From assembly GCF_900143055.1 (NCBI RefSeq), contig NZ_FRCW01000012.1:1-64000 (forward strand): a DNA stretch of 64,000 nt, written 5' to 3'. Positions 1-64,000 of this stretch are shown here, one piece after another. This DNA is from Fibrobacter sp. UWR3 (GTDB lineage: Bacteria > Fibrobacterota > Fibrobacteria > Fibrobacterales > Fibrobacteraceae). A program made the translations under genes and the position numbers. Numbering within the stretch: the first letter of the stretch is position 1; each line of letters begins with the position of its first letter. The notes beneath the pieces are model-generated. The model ran no database searches, was not told where the DNA came from, and was given only the letters and a program-made list of their open reading frames with translations.

Positions 1-30
1 AAAAGCAAATTTTTCCCATAAAAGAAAAAT

Positions 31-597
31 TTGCTACAACGCCTTATAAATCAAAGGGTTACGAGAAATTTAGGTACCCAAATGTCATATAGGCCGAATT
101 TCGGTTACGAGTATAAGGCGACCCGTTATGAAGGCATGACGATTGAAGGTGACGGCATTTCGCTCGACGCAGATACCAAGATTGGCGGATGTATCGCTCC
201 GAATCTCGCTTTACATGCGACCATTACGGAGGTTCAGAATTTTGCCTCGCTTGAACTCCATGATGATGATGGGAAAAAGGTGGACGAAAGCAACGATACC
301 GAAAGTTTGCTTTTGTTCGGTATAGGTGTCACCTATTATCTGCCGAGCAATGTGTTTTTCACCGGAAGCATAGGCCTCGCGGATTTTACCATTACCCAGC
401 CGGGTAGCAATTCCGGAGGATCTTCCAAAGCGGGGTTTGGTTTCCAGGCTGGTATAGGTAAGGAATGGTGGGCTGGCGATGAGTGGGGAATGGGCGTCCT
501 GGGAACGTTCACCTACGGGAGCGCTGACGACAAGGACGATATCGGCGAAATGTCCGCATATGCCGTGAGCGTCAAGTTCACATTGACGTTTAACTGA
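31..597 (+). CDS. Outer-membrane beta-barrel-like protein, 5' end missing
   Basis: The 188-residue frame has alternating polar/hydrophobic stretches and ends in an aromatic-rich strand (AVSVKFTLTFN), as in small OmpW/OmpX-like barrels. There is no signal peptide, and an in-frame stop lies just upstream at 19-21. The codon at 31 is TTG and the first ATG is at 82. The most likely reading is a barrel whose 5' part is lost by frameshift or lies in another frame outside the window. Function cannot be assigned. A UUCG hairpin follows the stop and separates it from convergent pyrC. Confidence 0.45.
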   Translation: MLQRLINQRVTRNLGTQMSYRPNFGYEYKATRYEGMTIEGDGISLDADTKIGGCIAPNLALHATITEVQNFASLELHDDDGKKVDESNDTESLLLFGIGVTYYLPSNVFFTGSIGLADFTITQPGSNSGGSSKAGFGFQAGIGKEWWAGDEWGMGVLGTFTYGSADDKDDIGEMSAYAVSVKFTLTFN

Positions 598-605
598 TTT
601 GAGAT

Positions 606-680
606 TAGGGAGGGCATACACACGGCTAGCTTTCCCTAAGACCCTCCCGACGCGCGCACCTTCGGTGCGCTATTTTATTT
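606..680. repeat. Dispersed hairpin element ending in UUCG terminator (copy 1)
   Basis: A short AGGGAGG...CCCT hairpin is followed by ACCCTCC and a GC-rich stem GCGCACC/GGTGCGC closed by CTTCGG, then a T-rich run. It sits between the convergent barrel gene and pyrC and probably terminates from the left. A close relative of the first ~50 bases lies at 15720-15772, so this is a repeated element and not a chance terminator. Confidence 0.6.
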
Positions 681-1671
681 TCCAGTCTAATGTCTGGCCG
701 GCGGCGAGGGGGACGACGCCGTTCACGAGGGGCGGGACGGTCCACTTTTCCTGCACGACTTCGACCTGCTTGGTGGTCCGTGGGAGTCCGTAGAAATCGG
801 CTCCGAAACCGGCGATAAAATCGGGCAGCTTGTCGAGGTGGCCGGCCCGGTCAAATTCTTGGACCAGCAGGGGGAGGGCCACCGGGGCGCTGTAGACGCC
901 CGCCGCCCCGCACGGGCATTCCTTTTTGCCCTGCTGGTGCGGGGCGGAGTCCGTGCCGAGGAAAAACTTCGGGTTGCCGCTGAAGGCGGCCTCGCGAATG
1001 GCGGCACGGTCTTCAGGCCGCTTCGGGAGCGGCTTGCAGAAGTGGTGCGGCCTGAGGGCGTCGCCTACGATGTCATCGAGAGTCATCATCAGGTGGTGAA
1101 CCGTGAACGTCGCCGCCACATTTGCGGGCAGCCGCTTCACCGCCTCGACCGACTTTGCGGAACTCAGGTGCTCAAAGACGATTTTCAATTTCGGGAACTT
1201 AGCCGCAAGTGTCTCTACGCGCTTGATGAATGCGGGCTCGCGGTCCAGGCAGAATTCTCCGGGCTCCTCGCCGTGCACGCAAAGCACGAGCCCGAGTTTT
1301 TCCATCATCGCGACTACCGGGAAAACCGCCTCGAAATCGCTGATGCCGTCTGCGCTGTTCGTGGTGACGCCCGCGGGGTAGTACTTTCCGGCGACGACGC
1401 CTACCGCCATCATGTCCTTCAAATCCTGCTCCGTGTAGTTCGGGTTCAGCTTGAAGGTCATCAGCGGTTCAAAATCGGGCCGCACGTCCTTTGCCGCTTC
1501 TAGAATTTGTTTCTTGTACTCGCTTATCGCCTTCGCGCTGGTCATCGCGGGTACGGTGTTCGGCATGATGATGGCGCGGCCAAACTGGCTCGCTAAGTCT
1601 CGCACATATCCGGGCATGAGTTCGCCCTGGCGCAGGTGTGCATGAAAATCGTCGGGTAAAGGAAGATGCAT
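670..1671 (-). CDS. pyrC: Dihydroorotase (class II)
   Basis: Cyclises N-carbamoyl-aspartate to dihydroorotate in pyrimidine synthesis. The 333-residue length fits the E. coli-type PyrC family. The metal ligands HxH (FHAH, residues 9-12), the lysine that is normally carbamylated (GVVAGKYY, about residue 96), His in VHGE and FEHLSS, and Asp in GTDSAPH are all present. It is the last gene on the minus strand after mlaF, separated by about 107 bp, so it may have its own promoter. Start ATG at 1671; no better upstream start was seen. Confidence 0.95.
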   Translation of the reverse strand: MHLPLPDDFHAHLRQGELMPGYVRDLASQFGRAIIMPNTVPAMTSAKAISEYKKQILEAAKDVRPDFEPLMTFKLNPNYTEQDLKDMMAVGVVAGKYYPAGVTTNSADGISDFEAVFPVVAMMEKLGLVLCVHGEEPGEFCLDREPAFIKRVETLAAKFPKLKIVFEHLSSAKSVEAVKRLPANVAATFTVHHLMMTLDDIVGDALRPHHFCKPLPKRPEDRAAIREAAFSGNPKFFLGTDSAPHQQGKKECPCGAAGVYSAPVALPLLVQEFDRAGHLDKLPDFIAGFGADFYGLPRTTKQVEVVQEKWTVPPLVNGVVPLAAGQTLDWKIK

Positions 1672-1778
1672 ACTTTACAAACTCTTATTGATTATGGCAC
1701 AGAAATTAAATGTGTGATGTGTAATGTGGAATGTGTGATGATTAATTTCTCATTTGTCATTTCACATTTCACATTTTT

Positions 1779-2594
1779 TTATCCACTGGTCCGCAAGTCG
1801 CGGAAGAGTTCCTTCGAAATAGCCGTATCGCTGTGTAGCCACTCGTCAAAGTAACGCGGTTCGGTCAACTGCTTGTGCGTGAGGAAGGTTATCTTGCAGT
1901 TCAGTTCCTTGGCCACCATGAGGTTGTGCGTCACGATGATGATGGTCGTCTTGAACAGCGTACGCATGTTGTCGATAAGCGGGAGCAGGTTGCGGCGGTT
2001 GTAGTTGTCGAGACCTGCGGTCGGTTCGTCCATCAGCAGTAACTGCGGGCCCATCGCCCAGCTGCGGGCAATCGCCACACGCTTCTGCATGCCCACGCTC
2101 AGCATGTGCGGGAAAAAGTCGGCATAGTCGCGCACACGCATCAGGTCCATTGCCATGCGGACCTTGTCCTCGATCTCGGTGGCGGTACCGACCTTGTGGT
2201 AGCGCAGCGGGAGCGCGATGTTGTCGCGCACGCGCAGGTTTGAGATGAGTGCCCCGTTCTGGAACACGAGCCCCACCTGGCGCTTGGCGATGTTCAGTGC
2301 GGTAAGCCTTTCGGGCGGAATGTATTCGCCGAAGATATACATCTTGCCGGCATTGGGGCGTGCAAGCCCAGAAATCACGCGGAGCAGTGCGCTCTTGCCC
2401 TGGCCCGAACCGCCGCCGATGCAGATGGTCTCGCCCTTCTGCACGACAAGGTTTGCGCCCGAGATAAGTTCCTGCTCGCCCGGCTGTATGCCCGATTCGA
2501 AGAACCCCAGCGGTCTCGGTTTCGAGATCGAGGTGCCGACCAATCCCCGGTAGGAAAGGTGCAGGTCTTCGAGTCTGAGGGCTTCGTTATACAT
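1779..2594 (-). CDS. mlaF: ABC transporter ATPase, MlaF type
   Basis: ATP-binding subunit of a lipid (Mla-type) transporter that works with the adjacent MlaE permease to move phospholipids between the membranes. It has Walker A (GGGSGQGKS), signature LSVGMQKR in place of the usual LSGGQ, and Walker B with D-loop (LLMDEPTAGLD). The length of 271 residues is normal. Its start codon shares bases with the stop region of mlaE, so translation is coupled. No MlaD-type substrate-binding gene is visible next to it. Confidence 0.85.
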   Translation of the reverse strand: MYNEALRLEDLHLSYRGLVGTSISKPRPLGFFESGIQPGEQELISGANLVVQKGETICIGGGSGQGKSALLRVISGLARPNAGKMYIFGEYIPPERLTALNIAKRQVGLVFQNGALISNLRVRDNIALPLRYHKVGTATEIEDKVRMAMDLMRVRDYADFFPHMLSVGMQKRVAIARSWAMGPQLLLMDEPTAGLDNYNRRNLLPLIDNMRTLFKTTIIIVTHNLMVAKELNCKITFLTHKQLTEPRYFDEWLHSDTAISKELFRDLRTSG

Positions 2595-3466
2595 TAGATG
2601 ATCTTCGAGATTTCGTTAAAGTAATCGATAAAGTAGAACAGTGACAGGAACACGTCGGCACAGACAATGTAGAAGAAGGACTTGATGACGGACCTGCCGG
2701 TAGCCTTCGGCACCTGGCGAATGTCGCGCGGGATATTCATGGCCTGGTAGCAGGCGTTCGTGGTAATGATGCAGCCGAACACGATTGGCTTGACGACGAT
2801 GAAGATAAAGTCCGTGAATGTCAGGGCTTTCAGGATTTCGGTAGAAAGGTAGTCCCAGGTGAGCTGGAGGTTGAGCGCGTTTCCGGTAAGGGCTATGGCG
2901 ATTTTCGTCATGAGGTAACCCGCACAGATGGCACTCGTGCTGAACACGATGTTCATGATGAATGTGGCGATGGCGCTTCCGATGAGCCCCGGCATCACGA
3001 GGTAGCGCACGGGGTCCACGCCCATCGTGGCAAGCGCGTCCACTTCGGAATTGATGACCATGCCGCCGATGTAGGTGGTGAGCGATGAACCACTACGGCC
3101 TGCGATGAGGAATGCCGTGAGGATTGGTCCCAGCTCGCGGATGATGACCACCACCATGAGCCCGCCGACCACGTCGTCGAACCCCATCTTGCCCATCATG
3201 GTAATGACTTCGATGATGACGACCGTGCCGAAGAGGGTGGCCACCACAAAAAGAATCGGGAAAAATTCGACACCGGTAAAGAACGTCTGCAATATGATGT
3301 TGCGCGAGTCGGTCTTGAAACTACGGCTCTTGTTGAACAGCGACATGATGGCGCGGACAAATAACGCGATTTCTTGCCCCACGGGTCTGCGGAGCAGGAA
3401 CAAACCCAAGGCGTGGAACTTTCGTCCCACGAGGGTAAGCTTCTTATCGTTCGTCTGTACTTCCAT
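2594..3466 (-). CDS. mlaE: MlaE-family lipid transporter permease
   Basis: Integral membrane subunit of 290 residues with about five hydrophobic segments. It carries the family signature around GRSGSSLTTYIGG and NSEVDALATMGVDP, the region that contacts the ATPase. The start at 3466 lies inside the last codons of engB (23-bp overlap), and its end abuts mlaF, so the three genes form one operon. An N-terminal cytosolic extension of about 45 residues precedes the first membrane segment. Confidence 0.88.
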   Translation of the reverse strand: MEVQTNDKKLTLVGRKFHALGLFLLRRPVGQEIALFVRAIMSLFNKSRSFKTDSRNIILQTFFTGVEFFPILFVVATLFGTVVIIEVITMMGKMGFDDVVGGLMVVVIIRELGPILTAFLIAGRSGSSLTTYIGGMVINSEVDALATMGVDPVRYLVMPGLIGSAIATFIMNIVFSTSAICAGYLMTKIAIALTGNALNLQLTWDYLSTEILKALTFTDFIFIVVKPIVFGCIITTNACYQAMNIPRDIRQVPKATGRSVIKSFFYIVCADVFLSLFYFIDYFNEISKII

Positions 3467-4082
3467 CTACAATGTTCGTCCCGTTTATCGCACTCAGTAT
3501 GTCTTGCCAGAGCGTTGCAATCCCGTGTCCCTTGACGGCACTTACGCAGAGGGGCTTCTCGGGTAGGGAAAGGCGTTCCTGAATCTGCCTCAGCCCTTTG
3601 GCCAGTTCCGACTGGTTTACCTTGTCCCGCTTGCTGGCAATCACCAGCACCGGGCAGCCCGTATTACGGATGCTCTCCACCGTCTCGATGTCGGTGGGGG
3701 TGCCTCCGTGGCGTATGTCCACCAGGTACACAAGTCCGCGCAGGTCCTTGCACTTTTCCACGTACTCGCGGATAAATTCGGACATCTGGTCGCGCTTCGC
3801 GTTGCTCACCTTGGCAAAGCCTACACCAGGTAAATCTACAAGAAAAAACTGGTTGTTGACTTTGAAGAAATTGATTTCGCGGGTCTTTCCGGGGGTAGAA
3901 CTGACCTTGACCAGCTTTTTTTGCCCCATGAGGGCGTTCATGAGCGATGACTTGCCCACGTTGGAGCGCCCGAGGAAGGCTACCATCGGGAGCCGTTCTT
4001 CGGGGAGGCCCTTGAGGCTGACTGCCGCCTTCACGAATTCTGCGGAGGTGACGGTGAAATCGCCGAACTTTACCGGGTTCAC
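3444..4082 (-). CDS. engB: Ribosome biogenesis GTPase EngB/YsxC
   Basis: TRAFAC-class GTPase needed for late assembly of the 50S ribosomal subunit. All G motifs are readable: G1 GRSNVGKSS (about 39-47), G2 around GKTREINFF, G3 DLPGVGFA, G4 SKRDK and G5 SAVKGHG. The length of 212 residues is normal. It overlaps recR by 4 bp upstream and mlaE by 23 bp downstream. Confidence 0.95.
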   Translation of the reverse strand: MNPVKFGDFTVTSAEFVKAAVSLKGLPEERLPMVAFLGRSNVGKSSLMNALMGQKKLVKVSSTPGKTREINFFKVNNQFFLVDLPGVGFAKVSNAKRDQMSEFIREYVEKCKDLRGLVYLVDIRHGGTPTDIETVESIRNTGCPVLVIASKRDKVNQSELAKGLRQIQERLSLPEKPLCVSAVKGHGIATLWQDILSAINGTNIVDGSTDER

Positions 4083-4675
4083 AGGCTTACCCTCCCTTCG
4101 AAGGCGCGGAGCATGGTTACCTCGTCCACGAACTCGAGGTCGCTGCCCATCGGGATACCGCGGGCGAGGCGCGTACGCTTGACGTTCGTGCCGGCGAGCA
4201 TGCGGTCTATCATGAGCGATGTGCTGTCGGCCTCCGGGCTAGACCCGAGGGCAAGTACCAGTTCCTCGATGCCCTCGTCCTTGATGCGCGCTACCAGTTG
4301 GGGCAGGTGCAGGCTTTCGGGCCCGATTCCATCCAGCGGGGAAATCACGCCGCCGAGCACGAAGTACAGGCCCTTGAATACGCCCGAACGTTCGAACGGC
4401 ATGATGTCTGAACTTTTTTCCACCACGCAGAGCGACTTGGCTCCTGCGCGCGATGTGCAGGTGGAGCACGTGTCAAGGTCGGTGAACGCGTGGCACTTGG
4501 GGCAGGGGTGCACCCTGTCGGCCGCGTTGGTGAGGCTCGTGGCAAAGCGCTCCACGTCGGCCTTCGGTTTGGAAAGTACGTGATAGGCGAGGCGGCGGGC
4601 GGTCTTGTGCCCGATACCCGGCAGGTTCGAAAACTCTGCGATCAATGCCTCGAGGCTTTCCGGTTCAACGCTCAT
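4079..4675 (-). CDS. recR: Recombination mediator RecR
   Basis: Acts with RecO/RecF to load RecA on single-stranded gaps. Domain order is standard for the family: helix-hairpin-helix (LPGIGHKTARRLAYH, about 19-33), a C4 zinc finger (CPKC ... CSTC, about 58-73), a Toprim domain (LCVVEKSSDI onwards) and a C-terminal Walker B-like tail. Length 198 residues. The start ATG at 4675 overlaps the end of the upstream HDOD gene by 11 bp. No dnaX lies upstream, unlike many genomes. Confidence 0.95.
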   Translation of the reverse strand: MSVEPESLEALIAEFSNLPGIGHKTARRLAYHVLSKPKADVERFATSLTNAADRVHPCPKCHAFTDLDTCSTCTSRAGAKSLCVVEKSSDIMPFERSGVFKGLYFVLGGVISPLDGIGPESLHLPQLVARIKDEGIEELVLALGSSPEADSTSLMIDRMLAGTNVKRTRLARGIPMGSDLEFVDEVTMLRAFEGRVSL

Positions 4676-5900
4676 GGGCCCACGTATACGCGTCGTTCAC
4701 ACAACGGTTCAACAAGGTGGAAGAAATTTTCAAGTCCTTCAGGAGTACGAGAATCTTCTGCTGGTCGTCCTGCTCGACGGCGTCGGCAAGCTGGAGCAGT
4801 TTGCCCAGGCGGCCGGAACGCTGGAGCAGCGCCTCGCGGATGTCCTCGTCTGCGCCGGATTCGGTAAGGATGCTTTCGAGCGGGGCTCCGACGAGTGCGT
4901 CCATGCGGCTGATGAGCCCGACCATGAATGCCTTTGCGGGCAGGTCGTTGTCGGTGCCGCTCACCACGCGGGCCAGTATCTCGAGGAACTTCGCGCGGTG
5001 GCTTGCATTCTGGAACAGCGGAGAACTCTGTGGCGTCATGCCCATCTCGGGGCGGGCGTACAGCATGAGCATCAGCCATTCCTGGATGTTCCGCATGCCG
5101 ATCCACACGATGGCGTCGCGCACGTTCGCGATGTTCTGGCTCCTGAACTGCGCATCGGAGTTCACGAAGCGGAGCAGGTTTGCGGCCACGTCGCCGTATT
5201 CCGAGAGGCACTCGCACAGTTCGTCGAGGCTCGGGTGCGTACGGAGCAGGAGCAATATGCGGAGAATTGCCGCGGAGGTCGCGTCAATCTTCTTTCCGGT
5301 CACGAGTTCGGGCTTTGCGAAGAAGAACCCCTGGAAGTAGTCGTACCCTGCGGCGAGGCACTTCTTGAAGCTCGCCTTCGTCTCCACCTTCTCGGCGAGA
5401 ATCTTGATGTTCTTCGCCTTGAAGAACGCGGCGGCCCGCGCCATGTCGTCGTCGCTGTTTTCCACCAGGTCCATCTTCACGTACGAGATGAACGGATAGA
5501 GCGGGGCGCAGCGCTTGAGGAACTCGTCATTGAAGATGAAGTCGTCGAGCGCGATTTCGAACCCGCGGGCGTGGTAGTGCGCGACGGCCTTCACGAGGGC
5601 GTCGTCGACTTCCACGTCTTCGAGAACCTCGAGCACAAAGCAGCGCGGGTTCAAGAGCCCGAACAGGTTGTCGAGCAGCATGTCGCGGCTGCAGTTCACA
5701 AAAGCCTTGTGGTCGCCGATGAGCTTCGGGAGGCCGATGTTGTTGAGCACGTTCTCGAGGACCTGCGCAGTCGCAAGCATGTCGCTCGCGATAACCGCGG
5801 TATCGCTCGTGGGCGAGTCGCGGAACAGAAGTTCGTAGGCGAAAATCTTCCCGTCCCGGTCGAGGATGGGCTGGCGTGCTAGGTAGGCAAGAGAATGCAT
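4665..5900 (-). CDS. EAL-like/HDOD signalling protein (YuxH type)
   Basis: A 411-residue two-domain regulator. The N-terminal ~200 residues resemble an EAL domain, but the catalytic motif is degenerate (YELLFR where EAL phosphodiesterases have E-A-L), so c-di-GMP hydrolysis is unlikely. The C-terminal half is an HDOD domain (modified HD without the metal-binding His-Asp pair). Such proteins usually act as protein-protein signalling modules. It starts one base after hisG ends and overlaps recR, so it is co-transcribed with histidine and repair genes; the functional link is unclear. Confidence 0.8.
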   Translation of the reverse strand: MHSLAYLARQPILDRDGKIFAYELLFRDSPTSDTAVIASDMLATAQVLENVLNNIGLPKLIGDHKAFVNCSRDMLLDNLFGLLNPRCFVLEVLEDVEVDDALVKAVAHYHARGFEIALDDFIFNDEFLKRCAPLYPFISYVKMDLVENSDDDMARAAAFFKAKNIKILAEKVETKASFKKCLAAGYDYFQGFFFAKPELVTGKKIDATSAAILRILLLLRTHPSLDELCECLSEYGDVAANLLRFVNSDAQFRSQNIANVRDAIVWIGMRNIQEWLMLMLYARPEMGMTPQSSPLFQNASHRAKFLEILARVVSGTDNDLPAKAFMVGLISRMDALVGAPLESILTESGADEDIREALLQRSGRLGKLLQLADAVEQDDQQKILVLLKDLKISSTLLNRCVNDAYTWAHER

Positions 5901-5901
5901 A

Positions 5902-6741
5902 CTAGATTCGTGCGCTCTTGATACCGAACAGGAGGATACTGCGGGCGCCAGCGTCCCAGAGCTTGTCCATGATGGAGTTCGCCTCTTCTTGCGGGACCAT
6001 CGCCTTCACGGAGTACCATTCGCGGCCGTGCAGCTTGGTCACGGTCGGGGCGTCGAGCCCGGGCGTGAGTTCGCATGCCTTCTGCAGGAGTTCTGCGGGG
6101 CAGTCGTACTCGATCATCATGTACGACTGGGCCACGAGCTTGCCCTCGATGCGGCGGATAAGCGTGTTGACTTCTTCGAGCTCGGTCTTCTGCGGGTTGC
6201 AGAACAGGGCGGCGTTGCTCCTGAACAGCGGGTCGCCCACGATGCGGAGCCCTGCCTGCTTGAGGGTCGTGCCGGTTTCCACCACGTCGACGATGGCGTC
6301 TGCCACGCCGAGGCTCACGGAGATTTCAACGGCGCCCTCGAGCACCACGAAATCCATAGGCTTCTTGTAGAAACCTTCCACGATGTTCGGGAAACTGGTG
6401 GCGATGGTCTTGTCCTTCAGTTCGTCGAGGCTCTGCACCGGGCTTTCGTTCGGGACGGCGGCGCACATCTTGGAGGCTCCGAAGGGGAGGTCCAGAACCT
6501 TCACCGCGGGGCTCTTCGCTTCGGCGTTGAAGTCGATGCCGGTGATGCCCGCATCGATGATGCCACGGCCCACGTACATCGGGATGTCGCTCGGGCGGAG
6601 GAAGAAGAATTCGATTCCGTTCTTGGTATCGAGCTGAGTCAGAGTCTTGTAGGGCTTGGATGCCTTGTAGCCGCAGGCTTTCAGGAGTTCCTGCGTGGGT
6701 TCGAAAAGCATGCCCTTGTTCGGGAGAGCTACCTTGATCAT
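5902..6741 (-). CDS. hisG: ATP phosphoribosyltransferase, long form
   Basis: First step of histidine synthesis: joins ATP and PRPP. The ATG at 6741 gives 279 residues beginning MIKVALPNKGML; the frame is open further upstream, but that part overlaps hisE and is not conserved-looking. The PRPP-binding region is VDVVETGTTLKQAG. A C-terminal ACT-like regulatory domain of ~75 residues (from about 205) marks the long, histidine-inhibited, HisZ-independent form. It overlaps hisE by 4 bp (6738-6741). Confidence 0.94.
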   Translation of the reverse strand: MIKVALPNKGMLFEPTQELLKACGYKASKPYKTLTQLDTKNGIEFFFLRPSDIPMYVGRGIIDAGITGIDFNAEAKSPAVKVLDLPFGASKMCAAVPNESPVQSLDELKDKTIATSFPNIVEGFYKKPMDFVVLEGAVEISVSLGVADAIVDVVETGTTLKQAGLRIVGDPLFRSNAALFCNPQKTELEEVNTLIRRIEGKLVAQSYMMIEYDCPAELLQKACELTPGLDAPTVTKLHGREWYSVKAMVPQEEANSIMDKLWDAGARSILLFGIKSARI

Positions 6742-6998
6742 AGTTTGGCGTACACCTCTTCGAGAGTTAAGCCCTTTTCGGCCATCATCACGGCCACGTA
6801 GTAGAGCACCTGCGAAAGTTCGAGGCACTGCGCGTCGCGGCTTTCGAAGCGTGCGGCCTGCCAGCTTTCGGCGGCTTCTTCCACGAGCTTCTTGCCGATG
6901 GCGTGCGGACCCTTCTTGAACAGTTCCGTGGTTCCCTTGCCTTCGGGCATTTCCTTCTTGCGCTGGCAAGCCAGTGCGTACATTTCTTCGAACGTCAT
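6738..6998 (-). CDS. hisE: Phosphoribosyl-ATP pyrophosphatase
   Basis: Second step of histidine synthesis: removes pyrophosphate from PR-ATP. An 86-residue all-helical MazG-fold protein with the metal-binding motif KKLVEEAAES (about 37-46) and a downstream ELSQVLYY helix. It is the first gene of the minus-strand operon. It stands alone and is not fused to hisI; no hisI is visible in the window. Confidence 0.93.
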   Translation of the reverse strand: MTFEEMYALACQRKKEMPEGKGTTELFKKGPHAIGKKLVEEAAESWQAARFESRDAQCLELSQVLYYVAVMMAEKGLTLEEVYAKL

Positions 6999-7097
6999 GA
7001 TAGACCTCTTTTATGTTTTCTTTTTTCGCGGTAAAAGATAGTTTTTTAGAAGGGGTGCGAAGGCTGCACGGGCCGAAAATCAAGTTATATTTTGAGC

Positions 7098-8057
7098 GTG
7101 AATAAACGAAACAACAAGAGATTTATCGGTATTGCGGTTGCGGCTTGCGTGGTTGCGGCGGTTGTCTTTGCGGTGCTATGCGCTCGGGGGGCTTCCGCCG
7201 ACGAAGAACCGCACGAGACCAGGCCGCTTTTCGATGTGCTCGACAGCGCGAACATGATGCTCGTGACCCCGGTGGGGCTTGGCGAACACGCGAAGGGCAG
7301 GGTGATTAGCGGGCGCATCTACCAGAACTTTGTTCAGCTGCTGCGCCTTGCCGATGCGAAGGAAACGCTTCTCGATACCTTCCATACGGAATGTGCGACG
7401 GGTGTGCGCATACAGCTCTTTCATGATACTTTGTCTGTAGCGGAACTGCGTGTTGCCGACAAAATCGGGCGTGTCGGAGACGATATCGGCGTGTGGGAAC
7501 CCGAGAAACCTGCCACCATGAAGAAAATCAACCAGTTCATGCGCAATCAGGGCGTGAGCTTCAGACCCTGCGCTATCAAGGATTCTTCCACGGATGTGTC
7601 GGGTGTGCTGGAAAGCATGATCCTTGAACAGGATACCGCTATCAGGACGCCGCTCTATGAAATTGCCAAGAATGCGGATCGTGCGGAAATCAGCTGGGGA
7701 TTGTCCTGCACTCGCCCCAGGACAACGGAATTGACGGAGGAACAGCTTCAAGAGTTTATTTCGCTTTTGCAAAATACCAAGAGGGAATCTTTTTCCGGGG
7801 GCTGCCTTTGCCTGCCCCGTGTTACGGTCAGGATGTTTCGTGATTCCGTGGAAATCCTGTACCTGGAAAACTTCGGTGATGGCAAAGGTCTCGAAAAGCA
7901 CCTTCTCGAAAGCGACTTCGGTGCAGGGGGCTTTTGGGAATCCTCGAATCCGCAGGCGGTCAAGGCGTTCTTTGACCGCCTGAAGAAACAGGTGAAGGAC
8001 TGCAGGCAAAAGCCGGAGATTCCGGTAGAGCGCCCGGTGCTCATTTTAAATCGCTGA
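7098..8057 (+). CDS. Membrane-anchored protein of unknown function
   Basis: About 319 residues with one N-terminal hydrophobic segment (IAVAACVVAAVVFAVLCA) that is either a signal anchor or an uncleaved signal peptide. The rest is soluble, with scattered Cys residues and no motif I recognise. A GTG start at 7098 is chosen; a TTG six bases upstream is also possible, and neither has a strong ribosome-binding site. It diverges from hisE. Its last ~37 residues recur as a relic directly downstream (8048-8176). Confidence 0.6.
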   Translation: MNKRNNKRFIGIAVAACVVAAVVFAVLCARGASADEEPHETRPLFDVLDSANMMLVTPVGLGEHAKGRVISGRIYQNFVQLLRLADAKETLLDTFHTECATGVRIQLFHDTLSVAELRVADKIGRVGDDIGVWEPEKPATMKKINQFMRNQGVSFRPCAIKDSSTDVSGVLESMILEQDTAIRTPLYEIAKNADRAEISWGLSCTRPRTTELTEEQLQEFISLLQNTKRESFSGGCLCLPRVTVRMFRDSVEILYLENFGDGKGLEKHLLESDFGAGGFWESSNPQAVKAFFDRLKKQVKDCRQKPEIPVERPVLILNR

Positions 8058-8176
8058 CGGACGAATCCTTAAACCCGCAGGCGCTCCGGGCACTCTTTGA
8101 CCGCATCAGGGCCCCGCTGGAAGAAGCGGAGCGGGGAAAACTCCCGATAGAGACGCCAGTACTGATACTAAAGTGA
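8048..8176 (+). pseudogene. Relic of a second C-terminal tail of the preceding protein
   Basis: In the +1 frame relative to the upstream gene, an open stretch reads SLNPQALRALFDR ... LPIETPVLILK then stop. The upstream gene ends SSNPQAVKAFFDR ... IPVERPVLILNR. The two tails align over their whole length with many conservative changes, so they are old duplicates. The relic has no start codon or ribosome-binding site. It is probably what remains of a tandem paralogue after an internal deletion. Confidence 0.6.
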
Positions 8177-8179
8177 ACC

Positions 8180-9550
8180 CTACCGAATTCGCAGCTTCTT
8201 CTGCTGGTAAATGGACTGCCCGCCGTTGCAGGTGTAAGCCGCTACGCAAACGACAAAGAATGCGGGGAGCATGTCGAACCCGAAAACTTCTGCGCCGATG
8301 AGCATCGGGGCAAAGAGCGTGTTGGTCGCAGCCCCGAACACGGCGGCGTACCCGAGTGCCGCGGCAAGCGGGAGCGGGATGCCGACCATTGTCGCGACAA
8401 ATGTGCCGAATGTCGCCCCGATGGCGAATAGCGGGGTGACCTCGCCGCCCTTGAACCCGACGGCGATGGTCAAAATCGTGAGCGCGAATTTCAGGAACCA
8501 GTCAAACGCGTAGATGCCGTTTGTCGCATTCGCCGCAGAACCGGAGAAAATCATGTCGATGAGGTTCGTGCCGAGGCCTGCGTAGCGCCCCTGGAAGAAT
8601 ACGAGAAGCAAAACGCTTATCGCGATGCCCCCGATGGCGATTCGCTTGATGGGGTTAGGGAACTTCTTGCCGAAAAACGATTTCGCGAGCGAGAGAACCT
8701 TGGCAAACCCGCCGCCCACAATCCCGAATAGCGCGCCGAGGATTGCAAGTCTCAGAATGATGTTGATATCCAGCCCGTAATCGTTCCAGATGAGCCTCGT
8801 GATATCGTCCGGGAATATGCCGTTCATCGTGATGGCCATACCCTCGCCGAACATCTGCGAAACCTTGCAGGCGGCGAACGCGGCGACTGCCGCGGGCAAG
8901 AGCGCCGCCAGTTCCAGATGGCCAGCGAGCAGTACTTCGAGGGCGAGCGCTATTGCCGCGAGCGGGGTCTGGAAGAGCCCCGCGAAGCCCGCCGCCATGC
9001 CTGCGACAAGCAATACGCGGTTCGCGTTCTCGAAATGGAACTTTGTGCTGATGTTGTGCCCGAGAGTGGCGCCAATCTGCATCGCGACGCCTTCGCGGCC
9101 GGCACTGCCCCCGAACAGGTGAGTGAGCCACGTGCCCGCCATCACCATCGGAATCAAGCGGAGCGGAATCTTGTCTTCCTTGCCATGGGCGACCGCGAAC
9201 ACCATGTCCATCCCGCGTTCGGTTCCCTTGCCGAACTTCTTGTATGCAAATGCAATCAATACACCTGCAATTGCGAGTGCCGGAATCCAGTAAAGCGGGT
9301 GCGCATCGCGCAGATTGCTGAGATAAAGCAGCCCTGACCCGAAAAATGCGGTAAGCACGCCCACGATGGCACCGAGCACGAGGGCCACCGCCGTAAGGAT
9401 GGGCGTGGAAAGCCATTTTTGAACAAATTCGCGTGTTTTCGCCTTCATCTGTTCCTTCGCCATCTTCATCATCTGCTCCTTCATCTCGGGAGACATGCCG
9501 GCGAATTGTTCCTTGAACTGGTTATACTTTCCAAAATCCCTAAAATTCAT
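8180..9550 (-). CDS. ClC-family anion channel/transporter (possibly fluoride-exporting)
   Basis: A 456-residue membrane protein with about ten hydrophobic helices after a ~50-residue Met/Lys-rich cytosolic N-terminus. The ClC filter motif is present as GGSAGREGVAMQIGA, with Glu in the GREG position. GREGV/T and the lack of C-terminal CBS domains resemble the CLC-F branch that exports fluoride, but chloride transport cannot be excluded. No fluoride riboswitch was seen in the 20-90 bases upstream of the start. Confidence 0.85.
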   Translation of the reverse strand: MNFRDFGKYNQFKEQFAGMSPEMKEQMMKMAKEQMKAKTREFVQKWLSTPILTAVALVLGAIVGVLTAFFGSGLLYLSNLRDAHPLYWIPALAIAGVLIAFAYKKFGKGTERGMDMVFAVAHGKEDKIPLRLIPMVMAGTWLTHLFGGSAGREGVAMQIGATLGHNISTKFHFENANRVLLVAGMAAGFAGLFQTPLAAIALALEVLLAGHLELAALLPAAVAAFAACKVSQMFGEGMAITMNGIFPDDITRLIWNDYGLDINIILRLAILGALFGIVGGGFAKVLSLAKSFFGKKFPNPIKRIAIGGIAISVLLLVFFQGRYAGLGTNLIDMIFSGSAANATNGIYAFDWFLKFALTILTIAVGFKGGEVTPLFAIGATFGTFVATMVGIPLPLAAALGYAAVFGAATNTLFAPMLIGAEVFGFDMLPAFFVVCVAAYTCNGGQSIYQQKKLRIR

Positions 9551-9639
9551 GGGTAGACCTCAATTGCGTGTGCAATTTAAAAATTTCGCCTATCTCAAAT
9601 AATCAAAATTTTATAATTTGTACTACAAAAGGAGGACTT

Positions 9640-11634
9640 GTGAAAAAGTATCTGTTGCCGTCACTGCTCGTGGCACTTCTCTCTCTTTCTTGTTCAGATG
9701 AATCCAGTACCCCTGGGTCTCTTGATTTTCCCGAAGAACTCGACCCCTCCAAGGAAGCCTCTAAGGACACTCTCAAGGAAGGCGCTCTCGTGACGATTCT
9801 TGCAGGGAATGTGCAAGGGGAATCGCTCAAGGAAGCAAGTGCTGTGCTGTTTGAGCTTGATAAAAATCTGGTCCAGACGGGGACTGCCATGATGGGGATG
9901 CTTGACTCCAAAGACCATTACTCGGTTTCCACTACCGGCTTCACTTCCCCGTATGCAGAACTCATCGTGTCCGGCAAGTCCGTGCAGCCCTGTTCCGGCA
10001 AGGAAGTTGATTCCAAGATATCGGTCATTGTCGACCTGTCCAAGGATTCTACCGTAAACTTGAACCTGTTCTCTTACTTTTTTTCGGAACGGTTGAAGGA
10101 ACTCGTGAAGAACGGAAATATGGAAATTTCGAAGGCCTGGGAACAGGCAGAAAAGGAAATGCGTACGCTCTTTGCCTTGCCCGAAGGTGACGCGGCTCTT
10201 GAAGCGTTTGCCGCCTCTGCGCTTATGGATCGTCTTGGAGAAAGGGCTATCGCGAAGAGCGCTCCTCAGTGGCGCAGCGAACTTGCCGAAACCTTCTCGC
10301 ATGGTGGTGATTTTACCAAGAACGATACTATCCGCGTTATTGGCGGGGTTGCTCTCTTCTATGACATTTCTGCAGGCGAACTGGATTGGTGCCGCGACAT
10401 CAAGAATAAAGTCTTTGAAAAAAAGGCGGTCCAGGCCTACATGCACACCCTTTGGCTTTCGATACTTGACGCGGAAGAATGTACGGAAGAACGGCAGGGC
10501 GAAATCCACCCGGTATTTGACCCGAAGAAATCGCTCACTTACGTGCAGGAGAGTTTTCCCGTCTATAAGTGTGACTCGGGAGCGTGGCACTATGCGTTCG
10601 GTTACGAGAGGATGAATGTTACGGATACGGCTGGTCGGGTCGACGGGGACTATCTCAGGCGGGAGGGCTACTCCTATGTCTATGACGAGGTAACAGGATG
10701 GCGGTATGCGGATCCTTCCGAGGACCAGTACAAGTCCGGTTGCACAAAGTCCCGCGAAGGGATTTACCTTTCGACTGCGGTATGCATGGGCGGGAGTTGG
10801 GTCTCGGTTCCCGAATCGACTTCGGATACCCAAGGTCTTGAATGCGTCGCGGATGACTCGCTGGTCTATGGCCGGTTTACACATGCGGCTTATGTGTGTG
10901 AAGGCGGTTCTTTTTACAAGGTTACGGAAATGGACGAGAAGCTTGGCCGCTACTGCACCAAGAAGACTCTCGGCGATACCGCGTATGCCGGGCTCACGCC
11001 CTTCCTTTGCAGGGATGACTGGACGCTTATCCCGCCGGATTCCCTGGACGAATGGCTGAAGGATTCCCGTGACGGAAACAGCTACCCGATCGTGCGCATG
11101 GGTAGCCAGCGCTGGATGGGCGCGAACCTCAAGTATGTGGATTCGACTGCGAGCCCGAACCTCGCGGGCAATCTCTGGAGGCCTGCGTTCTACTCCTGGA
11201 CTGCGGCGATGGACCTGCCCGAAGGCACAGACCCTGCTACATACGAGTTCACGTTGCCGCACAGGGGCATTTGCCCCGAGGGATGGCACATGCCTACCAA
11301 GGCGGAATGGGATTCCCTCTTCGCGTTTGCCAAAGAGTTTGGCCCGCAGGGCAAGCTCGCGCATAGCCTGATGGGGGGCATCTCGTGGGGCGTCGTGAGC
11401 GATGCGATGAAACCCCTGGATACCTTCGGGTTCAACGTTGTCGCTACGGGCCGTCGCGAACTGGACGGAGCGTACAAGAACGACGCGTCGCATGCCTATT
11501 TCTGGTTCGTGACTCAGGAAGAGAACAAGTACCAGTACTACTACCTGTGGAACTCGAAGGAAGATGTCTTTGTGGGTAAGTCCGCTGGGCCTGACCTGGG
11601 CATAAGCGTACGTTGTGTGGAAGATGCCAAGTAG
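9640..11634 (+). CDS. FISUMP-domain lipoprotein 1
   Basis: The start is the GTG at 9640, six bases after a strong GGAGG (9631-9635). It yields a classical lipoprotein leader (LLVALLSLSC, Cys about residue 18) with no Lys at +2. The middle is a Cys-rich series of short W/Y repeats (CTKSREG..., CVADDSLVY, CTKKTLGD). The C-terminal ~190 residues are a FISUMP domain: DGNSYPIVRMGSQRWMGANL, then ICPEGWHMPTKAEWD and a final VRCVED. FISUMP proteins are expanded in Fibrobacter; their ligand is unknown. Probably an exposed outer-membrane protein. First of a three-gene operon. Confidence 0.88.
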   Translation: MKKYLLPSLLVALLSLSCSDESSTPGSLDFPEELDPSKEASKDTLKEGALVTILAGNVQGESLKEASAVLFELDKNLVQTGTAMMGMLDSKDHYSVSTTGFTSPYAELIVSGKSVQPCSGKEVDSKISVIVDLSKDSTVNLNLFSYFFSERLKELVKNGNMEISKAWEQAEKEMRTLFALPEGDAALEAFAASALMDRLGERAIAKSAPQWRSELAETFSHGGDFTKNDTIRVIGGVALFYDISAGELDWCRDIKNKVFEKKAVQAYMHTLWLSILDAEECTEERQGEIHPVFDPKKSLTYVQESFPVYKCDSGAWHYAFGYERMNVTDTAGRVDGDYLRREGYSYVYDEVTGWRYADPSEDQYKSGCTKSREGIYLSTAVCMGGSWVSVPESTSDTQGLECVADDSLVYGRFTHAAYVCEGGSFYKVTEMDEKLGRYCTKKTLGDTAYAGLTPFLCRDDWTLIPPDSLDEWLKDSRDGNSYPIVRMGSQRWMGANLKYVDSTASPNLAGNLWRPAFYSWTAAMDLPEGTDPATYEFTLPHRGICPEGWHMPTKAEWDSLFAFAKEFGPQGKLAHSLMGGISWGVVSDAMKPLDTFGFNVVATGRRELDGAYKNDASHAYFWFVTQEENKYQYYYLWNSKEDVFVGKSAGPDLGISVRCVEDAK

Positions 11635-11646
11635 GGAGGATAGAAT

Positions 11647-13590
11647 ATGAAGAAGAGTTTCTTTGCGCGTATTAGTTTGTCGCTTGCCACTGCGGTGGCG
11701 CTTTCCGCCTGTTCCGGCGATTCTGCTTCCACGAAGGTTCTCGACAATCCCGAGACTCCCGAGAATCCAGATAATCCGGAAAAGACTTCGTTCTACGCCG
11801 GATCTGTCAGTGGCAGCGTCGAAGGCGAAAAGTACCTTGATAGTGCGAAGGTGGAATTGTTTGAACTTTCGGACGACATGGAACGGACTGGCAAGTCGGT
11901 TACCGGAAGTATCGATGCCGCGGGGAAATACATGGTCGTTGCAGATTCGTTCACCTCCCCGTATGCGGAGATTATCATATCCGGGATGGCCAAGTGGCCC
12001 TGTATGCGGCGTGAATACAAGTCGTCGATTTCTAGCGTTGTCGATCTCGCGAAGGATTCTTCCGTGAACCTGAACATGTTTACCGACCTCGCATCCGCGA
12101 AGGCGAAAAAGCTCGTGAAGGACAAGGGCGAGACTTTTGCGGAAGCCTGGGAACAGGCGGAGAAGGACGTGCGCAAGTGGTTCGCGCTTGGGAACGATAG
12201 CCCGTCGCTCAAGTCCCTCCACATTGACGGCAGCAACCGCTCGGTGGAACTGCTTACGGCAACGGTGTTGCTCGAGAAATTTTTCCCGACAACAACTGCG
12301 CTGGACTTTGGCGAAATCCGCCAGGGCGCATCTAGCCTCTTTGCAACGTTGGACAACCTTTCGGATGACGAGATTTTCTATTCGCTAGGGTTCCTCGCGT
12401 ATGCGATTGACTTGGATTATGGTCGCGGTCAATGGTGTATGGATGGGTCGGATTTCTATCCGGAATCTAGCGAATTCCGGACGTATGCGCACTTGCTCTG
12501 GCTGTCTCTCATGGGCGAAACGGAATGTTCCGTCGACTTGAAGGATTCCGTGCACAAAACAAAATTTGCCGTAACTAATTCTGCCGTGCGAGTGCCGAAG
12601 TATTACACCTGCGATGGCACAAAGTGGAAATTTGCCGGGATAGAAAGCATGCCGCTGCGTTACCCCGATGCCGAGGACGGCCTGTTCGTGTACGACGAAC
12701 TTGGTAAGGCATACGTGTTCGACAAGGAATCTGGCTGGCGCTATGTTACAAAGGCGGAACTCGACCTGGAAGTGGGTTGTATCAAGTCCCGCAAGGGCAA
12801 GATTGAAGACGCGTATTTCTGCTCTGACTCCGGCTGGGTAAAAATGCCCAAGCTCGACCAGAATCTCGGAGCCTTCTGCAACAGCGATACCCGCGGCGAT
12901 ACCGTGCCCGTCGGGTATTCTTCCTTCGTTTGCGACAGTGCCTGGAAGGTCTTCCCTGCCGACACGCTGGATGAATGGGTCGAGGACCCGCGCGACGGCA
13001 AGTCGTACCTGATTGTACCCATGGGGAGCCAGCGCTGGATGGGCGCGAACCTCAGGTACAGGGATTCCGTAAAGACGCCGAACCTGGCCGGCAACACCTG
13101 GTGCTTCGAGAACTGGGAATCGTACTGCTCCGGGCCCTACGGCGTGCTGTATTCCTGGACTGCGGCGATGGACTTGCCCGATGACATCAAGGCCGATACC
13201 GTGAAACTCAAGCTGCCGCACAGGGGTATTTGCCCCGAGGGCTGGCACGTGCCCTCCAAGGCGGACTGGGACACGCTTTTTGCCTTTGTCGAGAAGTACG
13301 GCCCCGAAGGGAAACTCGCCCTCACGTTGATGGGCAAAAAGGACTGGGCCGGCGGTGCGCATACGCCGACGCTGAACACGTTCGGGTTTGATGCGCTCCC
13401 GTCGGGCCGTCGCAAGGTGGACGGAACTTACGAGGGTGAATACCGGAATGCCTATTTCTGGTACACTGCCGAAACATTCAAGAAACTGCCGTATTACTAC
13501 ATGACATACGCTGAGCCCGATATCGGTGAAAGTTCGTTCGGCGATACGGACTGGGGTGCCGCTGTGCGTTGTGTGGAAGATGCGAAGTAG
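11647..13590 (+). CDS. FISUMP-domain lipoprotein 2
   Basis: Paralogue of the gene 12 bp upstream, with the same layout: lipoprotein leader (ATAVALSAC, Cys about 21), a Pro/Asn spacer, an N-terminal region sharing KDSSVNLN and EAWEQAEK with its neighbour, Cys/Trp repeats, and a C-terminal FISUMP domain (DGKSYLIVPMGSQRWMGANL ... ICPEGWHVPSKADWD ... VRCVED). Length 647 residues. A GGAGG motif precedes the ATG. The two domains are close enough to have arisen by tandem duplication. Confidence 0.88.
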   Translation: MKKSFFARISLSLATAVALSACSGDSASTKVLDNPETPENPDNPEKTSFYAGSVSGSVEGEKYLDSAKVELFELSDDMERTGKSVTGSIDAAGKYMVVADSFTSPYAEIIISGMAKWPCMRREYKSSISSVVDLAKDSSVNLNMFTDLASAKAKKLVKDKGETFAEAWEQAEKDVRKWFALGNDSPSLKSLHIDGSNRSVELLTATVLLEKFFPTTTALDFGEIRQGASSLFATLDNLSDDEIFYSLGFLAYAIDLDYGRGQWCMDGSDFYPESSEFRTYAHLLWLSLMGETECSVDLKDSVHKTKFAVTNSAVRVPKYYTCDGTKWKFAGIESMPLRYPDAEDGLFVYDELGKAYVFDKESGWRYVTKAELDLEVGCIKSRKGKIEDAYFCSDSGWVKMPKLDQNLGAFCNSDTRGDTVPVGYSSFVCDSAWKVFPADTLDEWVEDPRDGKSYLIVPMGSQRWMGANLRYRDSVKTPNLAGNTWCFENWESYCSGPYGVLYSWTAAMDLPDDIKADTVKLKLPHRGICPEGWHVPSKADWDTLFAFVEKYGPEGKLALTLMGKKDWAGGAHTPTLNTFGFDALPSGRRKVDGTYEGEYRNAYFWYTAETFKKLPYYYMTYAEPDIGESSFGDTDWGAAVRCVEDAK

Positions 13591-13602
13591 GTGAGGTGCA
13601 TG

Positions 13603-15705
13603 ATGAATTTGCAGAACAGGATTTTGCCGCTTGTGGCCGCGATGTTGCTTTGTCTGGTGGCCTGCTCAAAGTCGGGCGACGTGACCTCCGAAATCGACGA
13701 CCCGAACAAGGATGCAGACAAGCAGGTGTCCGAGCAGGTGCCCGCCCGTAGCATCAGGGCTTGGTCCGAACTTTCTTTTTCGGGCCAGACGGCCTCGGTG
13801 CATGTCTTGGAACTGGATTCCCTGCTGAACGAGACGGGGCGAGAATTCAGTATGGAGAAGGAAGAGGGTAAGGGATTTTTTGTCGATTCCATCCTGCTGA
13901 GGGGGGACTATGCCTTACTGCGTTCCGAGAATTTCGAGATTCGGTACATCCGTGTACCCGGTGCGGAATACAAGTCCGACAGGAAGCTGTCCTTCGACAT
14001 ACTGGTAGACCTTTCGGATACGGTACCGGCGTTCATATCGCTTGCGGGGCATTTCGTGACCGGTCGTGCGCGTTTCCTCGTGGCGCAGGGCGTTTCTCCC
14101 GATTCTGCGGTGAGGCTCGCGAATACTGAACTGCTCAACGTGTTCTCTTTCGTTTCTGATTCCGTAGGGGACGAATCGATTCTGTCGTCCGCAAATTATT
14201 CCGATGCGAATGAAGCGGCGTATGTCATCCAGAAGGCCTTTGAACCGTTCATTCCGGCGGAAATGTACGACGACGTGAAGTCTGCGTTCGAAGAAGCCTT
14301 TTTCTCGACAGGCTCTTTCACGTATTTCGACGTGTTTACCGGCGCTGCGGACAATCTTGCAGATTCCTCCCTGCACAGCTCGTTTATTTACGGTTACGAT
14401 GACGGAACAATAGAAAAGCGCGTTGTCGCCGGGGAAATTTTTAGGCGGCAGTTCTTCGCGAAGATCCTCGGCCTGGGGGCCTGCAAAAAGGACAACCTTT
14501 GTGAAATCAGGACGCTGAAGGATTCCCTGAGTAGGTTCGACGGTGGCGAGTTCGTCTGCGATTCGCTCGGCTGGCACATTTCTTCGAACCTGCTGCGCAA
14601 TACCTGCAGTTACGGACCCGCGAAAGGCTACGAAATGCGCAGGGGTGCGCTCGATACCACCGAGTGGTTCTATTATCACGATTTTTTCGAGAGGTGGCAG
14701 GAATGCGATGAAATAGAAAGCGTCATAGGCATGTGCTATGAGGAACGTGAGGGCGAATACGGAGCCATAAACGACAGTGCCTTCTACTATTGCTATAACC
14801 GCTTGTGGCTGGATGTCCCGCGTGACGAGTACTACGCGAATTTTATCAAGTGCGATTCTGCCGAGAGGTACATCACGTTTGCGAGCGATTCCACGACTCC
14901 CTTCTACTGCGAGTACGGTACCCTGCGTTCCTTGACGGATGCTGAACGCACCTTGTATTACAACACGAACGGCCTCAAGTGCGATACCGTGCCCGACTTG
15001 ATGCTGGGTAACGATTCCGTGACCAAGTATGTGTGCGATGCGGGCCACCTGCGCACTGTAACTGACCTGGAGGTGAAGGCGAATCGCGGCTGCACGAGTT
15101 ACAACTACGACGAAATCGCGAAGATTGAATACTCGATCTACCGTTGCCGTGGGCAGTGGAAGTACTACAAGGATTCGCTCTACCGCGATACGGTTACCGA
15201 TGCTCGTGACGGGCAGAAGTACCCGCTTATCGGCATGGGCGCGCAGCTCTGGTTTGCGGCGAACCTGAATTATGCGACCGACAGTAGCTGGTGCTTTAAC
15301 GAGTCGGCTGAAAATTGCGACAAGTATGGTCGCCTGTACCGCCTGGCCGAAGCCGCTGCTGTCAAGGAGGATTCTCTGCTGTGCCCCAAGGGGTTCCATG
15401 TGCCGGACAAGGACGAGTTCGAGGCGTTCACTGATTTTGTGTCGCAGTGGCGCCCTTCGGGCGAATCGCTTTCTCCGGTGCTTAAGAGCAAGGCTTCCGG
15501 TGGCAATGACTACTTCGGGTTTAACGCGGTGATTCCGGGTTCGCTGGGCTCGGAAGGCTATGCCGGTGGAGCCTTGTACATGTGTTCGAAGGGGCTGCCT
15601 ACGGCGAATTCCGTGCGCCGCTGGCGCCTGGCTACGGACCTCTCTTTCACCTACGACACAGTATCGAAAACAGCAACCTGCTATATCCGCTGCCTAAGCG
15701 ATTAG
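13603..15705 (+). CDS. FISUMP-domain lipoprotein 3
   Basis: Third and most diverged member of the cluster, about 700 residues. I prefer the ATG at 13603 (alternatives 13600 and a GTG at 13591) because GAGG at 13593-13596 is correctly spaced. The leader ends LLCLVAC (lipobox). The middle holds many CDS/W repeats. The C-terminal FISUMP domain (DGQKYPLIGMGAQLWFAANL ... LCPKGFHVPDKDEF ... CYIRCLSD) is shorter than in its neighbours. It follows the previous stop by 12 bp. Confidence 0.86.
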   Translation: MNLQNRILPLVAAMLLCLVACSKSGDVTSEIDDPNKDADKQVSEQVPARSIRAWSELSFSGQTASVHVLELDSLLNETGREFSMEKEEGKGFFVDSILLRGDYALLRSENFEIRYIRVPGAEYKSDRKLSFDILVDLSDTVPAFISLAGHFVTGRARFLVAQGVSPDSAVRLANTELLNVFSFVSDSVGDESILSSANYSDANEAAYVIQKAFEPFIPAEMYDDVKSAFEEAFFSTGSFTYFDVFTGAADNLADSSLHSSFIYGYDDGTIEKRVVAGEIFRRQFFAKILGLGACKKDNLCEIRTLKDSLSRFDGGEFVCDSLGWHISSNLLRNTCSYGPAKGYEMRRGALDTTEWFYYHDFFERWQECDEIESVIGMCYEEREGEYGAINDSAFYYCYNRLWLDVPRDEYYANFIKCDSAERYITFASDSTTPFYCEYGTLRSLTDAERTLYYNTNGLKCDTVPDLMLGNDSVTKYVCDAGHLRTVTDLEVKANRGCTSYNYDEIAKIEYSIYRCRGQWKYYKDSLYRDTVTDARDGQKYPLIGMGAQLWFAANLNYATDSSWCFNESAENCDKYGRLYRLAEAAAVKEDSLLCPKGFHVPDKDEFEAFTDFVSQWRPSGESLSPVLKSKASGGNDYFGFNAVIPGSLGSEGYAGGALYMCSKGLPTANSVRRWRLATDLSFTYDTVSKTATCYIRCLSD

Positions 15706-15719
15706 GGGGGGTGTTAGAC

Positions 15720-15850
15720 TAGGGAGGACATACGCACGGCTAGTCCTCCCTAAGACCCTCCTGACGCGCGCATAATAACCTTGAATAGGGAGGAGTGGTT
15801 TGGGTGGGGTTATTATACGCACGGGCACACCTTCGGTGTGCCTGGATTTT
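15720..15850. repeat. Dispersed hairpin element with UUCG terminator (copy 2)
   Basis: Positions 15720-15772 match the element at 606-658 almost base for base (AGGGAGGAC hairpin, ACCCTCC, GACGCGCGCA). Here ~45 bases interrupt it before the terminal stem GGCACAC/GTGTGCC with CTTCGG loop (15824-15842) and a short T run. It closes the FISUMP operon. The stretch to 16059 contains no gene. Confidence 0.6.
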
Positions 15851-15873
15851 AAAAGAATTGCGGGAAGGGAATG

Positions 15874-15923
15874 TTTTACATAAAATGTAAAAGAAAGAGA
15901 TGTATTTTACATAAAATGTAAAA
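15874..15923. promoter_or_regulatory. Pair of 19-bp palindromes, probable operator
   Basis: Two identical perfect palindromes TTTTACAT-AAA-ATGTAAAA occupy 15874-15892 and 15905-15923, with centres 31 bp apart (about three helical turns). That arrangement suits cooperative binding by a dimeric repressor. They lie 137-186 bp upstream of dapF, beyond the FISUMP terminator. A third near-copy sits inside dapL (17366-17384). The binding protein is unknown. Confidence 0.55.
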
Positions 15924-16059
15924 CATGCTGATGCTCTATTTTCATTTATTTTCCGAGAAATTGGCGATTTTTATAAAATTTCGCAATTTTTAACAAATTT
16001 TGTAAAAATGGCACGTTCTTTGCATTATAGGGGCAAAAATAGTGTAAAAGGACGTCTTT

Positions 16060-16938
16060 ATGGAATTTTCAAAGTGGACCGGGCTGGGCAACGATTTCGT
16101 GCTGCTGGAGCCGGGTCAGAAGGTAGAGTTCGGGCCCGCATTTGAGAGTGAGGTCGTTCGCCTCTGTGACCGCCGTTTTGGCATAGGTGCCGATGGTGTG
16201 GTTATCGTGACGCCGATGGATGCCGAGGGTTGCCTGGTGCTTGGCGATGCGGGTGTCGGCGCAAACGTGGGGCCGGCATCCGGTTCCGTTCCGAACGGCG
16301 TGGATTTCGAGATGCGCATATTCAATGCCGACGGTTCGGAGGCGGCGATGTGCGGTAACGCTACCCGCTGTGTCGCGAAGTTCATCGTGAGCCGCGGGCT
16401 TGCAAAGCCGGGTCAGAAAGTTTTCAACCTGCACACCAGGAGCGGGCTCGTGAAGCCTGCGCTCCTGGACGATGGCCGCGTGTGCGTCGACATGGGAAAC
16501 CCGAGGGATTTTCTCGGGAGTATCAAGCTTACGGCGGACTGCTATGACTTTACCGCGGAGACGGTTTCGATGGGGAACCCGCACGCGGTTATTTTCGTGG
16601 ATGACATCGAGAAGATTCAGCTGGAAGACTGGGGGCGCGTGCTCGAATGCGACAGGCAGTTCCCGGACCGCTGCAACATTGAATTCGCGCAGGTTTTGCC
16701 AGCAGTTCAGGGGGCGCCCACCCAAATCCGCATGCGGGTTTGGGAACGGGGTTGCGGCGTCACCATGGCCTGTGGAACCGGGAGCTGCGCAACTCTCGTT
16801 GCGGCCCAGCGCACGGGCCGCGTGGGCGTAGAAGCCGACGTGATTCTCGATGGCGGAACGCTACACATCAAGCACGAAAACGATGGCCCGGTTCTCATGA
16901 CCGGCCCCGCCGCAGAGGTTTTCAAGGGAACAATTTGA
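16060..16938 (+). CDS. dapF: Diaminopimelate epimerase
   Basis: Interconverts LL- and meso-diaminopimelate for lysine and peptidoglycan. 292 residues. The two catalytic cysteines are in MCGNATRC (Cys98) and ACGTGSC (Cys238); the N-terminal KWTGLGNDF motif is typical. Residues ~57-80 form an insertion rich in Gly/Pro relative to many DapF proteins. AGGACG precedes the ATG. It is followed by dapL, so the substrate of DapF is made by the next gene. Confidence 0.95.
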   Translation: MEFSKWTGLGNDFVLLEPGQKVEFGPAFESEVVRLCDRRFGIGADGVVIVTPMDAEGCLVLGDAGVGANVGPASGSVPNGVDFEMRIFNADGSEAAMCGNATRCVAKFIVSRGLAKPGQKVFNLHTRSGLVKPALLDDGRVCVDMGNPRDFLGSIKLTADCYDFTAETVSMGNPHAVIFVDDIEKIQLEDWGRVLECDRQFPDRCNIEFAQVLPAVQGAPTQIRMRVWERGCGVTMACGTGSCATLVAAQRTGRVGVEADVILDGGTLHIKHENDGPVLMTGPAAEVFKGTI

Positions 16939-16946
16939 GTTAACGT

Positions 16947-16989
16947 GTCATCCTGAGCGAAGGCGCGTAGCGCCGAAGTCGAAGGATCT
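16947..16989. repeat. Dispersed palindromic repeat (GTCATCCTGAGCGAAG type)
   Basis: A 43-base imperfect palindrome between dapF and dapL: GTCATCCTGAGCGAAG, a GGCGC...GCGCC centre, then GAAGTCGAAGGATCT. A close copy lies inside the restriction-modification gene at 26137-26178. Related GTCATYCT elements occur at 22306, 24100, 26810 and 29487. It behaves as a REP-like dispersed repeat. Confidence 0.7.
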
Positions 16990-17006
16990 ATTTGAATGGA
17001 AAAATT

Positions 17007-18215
17007 ATGAACGAGGCAATCATCAATACAAACTACGACTTGCTGCCTGGTAGCTACTTGTTTTCTACCATCGCAAAGAAAATTTCCGAATACCAGGCAA
17101 AGAAGCCCGATGCCGACATCGTGCGCCTGGGTATCGGCGACGTGACTACGCCGCTTATCCCTGAGGTCATCAAGGCCATGCACAAGGCTGTTGACGAGAT
17201 GGCCGAGAAGGGGAGTTTCCGCGGGTATGGGCCCGAGCAGGGCTACGACTTTTTGCGCCAGGCGATTGTCGCGGGCGAATACACCTCCCGCGGTATCGAG
17301 ATGGATCCGGACGATATCTTCGTGAGTGACGGTTCCAAGTGCGACGTTGCGAACATCCAGGAACTTTTTACAGAAAATGTAAAAATTGCCATCCCGGACC
17401 CTGTCTATCCGGTCTATCTCGACTCGAACGTGATGGCAGGGCGCGCCGGCGTGTTGCAAGATGACGGACATTTTTCTAAGGTCACCTACCTTGCATCGAC
17501 AGCGGAAAACAACTTCCAGCCCGACCTGCCCAAGAACCCGGTGCAGATGATTTACCTGTGCAGCCCGAACAACCCGACGGGTACGGTGCTCAGCCGCGAG
17601 ACGCTCCAGAAGTTTGTGGACTACGCGAACGAGAACGGCGCGATAATACTCTTCGACGGTGCCTACAACTGCTATATCCAGGACGAAAGCCTCCCGCATT
17701 CCATCTTCGAGATTCCGGGGGCCCGCACCTGCGCCATCGAGTTTAGGAGCTTCAGCAAGACTGCCGGATTTACCGGCGTGCGCTGCGCCTACACGGTAAT
17801 CCCGCACGAACTTTCCAAGCTCCGCTCCATGTGGAACCGTCGCCAGTGCACCAAGTTCAACGGCGTGAGCTACGTGACCCAGCGTGCAGCCGAGGCCATC
17901 TATTCGCCGGTCGGCTGGCAGCAGACGAAGGCCGTTATTGCGGGCTACATGAAGACCGCGGGTGTTATCCGCAAGGAACTTGCCGCGGCGGGCTACACGG
18001 TGTTCGGCGGCGAGCATGCCCCGTACATCTGGTGGAAGATTCCTGACGGCGAAAAGTCCTTCGACTTCTTCGACCGCCTGCTTGCCACCTGTGAGGTTGT
18101 GGGCACCCCAGGCAGCGGCTTTGGCCCCTGCGGCGAAGGGTATTTCCGCCTGACCGCCTTCGGTGACTACGAACGCACCTGCGAGGCCCTCAAGAGAATC
18201 CGGCAAAAATTGTAG
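17007..18215 (+). CDS. dapL: LL-diaminopimelate aminotransferase
   Basis: PLP enzyme that converts tetrahydrodipicolinate directly to LL-DAP, bypassing the succinyl/acetyl routes. ATG at 17007 gives 402 residues. Recognisable blocks: [33 protein letters not shown], and the PLP-lysine in [12 protein letters not shown]. Pairing with dapF gives the meso-DAP supply of this organism. The palindrome at 17366-17384 falls within the coding sequence. Confidence 0.95.
17366..17384. promoter_or_regulatory. Internal copy of the TTTTACA/TGTAAAA palindrome
   Basis: TTTTACA-GAAAA-TGTAAAA inside dapL. It matches the two operator-like palindromes upstream of dapF in arm sequence and 5-base spacing, differing at one spacer base. 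Being inside coding sequence it could be chance, or a roadblock or secondary operator for the same regulator. Confidence 0.3.
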
Positions 18216-18228
18216 GAATTGCTATCTT

Positions 18229-19758
18229 ATGTCACATATGTCAACACCCATAGGTCCAGAAATCTCGGTTATCCAAAAGATTAGCGTTGCGATTATTCAC
18301 GAACGCAACGTGGAGAAGTTGTTGGAAAACGTTCTTGGTATTCTGGAAACGGAACTCGGCATGTTGCGCGGCACGTTTGCGCTCCTGTTCGGCGACACCC
18401 TCAAGATTGAAGCCTCGCGCGGTCTTGACGAATCCGAAAAACAGAAAGGCCTGTACCGCATGGGCGAGGGCATTACGGGCCATGTTGCCGAACGCGGTGT
18501 GAGTCACGTGATTCCTGACCTGCGCAAGGATTCCCGCTTCTTGAACCGCACGGGGAGCCGCCATTACGACTTTCAGGTGGCGTTCATCTGCGTGCCGCTC
18601 GTTCACGATGGAGAGGTTATCGGAACGCTATCGATCGACCGCCCCGTGGACGGCACGACTGACCTGGACCGCGACGTTGCCCTGCTCGAGATTATCGCGA
18701 ATATCACGGGCGATGCGGCGAACGAATGCCTCGAGATGCACAAGGAGCACGAGGCCATGCTCGAGGAGAACCGCAAACTCCGCGACATGCTCTCGAACAA
18801 CCCGGGCGACCTCGTGGGCAACTGCAGCGAGATGCGCCATGTGTACGAGCAGGTGCGCCAGGTGGCCCCGAGCGATGCGACCGTGCTTATCCGTGGCGGT
18901 AGCGGTACGGGTAAGGAAATGATTGCCCGCGCGATTGTGAACTTGTCTGCAAGGAAGGATAAGCCTTTTATTACTCTCAACTGCGCGGCTCTTCCGGAAA
19001 ACCTTGTGGAAAGCGAACTCTTTGGCCACGAGAAGGGCGCGTTTACGGGCGCGGTGAATCGCCGCATTGGCCGTGCCGAAGCGGCAAATGGCGGTACGCT
19101 GTTCCTTGACGAAATTGGCGACCTTACGATGCAGACCCAGGTGAAACTCCTGCGTTTTTTGCAGGAACGTACCTTCAGCCGTGTGGGCAGTAACGAGGAA
19201 CTCCGTTCCGACGTGCGGTTCCTTGCGGCGACAAGCCGTAACCTCGAGGAACTCATCGCGCAGGGCAAGTTCCGCGAAGACTTGTTCTACCGCCTGAACA
19301 TCTTCCCGATATCGATGCCCGACCTGGCAAAGCGCAAGTCCGATATCATTTTGCTCGCGGAACATTTTATCGAGAAGATGAACCTGCGCTACGGCAAGAA
19401 AATCGTGCGTCTTTCTACGACTGCGATTAACCTGCTGATGAGCTACCACTGGCCGGGCAACGTGCGCGAACTCGAAAACTGCATGGAACGTGCTGTACTT
19501 ACTGCGACGGACGATTGCGTGCACAGTTACAACTTGCCGCCTTCGCTCCAGACGAGCCTGAGTACGGGCAACGTGGCGCGCTTTGGCGAAAAGAACGCGA
19601 CGCTCGAGGTTCTCATGGAAAACTACGAGCGCGAAATAATTACCGAGGCAATAAAAAGCAACGACGGAAATATTTCCGCCGCTGGCCGTGATCTCGGGGT
19701 TTCCCCGCGTATGATGAACTACCGCATGAATAAGCTCGGAATCAAGTCCGGCCGCTAG
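18229..19758 (+). CDS. Sigma-54-dependent activator, NifA-like
   Basis: A 509-residue enhancer-binding protein (ATG at 18229; a second ATG at 18238 is possible). A GAF domain covers ~20-165, an AAA+ domain ~190-420 and a Fis-type helix-turn-helix the last ~45 residues ([19 protein letters not shown]). Walker A (GGSGTGKE), the sigma-54 contact loop GAFTGA and Walker B ([11 protein letters not shown]) are all intact, so it should activate sigma-54 promoters. The GAF-AAA-Fis order is that of NifA, but no nif gene is in view. It follows dapL by 13 bp and may be co-transcribed. Confidence 0.9.
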
Positions 19759-19772
19759 CGGCTAGATTCCGG

Positions 19773-21158
19773 TTATTCTGTGTACTTCTTGATAAGGCGA
19801 ATCATCAGGTCGGCGAGTTTTTCCACTTCGTGGTCACCGACGCTGGCATCGATATGGTCGTTGCCGATTCCGCTGTCGTTGGTGATGAACACGTACGTGC
19901 CGCCCGTTGCGACTTCGAAGAAACGCAGCATGAATTCCGTATCCTTGTCGACACCGCTTGCCGCCACCGGGATAATCTTGATACCGTTTTTCGCGAATTC
20001 CTTGATGGATTTCTGGAGGCTTTCGATTACGTCGCTCTCGTGGTGCGCGGGTGCATCGAGGATGAGGAACGCGATGCGTGCACGTGCGGATTCGTTCCAC
20101 GAAAGGTCTTGCAGTGCAGATTCTAGTGCGGAGTGGACTGCTTCGGGGTAGTCGCCGCCGCCGTTTGCGTACTGCTTGGAAATGTATTCGCGGGTCGTGG
20201 TGACGTCGCTGGCGAAATTCTGGCCGCGTGTGATGTATGAATCGGTCTGGTCGCGGTAGAAAAGCGCCGCCGTGCGCAGATTCACATTGTTGCCGGTACT
20301 GGCGTGGTCGATGATGTATTCGAGGTCGGACTTGAGGAAGGCTATCTCGTCGCCCATAGACCCCGTGGCATCCACGATGAACGCGATGTCTGCAGAGGCT
20401 TCGGCCTTCTTGGCGTCGCTCGTGATGATGTTGACATTGATGGTTTCGTCGTCCTTGCTGGTCACCTTGACTGCTGCTTCAGAAACCTTGCCGTCGACCT
20501 TCAGCGAGAATTCTTCTTCTCCTGTGGCCTGTGCGTCGTTGCTGAACAGGCTTGCCCAGCAGTAAGCGAACCCGGAGTTGTCGGTCTTGGTGGAGAATTC
20601 CACCTTGTCGCCCTTGAGGAGTTCTACACGCACGTTCGCGATGCCCGACTCGCTGCCGTCTATGACCTTCACGGCAACTAGTTTGTTCGGGAAAAATTCC
20701 CAGTAATCCGGCATTGTCTTGTAGTTGGTGCTGTCGAGGGTCGCGATCCAGGAATTCCAGTTGTCCAGGTCGTTCCACTCGCCGGCCGTGAGCAGTCCCG
20801 ACATCCTTTCGTTTGAAACTCCGCCCCAGTGCCCTTCAATGTCTCCAGGCTCTCCAAGGTCGAGGCTAGGTTCAGCAACATCAAAAGAGTTCTTCGCGTC
20901 GGTCGAGGGCGCGGCTCCGGCAATATCCGCATCCCTGGACGAGAAATCCGATGTAATTGATTCGCTTATCTCGCCGCCCCAGTCATATTCTTTACCGGTG
21001 CCGGGAGTCTCGAATGTGTTGACGGTCTCATTGCCTGCGATTACGGAGCCGTGATCGTCATCGTTGCCGGTAATTGCGTTGCTGGTGCTGTCGTCGCTGC
21101 ATGCGGCACACAACAACGTGAATGCTGTTGTCAGTATGGGTAGGATTTTCGTTTTCAT
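19773..21158 (-). CDS. VWA-domain lipoprotein
   Basis: 461 residues from the ATG at 21158, preceded by AGGAGAAG. The leader ends LLCAAC, a lipobox. After an acidic low-complexity spacer and a carboxypeptidase-regulatory-like Ig region, a von Willebrand A domain fills the C-terminal ~200 residues. Its MIDAS begins FIVDATGSMGD (DxTGS variant of DxSxS), so metal binding is plausible. Such surface VWA lipoproteins usually mediate adhesion or complex assembly. It is convergent with the sigma-54 activator. Confidence 0.82.
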   Translation of the reverse strand: MKTKILPILTTAFTLLCAACSDDSTSNAITGNDDDHGSVIAGNETVNTFETPGTGKEYDWGGEISESITSDFSSRDADIAGAAPSTDAKNSFDVAEPSLDLGEPGDIEGHWGGVSNERMSGLLTAGEWNDLDNWNSWIATLDSTNYKTMPDYWEFFPNKLVAVKVIDGSESGIANVRVELLKGDKVEFSTKTDNSGFAYCWASLFSNDAQATGEEEFSLKVDGKVSEAAVKVTSKDDETINVNIITSDAKKAEASADIAFIVDATGSMGDEIAFLKSDLEYIIDHASTGNNVNLRTAALFYRDQTDSYITRGQNFASDVTTTREYISKQYANGGGDYPEAVHSALESALQDLSWNESARARIAFLILDAPAHHESDVIESLQKSIKEFAKNGIKIIPVAASGVDKDTEFMLRFFEVATGGTYVFITNDSGIGNDHIDASVGDHEVEKLADLMIRLIKKYTE

Positions 21159-21311
21159 AAGGCTTCTCCTTCTTGCGTTTTTTATAAATATACCTTGCTT
21201 ATGAAACAAAATCAATGATTTTAAAGCAAAAATTATGATTTCATTTGTGAAAAATTGATGAAAATGCCTTTGTATGAAACAGTACGTTTCATATACCGGC
21301 GAAGGGGGCGC

Positions 21312-22193
21312 CTATTCCCCCAGCACGTGCCGGAGCGTATCGAGGAAAAGTTCGCCCGCCCGCGTGAACTGCTGGCCCCGCCGCCAAATGATGTACATGT
21401 TGGTGGTGAGCTCGGGCATGAGCGGCCTGAAGCACAGGCGCGAACTGCGGCTCGTATCCACCAGGCCGTCGAAAGTGAGCAGGTAGCCCGTGCCCTCTTT
21501 GGCAAGCACCGAACCGTTGTACGAAAGATCCAGCCCCACAATCACGTTCAGCTTCGAAATATCGTCGCCGAACCACTTCGGCAAATCCGCCACCATCGCC
21601 TGGCGCGACGCCAACAGCGGCTTGTCGAGCAAGTCCTTCGGCTCAATAAAATCCCGCCTGGCCAAAGGGTCGTCACGACGCATCACCACGCCCCAGCGGT
21701 CCACCGAACGCACCGCAAGGCAGTTGTACTTCTCCAAATCAACGTTGTCTACAACCACCGCGAAATCGAAAATGCCCTTGTCCAGCTTTTCCAGGGCGCG
21801 CTCGCTGTCGCCCGAATATAAGTTGTACTTAATCTTCGGATAGTCGTCCCGGAGAATCCCGATGCACTTCGAAAGAAAGCTCACGTTCCGCGATTCCGCG
21901 CAGGCAATGGCGATTTCACCCACCACCTCGTCTTCCTTCAGCGACTTGAAATCCTGCACCGTCCTGTCCGCCATCGAAAGGATATCCTCCGCACGCTCCC
22001 GCAAGAGTTCCCCCGCAGGCGTGAGCCGAATCGCGTAATTCGTGCGCTCGAAAAGCTTCTCGCCCAGTTCCTCCTCCAACTCCTTGAGCTGGCGACTCAC
22101 CGTCGGCTGCGTCACGCAAAGATTATCCGCCGCGCGCGAGACATTCCCCAACCGCGCCGCCTCCAGAAAATACCGTAAAACTCGAAGTTCCAT
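21312..22193 (-). CDS. LysR-family transcriptional regulator
   Basis: 293 residues. The N-terminal winged helix-turn-helix is clear (SRAADNLCVTQPTVSRQLKELEEELG is the recognition region, about 19-44) and the rest is a periplasmic-binding-like effector domain. There is no divergent partner gene next to it, since the upstream side is repeat DNA, so its target cannot be inferred from context. Confidence 0.9.
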   Translation of the reverse strand: MELRVLRYFLEAARLGNVSRAADNLCVTQPTVSRQLKELEEELGEKLFERTNYAIRLTPAGELLRERAEDILSMADRTVQDFKSLKEDEVVGEIAIACAESRNVSFLSKCIGILRDDYPKIKYNLYSGDSERALEKLDKGIFDFAVVVDNVDLEKYNCLAVRSVDRWGVVMRRDDPLARRDFIEPKDLLDKPLLASRQAMVADLPKWFGDDISKLNVIVGLDLSYNGSVLAKEGTGYLLTFDGLVDTSRSSRLCFRPLMPELTTNMYIIWRRGQQFTRAGELFLDTLRHVLGE

Positions 22194-22500
22194 ACCCGAA
22201 AACTAATAAAATTCAAGCCCCGCAGGTATGAAATTGCGAAAATAAAGCCCAAAAGGAATAACTGATTGATTTGGCGGGGGAGGAGTCCCCCTGCTTGCAG
22301 CCTTGCCCTGTTGTCACCCTGGAGCGCAGCGATAGGGTCCAGGGCAAGTCTTCTAGCACCCCCTCGCCTAAGGGGCTCCGCCCCCTAAAACCCCCGGCTT
22401 GACCAGGGATCTTCTTTCCATACGTCATCCCCGCGTCTTTTCTCGTCATCCTCGCGTAGGCGAGGATCTTCCTCTCGCATATTTATATATATTTCCCACA
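22194..22500. repeat. Gene-free stretch with dispersed palindromic repeats
   Basis: No credible gene. It holds GC-rich palindromes (GGCGGGGGAGGAGTCCCCC at 22272 on; GTCACCCTGGAGCGCAGCG near 22306) and a tract built from GTCATCC(C/T)CGCG units ending CGTAGGCGAGGATCTTCC. The same closing tract and the following TATTTATATATATTTCC occur before the second rod element at 23820-23870. The AT-rich segment 22480-22494 may carry the promoter of rod element A. Confidence 0.5.
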
Positions 22501-22708
22501 GACATAGCCCCTTTCCTTGCGGTCTGGGGCGCGAGTTCAACTTAGAGTTAGCTCTTATTCTCGAAGTGGAAATCTGGTAAATTTTCAAAATACACGAGAG
22601 TAAGACGAACACTCACACCCTTTCGGGCGTGGGTCGTTTGTGCTTATTGTGTATTAGGTTTACCAGAGCCTCCATTTCGGTAAGTGCATTCGACGCCACG
22701 CCTTTTTT
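22501..22708 (+). ncRNA. Structured rod element A (candidate ncRNA or leader)
   Basis: A ~208-nt segment with a 5' hairpin (GCCCC 22507-22511 with GGGGC 22526-22530) and then a long rod. Paired arms are 22562-22570/22671-22679, 22573-22581/22659-22667, 22589-22595/22649-22655, 22599-22604/22643-22648, 22605-22610/22636-22641 and an apical GC stem. It ends in CCACGCC followed by T6. The 3' CGACGCCACGCC can instead pair with the right side of the apical stem (22625-22636) to form an intrinsic terminator. Element B (23873-24078) keeps every stem with different bases. No known RNA family was recognised. Confidence 0.6.
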
Positions 22709-22807
22709 ACTCCTAAAAAATGCGCGTGAATAAGGGCAATTCACCCAAACGGCAACATTGGACCTGTTGCTGTTAGGTTTCACAATGGTCCGATAAAGGA
22801 GCCTGTT

Positions 22808-23491
22808 ATGGCTGATTATGCAAACTTTCTTAAAGAAGTCGTAAGGAATTATGCTTGCAGAAAGCGAATCGAAGATATTGAGAGCTATCTCGCTAAGCGC
22901 CTGTTGCAAGAATTACATATAAAGTATTTAAAACCTCTGATTACGGAAGTTCCCGCGTTTAGGTCTCTTCCGCATCCTTTTGGAGGAGAAATGAGGAACT
23001 GGAGTGTCAATCCTGCGGCGGAAATGCTTGATGTGCATGATTTGGCTCAAAGCGTCCTTGATAACGGTAAAGACAGTTCTTTAGTTCAGCTGACGACATA
23101 TCCCGGTCTGGGAAGTAGGCAATATCTCGATCCTTTCAATTATTACTATCTCAAGCCCATGGTTAAGGGGCATGAATACAAGCATTTCTTGGCCCATAGC
23201 CTCCCGTACAATCTTGCATACATTTACGGTCAGAAGGTGTATAATCATGCTAGGCAATCGGAACAGCAACTGTCCAGAAACGATATTGCCATGAAGATAA
23301 AGGCTTGGCTCGACTACAAGTATGATCCGGACTACTCCAGATTTGACTTCATGAAGGACCGTGTGGAAGACTTTGACGAATACTTGGATGACATGGAAAA
23401 CGAAGAAAATATATATTATGGTTGTCCTAGCATTGAAGAGGAACTTTTCGATGATTACAAGATGTTCATTGACGAAATGGATCTTGAGTGA
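22808..23491 (+). CDS. Unrecognised protein, 227 residues
   Basis: Begins at ATG 22808, preceded by AAAGGAG at good spacing. The sequence is hydrophilic, has no signal peptide or membrane segment, and ends in a strongly acidic tail (EDFDEYLDDMENEE, then EEELFDDYKMF). A central part is rich in aromatic residues (DPFNYYYLKPMVKGHEYKHFLAHSLPYNLAYIYG). I recognise no domain. It lies between the two rod elements, about 100 bp downstream of element A, and may be a defence or mobile-cassette gene controlled by it; that is inference. Confidence 0.65.
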   Translation: MADYANFLKEVVRNYACRKRIEDIESYLAKRLLQELHIKYLKPLITEVPAFRSLPHPFGGEMRNWSVNPAAEMLDVHDLAQSVLDNGKDSSLVQLTTYPGLGSRQYLDPFNYYYLKPMVKGHEYKHFLAHSLPYNLAYIYGQKVYNHARQSEQQLSRNDIAMKIKAWLDYKYDPDYSRFDFMKDRVEDFDEYLDDMENEENIYYGCPSIEEELFDDYKMFIDEMDLE

Positions 23492-23735
23492 GGCTTTCTT
23501 GCTTGCACTCGCCGTGCATCCTGTCGTGAATCAAAAGGACTCGTCTGCTTGCTGCTATACGGATGCGCAAAGCGAACGTTCCATCTTGCGCGATTCATCT
23601 TTGACAGACGAACAACGAAAAGTCCATTATCAAAAATTACGCTATCTAAGAGACGAAAAACGGAAGAACTCGGCTACGGACACCTCCAGTGTTCGTAACG
23701 ACAATTCCGCGAGTCACAAAAAGCCTCAAAAATAG
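23484..23735 (+). CDS. Possible small overlapping protein (83 residues)
   Basis: From a TTG at 23484, overlapping the end of the preceding gene by 8 bases, a frame runs 83 residues. The beginning is hydrophobic (EAFLLALAVHPVV) and the rest is a charged helix (SLTDEQRKVHYQKLRYLRDE). The composition looks protein-like and the overlap would allow coupled translation, but there is no ATG and no homology I recognise. It may equally be a broken 3' extension. Confidence 0.3.
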   Translation: MSEAFLLALAVHPVVNQKDSSACCYTDAQSERSILRDSSLTDEQRKVHYQKLRYLRDEKRKNSATDTSSVRNDNSASHKKPQK

Positions 23736-23872
23736 CGGTTGCCGTCCATTTTTGTCGTCCTCGCGATTTCTCTCGTCATCCCCGCGTCTTTTCTCGTCAT
23801 CCTCGCGATTTCTCTCGTCATCCTCGCGTAGGCGAGGATCTTCCTCTCGCATATTTATATATATTTCCCCAT

Positions 23873-24078
23873 GACATAGCTCCGTACCGAATGGTTCGGA
23901 GCGACCGGAAATTTTGAGATTCGTCTCTTATTCTTGGCTCTAAAACTACCACTTTTAAGTCGTACGAGAATAAGACGAACGCTCACGTCCCATCTGGGGC
24001 GTGGGTCGTTTGTGCTTATTGTACGACGGGGTGTGGTAGCCCTTAGAGCCAGTAAGCCTACGACTCCACGCCTTTTTT
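23873..24078 (+). ncRNA. Structured rod element B (candidate ncRNA or leader)
   Basis: Second copy of the rod element. 5' hairpin GCTCCG/CGGAGC (23879-23884/23897-23902, inner ACC/GGT). Rod arms: 23935-23943/24043-24051, 23946-23952/24033-24039, 23959-23965/24021-24027, 23969-23974/24015-24020, and an apical stem CACGTCCC/GGGGCGTG. The outer arms share no sequence with those of element A yet pair equally well. It ends CGACTCCACGCC-T6, which can pair with GGGCGTGGGTCG as a terminator. It lies ~115 bp before the restriction-modification gene. Confidence 0.6.
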
Positions 24079-24192
24079 GTTTATGGAAAAGTGTGGAATG
24101 TCATTCTGGAGCGAAACCGTTAGGCGTAGCGATAGAATCCATTGCTTAATTATGGCTTAGAATGGAACGACTCTCGCAACGCTGGAGCCACC

Positions 24193-27100
24193 ATGGCCGA
24201 TTTGGACAAGAGCAAGATTCAAGCCGTCGCACAATACATCGACGAGGTTTCCAAGCAGTTTTCTACGGGCAAGGCGACAGAGCACAGCTACCGCCCGGCA
24301 CTTGCGAAACTCCTTAGCGACTTGCTCCCCAAATTCACCATCACCAACGAACCGAGCCGCATCCAGTGCGGAGCTCCGGACTACATTATCGCGAAAGGGA
24401 AAGGTGCAACATCGATTCCTGTTGCCTTCGTAGAGGCTAAAGACATTGGCGATAGTGACCTGGATGGCAACCGCCAGCACAAGGAACAGTTCAACCGCTA
24501 TAAGAACTCGCTAGACCATATCCTTTTCACGGATTACCTTGATTTTCATCTTTATGAAAACGGCGAATTCATCAATAGCATTCGTATTGCGGAAATCAAA
24601 GGAAATAAGATTGCGCTGATAGACACCAATGTCCCGATGTTTTTGGAAATGGTGGCGCACATTGCAGAATCAACGCCACAGAAGATTACGAGCTCTACGA
24701 AGCTGGCGCAAATGATGGCGGCCAAGGCGCGCCTCCTTGCCGAGGTAATTGAAAAGACTCTCGAAACCGATAGCGAAAAGACGAGCGAACTGGCGGGACA
24801 ATGGAAGTCTTTCCAGAAGGTGCTGATTCACGATTTGACGGAACGGCAATTTGCCGATATTTACGCACAGACAATCTGCTATGGAATGTTTGCGGCAAGA
24901 CTCCACGACGACACTCCCGACACGTTCAGTCGCGCTGAAGCGGCGGAATTAATCCCCAAAACAAATCCATTCTTACGCAAGGTTTTCCAAAATGTGGCAA
25001 CCTTTGATGTAGATACAAGCATCGCATGGATTGTAGATGACCTGGCAGAAACATTCCGGGTGACGGATATGCCGAAGGTCATGAAGAATTTTGGAAAGGC
25101 TACGGGTCAAGCCGACCCCATGATTCACTTCTACGAAGATTTTCTGCGCTATTACGACCCCAAGCAGAAAAAGGCGTGTGGCGTTTATTACACGCCCGAA
25201 CCCGTTGTCCACTTTATCGTCAATGCCGTTGATGAAATTCTGAAATCCCGATTCAATTTGAGTGATGGTCTTGCCGACACGAGCAAGGTGACGATTCGTC
25301 AAACTTCGAACCTATACACGGACAATCGCACCAAAGACCACAAGAAATACGAAACGCGGGAATACCATAAAGTTCAAATTCTCGACCCTGCAACTGGAAC
25401 GGGCACATTCCTTGCCGAAGTGGTCCGCAAGATATATTCCGGTATGGAAAATCGGAAGGGCGCTTGGCAAAACTATGTGGAAGAACACCTACTCCCGCGC
25501 CTGAACGGTTTTGAATTCATGATGGCTCCATACGCCGTTGCGCATTTGAAATTGGACATGGTGCTGGCGCAGACGGGTTACAAGGCAAGGCAGGACAAGC
25601 GACTCCGCATATTTCTTACCAATTCCCTTGAAGAATGTGACCACGATACGGGAACATTGTTTGCACAATGGCTGGCGCAAGAAGCGAACGAGGCAAACCT
25701 TGTCAAGCGCGATACACCCGTAATGGTGATGATTGGAAATCCACCGTATAGCGGAGAAAGTTCCAATAATGGCAAATGGATAATGCATTTGTTGGAGGAT
25801 TATAAAAAAGAGCCTGGTGGAAAGGAAAAATTGAATGAACGAAATCCAAAGTGGATTAACGATGATTATGTAAAATTTATACGTCTTGGGCATTATTTTG
25901 TAAAAAAGAATGGAGAGGGTGTTCTTGCATTTATCAACCCTCACGGATTTTTGGATAACCCGACATTTCGTGGAATGCGTTGGAGCCTTTTACAAGCGTT
26001 TGATGAAATCTATACACTTGATTTGCATGGCAATTCGAAAAAGAAAGAAACTGCACCCGATGGGGGTAAAGACGAAAATGTTTTTGACATCATGCAGGGT
26101 GTAAGCATTAACATTTTTGTTAAGAAAAAACAGAGTGTCATCCTGAGCGAAGCCCGTAAGGGCGAAGTCGAAGGATCTCTAGCTAAAGTATATCACTACG
26201 AACTCTTTGGCAAACGCTTTGAAAAATACACATTTTTAGCAGACACTCCATTCAAAAATATTAAGTGGAAAAAATTAAATCCTCAAGGCCCGCAATATTT
26301 CTTTGTGCCTAAAAGTGAAGTTGGAAAAGACGAGTACGAAAAAGGATTTGCCGCAAATGAATTGTTTAAGATGAATTCAATGGGCGTTACAACAGGCAAG
26401 GACAAAATTCTTGTAAGCGAATCTATAAAAGATTTACAGGATAATATTTCCACTGAATATGGATATTATGGTAAAGAATTTGTGAGAAAAGTTTTGTATA
26501 GACCTTTTGACAAACAATATCTTTATTATGATACATCAAAATTGGCAAGAGCAAGAGAATCTCTAGCAAAAAATTTTGAAAAAGATAATTACGGTCTATG
26601 TCTTATACGAATTAATAGCCGCGATGAAGGCCTAACCGTCTTTATTACTGATAAAATTACAGATAAAACATTGCTTTCTTCTAAAGATAACGCCAATGTT
26701 TTCCCGCTCTACCTTTACCCTACCGAAGGTGAAGAACAACTCGGCGAAACCCGCAAGCCCAATCTAGACGAGAAAATTTGGCATAAGATCGACGCATGCC
26801 TAGATGAATGTCATTCTGGAGGCCGAGGGCCGATAGAATCCATGGACCCTATCGAGGCGTCGCCTCTCCAGGGTGACAATCGTTCGCATATTACAACTCC
26901 AGAACAAGTATTCGATTACATCTACGGCGTTCTCCATACACCGTCCTATCGTGAAAAATATAAGGAATTCCTTAAAATTGATTTTCCGCGTATTCCTTAT
27001 CCTGAAAACAAGGAGGATTTTGAACGCATTGCCTCCATTGGCAATAAACTCCGCAAATTGCACCTGATGGAAGAAATTCCACCGCAGGCGACCTCCTTCG

Positions 27101-27390
27101 ACATCGAAGGCGATAATGTTGTAAGCGATATTCGTTTTGAAAAGGAGATCCCCGACCAAGTCGGGGAAGATATTGGCGGAAAAGTCTACATCAACAAGGC
27201 GCAGTATTTTGCGAACGTTCCTGAACTAGCCTGGAACTTCTACATCGGTGGCTATCAACCCGCACAAAAGTGGCTCAAAGACCGCAAAAACCGCACCCTT
27301 ACCTTCGACGATATCTCGCATTACCGCAAAATCATCGCTATCCTTATCGAAACCCACAATTTGATGCAGGAACTCGATAAAAAAGCGTAA
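24193..27390 (+). CDS. Type IIG-like restriction-modification enzyme
   Basis: A 1065-residue single-chain enzyme (ATG at 24193 after GGAG). The N-terminal ~170 residues contain a PD-(D/E)xK nuclease core (APDYII ... VAFVEAK). An adenine-methyltransferase core follows, with motif I DPATGTGTFL (about 420) and motif IV NPPY (about 535). The C-terminal half would supply target recognition. No helicase motifs were seen, so it is not type ISP. Three palindromic repeats lie in frame within it (26137-26178, 26810-26877, 27147-27167), adding non-native segments. Base composition in 25.7-26.7 kb is more AT-rich than the flanks, suggesting an exchanged recognition domain. Confidence 0.85.
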   Translation: MADLDKSKIQAVAQYIDEVSKQFSTGKATEHSYRPALAKLLSDLLPKFTITNEPSRIQCGAPDYIIAKGKGATSIPVAFVEAKDIGDSDLDGNRQHKEQFNRYKNSLDHILFTDYLDFHLYENGEFINSIRIAEIKGNKIALIDTNVPMFLEMVAHIAESTPQKITSSTKLAQMMAAKARLLAEVIEKTLETDSEKTSELAGQWKSFQKVLIHDLTERQFADIYAQTICYGMFAARLHDDTPDTFSRAEAAELIPKTNPFLRKVFQNVATFDVDTSIAWIVDDLAETFRVTDMPKVMKNFGKATGQADPMIHFYEDFLRYYDPKQKKACGVYYTPEPVVHFIVNAVDEILKSRFNLSDGLADTSKVTIRQTSNLYTDNRTKDHKKYETREYHKVQILDPATGTGTFLAEVVRKIYSGMENRKGAWQNYVEEHLLPRLNGFEFMMAPYAVAHLKLDMVLAQTGYKARQDKRLRIFLTNSLEECDHDTGTLFAQWLAQEANEANLVKRDTPVMVMIGNPPYSGESSNNGKWIMHLLEDYKKEPGGKEKLNERNPKWINDDYVKFIRLGHYFVKKNGEGVLAFINPHGFLDNPTFRGMRWSLLQAFDEIYTLDLHGNSKKKETAPDGGKDENVFDIMQGVSINIFVKKKQSVILSEARKGEVEGSLAKVYHYELFGKRFEKYTFLADTPFKNIKWKKLNPQGPQYFFVPKSEVGKDEYEKGFAANELFKMNSMGVTTGKDKILVSESIKDLQDNISTEYGYYGKEFVRKVLYRPFDKQYLYYDTSKLARARESLAKNFEKDNYGLCLIRINSRDEGLTVFITDKITDKTLLSSKDNANVFPLYLYPTEGEEQLGETRKPNLDEKIWHKIDACLDECHSGGRGPIESMDPIEASPLQGDNRSHITTPEQVFDYIYGVLHTPSYREKYKEFLKIDFPRIPYPENKEDFERIASIGNKLRKLHLMEEIPPQATSFDIEGDNVVSDIRFEKEIPDQVGEDIGGKVYINKAQYFANVPELAWNFYIGGYQPAQKWLKDRKNRTLTFDDISHYRKIIAILIETHNLMQELDKKA
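26137..26178. repeat. Palindromic repeat inserted in frame in the RM gene (1)
   Basis: 42 bases, 14 codons, matching the dapF-dapL intergenic repeat (GTCATCCTGAGCGAAG ... CGAAGTCGAAGGATCT). It is read as VILSEARKGEVEGS without disturbing the frame, between KKKQS and LAKVYHY. Confidence 0.75.
26810..26877. repeat. Palindromic repeat inserted in frame in the RM gene (2)
   Basis: 68 bases starting GTCATTCTGGAGG, containing CGATAGAATCCATGG and ending CTCTCCAGGGTGAC. The start and the GATAGAATCCAT core match the intergenic repeat at 24100-24142. It is translated as SGGRGPIESMDPIEASPLQG, an atypical Gly/Pro-rich insert. Confidence 0.7.
27147..27167. repeat. Short palindrome in the RM gene (3)
   Basis: GATCCCCGAC-CAA-GTCGGGGA forms a 9-bp stem and is read as IPDQVGED. 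It resembles common dispersed ATCCCCGAC repeats. Its origin as an insertion is less certain than for the two others. Confidence 0.4.
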
Positions 27391-27408
27391 TTACTTTTTG
27401 GAGGAAAG

Positions 27409-27732
27409 ATGAATACTAGCCAAACAAGGCCTGAAAATGTTATATTGCCATCAAGCAATATGATGTACCCCTTCATGACACTTGACGACAACGCGGAAAT
27501 TGTCCATTCCGAAATGGGCAAGGATGGCCGCGTTAAGGTGTACATCGAAAAGCCCGACGCAAAAGACGGCTTCCATCGGGCGACATGCTATTTACCCTCC
27601 TATACATGGGAAGATATATTCGGTTTTTCAGATGAGGAAATCAATCGCTATAAGAAGGTGATTGAATCTACGGCTCATTTGATAATGGAATTTTCTCAGA
27701 GAGGTGGGTTCAGCAATGCCGCAAATCTTTAA
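27409..27732 (+). CDS. Small protein of unknown function, 107 residues
   Basis: ATG at 27409 after TTTGGAGG. A soluble, acidic protein with a possible small beta domain (NAEIVHSEMGKDGRVKVYIEKP) followed by two helices; no recognised family. It overlaps the start of the truncated DUF4160 gene. DUF4160 genes are often paired with a small partner gene (DUF2442), and this may fill that position, although the sequence does not clearly match. Confidence 0.55.
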   Translation: MNTSQTRPENVILPSSNMMYPFMTLDDNAEIVHSEMGKDGRVKVYIEKPDAKDGFHRATCYLPSYTWEDIFGFSDEEINRYKKVIESTAHLIMEFSQRGGFSNAANL

Positions 27733-27889
27733 GATAGGATCTTTCTGGGTTTATTTCTGGTCCAACGAAGGTGTTCCTCTGGAACCGGTACATGTCTTGC
27801 AAAATATTCTTCGGATTATTGAAGCTCGTCATGAGGATGTTGTTGCGAAATGGATTGCTCATTTCAACGAAATATCGTATTTCTGCTAG
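27716..27889 (+). pseudogene. DUF4160-like gene with internal deletion
   Basis: The 57-residue frame starts MPQIFKIGSFWVYFWSNE, a good DUF4160 N-terminus, and ends RIIEARHEDVVAKWIAHFNEI, a good DUF4160 C-terminus. The ~30 residues normally between them are missing: EPVHV is followed directly by LQNILRII. I read this as an in-frame deletion, so the product is probably not functional. The gene overlaps the preceding one by 17 bases. Confidence 0.55.
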
Positions 27890-28154
27890 ACTTACTGCAA
27901 ATTATGGTAAGGGATTTTCTATGACGAACTTGAAGCAGATGCGGGATTTCTATCTGACTTATCAAATTGGTCAGACGGTGTCTGACCAATTCGTCTTGAG
28001 CTGGTCCCATTACTTGTTCCTGATGCGTATCGATAATCCCGATGAACGGAAATTCTACGAAATTGAGGCGAAAAACTCGAATTGGAGCCTGCGGGAACTC
28101 AAAAGGCAGTTCGATTCCAAAAAGAAGGCTCAAAGATGGTGTGTCGTTCCGTAA
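27879..28154 (+). pseudogene. DUF1016 (YhcG-type) N-terminal fragment
   Basis: Without its own start region, the frame reads SARLTANYGKGFS, then LKQMRDFYLTYQIGQTVSDQ, LSWSHYLFLMRI and NWSLRELKRQFDS. This is the conserved N-terminal helical domain of DUF1016/YhcG proteins, which carry a C-terminal PDDEXK nuclease. Both the true N-terminus and the whole nuclease domain are gone; the frame runs into KKKAQRW and stops. Confidence 0.65.
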
Positions 28155-28185
28155 AATTCTGCCAGTTTTTTTGCCGTTCCCGACA

Positions 28186-28494
28186 TTACAATCCCAGAAT
28201 CTTCAGGTAATCCATTCGACTGTTCAAAATTCGAATGACAAAAACTTTATCACGTTCGTTCCGGTAAAAGACCAAATACCCGCTGACAGAAAGGCAACGA
28301 AACTTCGTCAAGCTATTTACCTTACCTCTTAACGAAGGGCCGATCTCAGGGAAGACGGCTAAGTTGTCAATGGCATCAAGAATTTCAATGAGTTTTTCGT
28401 TCGCCGCCTTGGGACTTCCCAGCTCGGTTTCGATATAAGCTTTGATACCGTCTAAATCTTCGACGGCTTTTGGCGAAAATACGACGGAGGGCAT
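28186..28494 (-). CDS. RelE/ParE-family toxin
   Basis: 102 residues with the ParE fold pattern: SPKAVEDLDGIKAYI near the N-terminus, then FPEIGPSLRG, a central FRCLSVSGYLVFYR strand pair and VFVIRILNSRMDYLKIL at the end. It starts on the base immediately after the antitoxin stop codon, so the pair is translationally coupled. The target (ribosome or gyrase) cannot be told from sequence. Confidence 0.85.
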   Translation of the reverse strand: MPSVVFSPKAVEDLDGIKAYIETELGSPKAANEKLIEILDAIDNLAVFPEIGPSLRGKVNSLTKFRCLSVSGYLVFYRNERDKVFVIRILNSRMDYLKILGL

Positions 28495-28740
28495 CTAGAC
28501 CTCGTATTTTTTCCGCACATCAGCGGCGGAAAGCCATCGTCCCTGTTCGGCGGAGCGTTCGCCTTCGGCAAGAGCCTTCTGTAGCTTTAGTTCGGCGACC
28601 ATGCGTTCGTATTCCTTGATATCAATTACAACGTAACAACCGCGGCCGTTCTTAGTCAAAAAGACTGGAGAATCTTCGGTCACGTTCTGAAGAACTTCGT
28701 TATAATTGCGCAAATCAGAAACTGGCAAAATACAGGGCAT
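28495..28740 (-). CDS. Phd/YefM-family antitoxin
   Basis: 81 residues beginning MPCILPVSDLRNYNEVLQNV, then PVFLTKNGRGCYVVIDIKEYERM, the typical Phd/YefM DNA-binding half. The C-terminal ~35 residues are charged and would cover the ParE toxin. GGAGG lies before the ATG at 28740. It precedes and presumably represses the toxin gene. Confidence 0.88.
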   Translation of the reverse strand: MPCILPVSDLRNYNEVLQNVTEDSPVFLTKNGRGCYVVIDIKEYERMVAELKLQKALAEGERSAEQGRWLSAADVRKKYEV

Positions 28741-28937
28741 GGGGAACCTCCTTTCCTAAAATACAAAATTTTAAGAATAATTGCAAGTAAAATTCAACGA
28801 AGTACGCGCCGTATTGCGAGTTTTCTGCCTTAAATCTATGTCTTGCAGGCATATCTAGTTATGAAAACAAAGTATTTGCAATATCTGAAAAATGAAGGTA
28901 TATTTGAACATGTAAAGAATTCAACCGAGAGGAACCT

Positions 28938-29477
28938 ATGAAAAAAGTATTGGTCTTGTCCAGCAGCTTGCGCAAGGGAAGTAACTCCGAAACCTTGGCG
29001 CAGGAGTTCGCGAAGGGTGCCGCCGAGGCGGGCAACAAGGTGGAATTCGAGTCGCTGCGCGGCAAGAAGATCGGTTTTTGCATGGGCTGCCTCGCTTGCC
29101 AGAAGAAGGGCAAGTGCGTCATCAAGGACGACGCTCCCGCCATCACCAAGAAGATGGAATCGGCGGACGTCATCGTGTTCGCCACACCCATTTACTATTA
29201 CGAGATGAGCGGCCAGCTCAAGACGATGCTCGACCGCGCGAATTCCCTCTATTCCAGCGATTACAAGTTCCGCGAAATATACCTGCTCACTTCTGCCGCC
29301 GACACCGACGCGAAGGCCATGAACATCGCGAAGCGCGGCATTGGTGGGTGGATAGCCTGTTTCGATGGCGTGAAGCTCAAGGGCGCCCTCTGCGCCACGG
29401 GTGCCGAAAGCGCAGGCGACGTCAAGAAGAATTCCGCGCTCCTGAAAAAGGCGTTCACCATGGGAAAGAAAGTGTAA
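28938..29477 (+). CDS. Flavodoxin-fold NAD(P)H-dependent FMN reductase
   Basis: 179 residues. The N-terminus VLVLSSSLRKGSNSE is the FMN phosphate loop. CMGCLACQKKGKC supplies four cysteines in the position of the Fe-S cluster of iron-sulfur flavoproteins, or of a redox disulfide, and FATPIYYYEMSGQLK is the second FMN loop. Cytosolic (no signal). AGAGGAACC precedes the ATG. Likely reduces quinones, disulfides or metals; substrate unknown. Confidence 0.85.
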   Translation: MKKVLVLSSSLRKGSNSETLAQEFAKGAAEAGNKVEFESLRGKKIGFCMGCLACQKKGKCVIKDDAPAITKKMESADVIVFATPIYYYEMSGQLKTMLDRANSLYSSDYKFREIYLLTSAADTDAKAMNIAKRGIGGWIACFDGVKLKGALCATGAESAGDVKKNSALLKKAFTMGKKV

Positions 29478-29486
29478 TACAATAAA

Positions 29487-29636
29487 GTCATTCTCACGAA
29501 GGCTGGATTGCTTTTTGTCATTCTCGCGAAGGCGAAATTGCAGTTCGTCATTCTCGCGAAGGCGAAATTGCAGTTCGTCATTCTCGCGAAGGCGAAATTG
29601 TAGTTCGTCATTCTCGCGAAGGCGAGAATCTTAAGA
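29487..29636. repeat. Five tandem 30-bp repeats
   Basis: Five consecutive units of exactly 30 bases start at 29487, 29517, 29547, 29577 and 29607, each beginning GTCATTCTCGCGAAGGCG. The outer units are the most diverged. A palindrome TGTCCGCCTGCGCGGACA follows. The unit derives from the dispersed GTCATYCTCGCG repeat of this genome. It lies between the flavin reductase and hydrolase genes and codes for nothing evident. Confidence 0.85.
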
Positions 29637-29692
29637 TGTCCGCCTGCGCGGACATGACGAGATGAGTTGAATTTTTAAATAGGAGATAAATC

Positions 29693-30892
29693 ATGAAATC
29701 CAGATTCTTTAAAGCGGCGTTTGCCGTGGTTTCCGCATGCACCCTGATGGCATGCTCCCCCGAAAAAGAAAACAATGCTGCCGCGCAAGGTGCCGCCACG
29801 CCGGCCGCGCAGTCCGCAACAGAAGCAGCACAACAGACAAAGGAAGAAAATATGAACAAGCTTACGCTCACCGCCGAATGGGATAAGGTTTTCCCCAAGA
29901 GCGACAAGGTCGAACATTCCAAGGTCACATTCAAGAACCACTTTGGCATTGAACTCGCCGCCGACATGTTCGTGCCCAAGGACACGAGCCTCAAGGTGAA
30001 CGGCAAGTTCCCGGCGATTGCAGTCTCGGGCCCGTTCGGTGCCGTCAAGGAACAGTCCAGCGGCCTTTACGCCCAGCAGATGGCGGAACGCGGATTCCTG
30101 ACCATTGCGTTCGACCCGAGCTTCACCGGCGAATCGGGCGGCGAGCCGCGCTACATGAACAGCCCGGACATCAACACCGAAGACTTCATGGCGTCCGTGG
30201 ACTTCCTCTCGACCCGCGACAACGTTGACCCGGAACGCATCGGCATCATCGGCATTTGCGGCTGGGGCGGCATGGCGATTAACGCCGCCGGCATCGACAC
30301 CCGCGTAAAGGCGACGGTTGCCTCGACCATGTACGACATGAGCCGCGTAACCGCGAACGGCTACTTCGATTCTGCAAACAACGCCGACGCCCGCAACGAG
30401 GCTCGCAAGGCTCTGATGGCCCAGCGCACCAAGGACTTCAAGAACGGCACCTACGACCTGGCCGGCGGCGTGGTGGACCCGCTCCCGAACGACGCTCCTT
30501 ACTTTGTCAAGGATTACTACGCCTACTACAAGACCCCGCGCGGCTACCACAAGCGCTCCCTCAACAGCAACAAGGGCTGGGCCGCCTCCGCAGGCACCTC
30601 GCTCATGAACACCAAGCTTCTCGCATACGCCGACGAAATCCGTAACCCGGTGCTCATCATCCACGGCGAAAAGGCCCACAGCCGCTACTTCGGCGAAGGC
30701 GCATTCGAAAAGATGACCGGCAAGAAGGCGGACGTCCCCGCAAAACTCGACGCCACCAAGAACTGGAGCAAGACCGTCGGCAACAAGGAACTCCTCGTCA
30801 TCCCCGGAGCCTCCCACGTGGACCTCTACGACAACCTGGAAAAAATCCCCTTCGAAAAGCTGAACGAATTCTTCAAGACGAACTTGAAGTAA
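29693..30892 (+). CDS. Alpha/beta hydrolase lipoprotein
   Basis: 399 residues. The leader ends CTLMAC (lipobox), followed by an Ala/Gln/Glu spacer. The hydrolase core has the nucleophile elbow IIGICGWGGMA, with Cys in place of the usual Ser as in YcjY/dienelactone-hydrolase-like proteins, an acid in LIIHGEKAHSR, and His in PGASHVDLYD. It is therefore a thiol-type hydrolase predicted to sit in the envelope. Its last codons and terminator are duplicated 2.67 kb downstream (33540-33635). Confidence 0.85.
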   Translation: MKSRFFKAAFAVVSACTLMACSPEKENNAAAQGAATPAAQSATEAAQQTKEENMNKLTLTAEWDKVFPKSDKVEHSKVTFKNHFGIELAADMFVPKDTSLKVNGKFPAIAVSGPFGAVKEQSSGLYAQQMAERGFLTIAFDPSFTGESGGEPRYMNSPDINTEDFMASVDFLSTRDNVDPERIGIIGICGWGGMAINAAGIDTRVKATVASTMYDMSRVTANGYFDSANNADARNEARKALMAQRTKDFKNGTYDLAGGVVDPLPNDAPYFVKDYYAYYKTPRGYHKRSLNSNKGWAASAGTSLMNTKLLAYADEIRNPVLIIHGEKAHSRYFGEGAFEKMTGKKADVPAKLDATKNWSKTVGNKELLVIPGASHVDLYDNLEKIPFEKLNEFFKTNLK

Positions 30893-30964
30893 GCAAAAGA
30901 CACAAAACCGCGACGATTCTCGCTGCTGTCCAAGGTCACAAATGTGACCTTGGTTGCTTTTTGT
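30870..30964. repeat. Direct repeat 1: 3' end of hydrolase gene plus terminator
   Basis: 95 bases, from TCTTCAAGACGAACTTG in the last hydrolase codons through the terminator hairpin CCAAGGTCACA/TGTGACCTTGG and TTGCTTTTTGT. It matches 33540-33635 with one substitution and one inserted base. The two copies bracket the ATPase and SEC-C genes. Confidence 0.9.
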
Positions 30965-30988
30965 TGAATTTAAGCCAAACGCCTGGTA

Positions 30989-31039
30989 CACAACCTTGTG
31001 GACCACAACTTTGTGTACTTTTTGGTGCACAACCTTGTG
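30989..31039. promoter_or_regulatory. Three CACAA-CY-TTGTG palindromes upstream of ATPase gene
   Basis: Near-identical 12-bp inverted repeats CACAACCTTGTG (30989-31000), CACAACTTTGTG (31004-31015) and CACAACCTTGTG (31028-31039), 40-90 bp before the start of the ATPase gene. A fourth copy with the same flanking GCCTGGTA lies upstream of the other ATPase gene (42574-42585). Probably operators for a shared regulator. Confidence 0.6.
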
Positions 31040-31079
31040 TATCGATGAAAAATAATGTATATTATAGGCGGAGGTTCCC

Positions 31080-32198
31080 ATGAACGACGCTTTTATATAT
31101 GGTTATGCGGTTGAGGGCGAAAACTTTACGGATCGCGAAGCTGAGACCAAAAGGCTCAAGGCGAATTTTGAGCATGGGGTAAACACCTTGCTTATCTCTA
31201 ATCGCCGTATCGGCAAGACCTCCCTGGTTCGCCATGTCGGCCGCTTGGTGAATCCGAAAAAGGCCCTCGTCGTTTATTTAGACATTTTTGACTGTCGCAG
31301 CGAATACGATTTCTACAATAAACTTGCGACCGCAGTCTTGCAGCAGACTTCGTCAAAGATTGATTCTATCCTGCAAAATGCAAAGAATTTTTTGAGCCGG
31401 GTTTCGCCTAAAATCAGCATGGGGCCGGATCCGACGTCTGAATTTTCGCTTTCGCTGGGTATCACTCCGAAGGAATACGCTCCCGAGCAAATTTTGGAAT
31501 TGGCCGAAAATATTGCGAAAAAGCAAAAGAAGCGCATCGTTGTTTGCATTGACGAGTTTCAGCAGATAGGCGAGTTTCCGGATTCGCTCTCTGTCCAGAA
31601 ACGGCTTCGCGGTGCATGGCAGTTGCAGCAGAACGTTTCGTATTGTCTGTTTGGCAGCAAAAAGCACCTGCTCACAAACATCTTCCAGAACAAGAGCATG
31701 CCATTCTATCAGTTTGGCGACGCGATTTACCTGGGTGTCATTTCTACCGAAAATTGGGTTCCCTTTATCTGCGATAAGTTCAAGAAGCATGGACTTCGTA
31801 TCGACAAGGAACTGGCTTCAAGAATTTGTGGCGAAGTGGAAAATTATTCTTCTTACGTGCAACAGCTTGCCTGGCTGGTAATGTTGCACACGGAACGCGA
31901 AGTTACTTCTGAAATAATTGATACCGCCATGAATGAACTCATCGCCCAGAATGCGGCGCTCTTTATGCAGCAGACAGAGGGGCTTTCCAGTTACCAGATG
32001 AACATGCTTCGAGCGATAGCCGCAGGAATTCATAACGGTTTCCTGTCGCAGGAGGTGCTGGAGACCTATCGCCTCGGGACTAAATCGAATATTCCCCGAA
32101 TAAAGAAGGCCCTGATAGACCGAGATATAGTGGAACAGCGTGAAACGGGCCTCTATATCAGCGACCCCATATTCAACAAGTGGTTCAGGAGATTTTAA
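31080..32198 (+). CDS. Archaeal-type (PF01637-like) P-loop ATPase
   Basis: 372 residues, start ATG 31080 after GGCGGAGG. Walker A is SNRRIGKTSLV (about 42-52), Walker B VVCIDEFQQIG (about 160) and sensor-like LFGSKKHLL follows. The C-terminal ~90 residues are a winged helix (QMNMLRAIA ... IPRIKKALIDRDIVEQ ... ISDPIFNKWFRRF). Such STAND-related ATPases are often mobile-island or defence genes. It is 4 bp from a SEC-C gene and lies between two direct repeats. Confidence 0.85.
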   Translation: MNDAFIYGYAVEGENFTDREAETKRLKANFEHGVNTLLISNRRIGKTSLVRHVGRLVNPKKALVVYLDIFDCRSEYDFYNKLATAVLQQTSSKIDSILQNAKNFLSRVSPKISMGPDPTSEFSLSLGITPKEYAPEQILELAENIAKKQKKRIVVCIDEFQQIGEFPDSLSVQKRLRGAWQLQQNVSYCLFGSKKHLLTNIFQNKSMPFYQFGDAIYLGVISTENWVPFICDKFKKHGLRIDKELASRICGEVENYSSYVQQLAWLVMLHTEREVTSEIIDTAMNELIAQNAALFMQQTEGLSSYQMNMLRAIAAGIHNGFLSQEVLETYRLGTKSNIPRIKKALIDRDIVEQRETGLYISDPIFNKWFRRF

Positions 32199-32201
32199 GA
32201 A

Positions 32202-33437
32202 ATGAACATCAATTCTCTGCCGAAAGACTACCGTAGCCGTTTACTCCGTGAAACGAACTGCATCCACAAAGAACCGATTCCGTCTAAGACTCTTGCAAAA
32301 CTTCTGAATGCTTGCCCAAAGGATTCCGTCCAGGATATTCATTTCTGCACGACGCCGGAACTAGAAAAAGACGAGGTTTGCGAAGAACAATTGCGCAAGG
32401 CCGAGTACATCGAAATCCTTAAAAAGCGAATTCCTAAAATATTCGAGAGCTTTGTCAAGTATTCCGGAGACTTTGAATTTTCGCTGTTCTTGGACCTTAT
32501 GTTTAATGAATACGCAGGTGAGTCTCCCTTCAAGGAAATGTTCCCGGAAGGTTATCCTGCAAGATTCAATTTCCCGAACATTGACGAGCGCATTTTCAAG
32601 TTCGTAGAACAGAATTTGTCTATTGGGTTTATGTTCCTTTTCGGAACGGATGAAGACAACTTGACATTGGTTGTTCCTGAGGAATTTATTGAAATTGTGG
32701 ATGGAACAAAACGGTCTATGGCAGGGTTCCATGACTATTGCAAGGTTTACGCCAACCTTTATGGCGTATGCAATCCCGAGACGGTCATCAGCAAGTGGAA
32801 CATGGACCATGTCGACCGCACCCTGACCAAGAAACAAGGAGTTGCGGCAATCAACGAGTGCAGTTTGTTTACCCGTTATTTTACGAGCTATGGCGTGTGC
32901 CTTTGCGCCTGGAGTGTCGAAACATCTGTAGTGATTGAGCACATTATTGAAGAGCGCAAAATCCATCGCCCCTATAGGCCGACCAATGAGGAATTTAACG
33001 AGTGGCTTGACTATACGGACGATATCAATGAAAATCTTGCGGAATTCAAGACCATCCGCGATCACTTTAAAAAGTATTCGGATAAACCCGCCTTTGCTGA
33101 TTTTGATGCTCACTGCCTTCTGGACGATTTGCGCATGGCTATGGAACATCCTGCTGCAATTGTTGAAAGGTATCGTCGGCAACTCGGCTTTACCCGTATC
33201 GATATGGACAAGATTACGCCCATTATCAGTGCCATTATGGAATTGAACAACAAGGCTAGACTTTGGGTTACTTACGGAAATGTTCCAGATGAATTGTCTT
33301 CGTCTCAAGAAAGTGGCTTTGGAATGAAGCAGAATATCGCCGTTGTTCGCTCGACGCCGAAAGTGGGGCGCAATGATCCTTGCCCTTGTGGTAGCGGCCT
33401 CAAGTACAAGAAGTGCTGCGGCAAAATGGTGAATTAG
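32202..33437 (+). CDS. SEC-C zinc-motif protein of unknown function
   Basis: 411 residues. The only recognised part is the C-terminal SEC-C motif [19 protein letters not shown] (CxC...CC zinc ligands), as at the end of SecA, here a protein-interaction or zinc module. The ~370-residue N-terminal region has no family I know. It follows the ATPase by 3 bp and is almost certainly co-expressed, suggesting a two-protein system. Confidence 0.75.
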
Positions 33438-33539
33438 GGTTTGTTGAAACTTATTTTACTGGGATTTGGTTTATTGGCGGCTGTTTTTGTGCTGAAATGA
33501 CATTATACCGGATTTGGAAACTGCAGATGAAATGTTTTG

Positions 33540-33635
33540 TCTTCAAGACGAACTTGAAGTAAGCAAAAGACACAAAACCGCGACGGTTCTCGCTGCTGTC
33601 CAAGGTCACAAATTGTGACCTTGGTTGCTTTTTGT
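33540..33635. repeat. Direct repeat 2: copy of hydrolase gene 3' end plus terminator
   Basis: 96 bases nearly identical to 30870-30964, including the last 8 codons and stop of the hydrolase gene and its terminator hairpin. There is no hydrolase gene in front of this copy, so it is the duplicated boundary of the inserted segment. The rest of 33438-33736 holds no gene. Confidence 0.9.
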
Positions 33636-33736
33636 CATTTTTTGCCATTTTTAAATGCTATTTTAGGGATATGTGCGTAAATGCCATATTGACAATTAGA
33701 CATTCAAAACCTATTTTTTAGCGGAGGAATAAACCT

Positions 33737-33892
33737 ATGGCAGTGGCAATAAGATCCATACCGACGCTTCAAGGGGAAGACGCTGAACGTTTTCTCAAGG
33801 AAGCCGAATACGCCGAAAAGAACGAGCGTAAACAGGATTTTGGAGATAAAATTCTGCTCGTTAGGAATTTCCTCCGCGAACAAGGTTTCTAG
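33737..33892 (+). CDS. Small antitoxin-like protein partnering GNAT toxin
   Basis: 51 residues: MAVAIRSIPTLQGEDAERFL, then a charged helix with FGDKILLVRNFLREQGF. A strong AGCGGAGGAAT precedes the ATG. It ends 2 bases before the GNAT gene. A clear homologue (MALAIASVPILTGEASDRF..., 62049-62216) precedes the second GNAT gene of the window, so the pair is a recurring unit and this is probably its antitoxin. Confidence 0.7.
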   Translation: MAVAIRSIPTLQGEDAERFLKEAEYAEKNERKQDFGDKILLVRNFLREQGF

Positions 33893-33894
33893 AC

Positions 33895-34506
33895 ATGACC
33901 CTTGCCGAATTTTTGAACCGATGCTCCTTTGCTCGGCTTTCTTCGGAATTGCTGCAAAGTTGCAACCCCTTCAAATGCGGAAATGAAGACCTTGACGAAT
34001 TTTTCAGAGAGGATTTTCGACTATACGGTGAAAAACTTTTGGGAAAGACTTATGTCTTTCGTCTAAGAGAGCGTCCCGAAAGCATCGTTGCTGCATTTAC
34101 AATATCAAACGATTCAATTCGAATCAAACAACTTGCTCCTGAAGACAAGGCGAAGATTGAATATGTCACGGAGAATGGCGAGAAGAATCTTCGCCGCTAT
34201 CCCGGAGTTTTGGTCGGTCGCCTAGGGACGAATATTGAATTTGCCAAACAAGGTTTTGGCTCTGCAGTAATGGACTTCATCAAGGCTTGGTTCCGTAGCG
34301 ACGAAAACAAGACCGGTTGCCGGTTTATCATCGTTGATGCAATCAATAAACCGGAAGTCATTCATTACTATCAGAAAAACAATTTCAAATTCCTTTATAG
34401 TTCCGAAATTAACGAAGCAAGGGCTCTTGGAATAAACGTGAAAATGCTGGGAGAAAAACCTTTGCATACACGTTTGATGTATTTTGATTTGATTGATATT
34501 AAATAA
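33895..34506 (+). CDS. GNAT acetyltransferase, probable toxin
   Basis: 203 residues. The N-terminal block FKCGNEDLDEFFREDF, central VGRLGTN, and acetyl-CoA loop QGFGSAVMDF followed by CRFIIVDAINKPEVIHYYQKNNF are typical of TacT/AtaT-like GNAT toxins, which acetylate aminoacyl-tRNA. Overall similar to the protein at 61441-62049 (shared LSNDSI/ISNDSI, KTGCRF, RLMYFDLI). The antitoxin gene lies just upstream. Confidence 0.78.
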   Translation: MTLAEFLNRCSFARLSSELLQSCNPFKCGNEDLDEFFREDFRLYGEKLLGKTYVFRLRERPESIVAAFTISNDSIRIKQLAPEDKAKIEYVTENGEKNLRRYPGVLVGRLGTNIEFAKQGFGSAVMDFIKAWFRSDENKTGCRFIIVDAINKPEVIHYYQKNNFKFLYSSEINEARALGINVKMLGEKPLHTRLMYFDLIDIK

Positions 34507-34614
34507 AGATGTTTTACTTCGGTGTTTATTTCCGTGAATTCATGCGCAAAAGGCATAGTGAGTCATAGCAAATAAGTATTTTGAATAGCTCGCATAATTA
34601 TTTATATTGTGTAT

Positions 34615-35139
34615 ATGCGAAACTTTGTCCTTGTAGCGTTGTTCTTTCTGGTAGCTTGCAGCGATGCCGCGAGCCATTCGACGCAACCCGAAACCCAGAC
34701 GCCAAAATCGTCCGCCGGTAAAACGCCCGGCGCAGTACCAACAAGTTCATCTGCCGGTTCAACATCTAAAGCGGGGGAGGCTCCCGTGAAACTCAAAATC
34801 CATGTGAACGACACCGCCTTCACGGCAACGTTCGAAGAAAATTCCTCGGCCAAGGCCTTCGCCGAATTCCTTGCGCAGGGCGACCTTACGCTCGACATGC
34901 ACGACTACGGCAGTTTCGAGAAGGTGGCCGACCTGCCGCGCAGTTTTCCGCGTAACGACAAGCAAATCGACACCGACGCAGGCGACATCATCCTTTACCA
35001 GGGCAACTCCATCACCATCTACTACGACAAGAACTCCTGGAACTTCACGCGCTTGGCCCGTATCGACGACGTGAACAAGAAACGCCTCCAGCAGATCCTT
35101 GGAAAAGGGAACGTGAAGGCGACATTCTCGGTGGAATAA
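34615..35139 (+). CDS. Cyclophilin-like fold lipoprotein
   Basis: 174 residues from ATG 34615. Lipobox LFFLVAC, then a Thr/Ser/Pro linker of ~45 residues, then a cyclophilin-like (DUF4430-like) domain with DLPRSF and GDIILYQGNSITIYYDKNSWNFTRL. Members are small envelope or cytosolic proteins often found beside flavodoxins and reductases; no catalytic role is established. The leader ACSDAAS closely matches that of the aldo/keto reductase at 48108-49046. Confidence 0.78.
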   Translation: MRNFVLVALFFLVACSDAASHSTQPETQTPKSSAGKTPGAVPTSSSAGSTSKAGEAPVKLKIHVNDTAFTATFEENSSAKAFAEFLAQGDLTLDMHDYGSFEKVADLPRSFPRNDKQIDTDAGDIILYQGNSITIYYDKNSWNFTRLARIDDVNKKRLQQILGKGNVKATFSVE

Positions 35140-35211
35140 ACAGCGAAAGCTCTAACTAACCCTTGTTTTTTTTTGTAATCAAATTTTTACCTTAAATTTC
35201 TAGTTGTTCTA

Positions 35212-35251
35212 TTGACATTACAACAATAATTGGGTATATTTTGTGTTGTAA
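35212..35251 (+). promoter_or_regulatory. Sigma-70-type promoter with overlapping operator
   Basis: TTGACA (35212-35217), 17-base spacer, TATATT (35235-35240). An inverted repeat TTACAACA (35218-35225)/TGTTGTAA (35244-35251) brackets the -10 box, the position expected for a repressor. Candidate regulator: the Rrf2 protein encoded two genes downstream (inference). Confidence 0.65.
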
Positions 35252-35305
35252 CAATTAAAGAACAACAGAGAAATAAAAAACGGGCTTGGCCCAAGGAGAC
35301 TCAAA

Positions 35306-36103
35306 ATGGAAAAGAACAACTTTAAGACCGTAAATCTTGGCAAGGGCGTCGTGGAAGTCTACGATTTCGGCGCGGTCAAGCTGCATGCCTACAAGACAAA
35401 CGACCTGATAACCGACGAATGTTTCTTGCTGGAAAAGGGCGGCAAGATGTTCATGGTCGAAGCCCCCTGTTTTTTCGACAACATTAGGGAACTGGAAGCC
35501 TACATCAAGGGCCTTTCGGTAGAATTCGTGGGAACGGTGATTGCCTACCATGGCGCGGGCGCGACCTTCATGAAGGAAGCTCCCGTGTACAGCACCCGCC
35601 ATGCCGACGATTACAACCATAACGGAGGCGGTGCGGCCCTGATCAAGAATTTCACGGCGGCTTTTGGCGATGCTTTTGACAGCTCCATCTACGCGACGAC
35701 GGACTTTATCGAAGGCGAGACTTTGAATTTGGCGGGCATCGACATGCGCATTGTCGCAACCCAGGAGGCATTCGATATCGAGTTTCCCGAAATCAACGTG
35801 GTCTACACCCACATGATGGGCCACGACGTCCATTCCATCGTGGCAGGGAGCAAGCACGCCGATGCCATCATCGCACAGCTCACGGATTACATCGACCGCG
35901 GAATTTCCCTGATTCTCACGTCACACTACACGGTGGAAAATCTGGAAGATGCCCGTGCTAAAATCCAGTACCTGAAGGTGATGAAGAATATTGCCCCCAA
36001 GAACGTGAACCCGGCGGCATTCAAGAGCGCCATGAAGCAGGAATTCGCGAACTACTCCGGCGAAAACTACTTGGACATGACGGCGGGAATGTTCTACAAA
36101 TAG
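35306..36103 (+). CDS. MBL-fold-like protein with degenerate metal site
   Basis: 265 residues. The overall order (DECFLLEKGGKMFMVEAP, VEFVGTVIAYHGAGATF, THMMGHDVHSIVAG, ISLILTSHYT) follows a metallo-beta-lactamase fold, but the HxHxDH metal motif is absent, only single His residues remaining. It may bind a different ligand or be a non-enzymatic relative. GGAG precedes the ATG. First gene of the macrodomain-sirtuin operon. Confidence 0.5.
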   Translation: MEKNNFKTVNLGKGVVEVYDFGAVKLHAYKTNDLITDECFLLEKGGKMFMVEAPCFFDNIRELEAYIKGLSVEFVGTVIAYHGAGATFMKEAPVYSTRHADDYNHNGGGAALIKNFTAAFGDAFDSSIYATTDFIEGETLNLAGIDMRIVATQEAFDIEFPEINVVYTHMMGHDVHSIVAGSKHADAIIAQLTDYIDRGISLILTSHYTVENLEDARAKIQYLKVMKNIAPKNVNPAAFKSAMKQEFANYSGENYLDMTAGMFYK

Positions 36104-36149
36104 GCCAAGGCACGCGTGAACGCAGGCAACAATTGTTAAATTGTGGATT

Positions 36150-36752
36150 ATGAAAGTCAGCGTTCGTTTTACGGCGGCGGTCCATACCTTGCTTTGCATC
36201 CACTTCTTCGAGGGTGCGGAACGGGTGACCTCGGAATTCATATCGGGTAGCACCGGCGTGAATGCGGTCATCATCCGCAAGGTCCTTTTGCAGCTACAAA
36301 AGGCGGGCTTGGTTGAGACGGCTCCTGGCGTAGGGGGCTCTCACCTTGCGCGTCCTGCCGACAAGATAACGCTCCTGGATGTCTACAAGGCCATCAACGA
36401 TAACGACGAGGAACGGATCGTCTTCAGTTTCCACCCGGAACCGAATCCGCTGTGCCCCGTAGGCAGGAACATCCACCGCCTGCTGGATCCGGCCCTGAAT
36501 TCGGCGCAGACGGCTCTGGAAATGGAACTGGAGAAGACGACCCTGAAGGGCCTCGCCGCACAACTCAAGACCGCCCCTGAACCGTCCGGGAGGAAACATG
36601 AACCAAGCAGAGCGCAGATTATTCCTGATAAAGTATCTATTGGCGGAAAGTCCCAGGTACAGCGGCACGACCATCCCCGCGGACGCCGAAGGACAGAAAA
36701 TCCTGCTACGTTCCTTGATGAACGTGCGGGAGGCAGCCCCCGCAAGCGATGA
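36150..36752 (+). CDS. Rrf2-family transcriptional regulator (YwnA-like)
   Basis: Start ATG 36150. Winged helix-turn-helix at ~1-75 (VTSEFISGSTGVNAVIIRKVL recognition region, wing APGVGGSHLARP). The Cys residues that hold an Fe-S cluster in IscR/NsrR are missing, as in YwnA-type members. The family usually stops near residue 145; here the frame runs on for ~50 residues, overlapping the macrodomain gene by 155 bases. A lost stop codon or a small frameshift is likely. Probably controls its own operon. Confidence 0.75.
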   Translation: MKVSVRFTAAVHTLLCIHFFEGAERVTSEFISGSTGVNAVIIRKVLLQLQKAGLVETAPGVGGSHLARPADKITLLDVYKAINDNDEERIVFSFHPEPNPLCPVGRNIHRLLDPALNSAQTALEMELEKTTLKGLAAQLKTAPEPSGRKHEPSRAQIIPDKVSIGGKSQVQRHDHPRGRRRTENPATFLDERAGGSPRKR

Positions 36753-37419
36753 ATTCTACAGGATTCAGGACGAATACCTACAGGAATCCATCCGTGACCG
36801 CGGAATAACGGATGTCGCGGACATCGAAAGTGTTGGCAGGCGGTTCAGTGCGGGTGCGCCAGACCTGTTTGGCGATTCATTGTTCCTGTGGCGCGGCGAC
36901 ATCACCACCCTCAGGGTGGATGCAATCGTGAATGCGGCCAACAGCGGCATGACGGGTTGCTGGCAGCCTTGCCACAGCTGTATCGACAACTGCATCCACA
37001 CTTTCGCGGGAGTTCGTCTCCGTAGCGCTTGCGACGCCCTGATGAAACGGCAAGGGCACCCCGAACCTACGGGACAGGCGAAAATCACGCCGGCCTACAA
37101 CCTGCCCTGCAAATACGTGCTGCATACGGTGGGGCCAATCGTGGGCTACGGCCTTACGGAACGGGACTGCGAGTTGCTGGAATCGTGCTACAGGAACTGC
37201 CTCGAAGTTGCGGCCCGGAACGGCGTGGAATCGATCGCCTTCTGCTGTATTTCTACAGGCGTATTCCGTTTCCCGCCGGAACGCGCCGCCCAAATCGCGG
37301 TGGATACGGTGCTGGAATGGAAACGCCGTACGCAACCCCCCATGAAGGTTGTCTTCAACGTTTTCAGCGAAAAGGATGAGGCTATCTATGCGCGGATTTT
37401 TGAAAAAATCAACGGATGA
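36598..37419 (+). CDS. Zinc-containing macrodomain ADP-ribosyl hydrolase
   Basis: 273 residues. An ~80-residue N-terminal helical extension precedes the macrodomain. Key blocks: GDITTLRVDAIVNAANSGM, the zinc-site segment GCWQPCHSCIDNCIH (Cys/His/Cys ligands), HTVGPIV and CCISTGVFRFPP. This is the Zn-macro class found next to SirTM sirtuins, which removes the ADP-ribose that the sirtuin adds. GGGAGG precedes the ATG. Overlaps the sirtuin start by 32 bases. Confidence 0.88.
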   Translation: MNQAERRLFLIKYLLAESPRYSGTTIPADAEGQKILLRSLMNVREAAPASDEFYRIQDEYLQESIRDRGITDVADIESVGRRFSAGAPDLFGDSLFLWRGDITTLRVDAIVNAANSGMTGCWQPCHSCIDNCIHTFAGVRLRSACDALMKRQGHPEPTGQAKITPAYNLPCKYVLHTVGPIVGYGLTERDCELLESCYRNCLEVAARNGVESIAFCCISTGVFRFPPERAAQIAVDTVLEWKRRTQPPMKVVFNVFSEKDEAIYARIFEKING

Positions 37420-38293
37420 TTTTTCTGCCGAAGTATCGAGACTGAAAAAGGCGCTGGCAAGGGCGGATGCCGTCGTCGTGGGCGCGGGCGCCGGACTTTC
37501 GACATCGGCGGGTTTCACCTATTCCGGGGAACGCTTTGTCAAGTACTTCGCCGACTTTTCTGTAAAGTACGGCTTTTCGGACATGTATTCCGGCGGCTTT
37601 TTCCCTTACGGGACTCCCGAAGAAATGTGGGCCTTCTGGAGCCGCTATGTCACGATAAACCGCTACATGTCCGCCCCGAAACCCGTCTACGAAAATCTCC
37701 TGAAAATCCTACGGGATAAGGATTACTTTGTCCTTACCACCAACGTGGACCATTGTTTCCAGAAAGCGGGCTTTGACAAGGAACGGCTCTTTTACACCCA
37801 GGGCGATTTCGGGCTTTTCCAATGCAGCAAGCCGTGCCACCCCTGCACCTACGACAACGAAAAGCAGATTCGTGCCATGTTCGATGCCCAGGGATTTTCA
37901 AAAGAGACGGGCTTGTTCGGCGCCATGACCGTCCCTGCGGAACTGTTGCCCAGGTGCCCCATTTGCGGCCGCCCCATGTCCATGAATCTGCGTTCCGATT
38001 CCACCTTCGTAGAAGACGACGGCTGGCATCGTGCTGCAAAACGTTACCGCGAATTTCTCGACAGATGTAACGCCATGTGCGGCGGAAACGTGCTGTTCCT
38101 GGAACTGGGCGTAGGCATGAACACCCCCGGAATCATCAAGTACCCGTTCTGGCAAATGACCGCCCTGAATTCGAACGCCACCTACGCCTGCATCAACTAC
38201 GGACAGGCCTACGCTCCCGGCGACATCGGACCCCGCTCGTTATGCATCGACAGCGATATCGGCGAGGTGGTGACGTCTCTCTCGGTGGAATAA
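37388..38293 (+). CDS. Class M sirtuin (SirTM), protein ADP-ribosyltransferase
   Basis: 301 residues from ATG 37388. NAD-binding motif VGAGAGLSTSAG, TTNVDHCFQKAG and a zinc ribbon (CSKPC ... CPIC). At the place of the deacetylase catalytic His is YTQGDFG: Gln as in SirTM, which ADP-ribosylate lipoylated GcvH-L rather than deacylate. In Firmicutes these genes sit with gcvH-L and lplA2; neither is visible here. Coupled to the macrodomain gene, suggesting a reversible ADP-ribosylation pair in oxidative-stress response. Confidence 0.88.
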   Translation: MRGFLKKSTDDFSAEVSRLKKALARADAVVVGAGAGLSTSAGFTYSGERFVKYFADFSVKYGFSDMYSGGFFPYGTPEEMWAFWSRYVTINRYMSAPKPVYENLLKILRDKDYFVLTTNVDHCFQKAGFDKERLFYTQGDFGLFQCSKPCHPCTYDNEKQIRAMFDAQGFSKETGLFGAMTVPAELLPRCPICGRPMSMNLRSDSTFVEDDGWHRAAKRYREFLDRCNAMCGGNVLFLELGVGMNTPGIIKYPFWQMTALNSNATYACINYGQAYAPGDIGPRSLCIDSDIGEVVTSLSVE

Positions 38294-38350
38294 ACGTTTT
38301 CTTGTCACCTCAAGAAAAAAAACAATAATTCCCTTGCTGTTCAAAAATAA

Positions 38351-38370
38351 TGTTTGTATATTTACGAACA
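38351..38370. promoter_or_regulatory. ArsR operator at arsR promoter
   Basis: TGTTTGTATATTTACGAACA, an imperfect 20-bp palindrome ~16 bases before arsR. A related site with the same ACGAAC half and a following ACAAACA lies before the downstream ars genes (39988-40007). Confidence 0.6.
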
Positions 38371-38630
38371 ACAAACAGGAACGAAATGGCCCAAAAGAGC
38401 AAATACTGTGAAGAAACAGAGACCTTGGCGAGGTATGCCAAGGCTTTGGCGCATCCCGCACGCGTAAGTATCATGCAGTTCTTGGCCAAGCGCAATACCT
38501 GCTATTTTGGTGATATCCACGAAGAACTGCCCATTGCGAAGGCCACGGTTAGCCAGCATTTAAAGGAGCTAAAAGAGGCCGGTTTGATCCAGGGTGAAAT
38601 CGAAACGCCCAAGGTCAAGTACTGTATAAA

Positions 38631-39885
38631 GGTAACCTCTAAAAATTCATAAAAAAGTGTTGAAAAAATCGTCAGATTATGGTATAATAAAGATACTATA
38701 ATAAAGGCGGTTGAAATGAAATGCAGATCAATCTTTTTGCGGAAGAAACACAATTACAGAGATTATCCGAACTCGGAGATTCATTGGAAAAACTGAATGT
38801 TATAGACTTTGAATCATTCAGACCTTTGCTTGAAAAGGTAAATTGTAAAGAACGTAAAAGCAAAGCCGGCAGACCGTCGTATGATGTTGTAATGATGTTC
38901 AAAATACTCGTATTGCAACGATTGTTTAATTTATCTGATGATCAAACTGAATACCAGATAACTGATCGAATGAGCTTTCAGCGTTTTATTGGCTTATCAT
39001 TGGGAGAGCGTGTACCTGATGCAAAAACAATCTGGCTTTTTAAGGATACCATTACGCAAAAAGAAATAATTGAGCCTTTATTTAATCAGTTCACAGCGCA
39101 ATTGGAATCGCAAGGTATTATAACGCATACAGGAACAATTGTTGATGCGACTTTTGTGGATGCACCGCGTCAGCGCAACACTCGTGAGGAAAACAATCAA
39201 ATTAAAAATGGCGAGACACCCAAAGAATGGGAGAAAAATACCCATAAACTTGCGCAAAAAGATACAGACGCCCGTTGGACAAAGAAAAATGATGAAACTC
39301 ATTACGGATATAAAAATCATGTAAAAGTGGATGCCGACAGTAAGATTATTACGGATTACGCAACCACATCAGCAAATATACATGACAGCAATGAATTTTC
39401 AGAATTTCTCGGAGAAGATGACAAGGTAATATACGCTGACAGCGCCTATGTGGGAAAAGAAATTCCGAAACATGTAGAAAACCGCATATGTGAAAAAGGA
39501 TATCGCGGCAAACCGTTGACTGATGAACAAAAAGAAAGCAATCGAAGAAAATCAAAAATTCGATGCAGAATTGAGCATGTGTTTGGATTTATTACCGTAT
39601 CTATGCATGGTCTTACTGTGCGTTCCATTGGCATAAAGCGAGCAGAGTTTAATATAGGTCTTACAAACCTTGTTTATAACTTTTGCAGATATACTATTTT
39701 AAAACGAAAAGAGGTGTACATGGGATAACTATGCCCAAATGAGAATAATTCTGAATATTTAGGGCTTATCCTCCCTGAATATTTAGCGAGAATCAATGGC
39801 AATCGGCTATTTCTTGCCTTGATTTTTGAAAAAATAATCGAAATAGAAAAATATTATGATTGGGAATCAATTTTTAGAGGTTCCC
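38631..39885 (+). mobile_element. IS5-family insertion sequence, 1255 bp
   Basis: Terminal inverted repeats GGTAACCTCTAAAAATTCAT (38631-38650) and the complement of 39866-39885 (GGGAACCTCTAAAAATTGAT) match at 18 of 20 positions. A TAAA target duplication flanks it (38627-38630, 39886-39889). One transposase gene lies inside; ~155 bases between its stop and the right end are open in one frame but not recognised. AT-rich compared with its surroundings. Confidence 0.9.
38721..39728 (+). CDS. IS5-family DDE transposase
   Basis: 335 residues, full-length. N-terminal DUF772-like domain (GRPSYDVVMMFKILVLQRLFNLSD), then DDE catalytic blocks: IVDATFVDAP (first D), VIYADSAYVGKE (second D) and RCRIEHVFGFI (E). 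No frameshift or internal stop, so the element may still be active. Confidence 0.93.
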   Translation: MQINLFAEETQLQRLSELGDSLEKLNVIDFESFRPLLEKVNCKERKSKAGRPSYDVVMMFKILVLQRLFNLSDDQTEYQITDRMSFQRFIGLSLGERVPDAKTIWLFKDTITQKEIIEPLFNQFTAQLESQGIITHTGTIVDATFVDAPRQRNTREENNQIKNGETPKEWEKNTHKLAQKDTDARWTKKNDETHYGYKNHVKVDADSKIITDYATTSANIHDSNEFSEFLGEDDKVIYADSAYVGKEIPKHVENRICEKGYRGKPLTDEQKESNRRKSKIRCRIEHVFGFITVSMHGLTVRSIGIKRAEFNIGLTNLVYNFCRYTILKRKEVYMG

Positions 39886-39987
39886 TAAACAAAAAAAACT
39901 GGAAAAAGGCCCAGGCATTGTTCAGTGATTTTTTCAATAAAGATTTTTGCAATAGGGAATGCGACTGCTAAAAAATTTTGCCATATA

Positions 39988-40007
39988 TGTTCGTTATTCT
40001 ACGAACT
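39988..40007. promoter_or_regulatory. ArsR operator upstream of ars operon
   Basis: TGTTCGTTATTCTACGAACT, ~20 bases before the thioredoxin-like gene and just after the arsR stop. Its sequence and the following ACAAACA match the site before arsR, indicating two promoters under the same repressor. Confidence 0.6.
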
Positions 40008-40027
40008 ACAAACAAAAAAGAGGAAAA

Positions 40028-40267
40028 ATGAAAAACATAAAAATACTCATGAGTCAGTGTGGCTGCAACATTGCTTTCGCCGAATCTGTCGAAAAAATCG
40101 TTAAGGAATCGGGCCTAGAAGCTTCAGTTTCCCGCATTGACGATGTTGTCCAAATGCTTCCGTACAATGTCATGACTTTACCCGCGCTTGTTGTTGATGA
40201 ACGGCTTGTGTCCACAGGTAAAATTAGCGAAGATAAAATAAAAGAACTTATCAAAGGTGAAATATGA
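40028..40267 (+). CDS. Thioredoxin-like redox protein of ars operon
   Basis: 79 residues (ATG 40028 after AGAGG). Small thioredoxin/glutaredoxin fold with CGC near the N-terminus (SQCGCNIAFAESVEKIV), cis-Pro region MTLPALVVDERLV. Members of this family sit in arsenic operons with ArsC and ArsP and probably supply electrons or bind As(III). Overlaps arsC by 4 bases. Confidence 0.75.
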   Translation: MKNIKILMSQCGCNIAFAESVEKIVKESGLEASVSRIDDVVQMLPYNVMTLPALVVDERLVSTGKISEDKIKELIKGEI

Positions 40268-40683
40268 AGATACTCTTTCTTTGTACAGGCAACAGGTGCC
40301 GTAGTCAAATGGCCGAAGGATTTCTCAAGGCTCTGGATTCGTCGTTGACCGTATGTTCTGCAGGAACGTTTCCGGCAAAGAACGTGCATCCGACTGCAAT
40401 CGAAGTGATGAAGGAACGAGGAGTTGACATTTCCCTTAATAAGCCAAAAAATGTATCGCAGTACCTTGATACATCGTGGGACTACGTTGTCACCGTCTGC
40501 GACAAGGCGAAAGAAAGTTGTCCGATTTTTTTGGGGGGTGTCAAGAACAGAATTCATCTTGGCTTTGATGATCCTGACGCGTTCAGAGGGACTGAAACCG
40601 AAATTCTGCAGGAATTTCGTCGTGTAAGGGATGAAATCGACACGGCAGTAAGGGCTTTCTATGATACAATCATTCACCGATAA
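40264..40683 (+). CDS. arsC: Arsenate reductase, LMW-phosphatase type
   Basis: 139 residues. The P-loop CTGNRCRS (CX5R, Cys8) and an acid in the DP loop (DDPDAFRG) identify the thioredoxin-coupled ArsC family that reduces arsenate to arsenite; the further redox cysteines are in VCDKAKESCP. Cytosolic. Between the thioredoxin-like gene, its likely partner, and the efflux permease. Confidence 0.88.
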   Translation: MKILFLCTGNRCRSQMAEGFLKALDSSLTVCSAGTFPAKNVHPTAIEVMKERGVDISLNKPKNVSQYLDTSWDYVVTVCDKAKESCPIFLGGVKNRIHLGFDDPDAFRGTETEILQEFRRVRDEIDTAVRAFYDTIIHR

Positions 40684-41650
40684 TCTTGTTTACAACATCA
40701 TTAGATTGGATGGCTCGTCTCCTTTAGGCTCGACGATAAATTTCTTCGTTTACGACAGCCTCAAAATTATCCTGATATTGCTTTTTATTAGTTTCCTGAT
40801 GGGGCTGCTGAATACATTTTTCCCGATTGAGGCGATTCGCAATTTTTTGTCGTCGCATCGTTTGTACGGAGTCCAATATTTCCTCGCCGCAATCTTCGGA
40901 GCGATTACCCCTTTCTGCTCATGTTCCAGTATTCCCCTGTTCATCGGTTTTGTCAGGGGCGGCATCCCCCTTGGCGTCACGTTCAGTTTTCTTATAACAT
41001 CGCCACTTGTAAACGAGGTCGCTGTTGCCATGCTTGCGGGAACATTCGGATTGAAAGTGACTGTGATTTATGTAGGTTCCGGCGTGTTTCTTGGAACATT
41101 TTTAGGGATGTTCCTGGAACGGTTCAAACTGGAAAGATTTCTAAGCGAATGGGTGAAAAATTTGCAGCGGACAAACGAATCCGTCAATAACGATTCAAAG
41201 CCATGTAGCCTTAAGCAAAGATTCGTTCAAGTACTGCAGAAAATACCCCAAGTAGCAAGGGATGCCCTTGGTGTAACGCGTTCGGTTTTGCCCTATGTGC
41301 TTGCTGGCATTGCAATCGGCGCATTAATGCACGGTTATGTTCCTTCGGGATTTTTTGAAGAATACCTGTCAAAAGACAAATGGTTTGCCGTTCCCCTGGC
41401 GGTAATTCTTGCCGTTCCCATGTACGCAAATGCAGCTGGAGTTATTCCCATTGTCGAGGTTCTTGTTCAAAAGGGTGTCGCTCTTGGCACGGCTCTTGCC
41501 TTTATGATGGCCGTTGTGGGACTCTCGCTCCCCGAAGCCATGCTTTTGAAAAAGGTCATGACACTCAAGCTGATATTTGTCTTTTTCGGAACGGTTACAG
41601 CGGCAATCATCGTTCTTGGAATCGGCTACAATCTTTCTATAAGTTCCTGA
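40661..41650 (+). CDS. arsP: ArsP-type permease (DUF318)
   Basis: 329 residues with about eight membrane helices. The motif ITPFCSCSSIPLFIGFVRGGIPLG, with its Cys pair, and SPLVNEVAVAML are characteristic of ArsP/DUF318 permeases that export trivalent (organo)arsenicals. Start ATG 40661 overlaps arsC by 23 bases. No ArsB or Acr3 is present, so this is the only efflux gene of the operon. Confidence 0.85.
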   Translation: MIQSFTDNLVYNIIRLDGSSPLGSTINFFVYDSLKIILILLFISFLMGLLNTFFPIEAIRNFLSSHRLYGVQYFLAAIFGAITPFCSCSSIPLFIGFVRGGIPLGVTFSFLITSPLVNEVAVAMLAGTFGLKVTVIYVGSGVFLGTFLGMFLERFKLERFLSEWVKNLQRTNESVNNDSKPCSLKQRFVQVLQKIPQVARDALGVTRSVLPYVLAGIAIGALMHGYVPSGFFEEYLSKDKWFAVPLAVILAVPMYANAAGVIPIVEVLVQKGVALGTALAFMMAVVGLSLPEAMLLKKVMTLKLIFVFFGTVTAAIIVLGIGYNLSISS

Positions 41651-41676
41651 TTATTTAGTTTGTATATTTTATAAGG

Positions 41677-42558
41677 ATGTATTTACGGAATATAGCGACA
41701 TTTAAAAAGATATTGGTGCTTGTGCTGTTCACGGTATTTGCAAGTTTCGCACATGCTGAAACGCCCGCAGCCGATTCGACAAGCGTGGATTCCGCAGCCA
41801 TCGATAGCGCACAAAAGCTTTCTCCGTTCGACCATCTGGGACACAACATGTTGCTGAGTGCGTTCGGCTGGCCGCTCGGATTTCACATGCTCGGCGGTGC
41901 GCTCACGTACAAGTTCTCGATGGAAAATAACGACTTGATGGTGGCGCGTTTTGCGGCCCGTCAGGACCAACTTGTTTACGGCATCGCGTTCACTCCCGGC
42001 ATGATGATGGGGACGTTTTTCCCGATTCTTGTTCCGGGATACATGTACTTTATCAGCGACAACCGCGCGCTGAACAACACCGGCGCCGTCGCCGTGCAGG
42101 CCACCGCCGTAGCGTTCCTCTACAACAATATTCTCAAGGCGATTTCGGCTCGCGAGCACCCTGACGCGGAACTCAACAGCGGCGAGCGTTCCCGCGATTT
42201 CAAGTGGGGATTTTTTAGGCGCGGAGTATTTTACGGCTGGCCCTCGGGGCATTCCATGACCAACGCTGCCATGGCTATGAGCATCGCAAGCTACAACCGC
42301 GACAAGCCCCTCGTCGTGGCGGGCTGCGCCCTGTATGCGGGCTACATCGCGACAAGCATGGTGCTCGGCGCAAAAGGAGAAGCCCACTGGTTCTCCGACG
42401 CCGTCGCGGGCACCTTGATGGGGGCCTCCATCGGCTGGTACATCGGCAGCGTGTTCTACAAGGAAAAAGTCGGCGAAAAACAGACCCCGCCCAAATTCAC
42501 CATCGCCCCGCTATTCTACGACGACACCAAAGGCGCCGTGCTCAGCGTGAGAATATAA
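41677..42558 (+). CDS. PAP2-family membrane phosphatase
   Basis: 293 residues with an N-terminal signal peptide (VLFTVFASFAHA) and several membrane segments. PAP2 motifs: KAISAREHPD (variant of KxxxxxxRP), WPSGHSMTNA, and EAHWFSDAVAG in place of SRxxxxxHxxxD. Likely dephosphorylates a lipid such as undecaprenyl- or phosphatidylglycerol-phosphate at the envelope. AAGG precedes the ATG. Confidence 0.82.
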   Translation: MYLRNIATFKKILVLVLFTVFASFAHAETPAADSTSVDSAAIDSAQKLSPFDHLGHNMLLSAFGWPLGFHMLGGALTYKFSMENNDLMVARFAARQDQLVYGIAFTPGMMMGTFFPILVPGYMYFISDNRALNNTGAVAVQATAVAFLYNNILKAISAREHPDAELNSGERSRDFKWGFFRRGVFYGWPSGHSMTNAAMAMSIASYNRDKPLVVAGCALYAGYIATSMVLGAKGEAHWFSDAVAGTLMGASIGWYIGSVFYKEKVGEKQTPPKFTIAPLFYDDTKGAVLSVRI

Positions 42559-42573
42559 GTCAAACGCCTGGTA

Positions 42574-42693
42574 CACAACCTTGTGTAACGATGAAATTTA
42601 CTTTTCTTTCGCCAAAACTCATCGTTTGAGCGAGTTTTGGCGAAAATAAAGATGATGTCTCGCCAAAACTTAAATTTTTATTGACTTTTGGCG
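42574..42693. promoter_or_regulatory. Operator cluster upstream of DUF234 ATPase
   Basis: One CACAACCTTGTG palindrome (42574-42585) is followed by two inverted repeats with TTTTGGCG half-sites: 42608-42620/42632-42644 (13-bp arms) and 42661-42668/42686-42693. The last half-site overlaps the spacer of a probable promoter (TTGACT 42681, TATAAA 42702). The arrangement suggests tight autoregulation. Confidence 0.55.
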
Positions 42694-42716
42694 AAAAATG
42701 TTATAAATTTAAGATC

Positions 42717-44138
42717 ATGAGTATAATTGGAAGAAATTCTGAAATCGAACTGCTAGAGCGATATATCGCCTCTAAAAATGCAGAATTCATCGCTTTATAC
42801 GGTAGGCGCCGCGTAGGGAAAACCTTCCTCGTCAACCAGACCTTCAAAAGCCAATTCGCTTTTTCAATGACCGGAGTCCTGGAAGGTAAAAAGGACGACC
42901 AAATAGACGCGTTCCTTGACGCCATGGACATCTTCGGTTACAAGAGCAATGAACGTCCTAAAAATTGGATGGAAGCGTTTTCTCAACTGCGCAAAGCCCT
43001 TTCGGACAGAATTTCTAACGGCAACCCCTGTATCGTTTTCATTGACGAAATTCCAAGCCTCGATACACAAGGTTCTGGTTTTACAAAAGCCCTTGGGCAT
43101 TTTTGGAATAGCTGGGCTTCGACCCAAGACAACTTTAAACTCATCGTATGTGGTTCCGCAACATCCTGGATGATAAAGAACCTCATCGACAGCAGAGGAG
43201 GGCTGCACAACAGGATTACACACGAGATAAAGCTTCTGCCTTTTACGCTCAAGGAAACCGAGGAATATCTACTCTCAAAAAACTTCACTTGGTCCAGGCA
43301 AATGGTCTTGCAGTCGTACATGTTCACAGGCGGTGTTGCCTACTACCTCAGCCTCTTCGACGAAAGCGAAAGCCTTGCCCAAAACATAGACCGACTTTAC
43401 TTCTCCGAAAACGGGGAAATGCGGCGCGAATACAAGCGACTTTTCAAGACTCTTTTCAATGCGGCAGAACCATACATGCGTATTGTGGAAACACTCGCTC
43501 AAAAAAAACAGGGCATGACCCGCAAGGAAATCATCTCGTCAATGAAGGCTGAAAAAGGCGGAACCCTCTCCGAGCAGATTCAAAATCTCATCGAATGCGG
43601 ATTTATCCGAAAATACATGGTGCGCGAAAAGAAGGTCGTCAAGGAAAACAGCGGCATTTATCAGCTGGTCGATCCGTTTACCTTATTCCACCTATACTTC
43701 AACAGCAAAGCCAAGGGCGACACCCGCTTTTGGGAGAACCACATCAATACCCCCATCGTGAATACTTGGCTTGGGCTCGCTTTCGAAAAAGTCTGCCTGC
43801 TCCATACTCAACAAATTAAAGAAGCTCTCAGGATTGATGCGATTTCGACACAGCAGTATTCTTGGCGCAGCAAAGACAAGAAAACACCTGCCCAGATTGA
43901 CCTGATTATTGACCGGGCCGACGGAATGATAAACCTTTGCGAATTGAAATACTCCGAAATAGATTACACCCTTACCGAATCGGAATTCAACAAGATGGAA
44001 CGCCGTTTTGCAGCGTTCGTGAGCGAAACCGGAACCCGCAAGGGAATATTCAAAACGCTCATTACGGCAAGTCCTTTGAAAAAGAACCAATATTCAGAAT
44101 CAATTCCCGTTAAGCTTACTGCGGATTGCTTATATTGA
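42717..44138 (+). CDS. P-loop ATPase with C-terminal DUF234 nuclease-like domain
   Basis: 473 residues from ATG 42717. Walker A YGRRRVGKTFLV (about 27), Walker B IVFIDEIPSL, a winged helix around MTRKEIISSM, and a C-terminal DUF234 domain with PD-(D/E)xK-like PAQIDLIIDR ... NLCELKYSE. The family is widespread in archaea, Bacteroidetes and Fibrobacter as lone genes; its role is unsettled (defence or selfish element suspected). Shares an upstream palindrome with the ATPase at 31080. Confidence 0.85.
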   Translation: MSIIGRNSEIELLERYIASKNAEFIALYGRRRVGKTFLVNQTFKSQFAFSMTGVLEGKKDDQIDAFLDAMDIFGYKSNERPKNWMEAFSQLRKALSDRISNGNPCIVFIDEIPSLDTQGSGFTKALGHFWNSWASTQDNFKLIVCGSATSWMIKNLIDSRGGLHNRITHEIKLLPFTLKETEEYLLSKNFTWSRQMVLQSYMFTGGVAYYLSLFDESESLAQNIDRLYFSENGEMRREYKRLFKTLFNAAEPYMRIVETLAQKKQGMTRKEIISSMKAEKGGTLSEQIQNLIECGFIRKYMVREKKVVKENSGIYQLVDPFTLFHLYFNSKAKGDTRFWENHINTPIVNTWLGLAFEKVCLLHTQQIKEALRIDAISTQQYSWRSKDKKTPAQIDLIIDRADGMINLCELKYSEIDYTLTESEFNKMERRFAAFVSETGTRKGIFKTLITASPLKKNQYSESIPVKLTADCLY

Positions 44139-44249
44139 AAAGCATTTGTTTCCATTATGCGTCCCGCGCATACTGAGCATGAAAATTAAGCATTTTGCGC
44201 AAGCTCCGAAAAAATTTATATTATATGCGAAACATTTCGGAGTGGCAAA

Positions 44250-44651
44250 ATGAAACTCAAGTTTTTAACGCTATTTTCAATCCTTGCGCTCGCTGCGAGC
44301 GTGTTTGCGGAGAGTGCCATGAGCAACATTACGGTAAACCTGCGCTATACGGGTAAGAACGGGGCGGCAAAGAAGTTCGCCGAAGAGATGGTCTCTAGCG
44401 GGACGGTGGCGAAAATCCGTGCCGAGAAGGGCAACATCCGCTACGAATATTTCCAGTCGCTGGACGATCCCGAGACCATCTTGCTGATTGACGCGTGGGA
44501 AAGCCAGGCCGCCATCGACGTGCACCACGCTTCGCCCATGATGAAGACGATTGCGAAACTCCGCGACAAGTACGACCTGAAAATGACTGTCGAACGCTTC
44601 ACGCCCGACAACACCATGCCCAAGACCGACGAAAAGTTCATCAGGAAGTAA
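44250..44651 (+). CDS. Exported ABM-domain protein (YgiN-like)
   Basis: 133 residues. Signal peptide 1-20 (ILALAASVFAES), then one antibiotic-biosynthesis-monooxygenase fold (ITVNLRYTGKNGAAKKFAEEM ... YEYFQSLDDPETILLIDAWESQAAIDVHHASP). Related cytosolic proteins oxidise quinols or small aromatics. Predicted periplasmic location is unusual for the family. GGAG precedes the ATG. Confidence 0.8.
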   Translation: MKLKFLTLFSILALAASVFAESAMSNITVNLRYTGKNGAAKKFAEEMVSSGTVAKIRAEKGNIRYEYFQSLDDPETILLIDAWESQAAIDVHHASPMMKTIAKLRDKYDLKMTVERFTPDNTMPKTDEKFIRK

Positions 44652-44730
44652 GTCGCGACCATGTAACGCCCGCGCGCTGTTTGTCGAGAAGGCGTCCAGC
44701 GGGAAATAGGTCGACATTTTTCTCGGCACA

Positions 44731-45486
44731 TCAGCCTTTTACAAACAAAAGATTGTTTACATGCTCCGTAATGTAAAGTTCCGTGTCGGTCTCCACCAAG
44801 TCGTAACTATCTACAACAGCCTTGTCGTGTTTCTTAAGCACATCCCGATAGCCGGCGACAGTTTCCTTCTTTCTGGCGAAGCGCATGGAACTGTCAAAAC
44901 AGTCCCGCAGTTTCAAGCCGCAATTGGCGCATTCGCTAATCCATTCTTCCTTTGTATAGAACTTGACGTGTCCGTCTTTTCGGAGTTTCATGTAGTCGTC
45001 GACAAAACCGTCTTTGTCGCAGTCGTTTGGGCGGGGGTCCGAAACAAAAAATTGTCCGCCTTGCCTTAATACCCTGCTCACCTCGCCAATGCCGTGCCCA
45101 ATGTCAGGGAAATGGTGCATCGCGTACCTTGTCACCACGACATCGAACGAACCCGCCTCAAACGGGAAATCGACACCGTCATAACTTACAAACGAGAGGT
45201 TCTTGGCTCCTTCGGCCTTTGCCCTTGCGCGGTTTGCTTCGAGTGCGTCGCAGACGATGTCCAGGCCGATGATTTCGCAACCAGGATTGTCTTTCGCTAG
45301 CGGAAACGAAAGATAGCCGCTTCCGGTCCCGAGATCAAGAACCCTCATACCTTCAACAATTTTTACGAATTCGGTTATTTTCTCAAGATGCTCGGAATCC
45401 TGTGTTTGCCTGTTGTAAAAATCGCCAGTGGCAAAACATTCCTCAAAACCTTTCCGAGTATCATTTATATTTTCTTGAATATCCAT
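44731..45486 (-). CDS. SAM-dependent methyltransferase
   Basis: 251 residues from ATG 45486 (AAGGAC upstream). Class I fold: motif I MRVLDLGTGSGYLSFPLA, acidic residue in IIGLDIVCDALE, then DVVVTRYAMHHFPD. Resembles UbiE/Methyltransf_11 proteins of unknown small-molecule substrate. A C-terminal extension of ~60 residues follows the fold. No neighbouring pathway suggests the substrate. Confidence 0.82.
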   Translation of the reverse strand: MDIQENINDTRKGFEECFATGDFYNRQTQDSEHLEKITEFVKIVEGMRVLDLGTGSGYLSFPLAKDNPGCEIIGLDIVCDALEANRARAKAEGAKNLSFVSYDGVDFPFEAGSFDVVVTRYAMHHFPDIGHGIGEVSRVLRQGGQFFVSDPRPNDCDKDGFVDDYMKLRKDGHVKFYTKEEWISECANCGLKLRDCFDSSMRFARKKETVAGYRDVLKKHDKAVVDSYDLVETDTELYITEHVNNLLFVKG

Positions 45487-45672
45487 GATACCAGTCCTTT
45501 CGTTAGCAAAGAAAATATACATTTTTGGAACGACAAATTCTTGAGGCTTAATTTGGGGACTTGAATAATCAAGATGTGCATGTATGTTTAATCTGCAGAA
45601 TTTGTCGCTCCGTCAGAAAGTTGCGAATATGCCCTTTTTAAACGACGTGATAATTCTTAAAATTGTGCCGTC

Positions 45673-47240
45673 ATGCGCCCGCGTCTTTTTAAAATCCTTG
45701 CTTCGCTGTTGCTGTTCTTAAGCGTTTCAGCCTTCTCACAAAAAGCAAATGGTGAAATTCCGCAGATTCCGGATAGCCTCCGCAAGAAAATCGAAAACGA
45801 AAATGCTGTTTTCAGTATTCAGGAGGCTCGCGAACTTCGGAACGCTATCCGTGGTGATTCGGCAGACGCAGCCGATGCCATTGAAGCACCGATCATTCCC
45901 AAAGACAGCCTGTTTGGCACCCACGTGAATCCGCTTATCGTCGGGACCGAAGTGCTCGGGCTCAACGCCTTTGTGTGGGCATGGGATTACTGGGTCCTGG
46001 ACAAGAGTTATGCACATACGGGCCCCAGCTATTGGAAACGCAACTTCCGCGAAGGCTGGGAATGGGACCATAACCATTGGGCCATCAACTTTTACGGACA
46101 CCCGTATCAGGGCTCCATGTATTACGCTACGGCCCGTGCCAGCGGTTACGGTTTTTACGGAAGCATGGCGTTTGCCGCCCTTGGGAGCTCCACCTGGGAA
46201 ATGTTCTGCGAAACGGAATACCCGGCGCCGAATGACTTAATTTCTACGACAGTAGCTGGCTCCATGTTTGGCGAAGTCCTCTACAGGCTTTCCCGCGCAT
46301 CGTACAACGGTTCCAAGGTGCCCTGGTACAGGCATCTGCTCGCTTTCGCCCTGGAACCCGCCGGATATGCCCAGCGCAGGGTGTTCGGCAACAGGGATTT
46401 TTACACGGGCTGGACACCAATCGAGTTGACGGTTGCCACGGGTATTGGCTCCAGGTTCGGTTCTGACTATCGGTTCGGTGGCGAAGATGCCGACGAGCTG
46501 GATGCCGAATGGAACGACCGTCACGGAATGATGGCGGTTTCCCTTGAGTATGGTCGGCCCTACACGAGGGTAAGGCGGCCGTTCGATTACTTCACTTTAA
46601 ACTTCTTCGGCGAAGGCGGACTTGAAGGGGATGTGTTGCAGATGGATATCATGGGGAAACTTGTGAACAGAGGTATCCACGGGCGAGGCCATTGGCTTGA
46701 TTTTTCGGTGAATCTGGATTATACGATACTTTTTACGGGGACCTTGCCACGGTAAGCACGCTTTCGCTTGGCGGGGCCATGGACATAGCCCTTTGGCTGA
46801 CTCCCAACTTGCGGTTCCGTGTCATGAACCAGGTTTACTGGATTATGCTTGGCTCTGCCGACATGGGCTACGATGACATTATCCAAGAATTTCACCCGGA
46901 TTACAAGCCCGACATGGATAGCTACCAGTACAATTCCGGCGTGAAATACAGCCTGATGATAGAAACCCTATACAAGAGGTGGAGAATCTACAACAAGACG
47001 ACGATAGATGCCATGAAGACCATCGAGGGAACGACTGCGGAATATGGCGTTTCGGGCTGGGATTTCTTGCTCCTCAACAACACCGCGCTGGAATACAGGC
47101 TGTTCTCCTGGTTGGATTTGGGCCACAGGCTTGACACCTACGTGAAAATGGCTGCCTATTCCTCGGAATATGCTGAACCCATGTCCAGGCGCATCCACGC
47201 CTTTTCGTGGTACCTGAATTTCCACCTGCTAGGGAGTTGA
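45673..47240 (+). pseudogene. DUF3943 outer-membrane protein with frameshift
   Basis: The first frame (45673-46755) encodes a signal peptide and a DUF3943-like domain (WAWDYWVLDKSYAHTGPSYWKRNF, YGHPYQGSMYYATARASGYGFY). It stops at 46753-46755, whereas the next frame continues without interruption as DLATVSTLSLGGAMDIALWLTP to 47240. A one-base indel near the GGGGACC at 46737-46743 would restore one protein of about 520 residues. Either a real inactivation or a sequencing error. Confidence 0.75.
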
Positions 47241-48041
47241 CGCCAGCGTCACCTTGAAAAATTCCACGTTCATTTCGCGGTCGGCGAGCGGCACAATTTT
47301 GCGGTCCTTGGGAATTTCGTAATCGAACTGGTGGTCCGAAACGAAAGTCAACAGCGAAGACTGCTCGATAAGCTTTGAAATGCCCTTCACGCTGTCGTGC
47401 TTGATGAAGGTGGCGTCGGGAATCTTCTTGCGCTTGACCTGCTCCCAGAACCCCACGTTGCTGCGCTGGATGATGGTCTCGCCCTTGAGTTCCCGGAGCC
47501 GGATGGACTTGCGCTTCGCAAGCGGGTGCTTCTTGGGGAGTGCAATTGAGAGCCGTTCCTGCATGTATTTTTCGGCACGGTATTTCTTTGCGCGTGGGGC
47601 CTTGAGGGTGATGCCGATATCCGCCGAGCCCTCGTTCAGCGCCTTCAGCACGCCCGCCTCGTTGTCGATAATCTTGTAGGTGACCTGTGCCCCCGGGTGC
47701 TTTTCTTGCAGTTCCTGCACCATCCGCATGGCGGGGAGAATGGCCACCGACGCGATAGAGAACGTGCGCGCACCCGCTCCCTGCGGGCTCACCTTTTCCA
47801 TCATCTCGCCTTGCAAATCCATGATGCGCTTCGCGTATTCGGCAACCGTGCGTCCCTTCTCGTTCAGCTCGATGCGGTTCTTTTTGCGCTCGAAGAGCGG
47901 AGCACCGATTTCGTCTTCCAACTTTTTGAACGCGCGGCTCACCGCCGGCTGCGAAGTGTAGAGCTTGTCCGCTACGGTAGAAAGGGTCCCGTATTCCAGG
48001 AACCCGGCCAGCAATCGCAAAATGTAGGTCTCGACAAACAT
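47229..48041 (-). CDS. LysR-family transcriptional regulator
   Basis: 270 residues; N-terminal helix-turn-helix (TLSTVADKLYTSQPAVSRAFKKLE) and an effector domain somewhat shorter than usual. Its 3' end overlaps the end of the convergent DUF3943 gene by 12 bases. The aldo/keto reductase gene lies upstream on the same strand, not divergently. Confidence 0.88.
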   Translation of the reverse strand: MFVETYILRLLAGFLEYGTLSTVADKLYTSQPAVSRAFKKLEDEIGAPLFERKKNRIELNEKGRTVAEYAKRIMDLQGEMMEKVSPQGAGARTFSIASVAILPAMRMVQELQEKHPGAQVTYKIIDNEAGVLKALNEGSADIGITLKAPRAKKYRAEKYMQERLSIALPKKHPLAKRKSIRLRELKGETIIQRSNVGFWEQVKRKKIPDATFIKHDSVKGISKLIEQSSLLTFVSDHQFDYEIPKDRKIVPLADREMNVEFFKVTLASTP

Positions 48042-48107
48042 AAAAAGCCCCTTTTGGGGGAGAATATAATAAATCCGCTATGCGTCAAGTGAATAGTGGG
48101 GCTATTT

Positions 48108-49046
48108 TCACCAGTTTTCGTAGCGGTGTCCTGTATCAAGGGCGGCGATTTGCTTCATTTCGTCGTCTGTCAACTCAAAGTCGAAAATCGATATGTTTTC
48201 TGCGATGTGGTCAGGGTTCTTGGAGCCCGGAATGGCAATGTAGCCCGATTGCACATGCCAGCGCAACACCACCTGTGCGGCCGATTTCCCGTGAGCCTTC
48301 GCTATCTTTGCGACAACCTTGTTCCCCAAAACATCTTCGTTGTGGCCGCGCCCGCCCAGCGGGTAATAAGATTCCACCACAGCGCCGTATCGTTTTGCGT
48401 ATTCCTTGAATTCCGTGTTCTGGTAGAACACATGGTTCTCGTTTTGCACCACGGCAGGCTTGATTTCGAAATCGGCAAAAAAGCGCTTCGCCGTCTTTTC
48501 GGTGTAGTAGTTCGAAATGCCGATGGAACGGATCTTCTTCGCCTTCACCGCACGTTCCATAGCTTTGTAAACCGCCTTATCTTCGGCGTCGCTCCCGTGC
48601 TGGTGCAACAGCATCAAGTCAATATATTCGAGTCCCAGCTTTTCGAGTGAGTCGTCGATGTCTTCGTCTAAGGAGTTGCTCCACGGCACCAGTTTCGACG
48701 TCACGAACAAATCTTCGCGCTTCACAAGCCCCTCGTCAATCGCCCGACGAATACCCCTACCCACGGCTTCTTCGTTGTCGTAATATTTTGCCGTATCAAT
48801 CAATCGATACCCGTTCTTGATGGCGACATAGACAGCGTCTTCAGCCACCTTGCCGCGCAAAGTCCACGTGCCAAGTCCGAGAACCGGCATATCGAAACCC
48901 GAATTCAACTTGACCGTTGGGGCCGCCCCTTTGCTATTCTGCACGCTTGAATCTCCTTTGTTCGAAACTTTCGGCATAGCCTGCGACGCAGCATCGCTCG
49001 AACACGCCATGAACAGGAAAACGAACAAGAAACTGAACCACCTCAT
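48108..49046 (-). CDS. Aldo/keto reductase with lipoprotein leader
   Basis: 312 residues. The catalytic tetrad is visible: Asp/Tyr in RLIDTAKYYDNEEAVG, Lys in VTSKLVP, His in LMLLHQHG; the NADPH loop includes IPGSKNPDHI. The N-terminus FLFVFLFMACSSDAAS is a lipobox, so the enzyme would be anchored in the envelope, which is odd for an NADPH-dependent family. It shares the leader with the cyclophilin-like lipoprotein at 34615. Confidence 0.88.
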   Translation of the reverse strand: MRWFSFLFVFLFMACSSDAASQAMPKVSNKGDSSVQNSKGAAPTVKLNSGFDMPVLGLGTWTLRGKVAEDAVYVAIKNGYRLIDTAKYYDNEEAVGRGIRRAIDEGLVKREDLFVTSKLVPWSNSLDEDIDDSLEKLGLEYIDLMLLHQHGSDAEDKAVYKAMERAVKAKKIRSIGISNYYTEKTAKRFFADFEIKPAVVQNENHVFYQNTEFKEYAKRYGAVVESYYPLGGRGHNEDVLGNKVVAKIAKAHGKSAAQVVLRWHVQSGYIAIPGSKNPDHIAENISIFDFELTDDEMKQIAALDTGHRYENW

Positions 49047-49320
49047 GCCCTAAAAATAACCAAATCCCGTCATAAATCAAAATACTTATTTCGCATAAAA
49101 GATATGCTTTGAAGGCATAGGCGGGGGAGGTGTTCCCCTCGCTCACCTTCGGCAGGCTCAAGGACCGGGCCGGGAAAATGCCCATAAGACATTGGTTACG
49201 GTGGTAATTTTTTCTCTGTAGATTCGCAAACATTACTGAAATCAGCCCTAAGTCACACTAGTCTTGTTGCACAAACGGACAGAAAAATGTATATTGGAAA
49301 TGTAATAATAAGGGAAAACT

Positions 49321-49599
49321 ATGGTGTTCGCCGAAAACATATTACGGATATTCCGTGAAAACAAACTTCTTGCGAAGTATCGCCTGAAGGATGTCTTTGT
49401 TTTCGGTTCGTCTGTTCGAACAGCAACTCCCAACGACATCGACCTGCTAGTCCGTGATTTCCAGGACTACAATGACCTGTTGTCCTTGCGAAAGGAACTT
49501 TCCGAAAAAACTGGCAAGTCCGTGGATGTCGTCATAGAGAAGTTCGCAAACCCCATTATCCTGTATCGAGCAAGCAAGGAGTCCATCCGTGTCGAATGA
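49321..49599 (+). CDS. mntA: MntA-type nucleotidyltransferase antitoxin
   Basis: 92 residues. Minimal nucleotidyltransferase with GSSVRTATPNDIDLLV (GS...DxD motif) and a third acidic residue in VDVVIE. In MntA-HepT systems it AMPylates HepT to neutralise it. Overlaps hepT by 11 bases. Confidence 0.82.
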   Translation: MVFAENILRIFRENKLLAKYRLKDVFVFGSSVRTATPNDIDLLVRDFQDYNDLLSLRKELSEKTGKSVDVVIEKFANPIILYRASKESIRVE

Positions 49600-50029
49600 C
49601 CCTAGGAACGACCTTTTCCACTTATTGGGAATGCTCGAATCCCTGTTGAAAATTCAAAAATATACACGGGATATTCATTCCACCGAAGAACTTCTTGAGA
49701 AAGAAGACCAGATGGTATTCAATGCGTGTCTGACCCTGCTTGCAAACATAGGCGAATCCATCAACAAACTCTCGGACGCCGCCAAAGCGGGAATCGCAAG
49801 CGAAAACATTCAGGCAATTCGCGGTATGCGCAACAGGATTGTTCACGATTATGCGGGGCTCGACTCGTTTGTTGTTTACAACACTATAAAGAACGATCTT
49901 GATCCGCTAAAGGAAACCTTTATCAAAATCATTAGAGAAGGTCTAGCAAACAAGTCCTTTGACGAAGGTGAATTTGAAGCAGCGAAAAACGCGGGCTTTT
50001 ACAAGTTCATTGATTTCAGCGTAATTTAA
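49589..50029 (+). CDS. hepT: HepT-type ribonuclease toxin
   Basis: 146 residues (GTG start at 49589). Helical HEPN-family protein with the RX4HXY catalytic motif RNRIVHDYAG (about residues 90-99); the Tyr is the usual AMPylation site. Partner of the preceding nucleotidyltransferase. A 35-residue C-terminal extension (GLANKSFDEGEFE...) exceeds the common length. Confidence 0.82.
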   Translation: MSNDPRNDLFHLLGMLESLLKIQKYTRDIHSTEELLEKEDQMVFNACLTLLANIGESINKLSDAAKAGIASENIQAIRGMRNRIVHDYAGLDSFVVYNTIKNDLDPLKETFIKIIREGLANKSFDEGEFEAAKNAGFYKFIDFSVI

Positions 50030-50075
50030 GAGCTGTCGTACCGACCTGGCCCTTGACTGGGGAATGCCCAGCTTT

Positions 50076-50174
50076 TTACTCCCTGTTTGCGAAAGCCTTG
50101 ATGCCGCCTTCCATGAGGGTGGCGGCAAGTTCAATCATTTGTTTAAGCGGGATTTTGCGGCCGTCTTGCACCCA
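50076..50174 (-). pseudogene. C-terminal relic of a regulator-like gene
   Basis: Read on the minus strand, 50174 to the stop at 50076 gives WVQDGRKIPLKQMIELAATL and MEGGIKAFANRE. This resembles the last helices of TetR-type regulators (WVxxGxK.SPEEMAEL), without any start. It abuts the aldo/keto reductase fragment on the plus strand. Weak evidence. Confidence 0.3.
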
Positions 50175-50417
50175 CTGGCGGCAAAGTACAAGAAGTCGCC
50201 CGCGCAGATTATCCTCCGCTGGCACGTGCAGGAAGGATTCTCCACGATTCCGGGGGCCCGCAACCCGGATTATATCAAGGAAAACATCGAGGTCTATAAC
50301 TTCAAGCTTTCCGAAGACGACATGAAAAAGATTCGCGGCCTAGACAAGGAAAAGCGCTTCTTTACCTCAACCCTTGCCGAAATCCAGCATTTCAAGGACT
50401 GGAACCCCGGCGACTAA
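50160..50417 (+). pseudogene. Aldo/keto reductase C-terminal fragment
   Basis: The frame reads LHPLAAKYKKSPAQIILRW, HVQEGFSTIPGARNPDYI and LSEDDMKKIRGLDK, the last third of an aldo/keto reductase. It is not a copy of the complete gene at 48108, whose sequence differs. Catalytic residues are lost. It sits between hepT and the flavodoxin gene; the MntA-HepT pair may have replaced the missing part. Confidence 0.75.
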
Positions 50418-50561
50418 AGGCCTTCATTGTCGCCGACCGTTTGCTCACTATGCGCCACACGCATAGTGGGCATAAAAATTACGCATTACGCGGCCGTCCT
50501 GAAATTATTTATATTAAAGGCAACCGGTTCAAGGAAATTTTTAACGAAAAAGGCGGATCCC

Positions 50562-51122
50562 ATGAAAAAAATCACCTTGATTCTTTTATCACTTCTTCTA
50601 GGAGTCTCTATGGCAGCAGAAAAGAAAATCCTCGTCGTTTACTATTCCCGTGCCGACGAAAACTACACCGTCGGGAACATTTCCAAGGGCAATACCGAAA
50701 TCATTGCCGAGATGATTGCGAAAAAGACGGGCGGTACGCTCCTGCATGTGGAACCCGCGAAGGAATATCCCAAGGGCTACGACGACTGCATCAACGTGGC
50801 CAAGAAGGAACTTGCGCAGGACGCGCGCTCGGCCATCAAGCCGGTGAACGTGAACCCCGAAGAATTCGACGAAATTTACGTCGGTTACCCGGTGTGGTGG
50901 GGCGAAATGCCCATGCCCATGTTCACCTTCTTCGAGAAGTATAACCTGAAGGGCAAGACGATTCACCCGTTCGTGACCCACGAGGGCAGCGGCCTCTCGG
51001 GTGTTGCCCGCCTCAAGAAGGTGACCGGCGCGAACGTGACCCCCGGCCTCGCCATCTACGGACACGTGGCTCAGAACGAACGCGACAAGGCCCAGAAAGA
51101 AGTCGATAAGTGGGTGAAGTAG
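50562..51122 (+). CDS. Exported flavodoxin
   Basis: 186 residues from ATG 50562. A signal peptide (LLSLLLGVSMAAE) precedes a flavodoxin domain: FMN loop VVYYSRADENY, GYPVWWGEMPMPM and THEGSGLSG. Predicted periplasmic electron carrier or quinone reductase. Its last ~35 bases (KAQKEVDKWVK stop) recur at 61391 and 62396 next to toxin-antitoxin modules. Confidence 0.85.
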   Translation: MKKITLILLSLLLGVSMAAEKKILVVYYSRADENYTVGNISKGNTEIIAEMIAKKTGGTLLHVEPAKEYPKGYDDCINVAKKELAQDARSAIKPVNVNPEEFDEIYVGYPVWWGEMPMPMFTFFEKYNLKGKTIHPFVTHEGSGLSGVARLKKVTGANVTPGLAIYGHVAQNERDKAQKEVDKWVK

Positions 51123-51233
51123 GCTGATTGCGCCTCACTTAGGATTGCTAGTCCTCTTCTTCAATTCAGTCCAAGAGCTAGCTTTCTCTAAAATCGGCCT
51201 TGGAGAGAATGTCTCTGGCCTGTTCAATTTGCT
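51121..51233 (-). pseudogene. Relic of GNAT toxin-antitoxin module
   Basis: Bases 51121-51169 resemble the end of the GNAT gene at 61430-61487, and 51185-51233 are almost identical to the antitoxin end at 62058-62107. The ~570 bases that should lie between are missing. It follows directly on the flavodoxin gene, as the complete module follows a copy of the flavodoxin 3' end. Confidence 0.75.
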
Positions 51234-51241
51234 TGAATAAA

Positions 51242-51272
51242 AAAAAGAGATGAATCCTGTTCACCTCTTTTT
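51242..51272. terminator. Bidirectional terminator
   Basis: AAAAAGAG...CTCTTTTT stem with A and T runs on both sides, between the plus-strand flavodoxin and minus-strand pstS. Confidence 0.65.
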
Positions 51273-51295
51273 CTTTTTTGTAGCCTTTTCTTTTT

Positions 51296-52180
51296 TTACT
51301 TTACATCGTTCCACTTGCGGATGAGGCCGGTGTAGATATCCCGCAGCTTTGCAAGGGAAATGTTGGAAATCTGGTTCTGCTTGTTGACAATCACGGCGAT
51401 GCCGTCCCGGGCGATGGTCTGGGGAGTCAGGGCTTCCAGTTCGCTGGGTTTCAGGTTGCGGCTAGCCATACCGATATCGCAGGTCCCTTCCTTGGCGGCC
51501 AGCATTCCCGAAGAGGAATCGTTGGTCTGGATTTCGATTTCCATTTCCGGATTCAGGGCCATGTAGGCCTCCTTGAGCTTTTCCATGACCGGGGACACGC
51601 TGGAAGAACCGGCGATGACGATCTTGCCCTTCAGTTTTTTGGCCTGGAACTTTTTGCCGTCGGAAACTCCGATATAGCCGTTGCCTTCGATAATGGCCTG
51701 GCCATCGGCACTCAGGATAAAGTCCACGAAGTCCTTTACGGCGTCGTTCATCTTGCCCTTGGTGGCGATGTTGAAGGGACGGGCGATGGGGTACTTGGCG
51801 GCCTTGATGTTTTCCTTGGTGGGGGCGAATCCGTCAATATCCAGGGCCTTCACGGAACCGTTCAGGGAACCTAGGGAAATGTAGCCGATGGCGTATTCGT
51901 TACCGGCTACGGAGCTCATGACACCCTGGGTGCCGTCGATGGTGATGGCTTCCTTGGTGGTATTGTCCTTCTTCTTTCCGTTCTGCTTGATAAGGGTGCC
52001 CACCAGTTCGGTAAAGGCGTCCCGGGTGCCGGAACCTGCTTCTCGCGCGATGACGGAAATATCCATTTGTTTGGCGGCGGGGGCTTCGGCGTTCTTTTCT
52101 TCGTTGTTCCCGTTGCAAGCGGCGGTAATACCCATTACGGCCAAACTAATTGCACAAACGGTTAAAGCCATTTTTTTCAT
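51296..52180 (-). CDS. pstS: Phosphate-binding lipoprotein PstS
   Basis: 294 residues. Lipoprotein leader (VMGITAAC), Glu/Ala spacer, and a PBP-like fold with the phosphate-binding AREAGSGTRDAF and a second lobe SSSVSPVMEKL. Delivers phosphate to PstCA. Transcribed divergently from the porin-pstCAB-phoU operon across a region with PhoB-like repeats on both strands. Confidence 0.9.
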   Translation of the reverse strand: MKKMALTVCAISLAVMGITAACNGNNEEKNAEAPAAKQMDISVIAREAGSGTRDAFTELVGTLIKQNGKKKDNTTKEAITIDGTQGVMSSVAGNEYAIGYISLGSLNGSVKALDIDGFAPTKENIKAAKYPIARPFNIATKGKMNDAVKDFVDFILSADGQAIIEGNGYIGVSDGKKFQAKKLKGKIVIAGSSSVSPVMEKLKEAYMALNPEMEIEIQTNDSSSGMLAAKEGTCDIGMASRNLKPSELEALTPQTIARDGIAVIVNKQNQISNISLAKLRDIYTGLIRKWNDVK

Positions 52181-52254
52181 TCTTGAATCTCCTTAGTTGG
52201 TTTTGAATGATGGCCACAAGTTAGACAAGGCGTGTAAAGTCCCAATAGTGGGTT

Positions 52255-52321
52255 GGGTAAAATCTTTGTAAAGCCTTCGCCCCTCTTTTATTCTTTTCAA
52301 GAACTTCACAAATATTTTACT
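52255..52321. promoter_or_regulatory. Divergent PhoB-like direct repeats
   Basis: On the minus strand CTTTACAAAGATTTTACCC (52255-52273) gives TTTACA-N5-TTTACC toward pstS. On the plus strand TTCACA-N5-TTTACT (52305-52321) faces the porin. The 11-base period matches Pho boxes and recurs before the PHO4 transporter. Confidence 0.6.
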
Positions 52322-52401
52322 TGGCCATCCCTTCAGTTTTTACAATGACAATCTAAGTTGATGCCGTCATTCAAACAGGGCTTGTCCCAAAGGAGTTCAA
52401 A

Positions 52402-53418
52402 ATGACGATTAAGAAATCTTGCATCATCGCAGCTGTTGTTACGACTATCGGCATGGCTAGTGCCGCCGAAGAATCCAAGGCCAGTGGCTTTGACCTGACC
52501 GGAAATATCCAGACCCAGGCCTACAAGGCCCTTTACGATAACGAAAAGGAAAACACCCTGGATAAGTTCTGGTTCCGTGCCAACATCGGCGGAAAGTACA
52601 GCTCTGAAGATTTCGATGCCCAGGTGACTATCCGCATGTATGCCCCTCACTTTAACGGTGGCGCTGACCGTTTCCAGGCCGATACCTATTACGGCAATTA
52701 CAAGTGGGCGGCTTCCGGACTGAACTTGAAACTGGGTCACTGGAAGACGGATACGGAAGGTGCCGGCAACTTCGGTGCTTACCTGGACAAGAACCTTTCT
52801 ACGCGGGGCTTCCTCGCTCGTGACTATTCTCACGATGCCGTGGAGCTGGGCTGGAAAAAGGCCGGTAACCAGCTGAACGTAATGGTGGGTACCGATGACG
52901 AAAACTTCAACAAGGGTTACCTCCGCGTGAACGACGACTTGAAACTGGGAGATGCCCTGAAGCTCGGTCTGGGTTACCGTGCCAACGTGCTCGATCCGGT
53001 GCAGTATAGCGCTGTCCTTACCCATGTGGTGGATTTCCGGGTCCGCTACCAGGCCTCCAAGCAGCTGGCGGTATATGCAGAAGCGGCAGCTATCATGACC
53101 GGCGAAGACGACGAGGTGAATGCAGCTTCCATTGAAGCGGGCACTGCCGTAAAGCCCCTCTACGGTCAGGATACCCAGTACTTCCCGGTGTACGGCGGCG
53201 TGGAATTTCCTACCGGTGGTATTTTTGACAAGGCCTTTGCCGAAGTGGAATACGTCGCTAATCGTGACGAACTGAACACCGATGCCGATGAATTGGGTTG
53301 GGCCGTAGGTCTCGTGAAAAAGATCGGTTCCCACGGAAAAATCCAGGCGACGGTCTATAGCGAAAACGAAATGTCCGATGTAGGCTTCAGCGCCCGCCTC
53401 ACGACTACCATCAAGTAA
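52402..53418 (+). CDS. Outer-membrane porin of the phosphate regulon
   Basis: 338 residues. Signal peptide to about Ala20, then beta-barrel alternation (DLTGNIQTQAYKALYDNEKENTLDKFW ... at the start, GFSARLTTTIK at the end). Acidic and basic loops are balanced; not clearly OprP, but the position as first gene of the pst operon, 4 bases before pstC, argues for phosphate uptake. Confidence 0.72.
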   Translation: MTIKKSCIIAAVVTTIGMASAAEESKASGFDLTGNIQTQAYKALYDNEKENTLDKFWFRANIGGKYSSEDFDAQVTIRMYAPHFNGGADRFQADTYYGNYKWAASGLNLKLGHWKTDTEGAGNFGAYLDKNLSTRGFLARDYSHDAVELGWKKAGNQLNVMVGTDDENFNKGYLRVNDDLKLGDALKLGLGYRANVLDPVQYSAVLTHVVDFRVRYQASKQLAVYAEAAAIMTGEDDEVNAASIEAGTAVKPLYGQDTQYFPVYGGVEFPTGGIFDKAFAEVEYVANRDELNTDADELGWAVGLVKKIGSHGKIQATVYSENEMSDVGFSARLTTTIK

Positions 53419-53422
53419 TCCT

Positions 53423-54295
53423 ATGAAACTCAGTTTATCCAATCCATTTAAGGAACGGGCCGCATCCACCATCTTCCTGGTCTCTGCGCTGGCAAGCATT
53501 CTGTTTGTGGCCCTGATCTGCGTGTTTCTTTTTGCAAATGGTGTCCCCGCCATTCTAAAGATAGGCGTTCCGGACTTTTTGTTCGGAAAGGAATGGGCCC
53601 CCACGGACGAGCCTGCGGTCTACGGGATTTTTCCCATGATTCTCGGCAGCCTCTACGTGACACTGGGGGCCCTAGCCATCGGTGTCTCGGTGGGGCTCCT
53701 GTCGGCCATATTCCTGGCCCGGTTCTGCTCCGAAAGGCTTCACAGGACCCTGAAACCCGCCGTGGAACTCCTGGCCGGCATTCCCTCGGTAATCTACGGC
53801 TTCTTTGGCCTGGTGGTTATCGTGCCCTTTGTGCGGCAGCACTTTGGCGGGAGCGGTTTCAGCATCTTGACGGCCTCGATCCTGCTTGGAATCATGATTT
53901 TACCGACCATCATTTCCGTTTCCGAAGCCGCCCTGCGGGCGGTCCCCAACAGCTACTACGAAGGTTCCCTGGCTCTCGGGGCCACCCACGAAAGGAGCGT
54001 GTTCTTCACGGTACTTCCGGCGGCCACGTCGGGAATCGTGGCGGGCATTATCCTGGGCTTTGGCAGGGCTATTGGCGAAACCATGGCGGTGATTCTCGTG
54101 GCCGGTAACCAGGCCCGAATGCCCGACGGTATTCTCGGGGGTATCAGAACCTTGACCGCCAACATCGTGCTGGAAATGGGTTATGCCACGGACCTGCACC
54201 GTGAATCCCTCATTGCCACCGGCGTGGTGCTGTTCATCTTTATCCTCATTATCAACCTGCTGTTTTCCATTCTCAAGAAGAGGGTTATCAAATGA
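53423..54295 (+). CDS. pstC: Phosphate ABC transporter permease PstC
   Basis: 290 residues, six membrane helices. PstC features: PAVYGIFPMILGSLYVT, ELLAGIPSVIYGFFGL and the EAA loop EGSLALGATHERSVF with GRAIGETMAVILVAGN. Overlaps pstA by 4 bases. Confidence 0.93.
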   Translation: MKLSLSNPFKERAASTIFLVSALASILFVALICVFLFANGVPAILKIGVPDFLFGKEWAPTDEPAVYGIFPMILGSLYVTLGALAIGVSVGLLSAIFLARFCSERLHRTLKPAVELLAGIPSVIYGFFGLVVIVPFVRQHFGGSGFSILTASILLGIMILPTIISVSEAALRAVPNSYYEGSLALGATHERSVFFTVLPAATSGIVAGIILGFGRAIGETMAVILVAGNQARMPDGILGGIRTLTANIVLEMGYATDLHRESLIATGVVLFIFILIINLLFSILKKRVIK

Positions 54296-55125
54296 TCGGA
54301 TACTATAAGCGTTCGCCCCTTTCGCTGTTCCTGAGAATCCTCGTGACCCTAGCTATTGCCATTACGGTTTGTTCCCTGGGGTTCCTGGTCCTCTATATAT
54401 TGGTGAAGGGTATTCCTTTCTTGAAACCCTCCCTGTTTTCCCTGACCTATACTTCGGAGAACGTGTCTTTCCTGCCCTCCATCCTGAATACGGTTATCAT
54501 CGTGTTAGGCTCCCTCCTGGTGGCAGGCCCCCTGGGAATCTGTGCCGCCATCTATACGGTGGAATACGCCCGTCGCGGAAACAAGATCGTGGGACTGGTG
54601 CGGCTCACTACCGAAACCCTTTCCGGAATCCCCTCCATTATCTACGGCCTTTTCGGAATGCTGTTCTTCGTGACCGCCCTGCACCTGGGATATTCCCTGG
54701 TCTCCGGTATCTTGACTATTTCCATCATGATTTTGCCCCTGGTCATGCGCACCACCGAAGAGGCCCTGCGGGCAGTTCCGGATAGCTATCGCGAAGGTTC
54801 CTACGGCCTCGGGGCAGGTAAGCTCCGTACCGTGTTGTCGGTAATCTTACCGGCGGCCGTTCCGGGAATCCTTGCAGGCGTAATCCTTGCGGTGGGCCGC
54901 GTGGTGGGGGAGACTGCCGCCCTTATCTATACGGCAGGTACGGTGGCGGATTTCCCCAAGGGAATATTCTCTTCGGGTAGGACCCTGTCTGTTCACATGT
55001 ACGAACTTTCTCGAGAAGGTTTCCATACCGGCGAGGCCTACGCCACCTCGGTCATCCTCATTCTAGTGGTCCTTCTCATCAACTGGATTTCTAACAATTT
55101 TGCAAAGAAAATCGGGAAAACCTAA
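54292..55125 (+). CDS. pstA: Phosphate ABC transporter permease PstA
   Basis: 277 residues, six helices. [36 protein letters not shown] (EAA loop) and [16 protein letters not shown] match PstA. Its stop overlaps the pstB start by one base. Confidence 0.93.
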
Positions 55126-55883
55126 TGACCCCTAACGAAAAAATTTCTATTCGCGGCATGGACCTGTACTACGGTAATTTCCATGCGCTGAAAGACGTGA
55201 ACCTTAACATTATGCCCAACGAGATCATGGCCTTTATCGGGCCCTCCGGCTGCGGCAAGAGCACCCTGCTCAAGTCATTGAACCGTATGAACGATCTGGT
55301 GGAAGGTTGCAAGATTACGGGCCACATCCTCCTGGATGGTCAGGATATTTACGGGAAAATGGACCCCAACATTCTCCGGAAAAGGGTGGGCATGGTGTTC
55401 CAGAAACCCAATCCCTTCCCCATGAGCATCTACGACAATATCGCCTACGGCCCCAGGACCCACGGTATCCGCAACAAGGCGGAACTGGACGAAATCGTGG
55501 AAAATTCCTTGCGGAATTCCGGTGTGTGGGTCGAGTTGAAGGATCGCTTGAAAAAGAACGCTCTAGGCCTTTCCGGCGGTCAGCAGCAAAGGCTCTGCAT
55601 TGCCCGTGCTCTGGCGGTTTCGCCGGAAGTGCTCCTGATGGATGAACCCACCAGCGCCTTGGACCCCATTTCCACCTCCATTATCGAGGACCTGGTTCTG
55701 GAACTCAAGAAGGACTACACTATCGTCATGGTGACCCATAACATGCAGCAGGCCACTCGCGTTTCCGACAGGACCGCCTTCTTCCTCTTGGGGGAAGTCA
55801 TCGAAGTCAACAAGACAGAAACCCTGTTCTCGCTGCCCAAGGACAAGCGCACCGAGGACTACATTACCGGGAGATTTGGTTAA
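55125..55883 (+). CDS. pstB: Phosphate ABC transporter ATPase PstB
   Basis: 252 residues. Walker [20 protein letters not shown], signature [15 protein letters not shown], Walker [14 protein letters not shown], switch His in MVTHNMQQA. Overlaps phoU by one base. A damaged copy of its 3' region appears at 56851-56925. Confidence 0.95.
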
Positions 55884-56569
55884 TGAGAAACCGTTTTGAT
55901 TCGCAACTGGAAGCCCTGAACAGGGGCATTATAGAAATGGGCGCCCTGGTGGAAGATTCCCTGAAGGCCTCCATCGACGCCTTGTTGGCCTTTGACCGCG
56001 AAACTGCCAAGAAGATTGTGGTGGGCGACAAGGAAATCGACCAGAAGATGAAGGAAATCGAGACCCTTTGCCTGCGGCTTTTGCTGAGTCAGCAGCCCGT
56101 AGCCCGGGACCTGCGCCTAATTTCGGCCTCCCTCAAGATGGTGGGGGACCTGGAACGCATTGGCGACCAGGCTGCAGATATTGCCGAAATCGTGGCGGAG
56201 TGTACAGACCTGGATGGGGCTCCCCTGAAACTGGCCGCCATTCCGCCCATGGGCATTGACGTGCTTAAGATGCTGGCCCAGAGTATCGATGCCTTTGTCC
56301 GTAAGGACTTGAAGCTGGCCAAGATTGTAATTGAAAGTGACGATGACGTGGATTTCCTTTTCCGCTCTGCCAAGCGTGAACTGGTGGAAACTATCAGGAA
56401 GACGGAAAGCGATGCCGAGAGCATTATCCATTCCATCATGATCGCTAAATACCTGGAACGCATCGGCGACCACGCCATGAACGTGGCCCAGTGGGCCATC
56501 TTTGCAGAAACCGGTACTCATCACGGTGTCAGCCTCTTGAACGGGGTCGACGATTTCGATGATAAGTAA
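55883..56569 (+). CDS. phoU: Phosphate signalling protein PhoU
   Basis: 228 residues forming two three-helix PhoU repeats (LRLLLSQQPVARDLRLISASLKMVGDLERIGD; then SIMIAKYLERIGDHAMNVAQ). Links Pst activity to PhoR, keeping the kinase off when phosphate is plentiful. Last complete gene of the plus-strand operon. Confidence 0.93.
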   Translation: MRNRFDSQLEALNRGIIEMGALVEDSLKASIDALLAFDRETAKKIVVGDKEIDQKMKEIETLCLRLLLSQQPVARDLRLISASLKMVGDLERIGDQAADIAEIVAECTDLDGAPLKLAAIPPMGIDVLKMLAQSIDAFVRKDLKLAKIVIESDDDVDFLFRSAKRELVETIRKTESDAESIIHSIMIAKYLERIGDHAMNVAQWAIFAETGTHHGVSLLNGVDDFDDK

Positions 56570-56578
56570 CTAGAAATA

Positions 56579-56838
56579 TTATAAAACTGACTTTACCAGG
56601 GCCTGTTTATGGGTAGCCGTAGTTTCAATATCGGAACCCTGCGGCTGCTCTGCGGCCTGGTGGACATGGATTCCGTAGATGACATGTGCGACGAAATCCG
56701 CATGATGATGGTGAACTGGGGGCCCGTTTCTATTATCGGTTCTGGTGGATACATCAACAAGCTTTACCGGCTGGTGCCCAAGAAGGTGTGGCTGGACAAT
56801 CGCCTTTCCCTGGTCCAGCTGGAACGGCTTTAAGAAAA
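56579..56838 (+). pseudogene. Ppx/GppA exopolyphosphatase fragment
   Basis: A 74-residue frame (ATG 56609) reads SRSFNIGTLRLLCG, then VSIIGSGGYINKLYRL and LSLVQLERL. The pattern matches the middle of Ppx/GppA phosphatases (FKIGTLRLL..., GSGGNINKL..., LSLEQL). N- and C-terminal domains are missing. A remnant of a ppx gene once downstream of phoU, as in other pho clusters. Confidence 0.55.
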
Positions 56839-56850
56839 TATAAATTACCC

Positions 56851-56925
56851 GAAGGACTATACCGTCGTCATGGTGACCCATAATATGCAACAGGCTACCC
56901 GCGTTTTCGATAGGACCGCCTTTGA
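56851..56925 (+). pseudogene. Duplicated fragment of pstB
   Basis: About 75 bases translate as [24 protein letters not shown] and correspond to pstB positions ~55709-55783 with mainly third-position changes. No start codon or ATPase core. It lies after the ppx fragment, so this junction has been rearranged. Confidence 0.75.
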
Positions 56926-56962
56926 CCCGACAGAGCCATAAGTGGGAGAAATAGGCTTGCTT

Positions 56963-58327
56963 CTAGCAGAAGGTCACGGTGATTTCCGTGCCTACGCCTA
57001 TGGCGGATTGTAACGAAATCTCTGCATGGTGTACTTCGGCGATATGCTTAACAATGGCAAGGCCCAATCCCGTGCCACCTGTAGCCTTGGAGCGACTCTT
57101 GTCCACACGGTAAAACCGTTCAAAAATGCGTGGCTGATTTTCTTCGGGAATGCCAATCCCAGTATCCTTCACAGCAATGGATTTTTGTTGCACTAGAATA
57201 CTCACGGAACCGCCCGTTTCTGTATAGCGAATGGAATTGTCGACCAAGTTGTAAAGCATCTCGAATAGGAGCCGACGATTGCCGTAAACCTCTGCGGTTT
57301 TACAACCTTCCAGCGCCACACGAACACCCTTCTTTTCGGCGTTAAAGGAGAGTTCGTCAATACAGTTTGAAGCCAGTGTCCACAAATTCACGGATTCGTC
57401 CAGTCCAATCGCAGATTCTCCCGAGGAGTCAAGTTTGGAAAGGGTCATAATATCGTTGGCGATAGAAAGGAGACGGCCAGCTTCTTTGTGAATTTTTCCA
57501 GCAAAGCGCTTTACGTCTTCGGGTTTCGCCATACCATTTTCGATGAGTTCCGCATATCCAGAAATGGATGTCAATGGCGTTTTGAGTTCATGGGAGGCGT
57601 TAGCCGTAAACTCATCTCGCATCTTGGCAGTTTTCTTTTTTTCTTCAGAAAGTTGTTCAATGGTGAGTTGAAGTTCCCGATTCTGCTTACGGATAGTTTT
57701 GACTAATGGTGCAATTTCCTTGTATATCCCTTCGTCATCCATAAGTTCTGGCTGTCCTAAGTTTTCAGCCAATTTTTGCACAGGTCGCACAAAAGCGCGG
57801 CTCAAGCCAAAAGCAATTAAAACAGCCACAACAACAATACCTGTCAACAGCGCTAATAGGTAAGGCATGGTCTTAGATACGGATTCGTGAAGACTCGCTT
57901 GACGACGACTTAAACGCAGAATTTTGCCGTCTGACAGTCGTTCTGCAAAATAGAACACTTGGGCGTTCAAAGTCACTGAATAGCGGAGGTTTTCACCTAT
58001 TCCTTTGGAATTTGCGTCCATGATTTCGGGACGACTCCTATGATTTTCCATTTTGCCAGCTTTTGCGTCACTTTCGTAGAGGACCATTCCGTCCCGGTCC
58101 ACCAGAGTTACGCGCAAACGTTTGCTGGCAATGGAATCCAGATTTTTTCGGAAGTTCTCAGAAGGAATCTGTCCATAGAAATTTTTGATAAGGGAGGCTG
58201 TTTCCCTCAAATCTCGCTTCTGCTGTTCGGACATTTCATTTTCAAAAACGCGAGCCGTAAAATACACTGCAAAGAGGGCGGCGAGTACTCCGACATAAAT
58301 CAAGCTGAAACGGAGACTGTTTTTCAT
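56963..58327 (-). CDS. phoR: Phosphate sensor histidine kinase PhoR
   Basis: 454 residues. Two membrane helices (about 5-25 and 155-177) enclose a ~130-residue periplasmic domain, unlike the short loop of E. coli PhoR. HAMP-like region, H box SHELKTPLTSISGY, N box, G1 DTGIGIPEE, F box, G2 GGTGLGLAIVKH. Its start overlaps phoB by 4 bases. Context assigns it to phosphate control. Confidence 0.9.
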   Translation of the reverse strand: MKNSLRFSLIYVGVLAALFAVYFTARVFENEMSEQQKRDLRETASLIKNFYGQIPSENFRKNLDSIASKRLRVTLVDRDGMVLYESDAKAGKMENHRSRPEIMDANSKGIGENLRYSVTLNAQVFYFAERLSDGKILRLSRRQASLHESVSKTMPYLLALLTGIVVVAVLIAFGLSRAFVRPVQKLAENLGQPELMDDEGIYKEIAPLVKTIRKQNRELQLTIEQLSEEKKKTAKMRDEFTANASHELKTPLTSISGYAELIENGMAKPEDVKRFAGKIHKEAGRLLSIANDIMTLSKLDSSGESAIGLDESVNLWTLASNCIDELSFNAEKKGVRVALEGCKTAEVYGNRRLLFEMLYNLVDNSIRYTETGGSVSILVQQKSIAVKDTGIGIPEENQPRIFERFYRVDKSRSKATGGTGLGLAIVKHIAEVHHAEISLQSAIGVGTEITVTFC

Positions 58328-59001
58328 TGAACTTTGTACCCCACGTTTCGCACGGTCTGTATGATAGAGGCTTGTACCCCTAACTTCTGCCGAAGCGTTT
58401 TTATGTGCATATCCACGGTGCGTGTATCCATATCAAAATCCACACCCCAAATCTTTTCTAGAATCTGTTGCCTAGAGAAAACAGTTCCCGGTCGGGACAT
58501 CAGGAGTTTCAAAAGTTCATATTCCTTAAAAGTGAGTTCTACAGCGATTCCGCCAACAGTTACCGAACGACGCTGGTCATCGAGTGTCACTCCTCCTAGA
58601 GCCAGGTTCAACGCTTCCGTACTTTCGGATGAGCTTCGTTCAGAACGGCGTAGCACGGCTCGCACACGTGAAATGAATTCTAGAACGCCAAATGGTTTTG
58701 CTATGTAGTCGTCCGCTCCCAAGTCAAGTCCCTTCACTTTGTCAAGTTCAGTTCCTTTCGCCGTAAGCATGATGACAGGGATGTCCTTTGTGTTTTCTTG
58801 CACTCGCAAGCGTTTGAGAATGTTTAAACCATCTTCGCCAGGGAGCATAATATCCAAAATAAACAAGTCTGGCACCCTAGTCTTAACTTGTTCGTCCATA
58901 ACTTTACCGCATTCGAAAGCCATCACGTCAAAACCGCTGCTTTTTAAAGCATAAGTTTCCATTTCCCGAACTTCGATATCGTCTTCCACAATATAAATCA
59001 T
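58324..59001 (-). CDS. phoB: Response regulator PhoB/PhoP type
   Basis: 225 residues from ATG 59001. Receiver domain with phospho-acceptor Asp in FILDIMLPGEDGL, Lys in MLTAKG, and an OmpR-type winged helix (ELTFKEYELLKLLMSRPG ... VDMHIKTLRQKLG). Expected to bind the TTTACA direct repeats seen at pstS, the porin and the PHO4 transporter. Confidence 0.92.
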   Translation of the reverse strand: MIYIVEDDIEVREMETYALKSSGFDVMAFECGKVMDEQVKTRVPDLFILDIMLPGEDGLNILKRLRVQENTKDIPVIMLTAKGTELDKVKGLDLGADDYIAKPFGVLEFISRVRAVLRRSERSSSESTEALNLALGGVTLDDQRRSVTVGGIAVELTFKEYELLKLLMSRPGTVFSRQQILEKIWGVDFDMDTRTVDMHIKTLRQKLGVQASIIQTVRNVGYKVQ

Positions 59002-59016
59002 AGGACCACACACAAA

Positions 59017-61251
59017 TTATTGTTTTACAGTTAGGAATTTTCTGCTGGCTTTGGCTACAGAACTGACCGCATCCAACAATGCCCAGGACTCATAAAGAAT
59101 AGTTAAATAAAGGATCTCCGCGCGGATGTTTTCGGAAACCCCCTTCATCATTTCCGTTTTACGCGCGTCAAATATCCTCGTCCCTTCTTCCCGCAATTGT
59201 TCGCGGACCTCGCTATAGTTCCTGAAATCCATGGTTTCTATCATCGAGGCAGTCTTTTCAATCCGTATCTTCACACGGGATACCGTACGCAAAAGCTCTT
59301 TTCTTTTTTCGTAGTCCAAGGGACTGAAAGCGTTATCCACGTGGTTCTTGCATGGCGAAGAAATCTGTTCCAGACTAAACAATGCATCTCCCATAAAATC
59401 ATTTGCCTGGTACAAAAAGAAATTCTTTACCACCATATCCTCCTGGGCAAGTCTTTCCGTACATAAGGTTCCATGGCGACGGTTCCTCTGGATATGTTTT
59501 TTCAGAATTTTAATTTGTTTGTTCACGGAGCGTAGTTTACCCAAGTTTTCTCGCAAAAGTCCCACAATTATCTTTTCGTAGCAGTCAGCGCACCAACGGA
59601 GTATTTCGCTCCACTCACCTCGACTGTATTCCTGTATAAGGGGGTATACCTTTGTCTCGGGGGGAGCCGTCAGGATGTTATCAAACAATTCCTCCGCCTT
59701 ACCCTTCTTGTTTTCTCGGTATTTCAGGTTGGAACGGACCAGCACGAAAATAACCACGGCAAACAGGGCAAATATCACCGGGAGCCCGCCAAAGTGAAGC
59801 ACCATAGCCACCACCGAGGCACTGGCAAAAGCCGCAAAAGCTGTCAGGAACCAGCCTCCAATAACCGAAAGAACCCCTGTGATGCGGTACACCGCAGTTT
59901 CACGGTTCCACGCCCTGTCGGCAAGGCTTGTACCCATGGCCACCATGAAGGTCACGTAGGTGGTAGAAAGGGGAAGTTTCAGTGAAGTTCCGAGGGCTAT
60001 GAGAGAACTGGCAAGCATCAGGTTCACGCAGGCCCGCAACAAATCAAAGGCTGCCCCATCCTCTTCCAGAATCATTTCCTTGGTATTAAAGCGGGTGTTA
60101 ATTTTATCCGAAATTTTCTTTGGAACAAATTCTGTTACAAATTTTACGACACCATTAGAACTGCGAACTAAGGCGCGAGCTACCGGATTTGTACCAAAGA
60201 TTTCTTCAGAAGAATTTTGGGCCGCTAGGGATACGGAAGTCTTCACCACATTCCGGGCCTTCTTGGAAAACACAAGGGAGAATACCATGGTAAGCCCAGC
60301 AACCATCAGCAAGTACCACTGTCCTGGTTCCGACTCCAACAAGAAGGACATATTGAAATCCTGAGGATTGCCCCCAGCAGCCATCAAATGCTGCACCGAA
60401 GAAAGGCTGGTGAGGGGTACCCCCACAAAATTCACAAGGTCGTTTCCGGCAAAGGCAAGAGCCAGAGAAAAAGTCCCAAAAGCAATGATTACCTTGAGCA
60501 CGTTTACTTTTACCGCATGGAGCAAGTGACAAAGGATGAAAAATCCGACGAACATGCCAGCCATAAGAACGGTCTCATTTTCCGCGAGAAAAGTCTTGTA
60601 GCCTGCTCCCACAAAACTCATATTTTTGAGGCCCTTGATGAGGATAAAATAAAATATGGACGTCAGGGAAACGCTTCCAAAAACACCAATAAAGTATCGA
60701 ATATTTTTCTTGTAGCCAAAGGAGAAAACCAGGCGCGTCACATACTGCACCGCAAGGCCAACTACAAAAGCGATGGCCACCGAAAGGAAAATGCCCAAAA
60801 TCACCGTCAGAGCCTTAGAGGTGTTGATGAGGTCTCCCAGTTCCAGGGTATCGTCAGAAAGAATCTTGATACTGGCGATAGCCACAGAGGCGCCCAAAAG
60901 TTCAAAGACCATTGATACCGTAGTTGATGTCGGCATACCGTAGGAATTGAATATGTCAAGGAGGATCACATCGGTAAACATCACCGCCGCATATACGCAC
61001 ATAAGTTCTGCAAAGGTGTAATACTGGGGCGTATAAATGCCATGCCGTGCGATATCCATCATGCCACTACTGAATGTGGCGCCACAAAAGACTCCTGCTG
61101 CAGCAAAAAACATCAGTGTTTTGTATTTAAAGGCCTTGCTCCCGACAGCAGAACTCAAGAAATTCACGGCATCGTTACTGACACCCACGAACAAGTCCAT
61201 CAAGGCGAGCAGAAGCAGCATTGCCACAAGGATGATATAAAACGTAGTCAT
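59017..61251 (-). CDS. PHO4-family inorganic phosphate transporter
   Basis: 744 residues from ATG 61251 (GGAGATTTT upstream). Two PHO4 repeats with signatures VGVSNDAVNFLSSAVGSKA and LAFAGNDLVNFVGVPL, ten or more helices, and a C-terminal cytosolic domain (~570-744) rich in helices like a PhoU/DUF47 module. Fusion to a PhoU-like tail is typical of the Bacteroidetes/Fibrobacter branch. It reads into phoB-phoR (15-base gap), so transporter and regulators share an operon. Confidence 0.9.
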   Translation of the reverse strand: MTTFYIILVAMLLLLALMDLFVGVSNDAVNFLSSAVGSKAFKYKTLMFFAAAGVFCGATFSSGMMDIARHGIYTPQYYTFAELMCVYAAVMFTDVILLDIFNSYGMPTSTTVSMVFELLGASVAIASIKILSDDTLELGDLINTSKALTVILGIFLSVAIAFVVGLAVQYVTRLVFSFGYKKNIRYFIGVFGSVSLTSIFYFILIKGLKNMSFVGAGYKTFLAENETVLMAGMFVGFFILCHLLHAVKVNVLKVIIAFGTFSLALAFAGNDLVNFVGVPLTSLSSVQHLMAAGGNPQDFNMSFLLESEPGQWYLLMVAGLTMVFSLVFSKKARNVVKTSVSLAAQNSSEEIFGTNPVARALVRSSNGVVKFVTEFVPKKISDKINTRFNTKEMILEEDGAAFDLLRACVNLMLASSLIALGTSLKLPLSTTYVTFMVAMGTSLADRAWNRETAVYRITGVLSVIGGWFLTAFAAFASASVVAMVLHFGGLPVIFALFAVVIFVLVRSNLKYRENKKGKAEELFDNILTAPPETKVYPLIQEYSRGEWSEILRWCADCYEKIIVGLLRENLGKLRSVNKQIKILKKHIQRNRRHGTLCTERLAQEDMVVKNFFLYQANDFMGDALFSLEQISSPCKNHVDNAFSPLDYEKRKELLRTVSRVKIRIEKTASMIETMDFRNYSEVREQLREEGTRIFDARKTEMMKGVSENIRAEILYLTILYESWALLDAVSSVAKASRKFLTVKQ

Positions 61252-61324
61252 AAAATCTCCTAGGCGACAAACTAAAAAGCCTTGCGACAATACGCAAGGC
61301 GATGGAATGAAGTTTTCCAAAGGT

Positions 61325-61374
61325 TTTATTAGGACTTTACAAAGGCTTTACGCCGCTTTACACAGATTTTACTT
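61325..61374. promoter_or_regulatory. Four TTTACA-type repeats (Pho box cluster)
   Basis: TTTACA AAGGC TTTACG CCGC TTTACA CAGAT TTTACT: four direct repeats with 11/10/11-base periods, ~75-125 bases upstream of the PHO4 transporter start. Same motif as the pstS/porin intergenic region. Confidence 0.65.
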
Positions 61375-61390
61375 TTGGCGGTGTAATAAG

Positions 61391-61443
61391 TTATAAAGGC
61401 CCAAAAGGAAGTCGACAAGTGGGTGAAGTAGGCTTGCGCCTTA
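61391..61443. repeat. Direct repeat: copy of flavodoxin 3' end (left)
   Basis: 53 bases starting TTATAAAGGCCCA and containing AAGTGGGTGAAGTAGGCTTG. It matches the right copy at 62396-62448 with four differences and matches the true gene end at 51088-51126. Confidence 0.88.
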
Positions 61444-62049
61444 CTTAGAATCGCCAGTCTGCTTCTTTTTCAATTCAATCAAATCGAAATACATCAGACG
61501 GCTATTCAATGGCCTGTCAGGACCGAGGCAACGGAATTCGCGTTCTTGTTCTTCGGTGCTGAACAGGAACTTGAACTCATTGTTCTGGTAGAACTTGAGG
61601 TTTCGTTCCTTGTTGTAGGAATCTACCAGCAGAAACCGGCAACCAGTCTTGTTGAGCGGATCGACGAACCAGGCCTTTATAAAACTGAGAACGTCACTCC
61701 CCAGATGTTTGCTCTGAAAACCAAGGCTTATGCCGAGTCTGCCTATCATGACTGCCGGATAACTGCTGTATATCTTTTCGCGGGGGATGTTTTTCTCAAC
61801 TTTCTTCTTGCGTGACCCCGGAATTTTTTTGATGCTGTCATTGGAAAGAGTGAAAACCGCCACCAGTTGTGCCGGGTCATCGACAAGGGAAAAACAATAA
61901 TTCTTGCAAAGCAACTCTTCACTCTGCAAAAAGGCGTCCTTTGTGAAGAAATCATCCAAATCGTTGTCCCCGCACTTGAATGATTTGCATAGGGCGGCCT
62001 TGCCTTGGGTGTAGAACCCAAAGCGGCATTTTTGTTGGAGAAAGTTCAT
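61441..62049 (-). CDS. GNAT acetyltransferase, probable toxin (second copy)
   Basis: 202 residues; FKCGDNDLDDFF, FTLSNDSIKKIPG, IGRLGISLGFQSKHLGSDVLSFI and KTGCRFLLVDSYNKE match the GNAT protein at 33895. The acetyl-CoA loop here is QSKHLGS. Start overlaps the antitoxin stop by one base (TAATG). Complete and bracketed by direct repeats. Confidence 0.78.
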   Translation of the reverse strand: MNFLQQKCRFGFYTQGKAALCKSFKCGDNDLDDFFTKDAFLQSEELLCKNYCFSLVDDPAQLVAVFTLSNDSIKKIPGSRKKKVEKNIPREKIYSSYPAVMIGRLGISLGFQSKHLGSDVLSFIKAWFVDPLNKTGCRFLLVDSYNKERNLKFYQNNEFKFLFSTEEQEREFRCLGPDRPLNSRLMYFDLIELKKKQTGDSK

Positions 62050-62216
62050 TACTTAAATTCTCTAAAATCGGCCTTGGAGAGAATGTCTCTGGCCTGTTCA
62101 ATTTGCTTGGAGAAATCAATGGAACCGCGACGCTTTTCGCTTTCTTCCATCATGAGGTCAAACCTGTCCGACGCTTCGCCGGTCAGTATCGGTACCGATG
62201 CGATTGCTAGTGCCAT
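62049..62216 (-). CDS. Small antitoxin-like protein (second copy)
   Basis: 55 residues: MALAIASVPILTGEASDRF, a Glu/Arg-rich helix, then DFSKQIEQARDILSKADF. Homologous to the 51-residue protein at 33737. GGAGGTCATC precedes the ATG. Coupled to the GNAT gene by a one-base overlap. Confidence 0.7.
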   Translation of the reverse strand: MALAIASVPILTGEASDRFDLMMEESEKRRGSIDFSKQIEQARDILSKADFREFK

Positions 62217-62395
62217 GATGACCTCCATTGTTGAATTGAACTATAGTCAATATACATTTTTCCTCGTGCTGGTGCAAGTGGTGAAACTTGGGCCAAAAGG
62301 CTTATTTGAAGAAAAAGAAGCCTTTTGACCGTGCTAGAGCAAAAATATAATTTTAGCATGTCATAAAATGACAAAATGGAAAAGAAACGAGTTTT

Positions 62396-62448
62396 TTATA
62401 AAGGCCCAGAAAGAAGTCGATAAGTGGGTGAAGTAGGCTTGTGCCTTA
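62396..62448. repeat. Direct repeat: copy of flavodoxin 3' end (right)
   Basis: Right-hand copy; its core (AAGGCCCAGAAAGAAGTCGA to GGCT) is identical to the 3' end of the flavodoxin gene. It stands just before the AbiEii gene end. The surrounding 62217-62462 has no gene. Confidence 0.88.
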
Positions 62449-62462
62449 TGGGCGGAACTGGC

Positions 62463-63326
62463 TTATTGTTTCCACTCTTCGGTGATGGCACAGAAAAAGC
62501 TCTCGCTCCAGAGATTCAGTTTGTCGCTGTCGGCAATGAACGGGCGGACATCCCTTTTCGCCTCCTCGAAATCGACGGAGTGGAAACGTTCCTTTAGTAG
62601 ATCCTTGAGTCCATCAAAAGTCAAGGTGTCCGAACTTTTCCAGTGCCCGGTCTGTTCCATTCTTTTTTGCAGGTGCGGCAAGTTTACGCCCGTGTTCTGC
62701 GAGATATACCATACAAAGTCGTAGAAATCGCGACCCTTGACCCTGCTTTTCCATCCGCGACAAAGTAACGCGTGGAGTTTGCCCGCAAAAAGCGAGGGCC
62801 TGTCGTAGAGGCGAACCATGAAAGGTGATGGCAGCAGCCGATACTTGCTTTCGTAGGTGGCTGACTCTGGCGGATTCGTGTCCACCTCGAATTTGATTTT
62901 CAGGATTTCGTTCCCGGGAACAGGCAAGGGAGAGTGCTTTGCGGGAACAATTTTAAGCAAGTGCTTGAGCGTGTTGCCCTTGAGAAAGGCCGACTGCACC
63001 GGAGATCCGTGCGGCTTGCTTTTCGCTTCGACAGACATCTCCAGGCCGACAGAGTAGAGTTCTTCTTCAAGCACGCCAAAATAACGTGAAAGCTCGAAAC
63101 CTTCGTCTGGCTTAATCAACGAAAAGTCCAGGTCCTCCGAAAAACGGTCCAGCCCATAGAATATGCGGAGCGCCGTGCCGCCATAGAAGGCTGCCTTGTC
63201 AAAGAACCCTCCACGTGAAAGTCCGCACAGGGCGACTTCCTGCGAAATTTCCTTGAGGGCGTTCCTGTAGTCCGAAACGTTTTTGCAATTATATTTCGCA
63301 AGCATTGAATCAAGTACGTGAGCCAT
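62463..63326 (-). CDS. AbiEii-type nucleotidyltransferase toxin
   Basis: 287 residues. Nucleotidyltransferase motif FYGGTALRIFYGLDRFSEDLDFSL (about 48-71), followed by the AbiEii domain with a conserved RPSLFAGKLHALLCRGWKSRVKGRDFYDF block. Such toxins add nucleotides to tRNA or otherwise block growth upon phage infection. Two bases after the AbiEi-like gene. Confidence 0.85.
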   Translation of the reverse strand: MAHVLDSMLAKYNCKNVSDYRNALKEISQEVALCGLSRGGFFDKAAFYGGTALRIFYGLDRFSEDLDFSLIKPDEGFELSRYFGVLEEELYSVGLEMSVEAKSKPHGSPVQSAFLKGNTLKHLLKIVPAKHSPLPVPGNEILKIKFEVDTNPPESATYESKYRLLPSPFMVRLYDRPSLFAGKLHALLCRGWKSRVKGRDFYDFVWYISQNTGVNLPHLQKRMEQTGHWKSSDTLTFDGLKDLLKERFHSVDFEEAKRDVRPFIADSDKLNLWSESFFCAITEEWKQ

Positions 63327-63328
63327 GC

Positions 63329-63916
63329 CTACCTCATCTTGGACAGTATTTGTAGATTCTTCTTTCTGTACAGGGGGGCAACCTTTTCGATGAAGTCGAA
63401 ATCCAGGTTCCGAAAATCACCGACTTCGATGCGCAAGTTTTCGAACAGGAACGTTTCCATGGCGCGCTTGCCTGCAATCGGATGCTCCTTGTAGAGCTTG
63501 TCGCAAAGGGCCTTTTCGCAGGTGGCCATTGCGTAGGGCCTGTCTTCTGCGTTTTCGATATTGACTCCGTGCGGAAAGACGTCGGGCGGGACATCGGAAT
63601 ACGAAAACTCGCCGAAGGGCGTCTTGTACAGTTTGGTCTTGTTCTTCTTGAACGATGCGGAAGTAAAGAGATGGACGGCCTCGGGAATGAGCCCGTGCCT
63701 TGAAAGGGCATAATCGAAGGAAAGATACGATGGGCCGTAAATCGCCCCTGCAAGGGCTTCGCCCGGGGTGTTCTTGTCGGTCTCGTACAGCCCGCGGATA
63801 ACTTGCGTTATTTCGCCGCGCAGGGTCATTTGACGCAACTTCATTTGGGGCTGCCTGTATTTTTGACCAAGGTCTGAAAGGATTTCTGATACGGTTCTTA
63901 TCACGATTTCCTCCAA
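63329..63916 (-). CDS. AbiEi-type antitoxin
   Basis: 195 residues. N-terminal winged helix (MKLRQMTLRGEITQVIRGLYE) and C-terminal AbiEi domain (GPSYLSFDYALSRHGLIPE, then MATCEKALCDKLY). Represses the operon and counters the AbiEii toxin. GGAGG lies before the ATG. The remaining 84 bases of the window are AT-rich with no gene. Confidence 0.82.
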   Translation of the reverse strand: MEEIVIRTVSEILSDLGQKYRQPQMKLRQMTLRGEITQVIRGLYETDKNTPGEALAGAIYGPSYLSFDYALSRHGLIPEAVHLFTSASFKKNKTKLYKTPFGEFSYSDVPPDVFPHGVNIENAEDRPYAMATCEKALCDKLYKEHPIAGKRAMETFLFENLRIEVGDFRNLDFDFIEKVAPLYRKKNLQILSKMR

Positions 63917-64000
63917 TAACTATAAAAATAATATATTAACTGGAGAAAATCAAGTGGTTTTTTGAAAAATATGTTTTTTACGCTTCTCTTATGACATACA

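Follow-up and report, generated by a model that had tools for sequence, protein, structure and literature searches.

The window analyzed here is a stretch of 64,000 nucleotides from Fibrobacter sp. UWR3 (contig NZ_FRCW01000012.1, positions 1 to 64,000 of the forward strand). It contains two structured elements, element 1 at 22501–22708 and element 2 at 23873–24078, which both lie on the plus strand and are both about 205 nt long. A sequence-only reading of this DNA had placed each of them about 100–115 bp upstream of a gene, one of which encodes a restriction-modification (R-M) enzyme, and the distances are indeed 100 and 115 bases. The gene behind element 2 encodes a type ISP/IIG restriction enzyme-methyltransferase with a Type_ISP_C match at E 7e-79; its start ATG at 24193 was chosen by eye, and start codons and transcript starts are predictions throughout. 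The gene behind element 1 encodes a 227-aa protein with no Pfam match at E<0.01 and no PADLOC match at E<1e-3. A second Fibrobacter genome has this protein too (L120:4212-4892, minus strand), where it follows the same variant of the element and again lies just 5′ of a type ISP/IIG gene.

The predicted fold of element 1 has an energy of -79 kcal/mol (z -5.9) and that of element 2 an energy of -91.2 kcal/mol (z -7.1), and 0 of 200 dinucleotide shuffles were as good in either case. This bears out the claim that two structured elements lie at these positions, and the shared anchors and compensatory arm changes between copies that had been described for them are present in both. Each element starts about 10 bases 3′ of an A/T-rich promoter-like stretch and ends with CCACGCC-T6, and transcription of element 1 would start near 22499-22501. 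The consensus of one class of copies (class S, described below) 5′ of the motif GACATAG is nTTTatnTaaaaTTcCcatTGACATAG. A scan with the sigma-70 consensus did not pick up the promoter-like stretch of element 1, and no tRNA or tmRNA was found. The parts of both elements are collected in Table 1.

Table 1. Parts of the two elements and the genes that follow them, in window coordinates.
Feature	Position	Strand	Basis or pairing
Element 1, A/T-rich promoter-like stretch (TATTTATATATATT...)	22481..22500	+	sequence; putative
Element 1, 5′ anchor GACATAGC and variable 5′ hairpin GCCCC/GGGGC	22501..22530	+	hairpin sequence varies between copies
Element 1, strand a AGAGTTAGCTCTTATTCTC	22544..22562	+	partner b (terminated fold), d (rod), possibly e (read-through RNA)
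Element 1, left arm L: outer arm, loop TCTGGTAAA, inner arm AATACAC	22562..22594	+	copy-specific L:R pairing
Element 1, strand b CGAGAGTAAGACGAACACTCACA	22595..22617	+	both-fold comparison
Element 1, strand c GGGCGTGGGTCGTTTGTGCTTATTG	22625..22649	+	partner b (rod), or d plus terminator strand
Element 1, right arm R, complement of L: GTGTATT ... TTTACCAGA ... CCATTTC	22650..22679	+	fold, L:R pairing
Element 1, strand d and terminator 3′ strand (GGTAAGTGCATT + CGACGCCACGCC)	22679..22702	+	both-fold comparison
Element 1, U-run (T6), intrinsic terminator	22703..22708	+	sequence
Element 1, segment e GTGAATAAGGGCAATTCAC, 3′ of terminator, complementary to a	22726..22744	+	homologous copy L045
227-aa protein	22808..23491	+	ORF
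Element 2, A/T-rich promoter-like stretch	23851..23870	+	sequence, class-S consensus; putative
Element 2, 5′ anchor and hairpin GCTCCG/CGGAGC	23873..23902	+	sequence, fold
Element 2, strand a GAGATTCGTCTCTTATTCTT	23916..23935	+	both-fold comparison
Element 2, left arm L, loop CTACCAC	23935..23964	+	L:R pairing
Element 2, strand b CGAGAATAAGACGAACGCTCACG	23965..23987	+	both-fold comparison
Element 2, strand c GGGCGTGGGTCGTTTGTGCTTATTG	23997..24021	+	both-fold comparison
Element 2, right arm R, loop GTGGTAG	24021..24050	+	fold, L:R pairing
Element 2, strand d and terminator 3′ strand (AGTAAGCCTA + CGACTCCACGCC)	24051..24072	+	both-fold comparison
Element 2, U-run (T6)	24073..24078	+	sequence
Type ISP/IIG restriction enzyme-methyltransferase (N6_Mtase, Type_ISP_C)	24193..27390	+	

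Two further features are found nearby. A dispersed short repeat, TCGTCATCC(T/C)CGCG.AGGCGAGGATC, occurs at 22431-22470 and 23752-23842, just 5′ of both promoters; it has dozens of copies in the genome and is separate from the RNA family. On the minus strand at 28186-28740, a ParE/RelE-like toxin ORF (102 aa) stands behind a Phd/YefM-like antitoxin ORF (81 aa), and, judged from the translations only, these two ORFs are probably a toxin-antitoxin pair.

Each element is built from strands that occur in a fixed order: a (CTCTTATTCT and upstream bases), the arm L, b (AGAATAAGACGAACGCTCACG), an apical loop, c (GGGCGTGGGTCGTTTGTGCTTATT), the arm R, d (GGTAAGCGC), the terminator strand (CGACTCCACGCC) and the U-run. 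These strands can pair in two ways. In the first fold, a pairs with b and c pairs with d, which gives two hairpins, the second of which is an intrinsic terminator. In the second fold, termed the rod, a pairs with d, b pairs with c, and the two variable arms L and R pair with each other. Hairpin 1 (a-L-b) and hairpin 2 (c-R-d) are approximately each other's reverse complement. It had been noticed from the sequence that the 3′ segment CGAC(G/T)CCACGCC can pair alternatively with the apical right arm ahead of T6, in a manner exclusive with the rod, and this is true of both elements.

Copies of the element fall into two classes. In class S the apical loop between b and c is about 4-12 nt long, and most copies carry the GACATAG 5′ hairpin. 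In class L the apical region is a domain of 70-124 nt with sequence in common between copies, and a subclass of class L has a second 5′ half (a′, L1′, b′) with the same arms 3′ of the U-run. A few copies are irregular. Those at L095:308-482 and L077:1501-1640 (both minus strand) have a changed 5′ half, with different a and b and less b:c pairing, and an intact right half and terminator. The copy at L209:6491-6651 (minus strand) has L and R from two different variants without mutual pairing, and it arose by natural recombination or is a chimera of the assembly.

The two elements are not a special unit of their locus but members of a widespread family. The 3.55-Mb genome from which the window comes holds about a dozen copies, and blastn with element 1 gave further copies in it. 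A model, R1, was built from ten of these in the two-hairpin fold, with the apical insert cut out. It finds matches in 94 of 168 Fibrobacterota genomes and in 78 of the 79 genomes of the window's genus, many of the surveyed genomes being metagenome-assembled genomes (MAGs), and its many homologues carry compensatory changes. R1 matches number up to 17 per genome where only 17 candidates were scored, and up to 26 in one genome where 150 were scored, fragments included. A scan with a DNA pattern yielded 88 stretches, among them one in the cultured F. intestinalis ATCC 43854, and, apart from three, these stretches carry Fibrobacter or Fibrobacteraceae/Fibrobacterales names. Two of the exceptions come from rumen MAGs, one of them named as Bacteroidales. 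The third is a Paenibacillus match, which was rejected as due to chance, with no model match in that locus or genome.

Weak R1 matches in other Fibrobacterota families were judged real on inspection. A second model, R2, built only from five sequences of two of these other families, recovers both window elements at E 1.6e-8 and 9e-6, with the proviso that the E-values of all these models are rough, and finds new members in further genomes. The rumen Bacteroidales MAG contains nine divergent copies, and its placement in Bacteroidota fits its T9SS sorting domains. Beside these nine copies lies a Fibrobacter-like class-S copy (L371, G168:C68:608-775), which reflects either horizontal transfer or a misbinned contig. 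A third model, R3, was built only from the nine divergent copies; of 394 other genomes of the Bacteroidota searched with it, 38 contain full-length members. At the places found in this way, R1 matched 27 of 29 and R2 matched 29 of 29, on the same strand; with R1, false matches at Bacteroidota loci scored at most 17 bits and true matches 25-55 bits. On the 64-kb window, R3 recovers exactly elements 1 and 2 (E 5e-12 and 1e-7, equally rough) and nothing more up to E = 1. A named carrier in the Bacteroidota is a plasmid of Rhizosphaericola mali (Chitinophagaceae), NZ_CP044017.1, with a member at 15011-15150, and viral contigs and phages gave no match to the family. This is apparently a large, undescribed leader family that spans Fibrobacter and its relatives as well as the Bacteroidota.

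The conservation of the two folds was assessed mainly in A7, a sequence-based MAFFT alignment of 58 distinct class-S copies. In the rod, 91.4% of cells are paired, all four Watson-Crick pairs are used in the outer and inner arms, and cells with double changes number 354, compared to 110.6±8.5 in shuffles, which take the sequences as unrelated, and at most 98 in slid controls. The two-hairpin fold (a:b and c:d) is 95.7% paired in the same alignment, and 0 of 500 shuffles, with relatedness again ignored, were as good. The terminator stem GGCGTGG/CCACGCC is 99.5% paired and is followed by T5-6. Its sequence is almost fixed inside class S, while both sides of the stem change between classes and families. 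Co-changing stems include GGCGTG+AGTTG/CAACT+CACGCC, GGCGTGGGTCG/CGAC.CCACGCC and GGGCCG/CGGT, and in other families GGACGCG/CGCGTCC, GGCGTC/GACGCC and GGGCGCA/TGCGCCC.

The arms provide a further line of evidence, for L pairs with R in a copy-specific manner. The energy is -27.5 kcal/mol for self pairs and -11.2 kcal/mol for non-self pairs, and the own partner is the best of 41 in 115 of 135 copies. The same holds in the Bacteroidota (-29.8 and -13.7), where the own partner is best in 24 of 29. These arms lie outside the structure of R1, and therefore did not select the R1 hits. The agreement of three independent models, together with the many different arm sequences, is a stronger argument than the shuffle statistics, and the comparison of copies indicates that both folds are under selection.

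The pairing also identifies the functional molecule. G·U pairs outnumber A·C pairs by 197 to 50 in a:b, by 337 to 18 in b:c and by 354 to 4 in c:d, which shows that the functional, pairing molecule is the plus-strand RNA; the comparison reads these three stems, since fixed mismatches mask any signal in the L:R arms. A DNA-level repeat, such as a MITE-like repeat or a recombination or attachment site whose hairpins act as DNA, would account for dispersed, multi-copy elements that lie partly in variable gene regions and have near-identical anchors across genomes. It is scarcely credible, however, given this G·U excess, the conserved U-run, and the strong sequence divergence across phyla through which both RNA folds persist. 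The orientation to genes is also fixed, which speaks against MITEs and integron attC sites alike.

An ORF on the same strand follows the element in 120 of 123 cases, at a median distance of 74 nt past the U-run. In the ten well-assembled genomes that were compared, an element precedes 23 of 65 N6_Mtase/N6_N4_Mtase hits on the same strand at a distance of no more than 2.5 kb, compared to an expectation of about 0.2 for all 65 (about 0.3% each), and one case lies within 2.5 kb on the other side. Among 54 proteins encoded downstream of elements, a scan found numerous methyltransferases as well as R-M enzymes of types I, II, IIG/ISP and III, including EcoRI-type, MmeI-type and C5 enzymes. In another Fibrobacterota family, an element (L324) lies 27 nt before an N6_N4 methylase. 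Further partners are FISUMP lipoproteins, DUF4417, 8xMP and SPFH proteins; FISUMP genes were seen with class L, but no enrichment is claimed, because the FISUMP family has 44-136 hits per genome.

The partners in the Bacteroidota are different. Among the 25 largest ORFs within about 420 nt, 11 encode TonB-receptor plug domains, 4 encode response regulators and 1 encodes sigma-70 domains, and an EVE-HNH protein and a weak ABC-3C match were also found. Some of these genes start about 230-290 nt downstream, which is farther than in Fibrobacter. The link to R-M genes is strong in Fibrobacter, but it is not a trait of the whole family. A dedicated R-M regulator was ruled out on the grounds that members also precede lipoproteins, TonB receptors and response regulators. 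The "defence island" of the sequence-only reading fits the R-M link of the Fibrobacter class S, but is too narrow for a family found elsewhere before genes for TonB-dependent receptors, response regulators and FISUMP lipoproteins.

The diversity of the downstream genes does not suggest any single signal, and it bears on whether the element could be a ligand-binding riboswitch, in which a metabolite bound by the b-c domain, or elsewhere in the RNA, would tip the fold. The switch layout is alike, and the long apical domain of class L with its shared sequence could be read as a binding domain. Nevertheless, the apex of class S is only a short loop, the conserved positions sit in strands that both folds need, no constant aptamer-like core stands apart from the expression platform, and there is no Rfam match. 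R-M systems, TonB receptors, response regulators and lipoproteins also have no common metabolite, and a riboswitch is thus very unlikely.

Contrary to the extent first given to it, the element does not end at the U-run, for segments downstream are conserved in part of the family. One of these, segment e, is complementary to a. The mean z of this pairing is -2.7 in class L compared to -0.4 in a control region, and z is below -2 in 26% of class-S copies. In the homologous copy L045, whose segment e is identical to that of element 1, the z is -6.4. The other segment is L1′ of the class L subclass, which lies 3′ of the terminator and pairs with R of its own copy at -27.1 compared to -14.9, the own R being best in 8 of 10. 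Sequestration of the ribosome site 3′ of the terminator is weak or marginal (mean pairing 0.69 compared to 0.59, p 0.045, with only 34 control genes). Since segments 3′ of the U-run covary with the element, the read-through RNA matters, and since e and L1′ are present only in that RNA, a cis-acting leader is favored over a free small RNA.

The latter would be a free-standing rod of about 205 nt, with its own promoter and terminator, that acts in trans through its arms and loops on other copies or on mRNAs and spreads with cassettes. The promoter-like stretch and the intrinsic terminator do frame such an RNA, the arms differ between copies as addresses would, and some distant members (L323 and L327) have a local 3′ hairpin that could terminate transcription beside an intact rod, which counts against attenuation. 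The covariation of e and L1′ points the other way, as does the same-strand gene behind nearly every copy. In addition, copies of the same genome share arms neither more nor less than expected, and blastn with element 1 found no isolated partner sequence in its own genome, which leaves the earlier suggestion of a trans-acting RNA unsupported. A free-standing RNA is therefore considered unlikely.

The preferred reading, to which a probability of roughly 70% is given, is that each element is the 5′ leader of the next gene and acts in cis as a transcription attenuator, that is, as a terminator/antiterminator switch. An attenuator had been among the first suggestions for these elements, and several features argue for it: two exclusive folds that are both conserved, a G+C-rich stem with a U-run, a 5′ position on the same strand as the gene, and covariation beyond the terminator. 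The leader would probably decide the expression of the next gene through its setting for read-through in the cell. When each hairpin is paired with itself (a:b and c:d), hairpin 2 would abut the U-run and transcription would stop after about 205 nt. When the halves are instead paired together (b:c, L:R and a:d), one long rod would occupy both terminator strands, and RNA polymerase would read on. The change of state is envisaged as a branch migration that starts from the apical b:c hairpin, with the L and R loops, being complementary, as a probable aid. In class L and in some members of class S, the read-through RNA would also contain segment e with its complementarity to a.

Predicted energies suggest how this switch may be set. 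The b:c hairpin is already formed once c has been made in 132 of 134 copies, as judged from the minimum free energy of the prefix. In class S the rod exceeds the terminated fold in stability by 9.5 kcal/mol, and in class L the two are equal, which would make read-through the default in class S and leave an even choice in class L. Termination would then be favored by anything that stabilizes hairpin 1, blocks the contact between the L and R loops or alters the speed of transcription, and candidate triggers are a protein, an RNA, polymerase speed or chance. Counting against an attenuator are, besides the local 3′ hairpins mentioned above, the significance of a:e in only 26% of class S, the marginal sequestration of the ribosome site, the mismatched arms of L209, the distance of about 230-290 nt to some Bacteroidota genes, and the varied functions of the genes downstream.

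A tentative and much less likely extension of the attenuator is that the family is an RNA-only bistable switch, spanning phyla, that makes expression variable for genes facing phages and the surroundings (R-M systems, TonB-dependent receptors and surface lipoproteins). Near-isoenergetic folds could produce on/off variation from cell to cell or a response to changes in transcription speed, and the fast-changing but always self-complementary arms could keep copies in the same genome from cross-reacting. No signal of such insulation was seen among the 18 pairs available, in which arms are shared as often as expected. If true, such a switch would parallel phase variation at the RNA level, with the DNA unchanged.

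Several known systems resemble this family in part. The attenuators of trp and his operons also have four strands, in which 1:2 and 3:4 (terminator) pairing excludes 2:3 (antiterminator) pairing, in a leader 5′ of the controlled gene. In contrast to them, the present family has a 1:4 pairing and two arms, which lengthen the antiterminator into a rod, as well as complementary hairpin loops and, in some members, a fifth segment located 3′ of the terminator. It also lacks a conserved leader ORF. Ribosome-mediated attenuation, in which translation of or stalling on a short leader ORF would set a:b against b:c, would suit the shared layout and the 8-codon ATG ORF of 31 of 91 class-S leaders. That ORF, however, sits in the variable 5′ hairpin and is lost where the hairpin changes, and an ATG ORF of at least 4 codons occurs in the first 60 nt of only 38 of the 91, which makes this mechanism most improbable. 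The plasmids pT181 and ColE1 (RNA I/RNA II) offer a parallel in antisense-RNA attenuation and kissing-loop control: whether transcription terminates there depends on hairpins with complementary loops and on the exchange of strands between one hairpin and another that is nearly its reverse complement. The present family differs from such antisense control in that both hairpins are in one transcript and covary copy by copy; a separate antisense RNA was not found.

The view that these elements belong to no known RNA family holds against Rfam 15 (4227 families, including T-box, 6S, Flavo-1 and Bacteroidales-1), from which none reached the gathering score at any element in the window, 16 Fibrobacter loci, 17 distant loci and 20 Bacteroidota loci. 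Relaxed searches, with E up to 10, gave only low-scoring chance matches. The open-access main text on computed bacterial RNA motifs does not mention Fibrobacter motifs of this kind, and an unnamed motif in its supplements is possible. Flavo-1 (RF01705), Bacteroidales-1 (RF01693) and Bacteroid-trp (RF01692) are computed Bacteroidota RNA motifs, some of which lie in 5′ regions (PMC2864571, PMC9723704); Flavo-1 is listed for Bacteroidetes and has been matched to some 5′ regions in Flavobacterium psychrophilum. Members of the present family score below the gathering score of each. R-M systems are known to be regulated by C proteins or by repressors such as RptR (PMC12255303; PMC3695507). The family shares with these the control of R-M gene expression, but the predicted control element is an RNA leader common to all main R-M types and to unrelated genes.

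With this family, two major gut and environmental phyla with few known cis-regulatory RNAs gain a large RNA family whose model hits can number two dozen or more in one genome. Its design is unusual, with two mutually antisense hairpins on one transcript and both global folds kept by evolution. It is predicted that RNA controls a sizeable share of the R-M systems in fiber-degrading rumen Fibrobacter, systems that hamper genetic work on these organisms. Natural variants can serve directly for the design of disruption and restoration tests, since every copy comes with its own compensatory arms.

In several Fibrobacter genomes, paired elements about 1.8 kb apart flank a small DUF4417-like gene, and the second element is followed by R-M genes of varying type (G096:C3:70649/72451, G061:C82:31137/32942, G069:C9:55369/57170, G063:C1:279587/281389 and G098:C5:363759/365568). 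The arrangement of these loci indicates that the pair is a conserved slot with exchangeable R-M systems.
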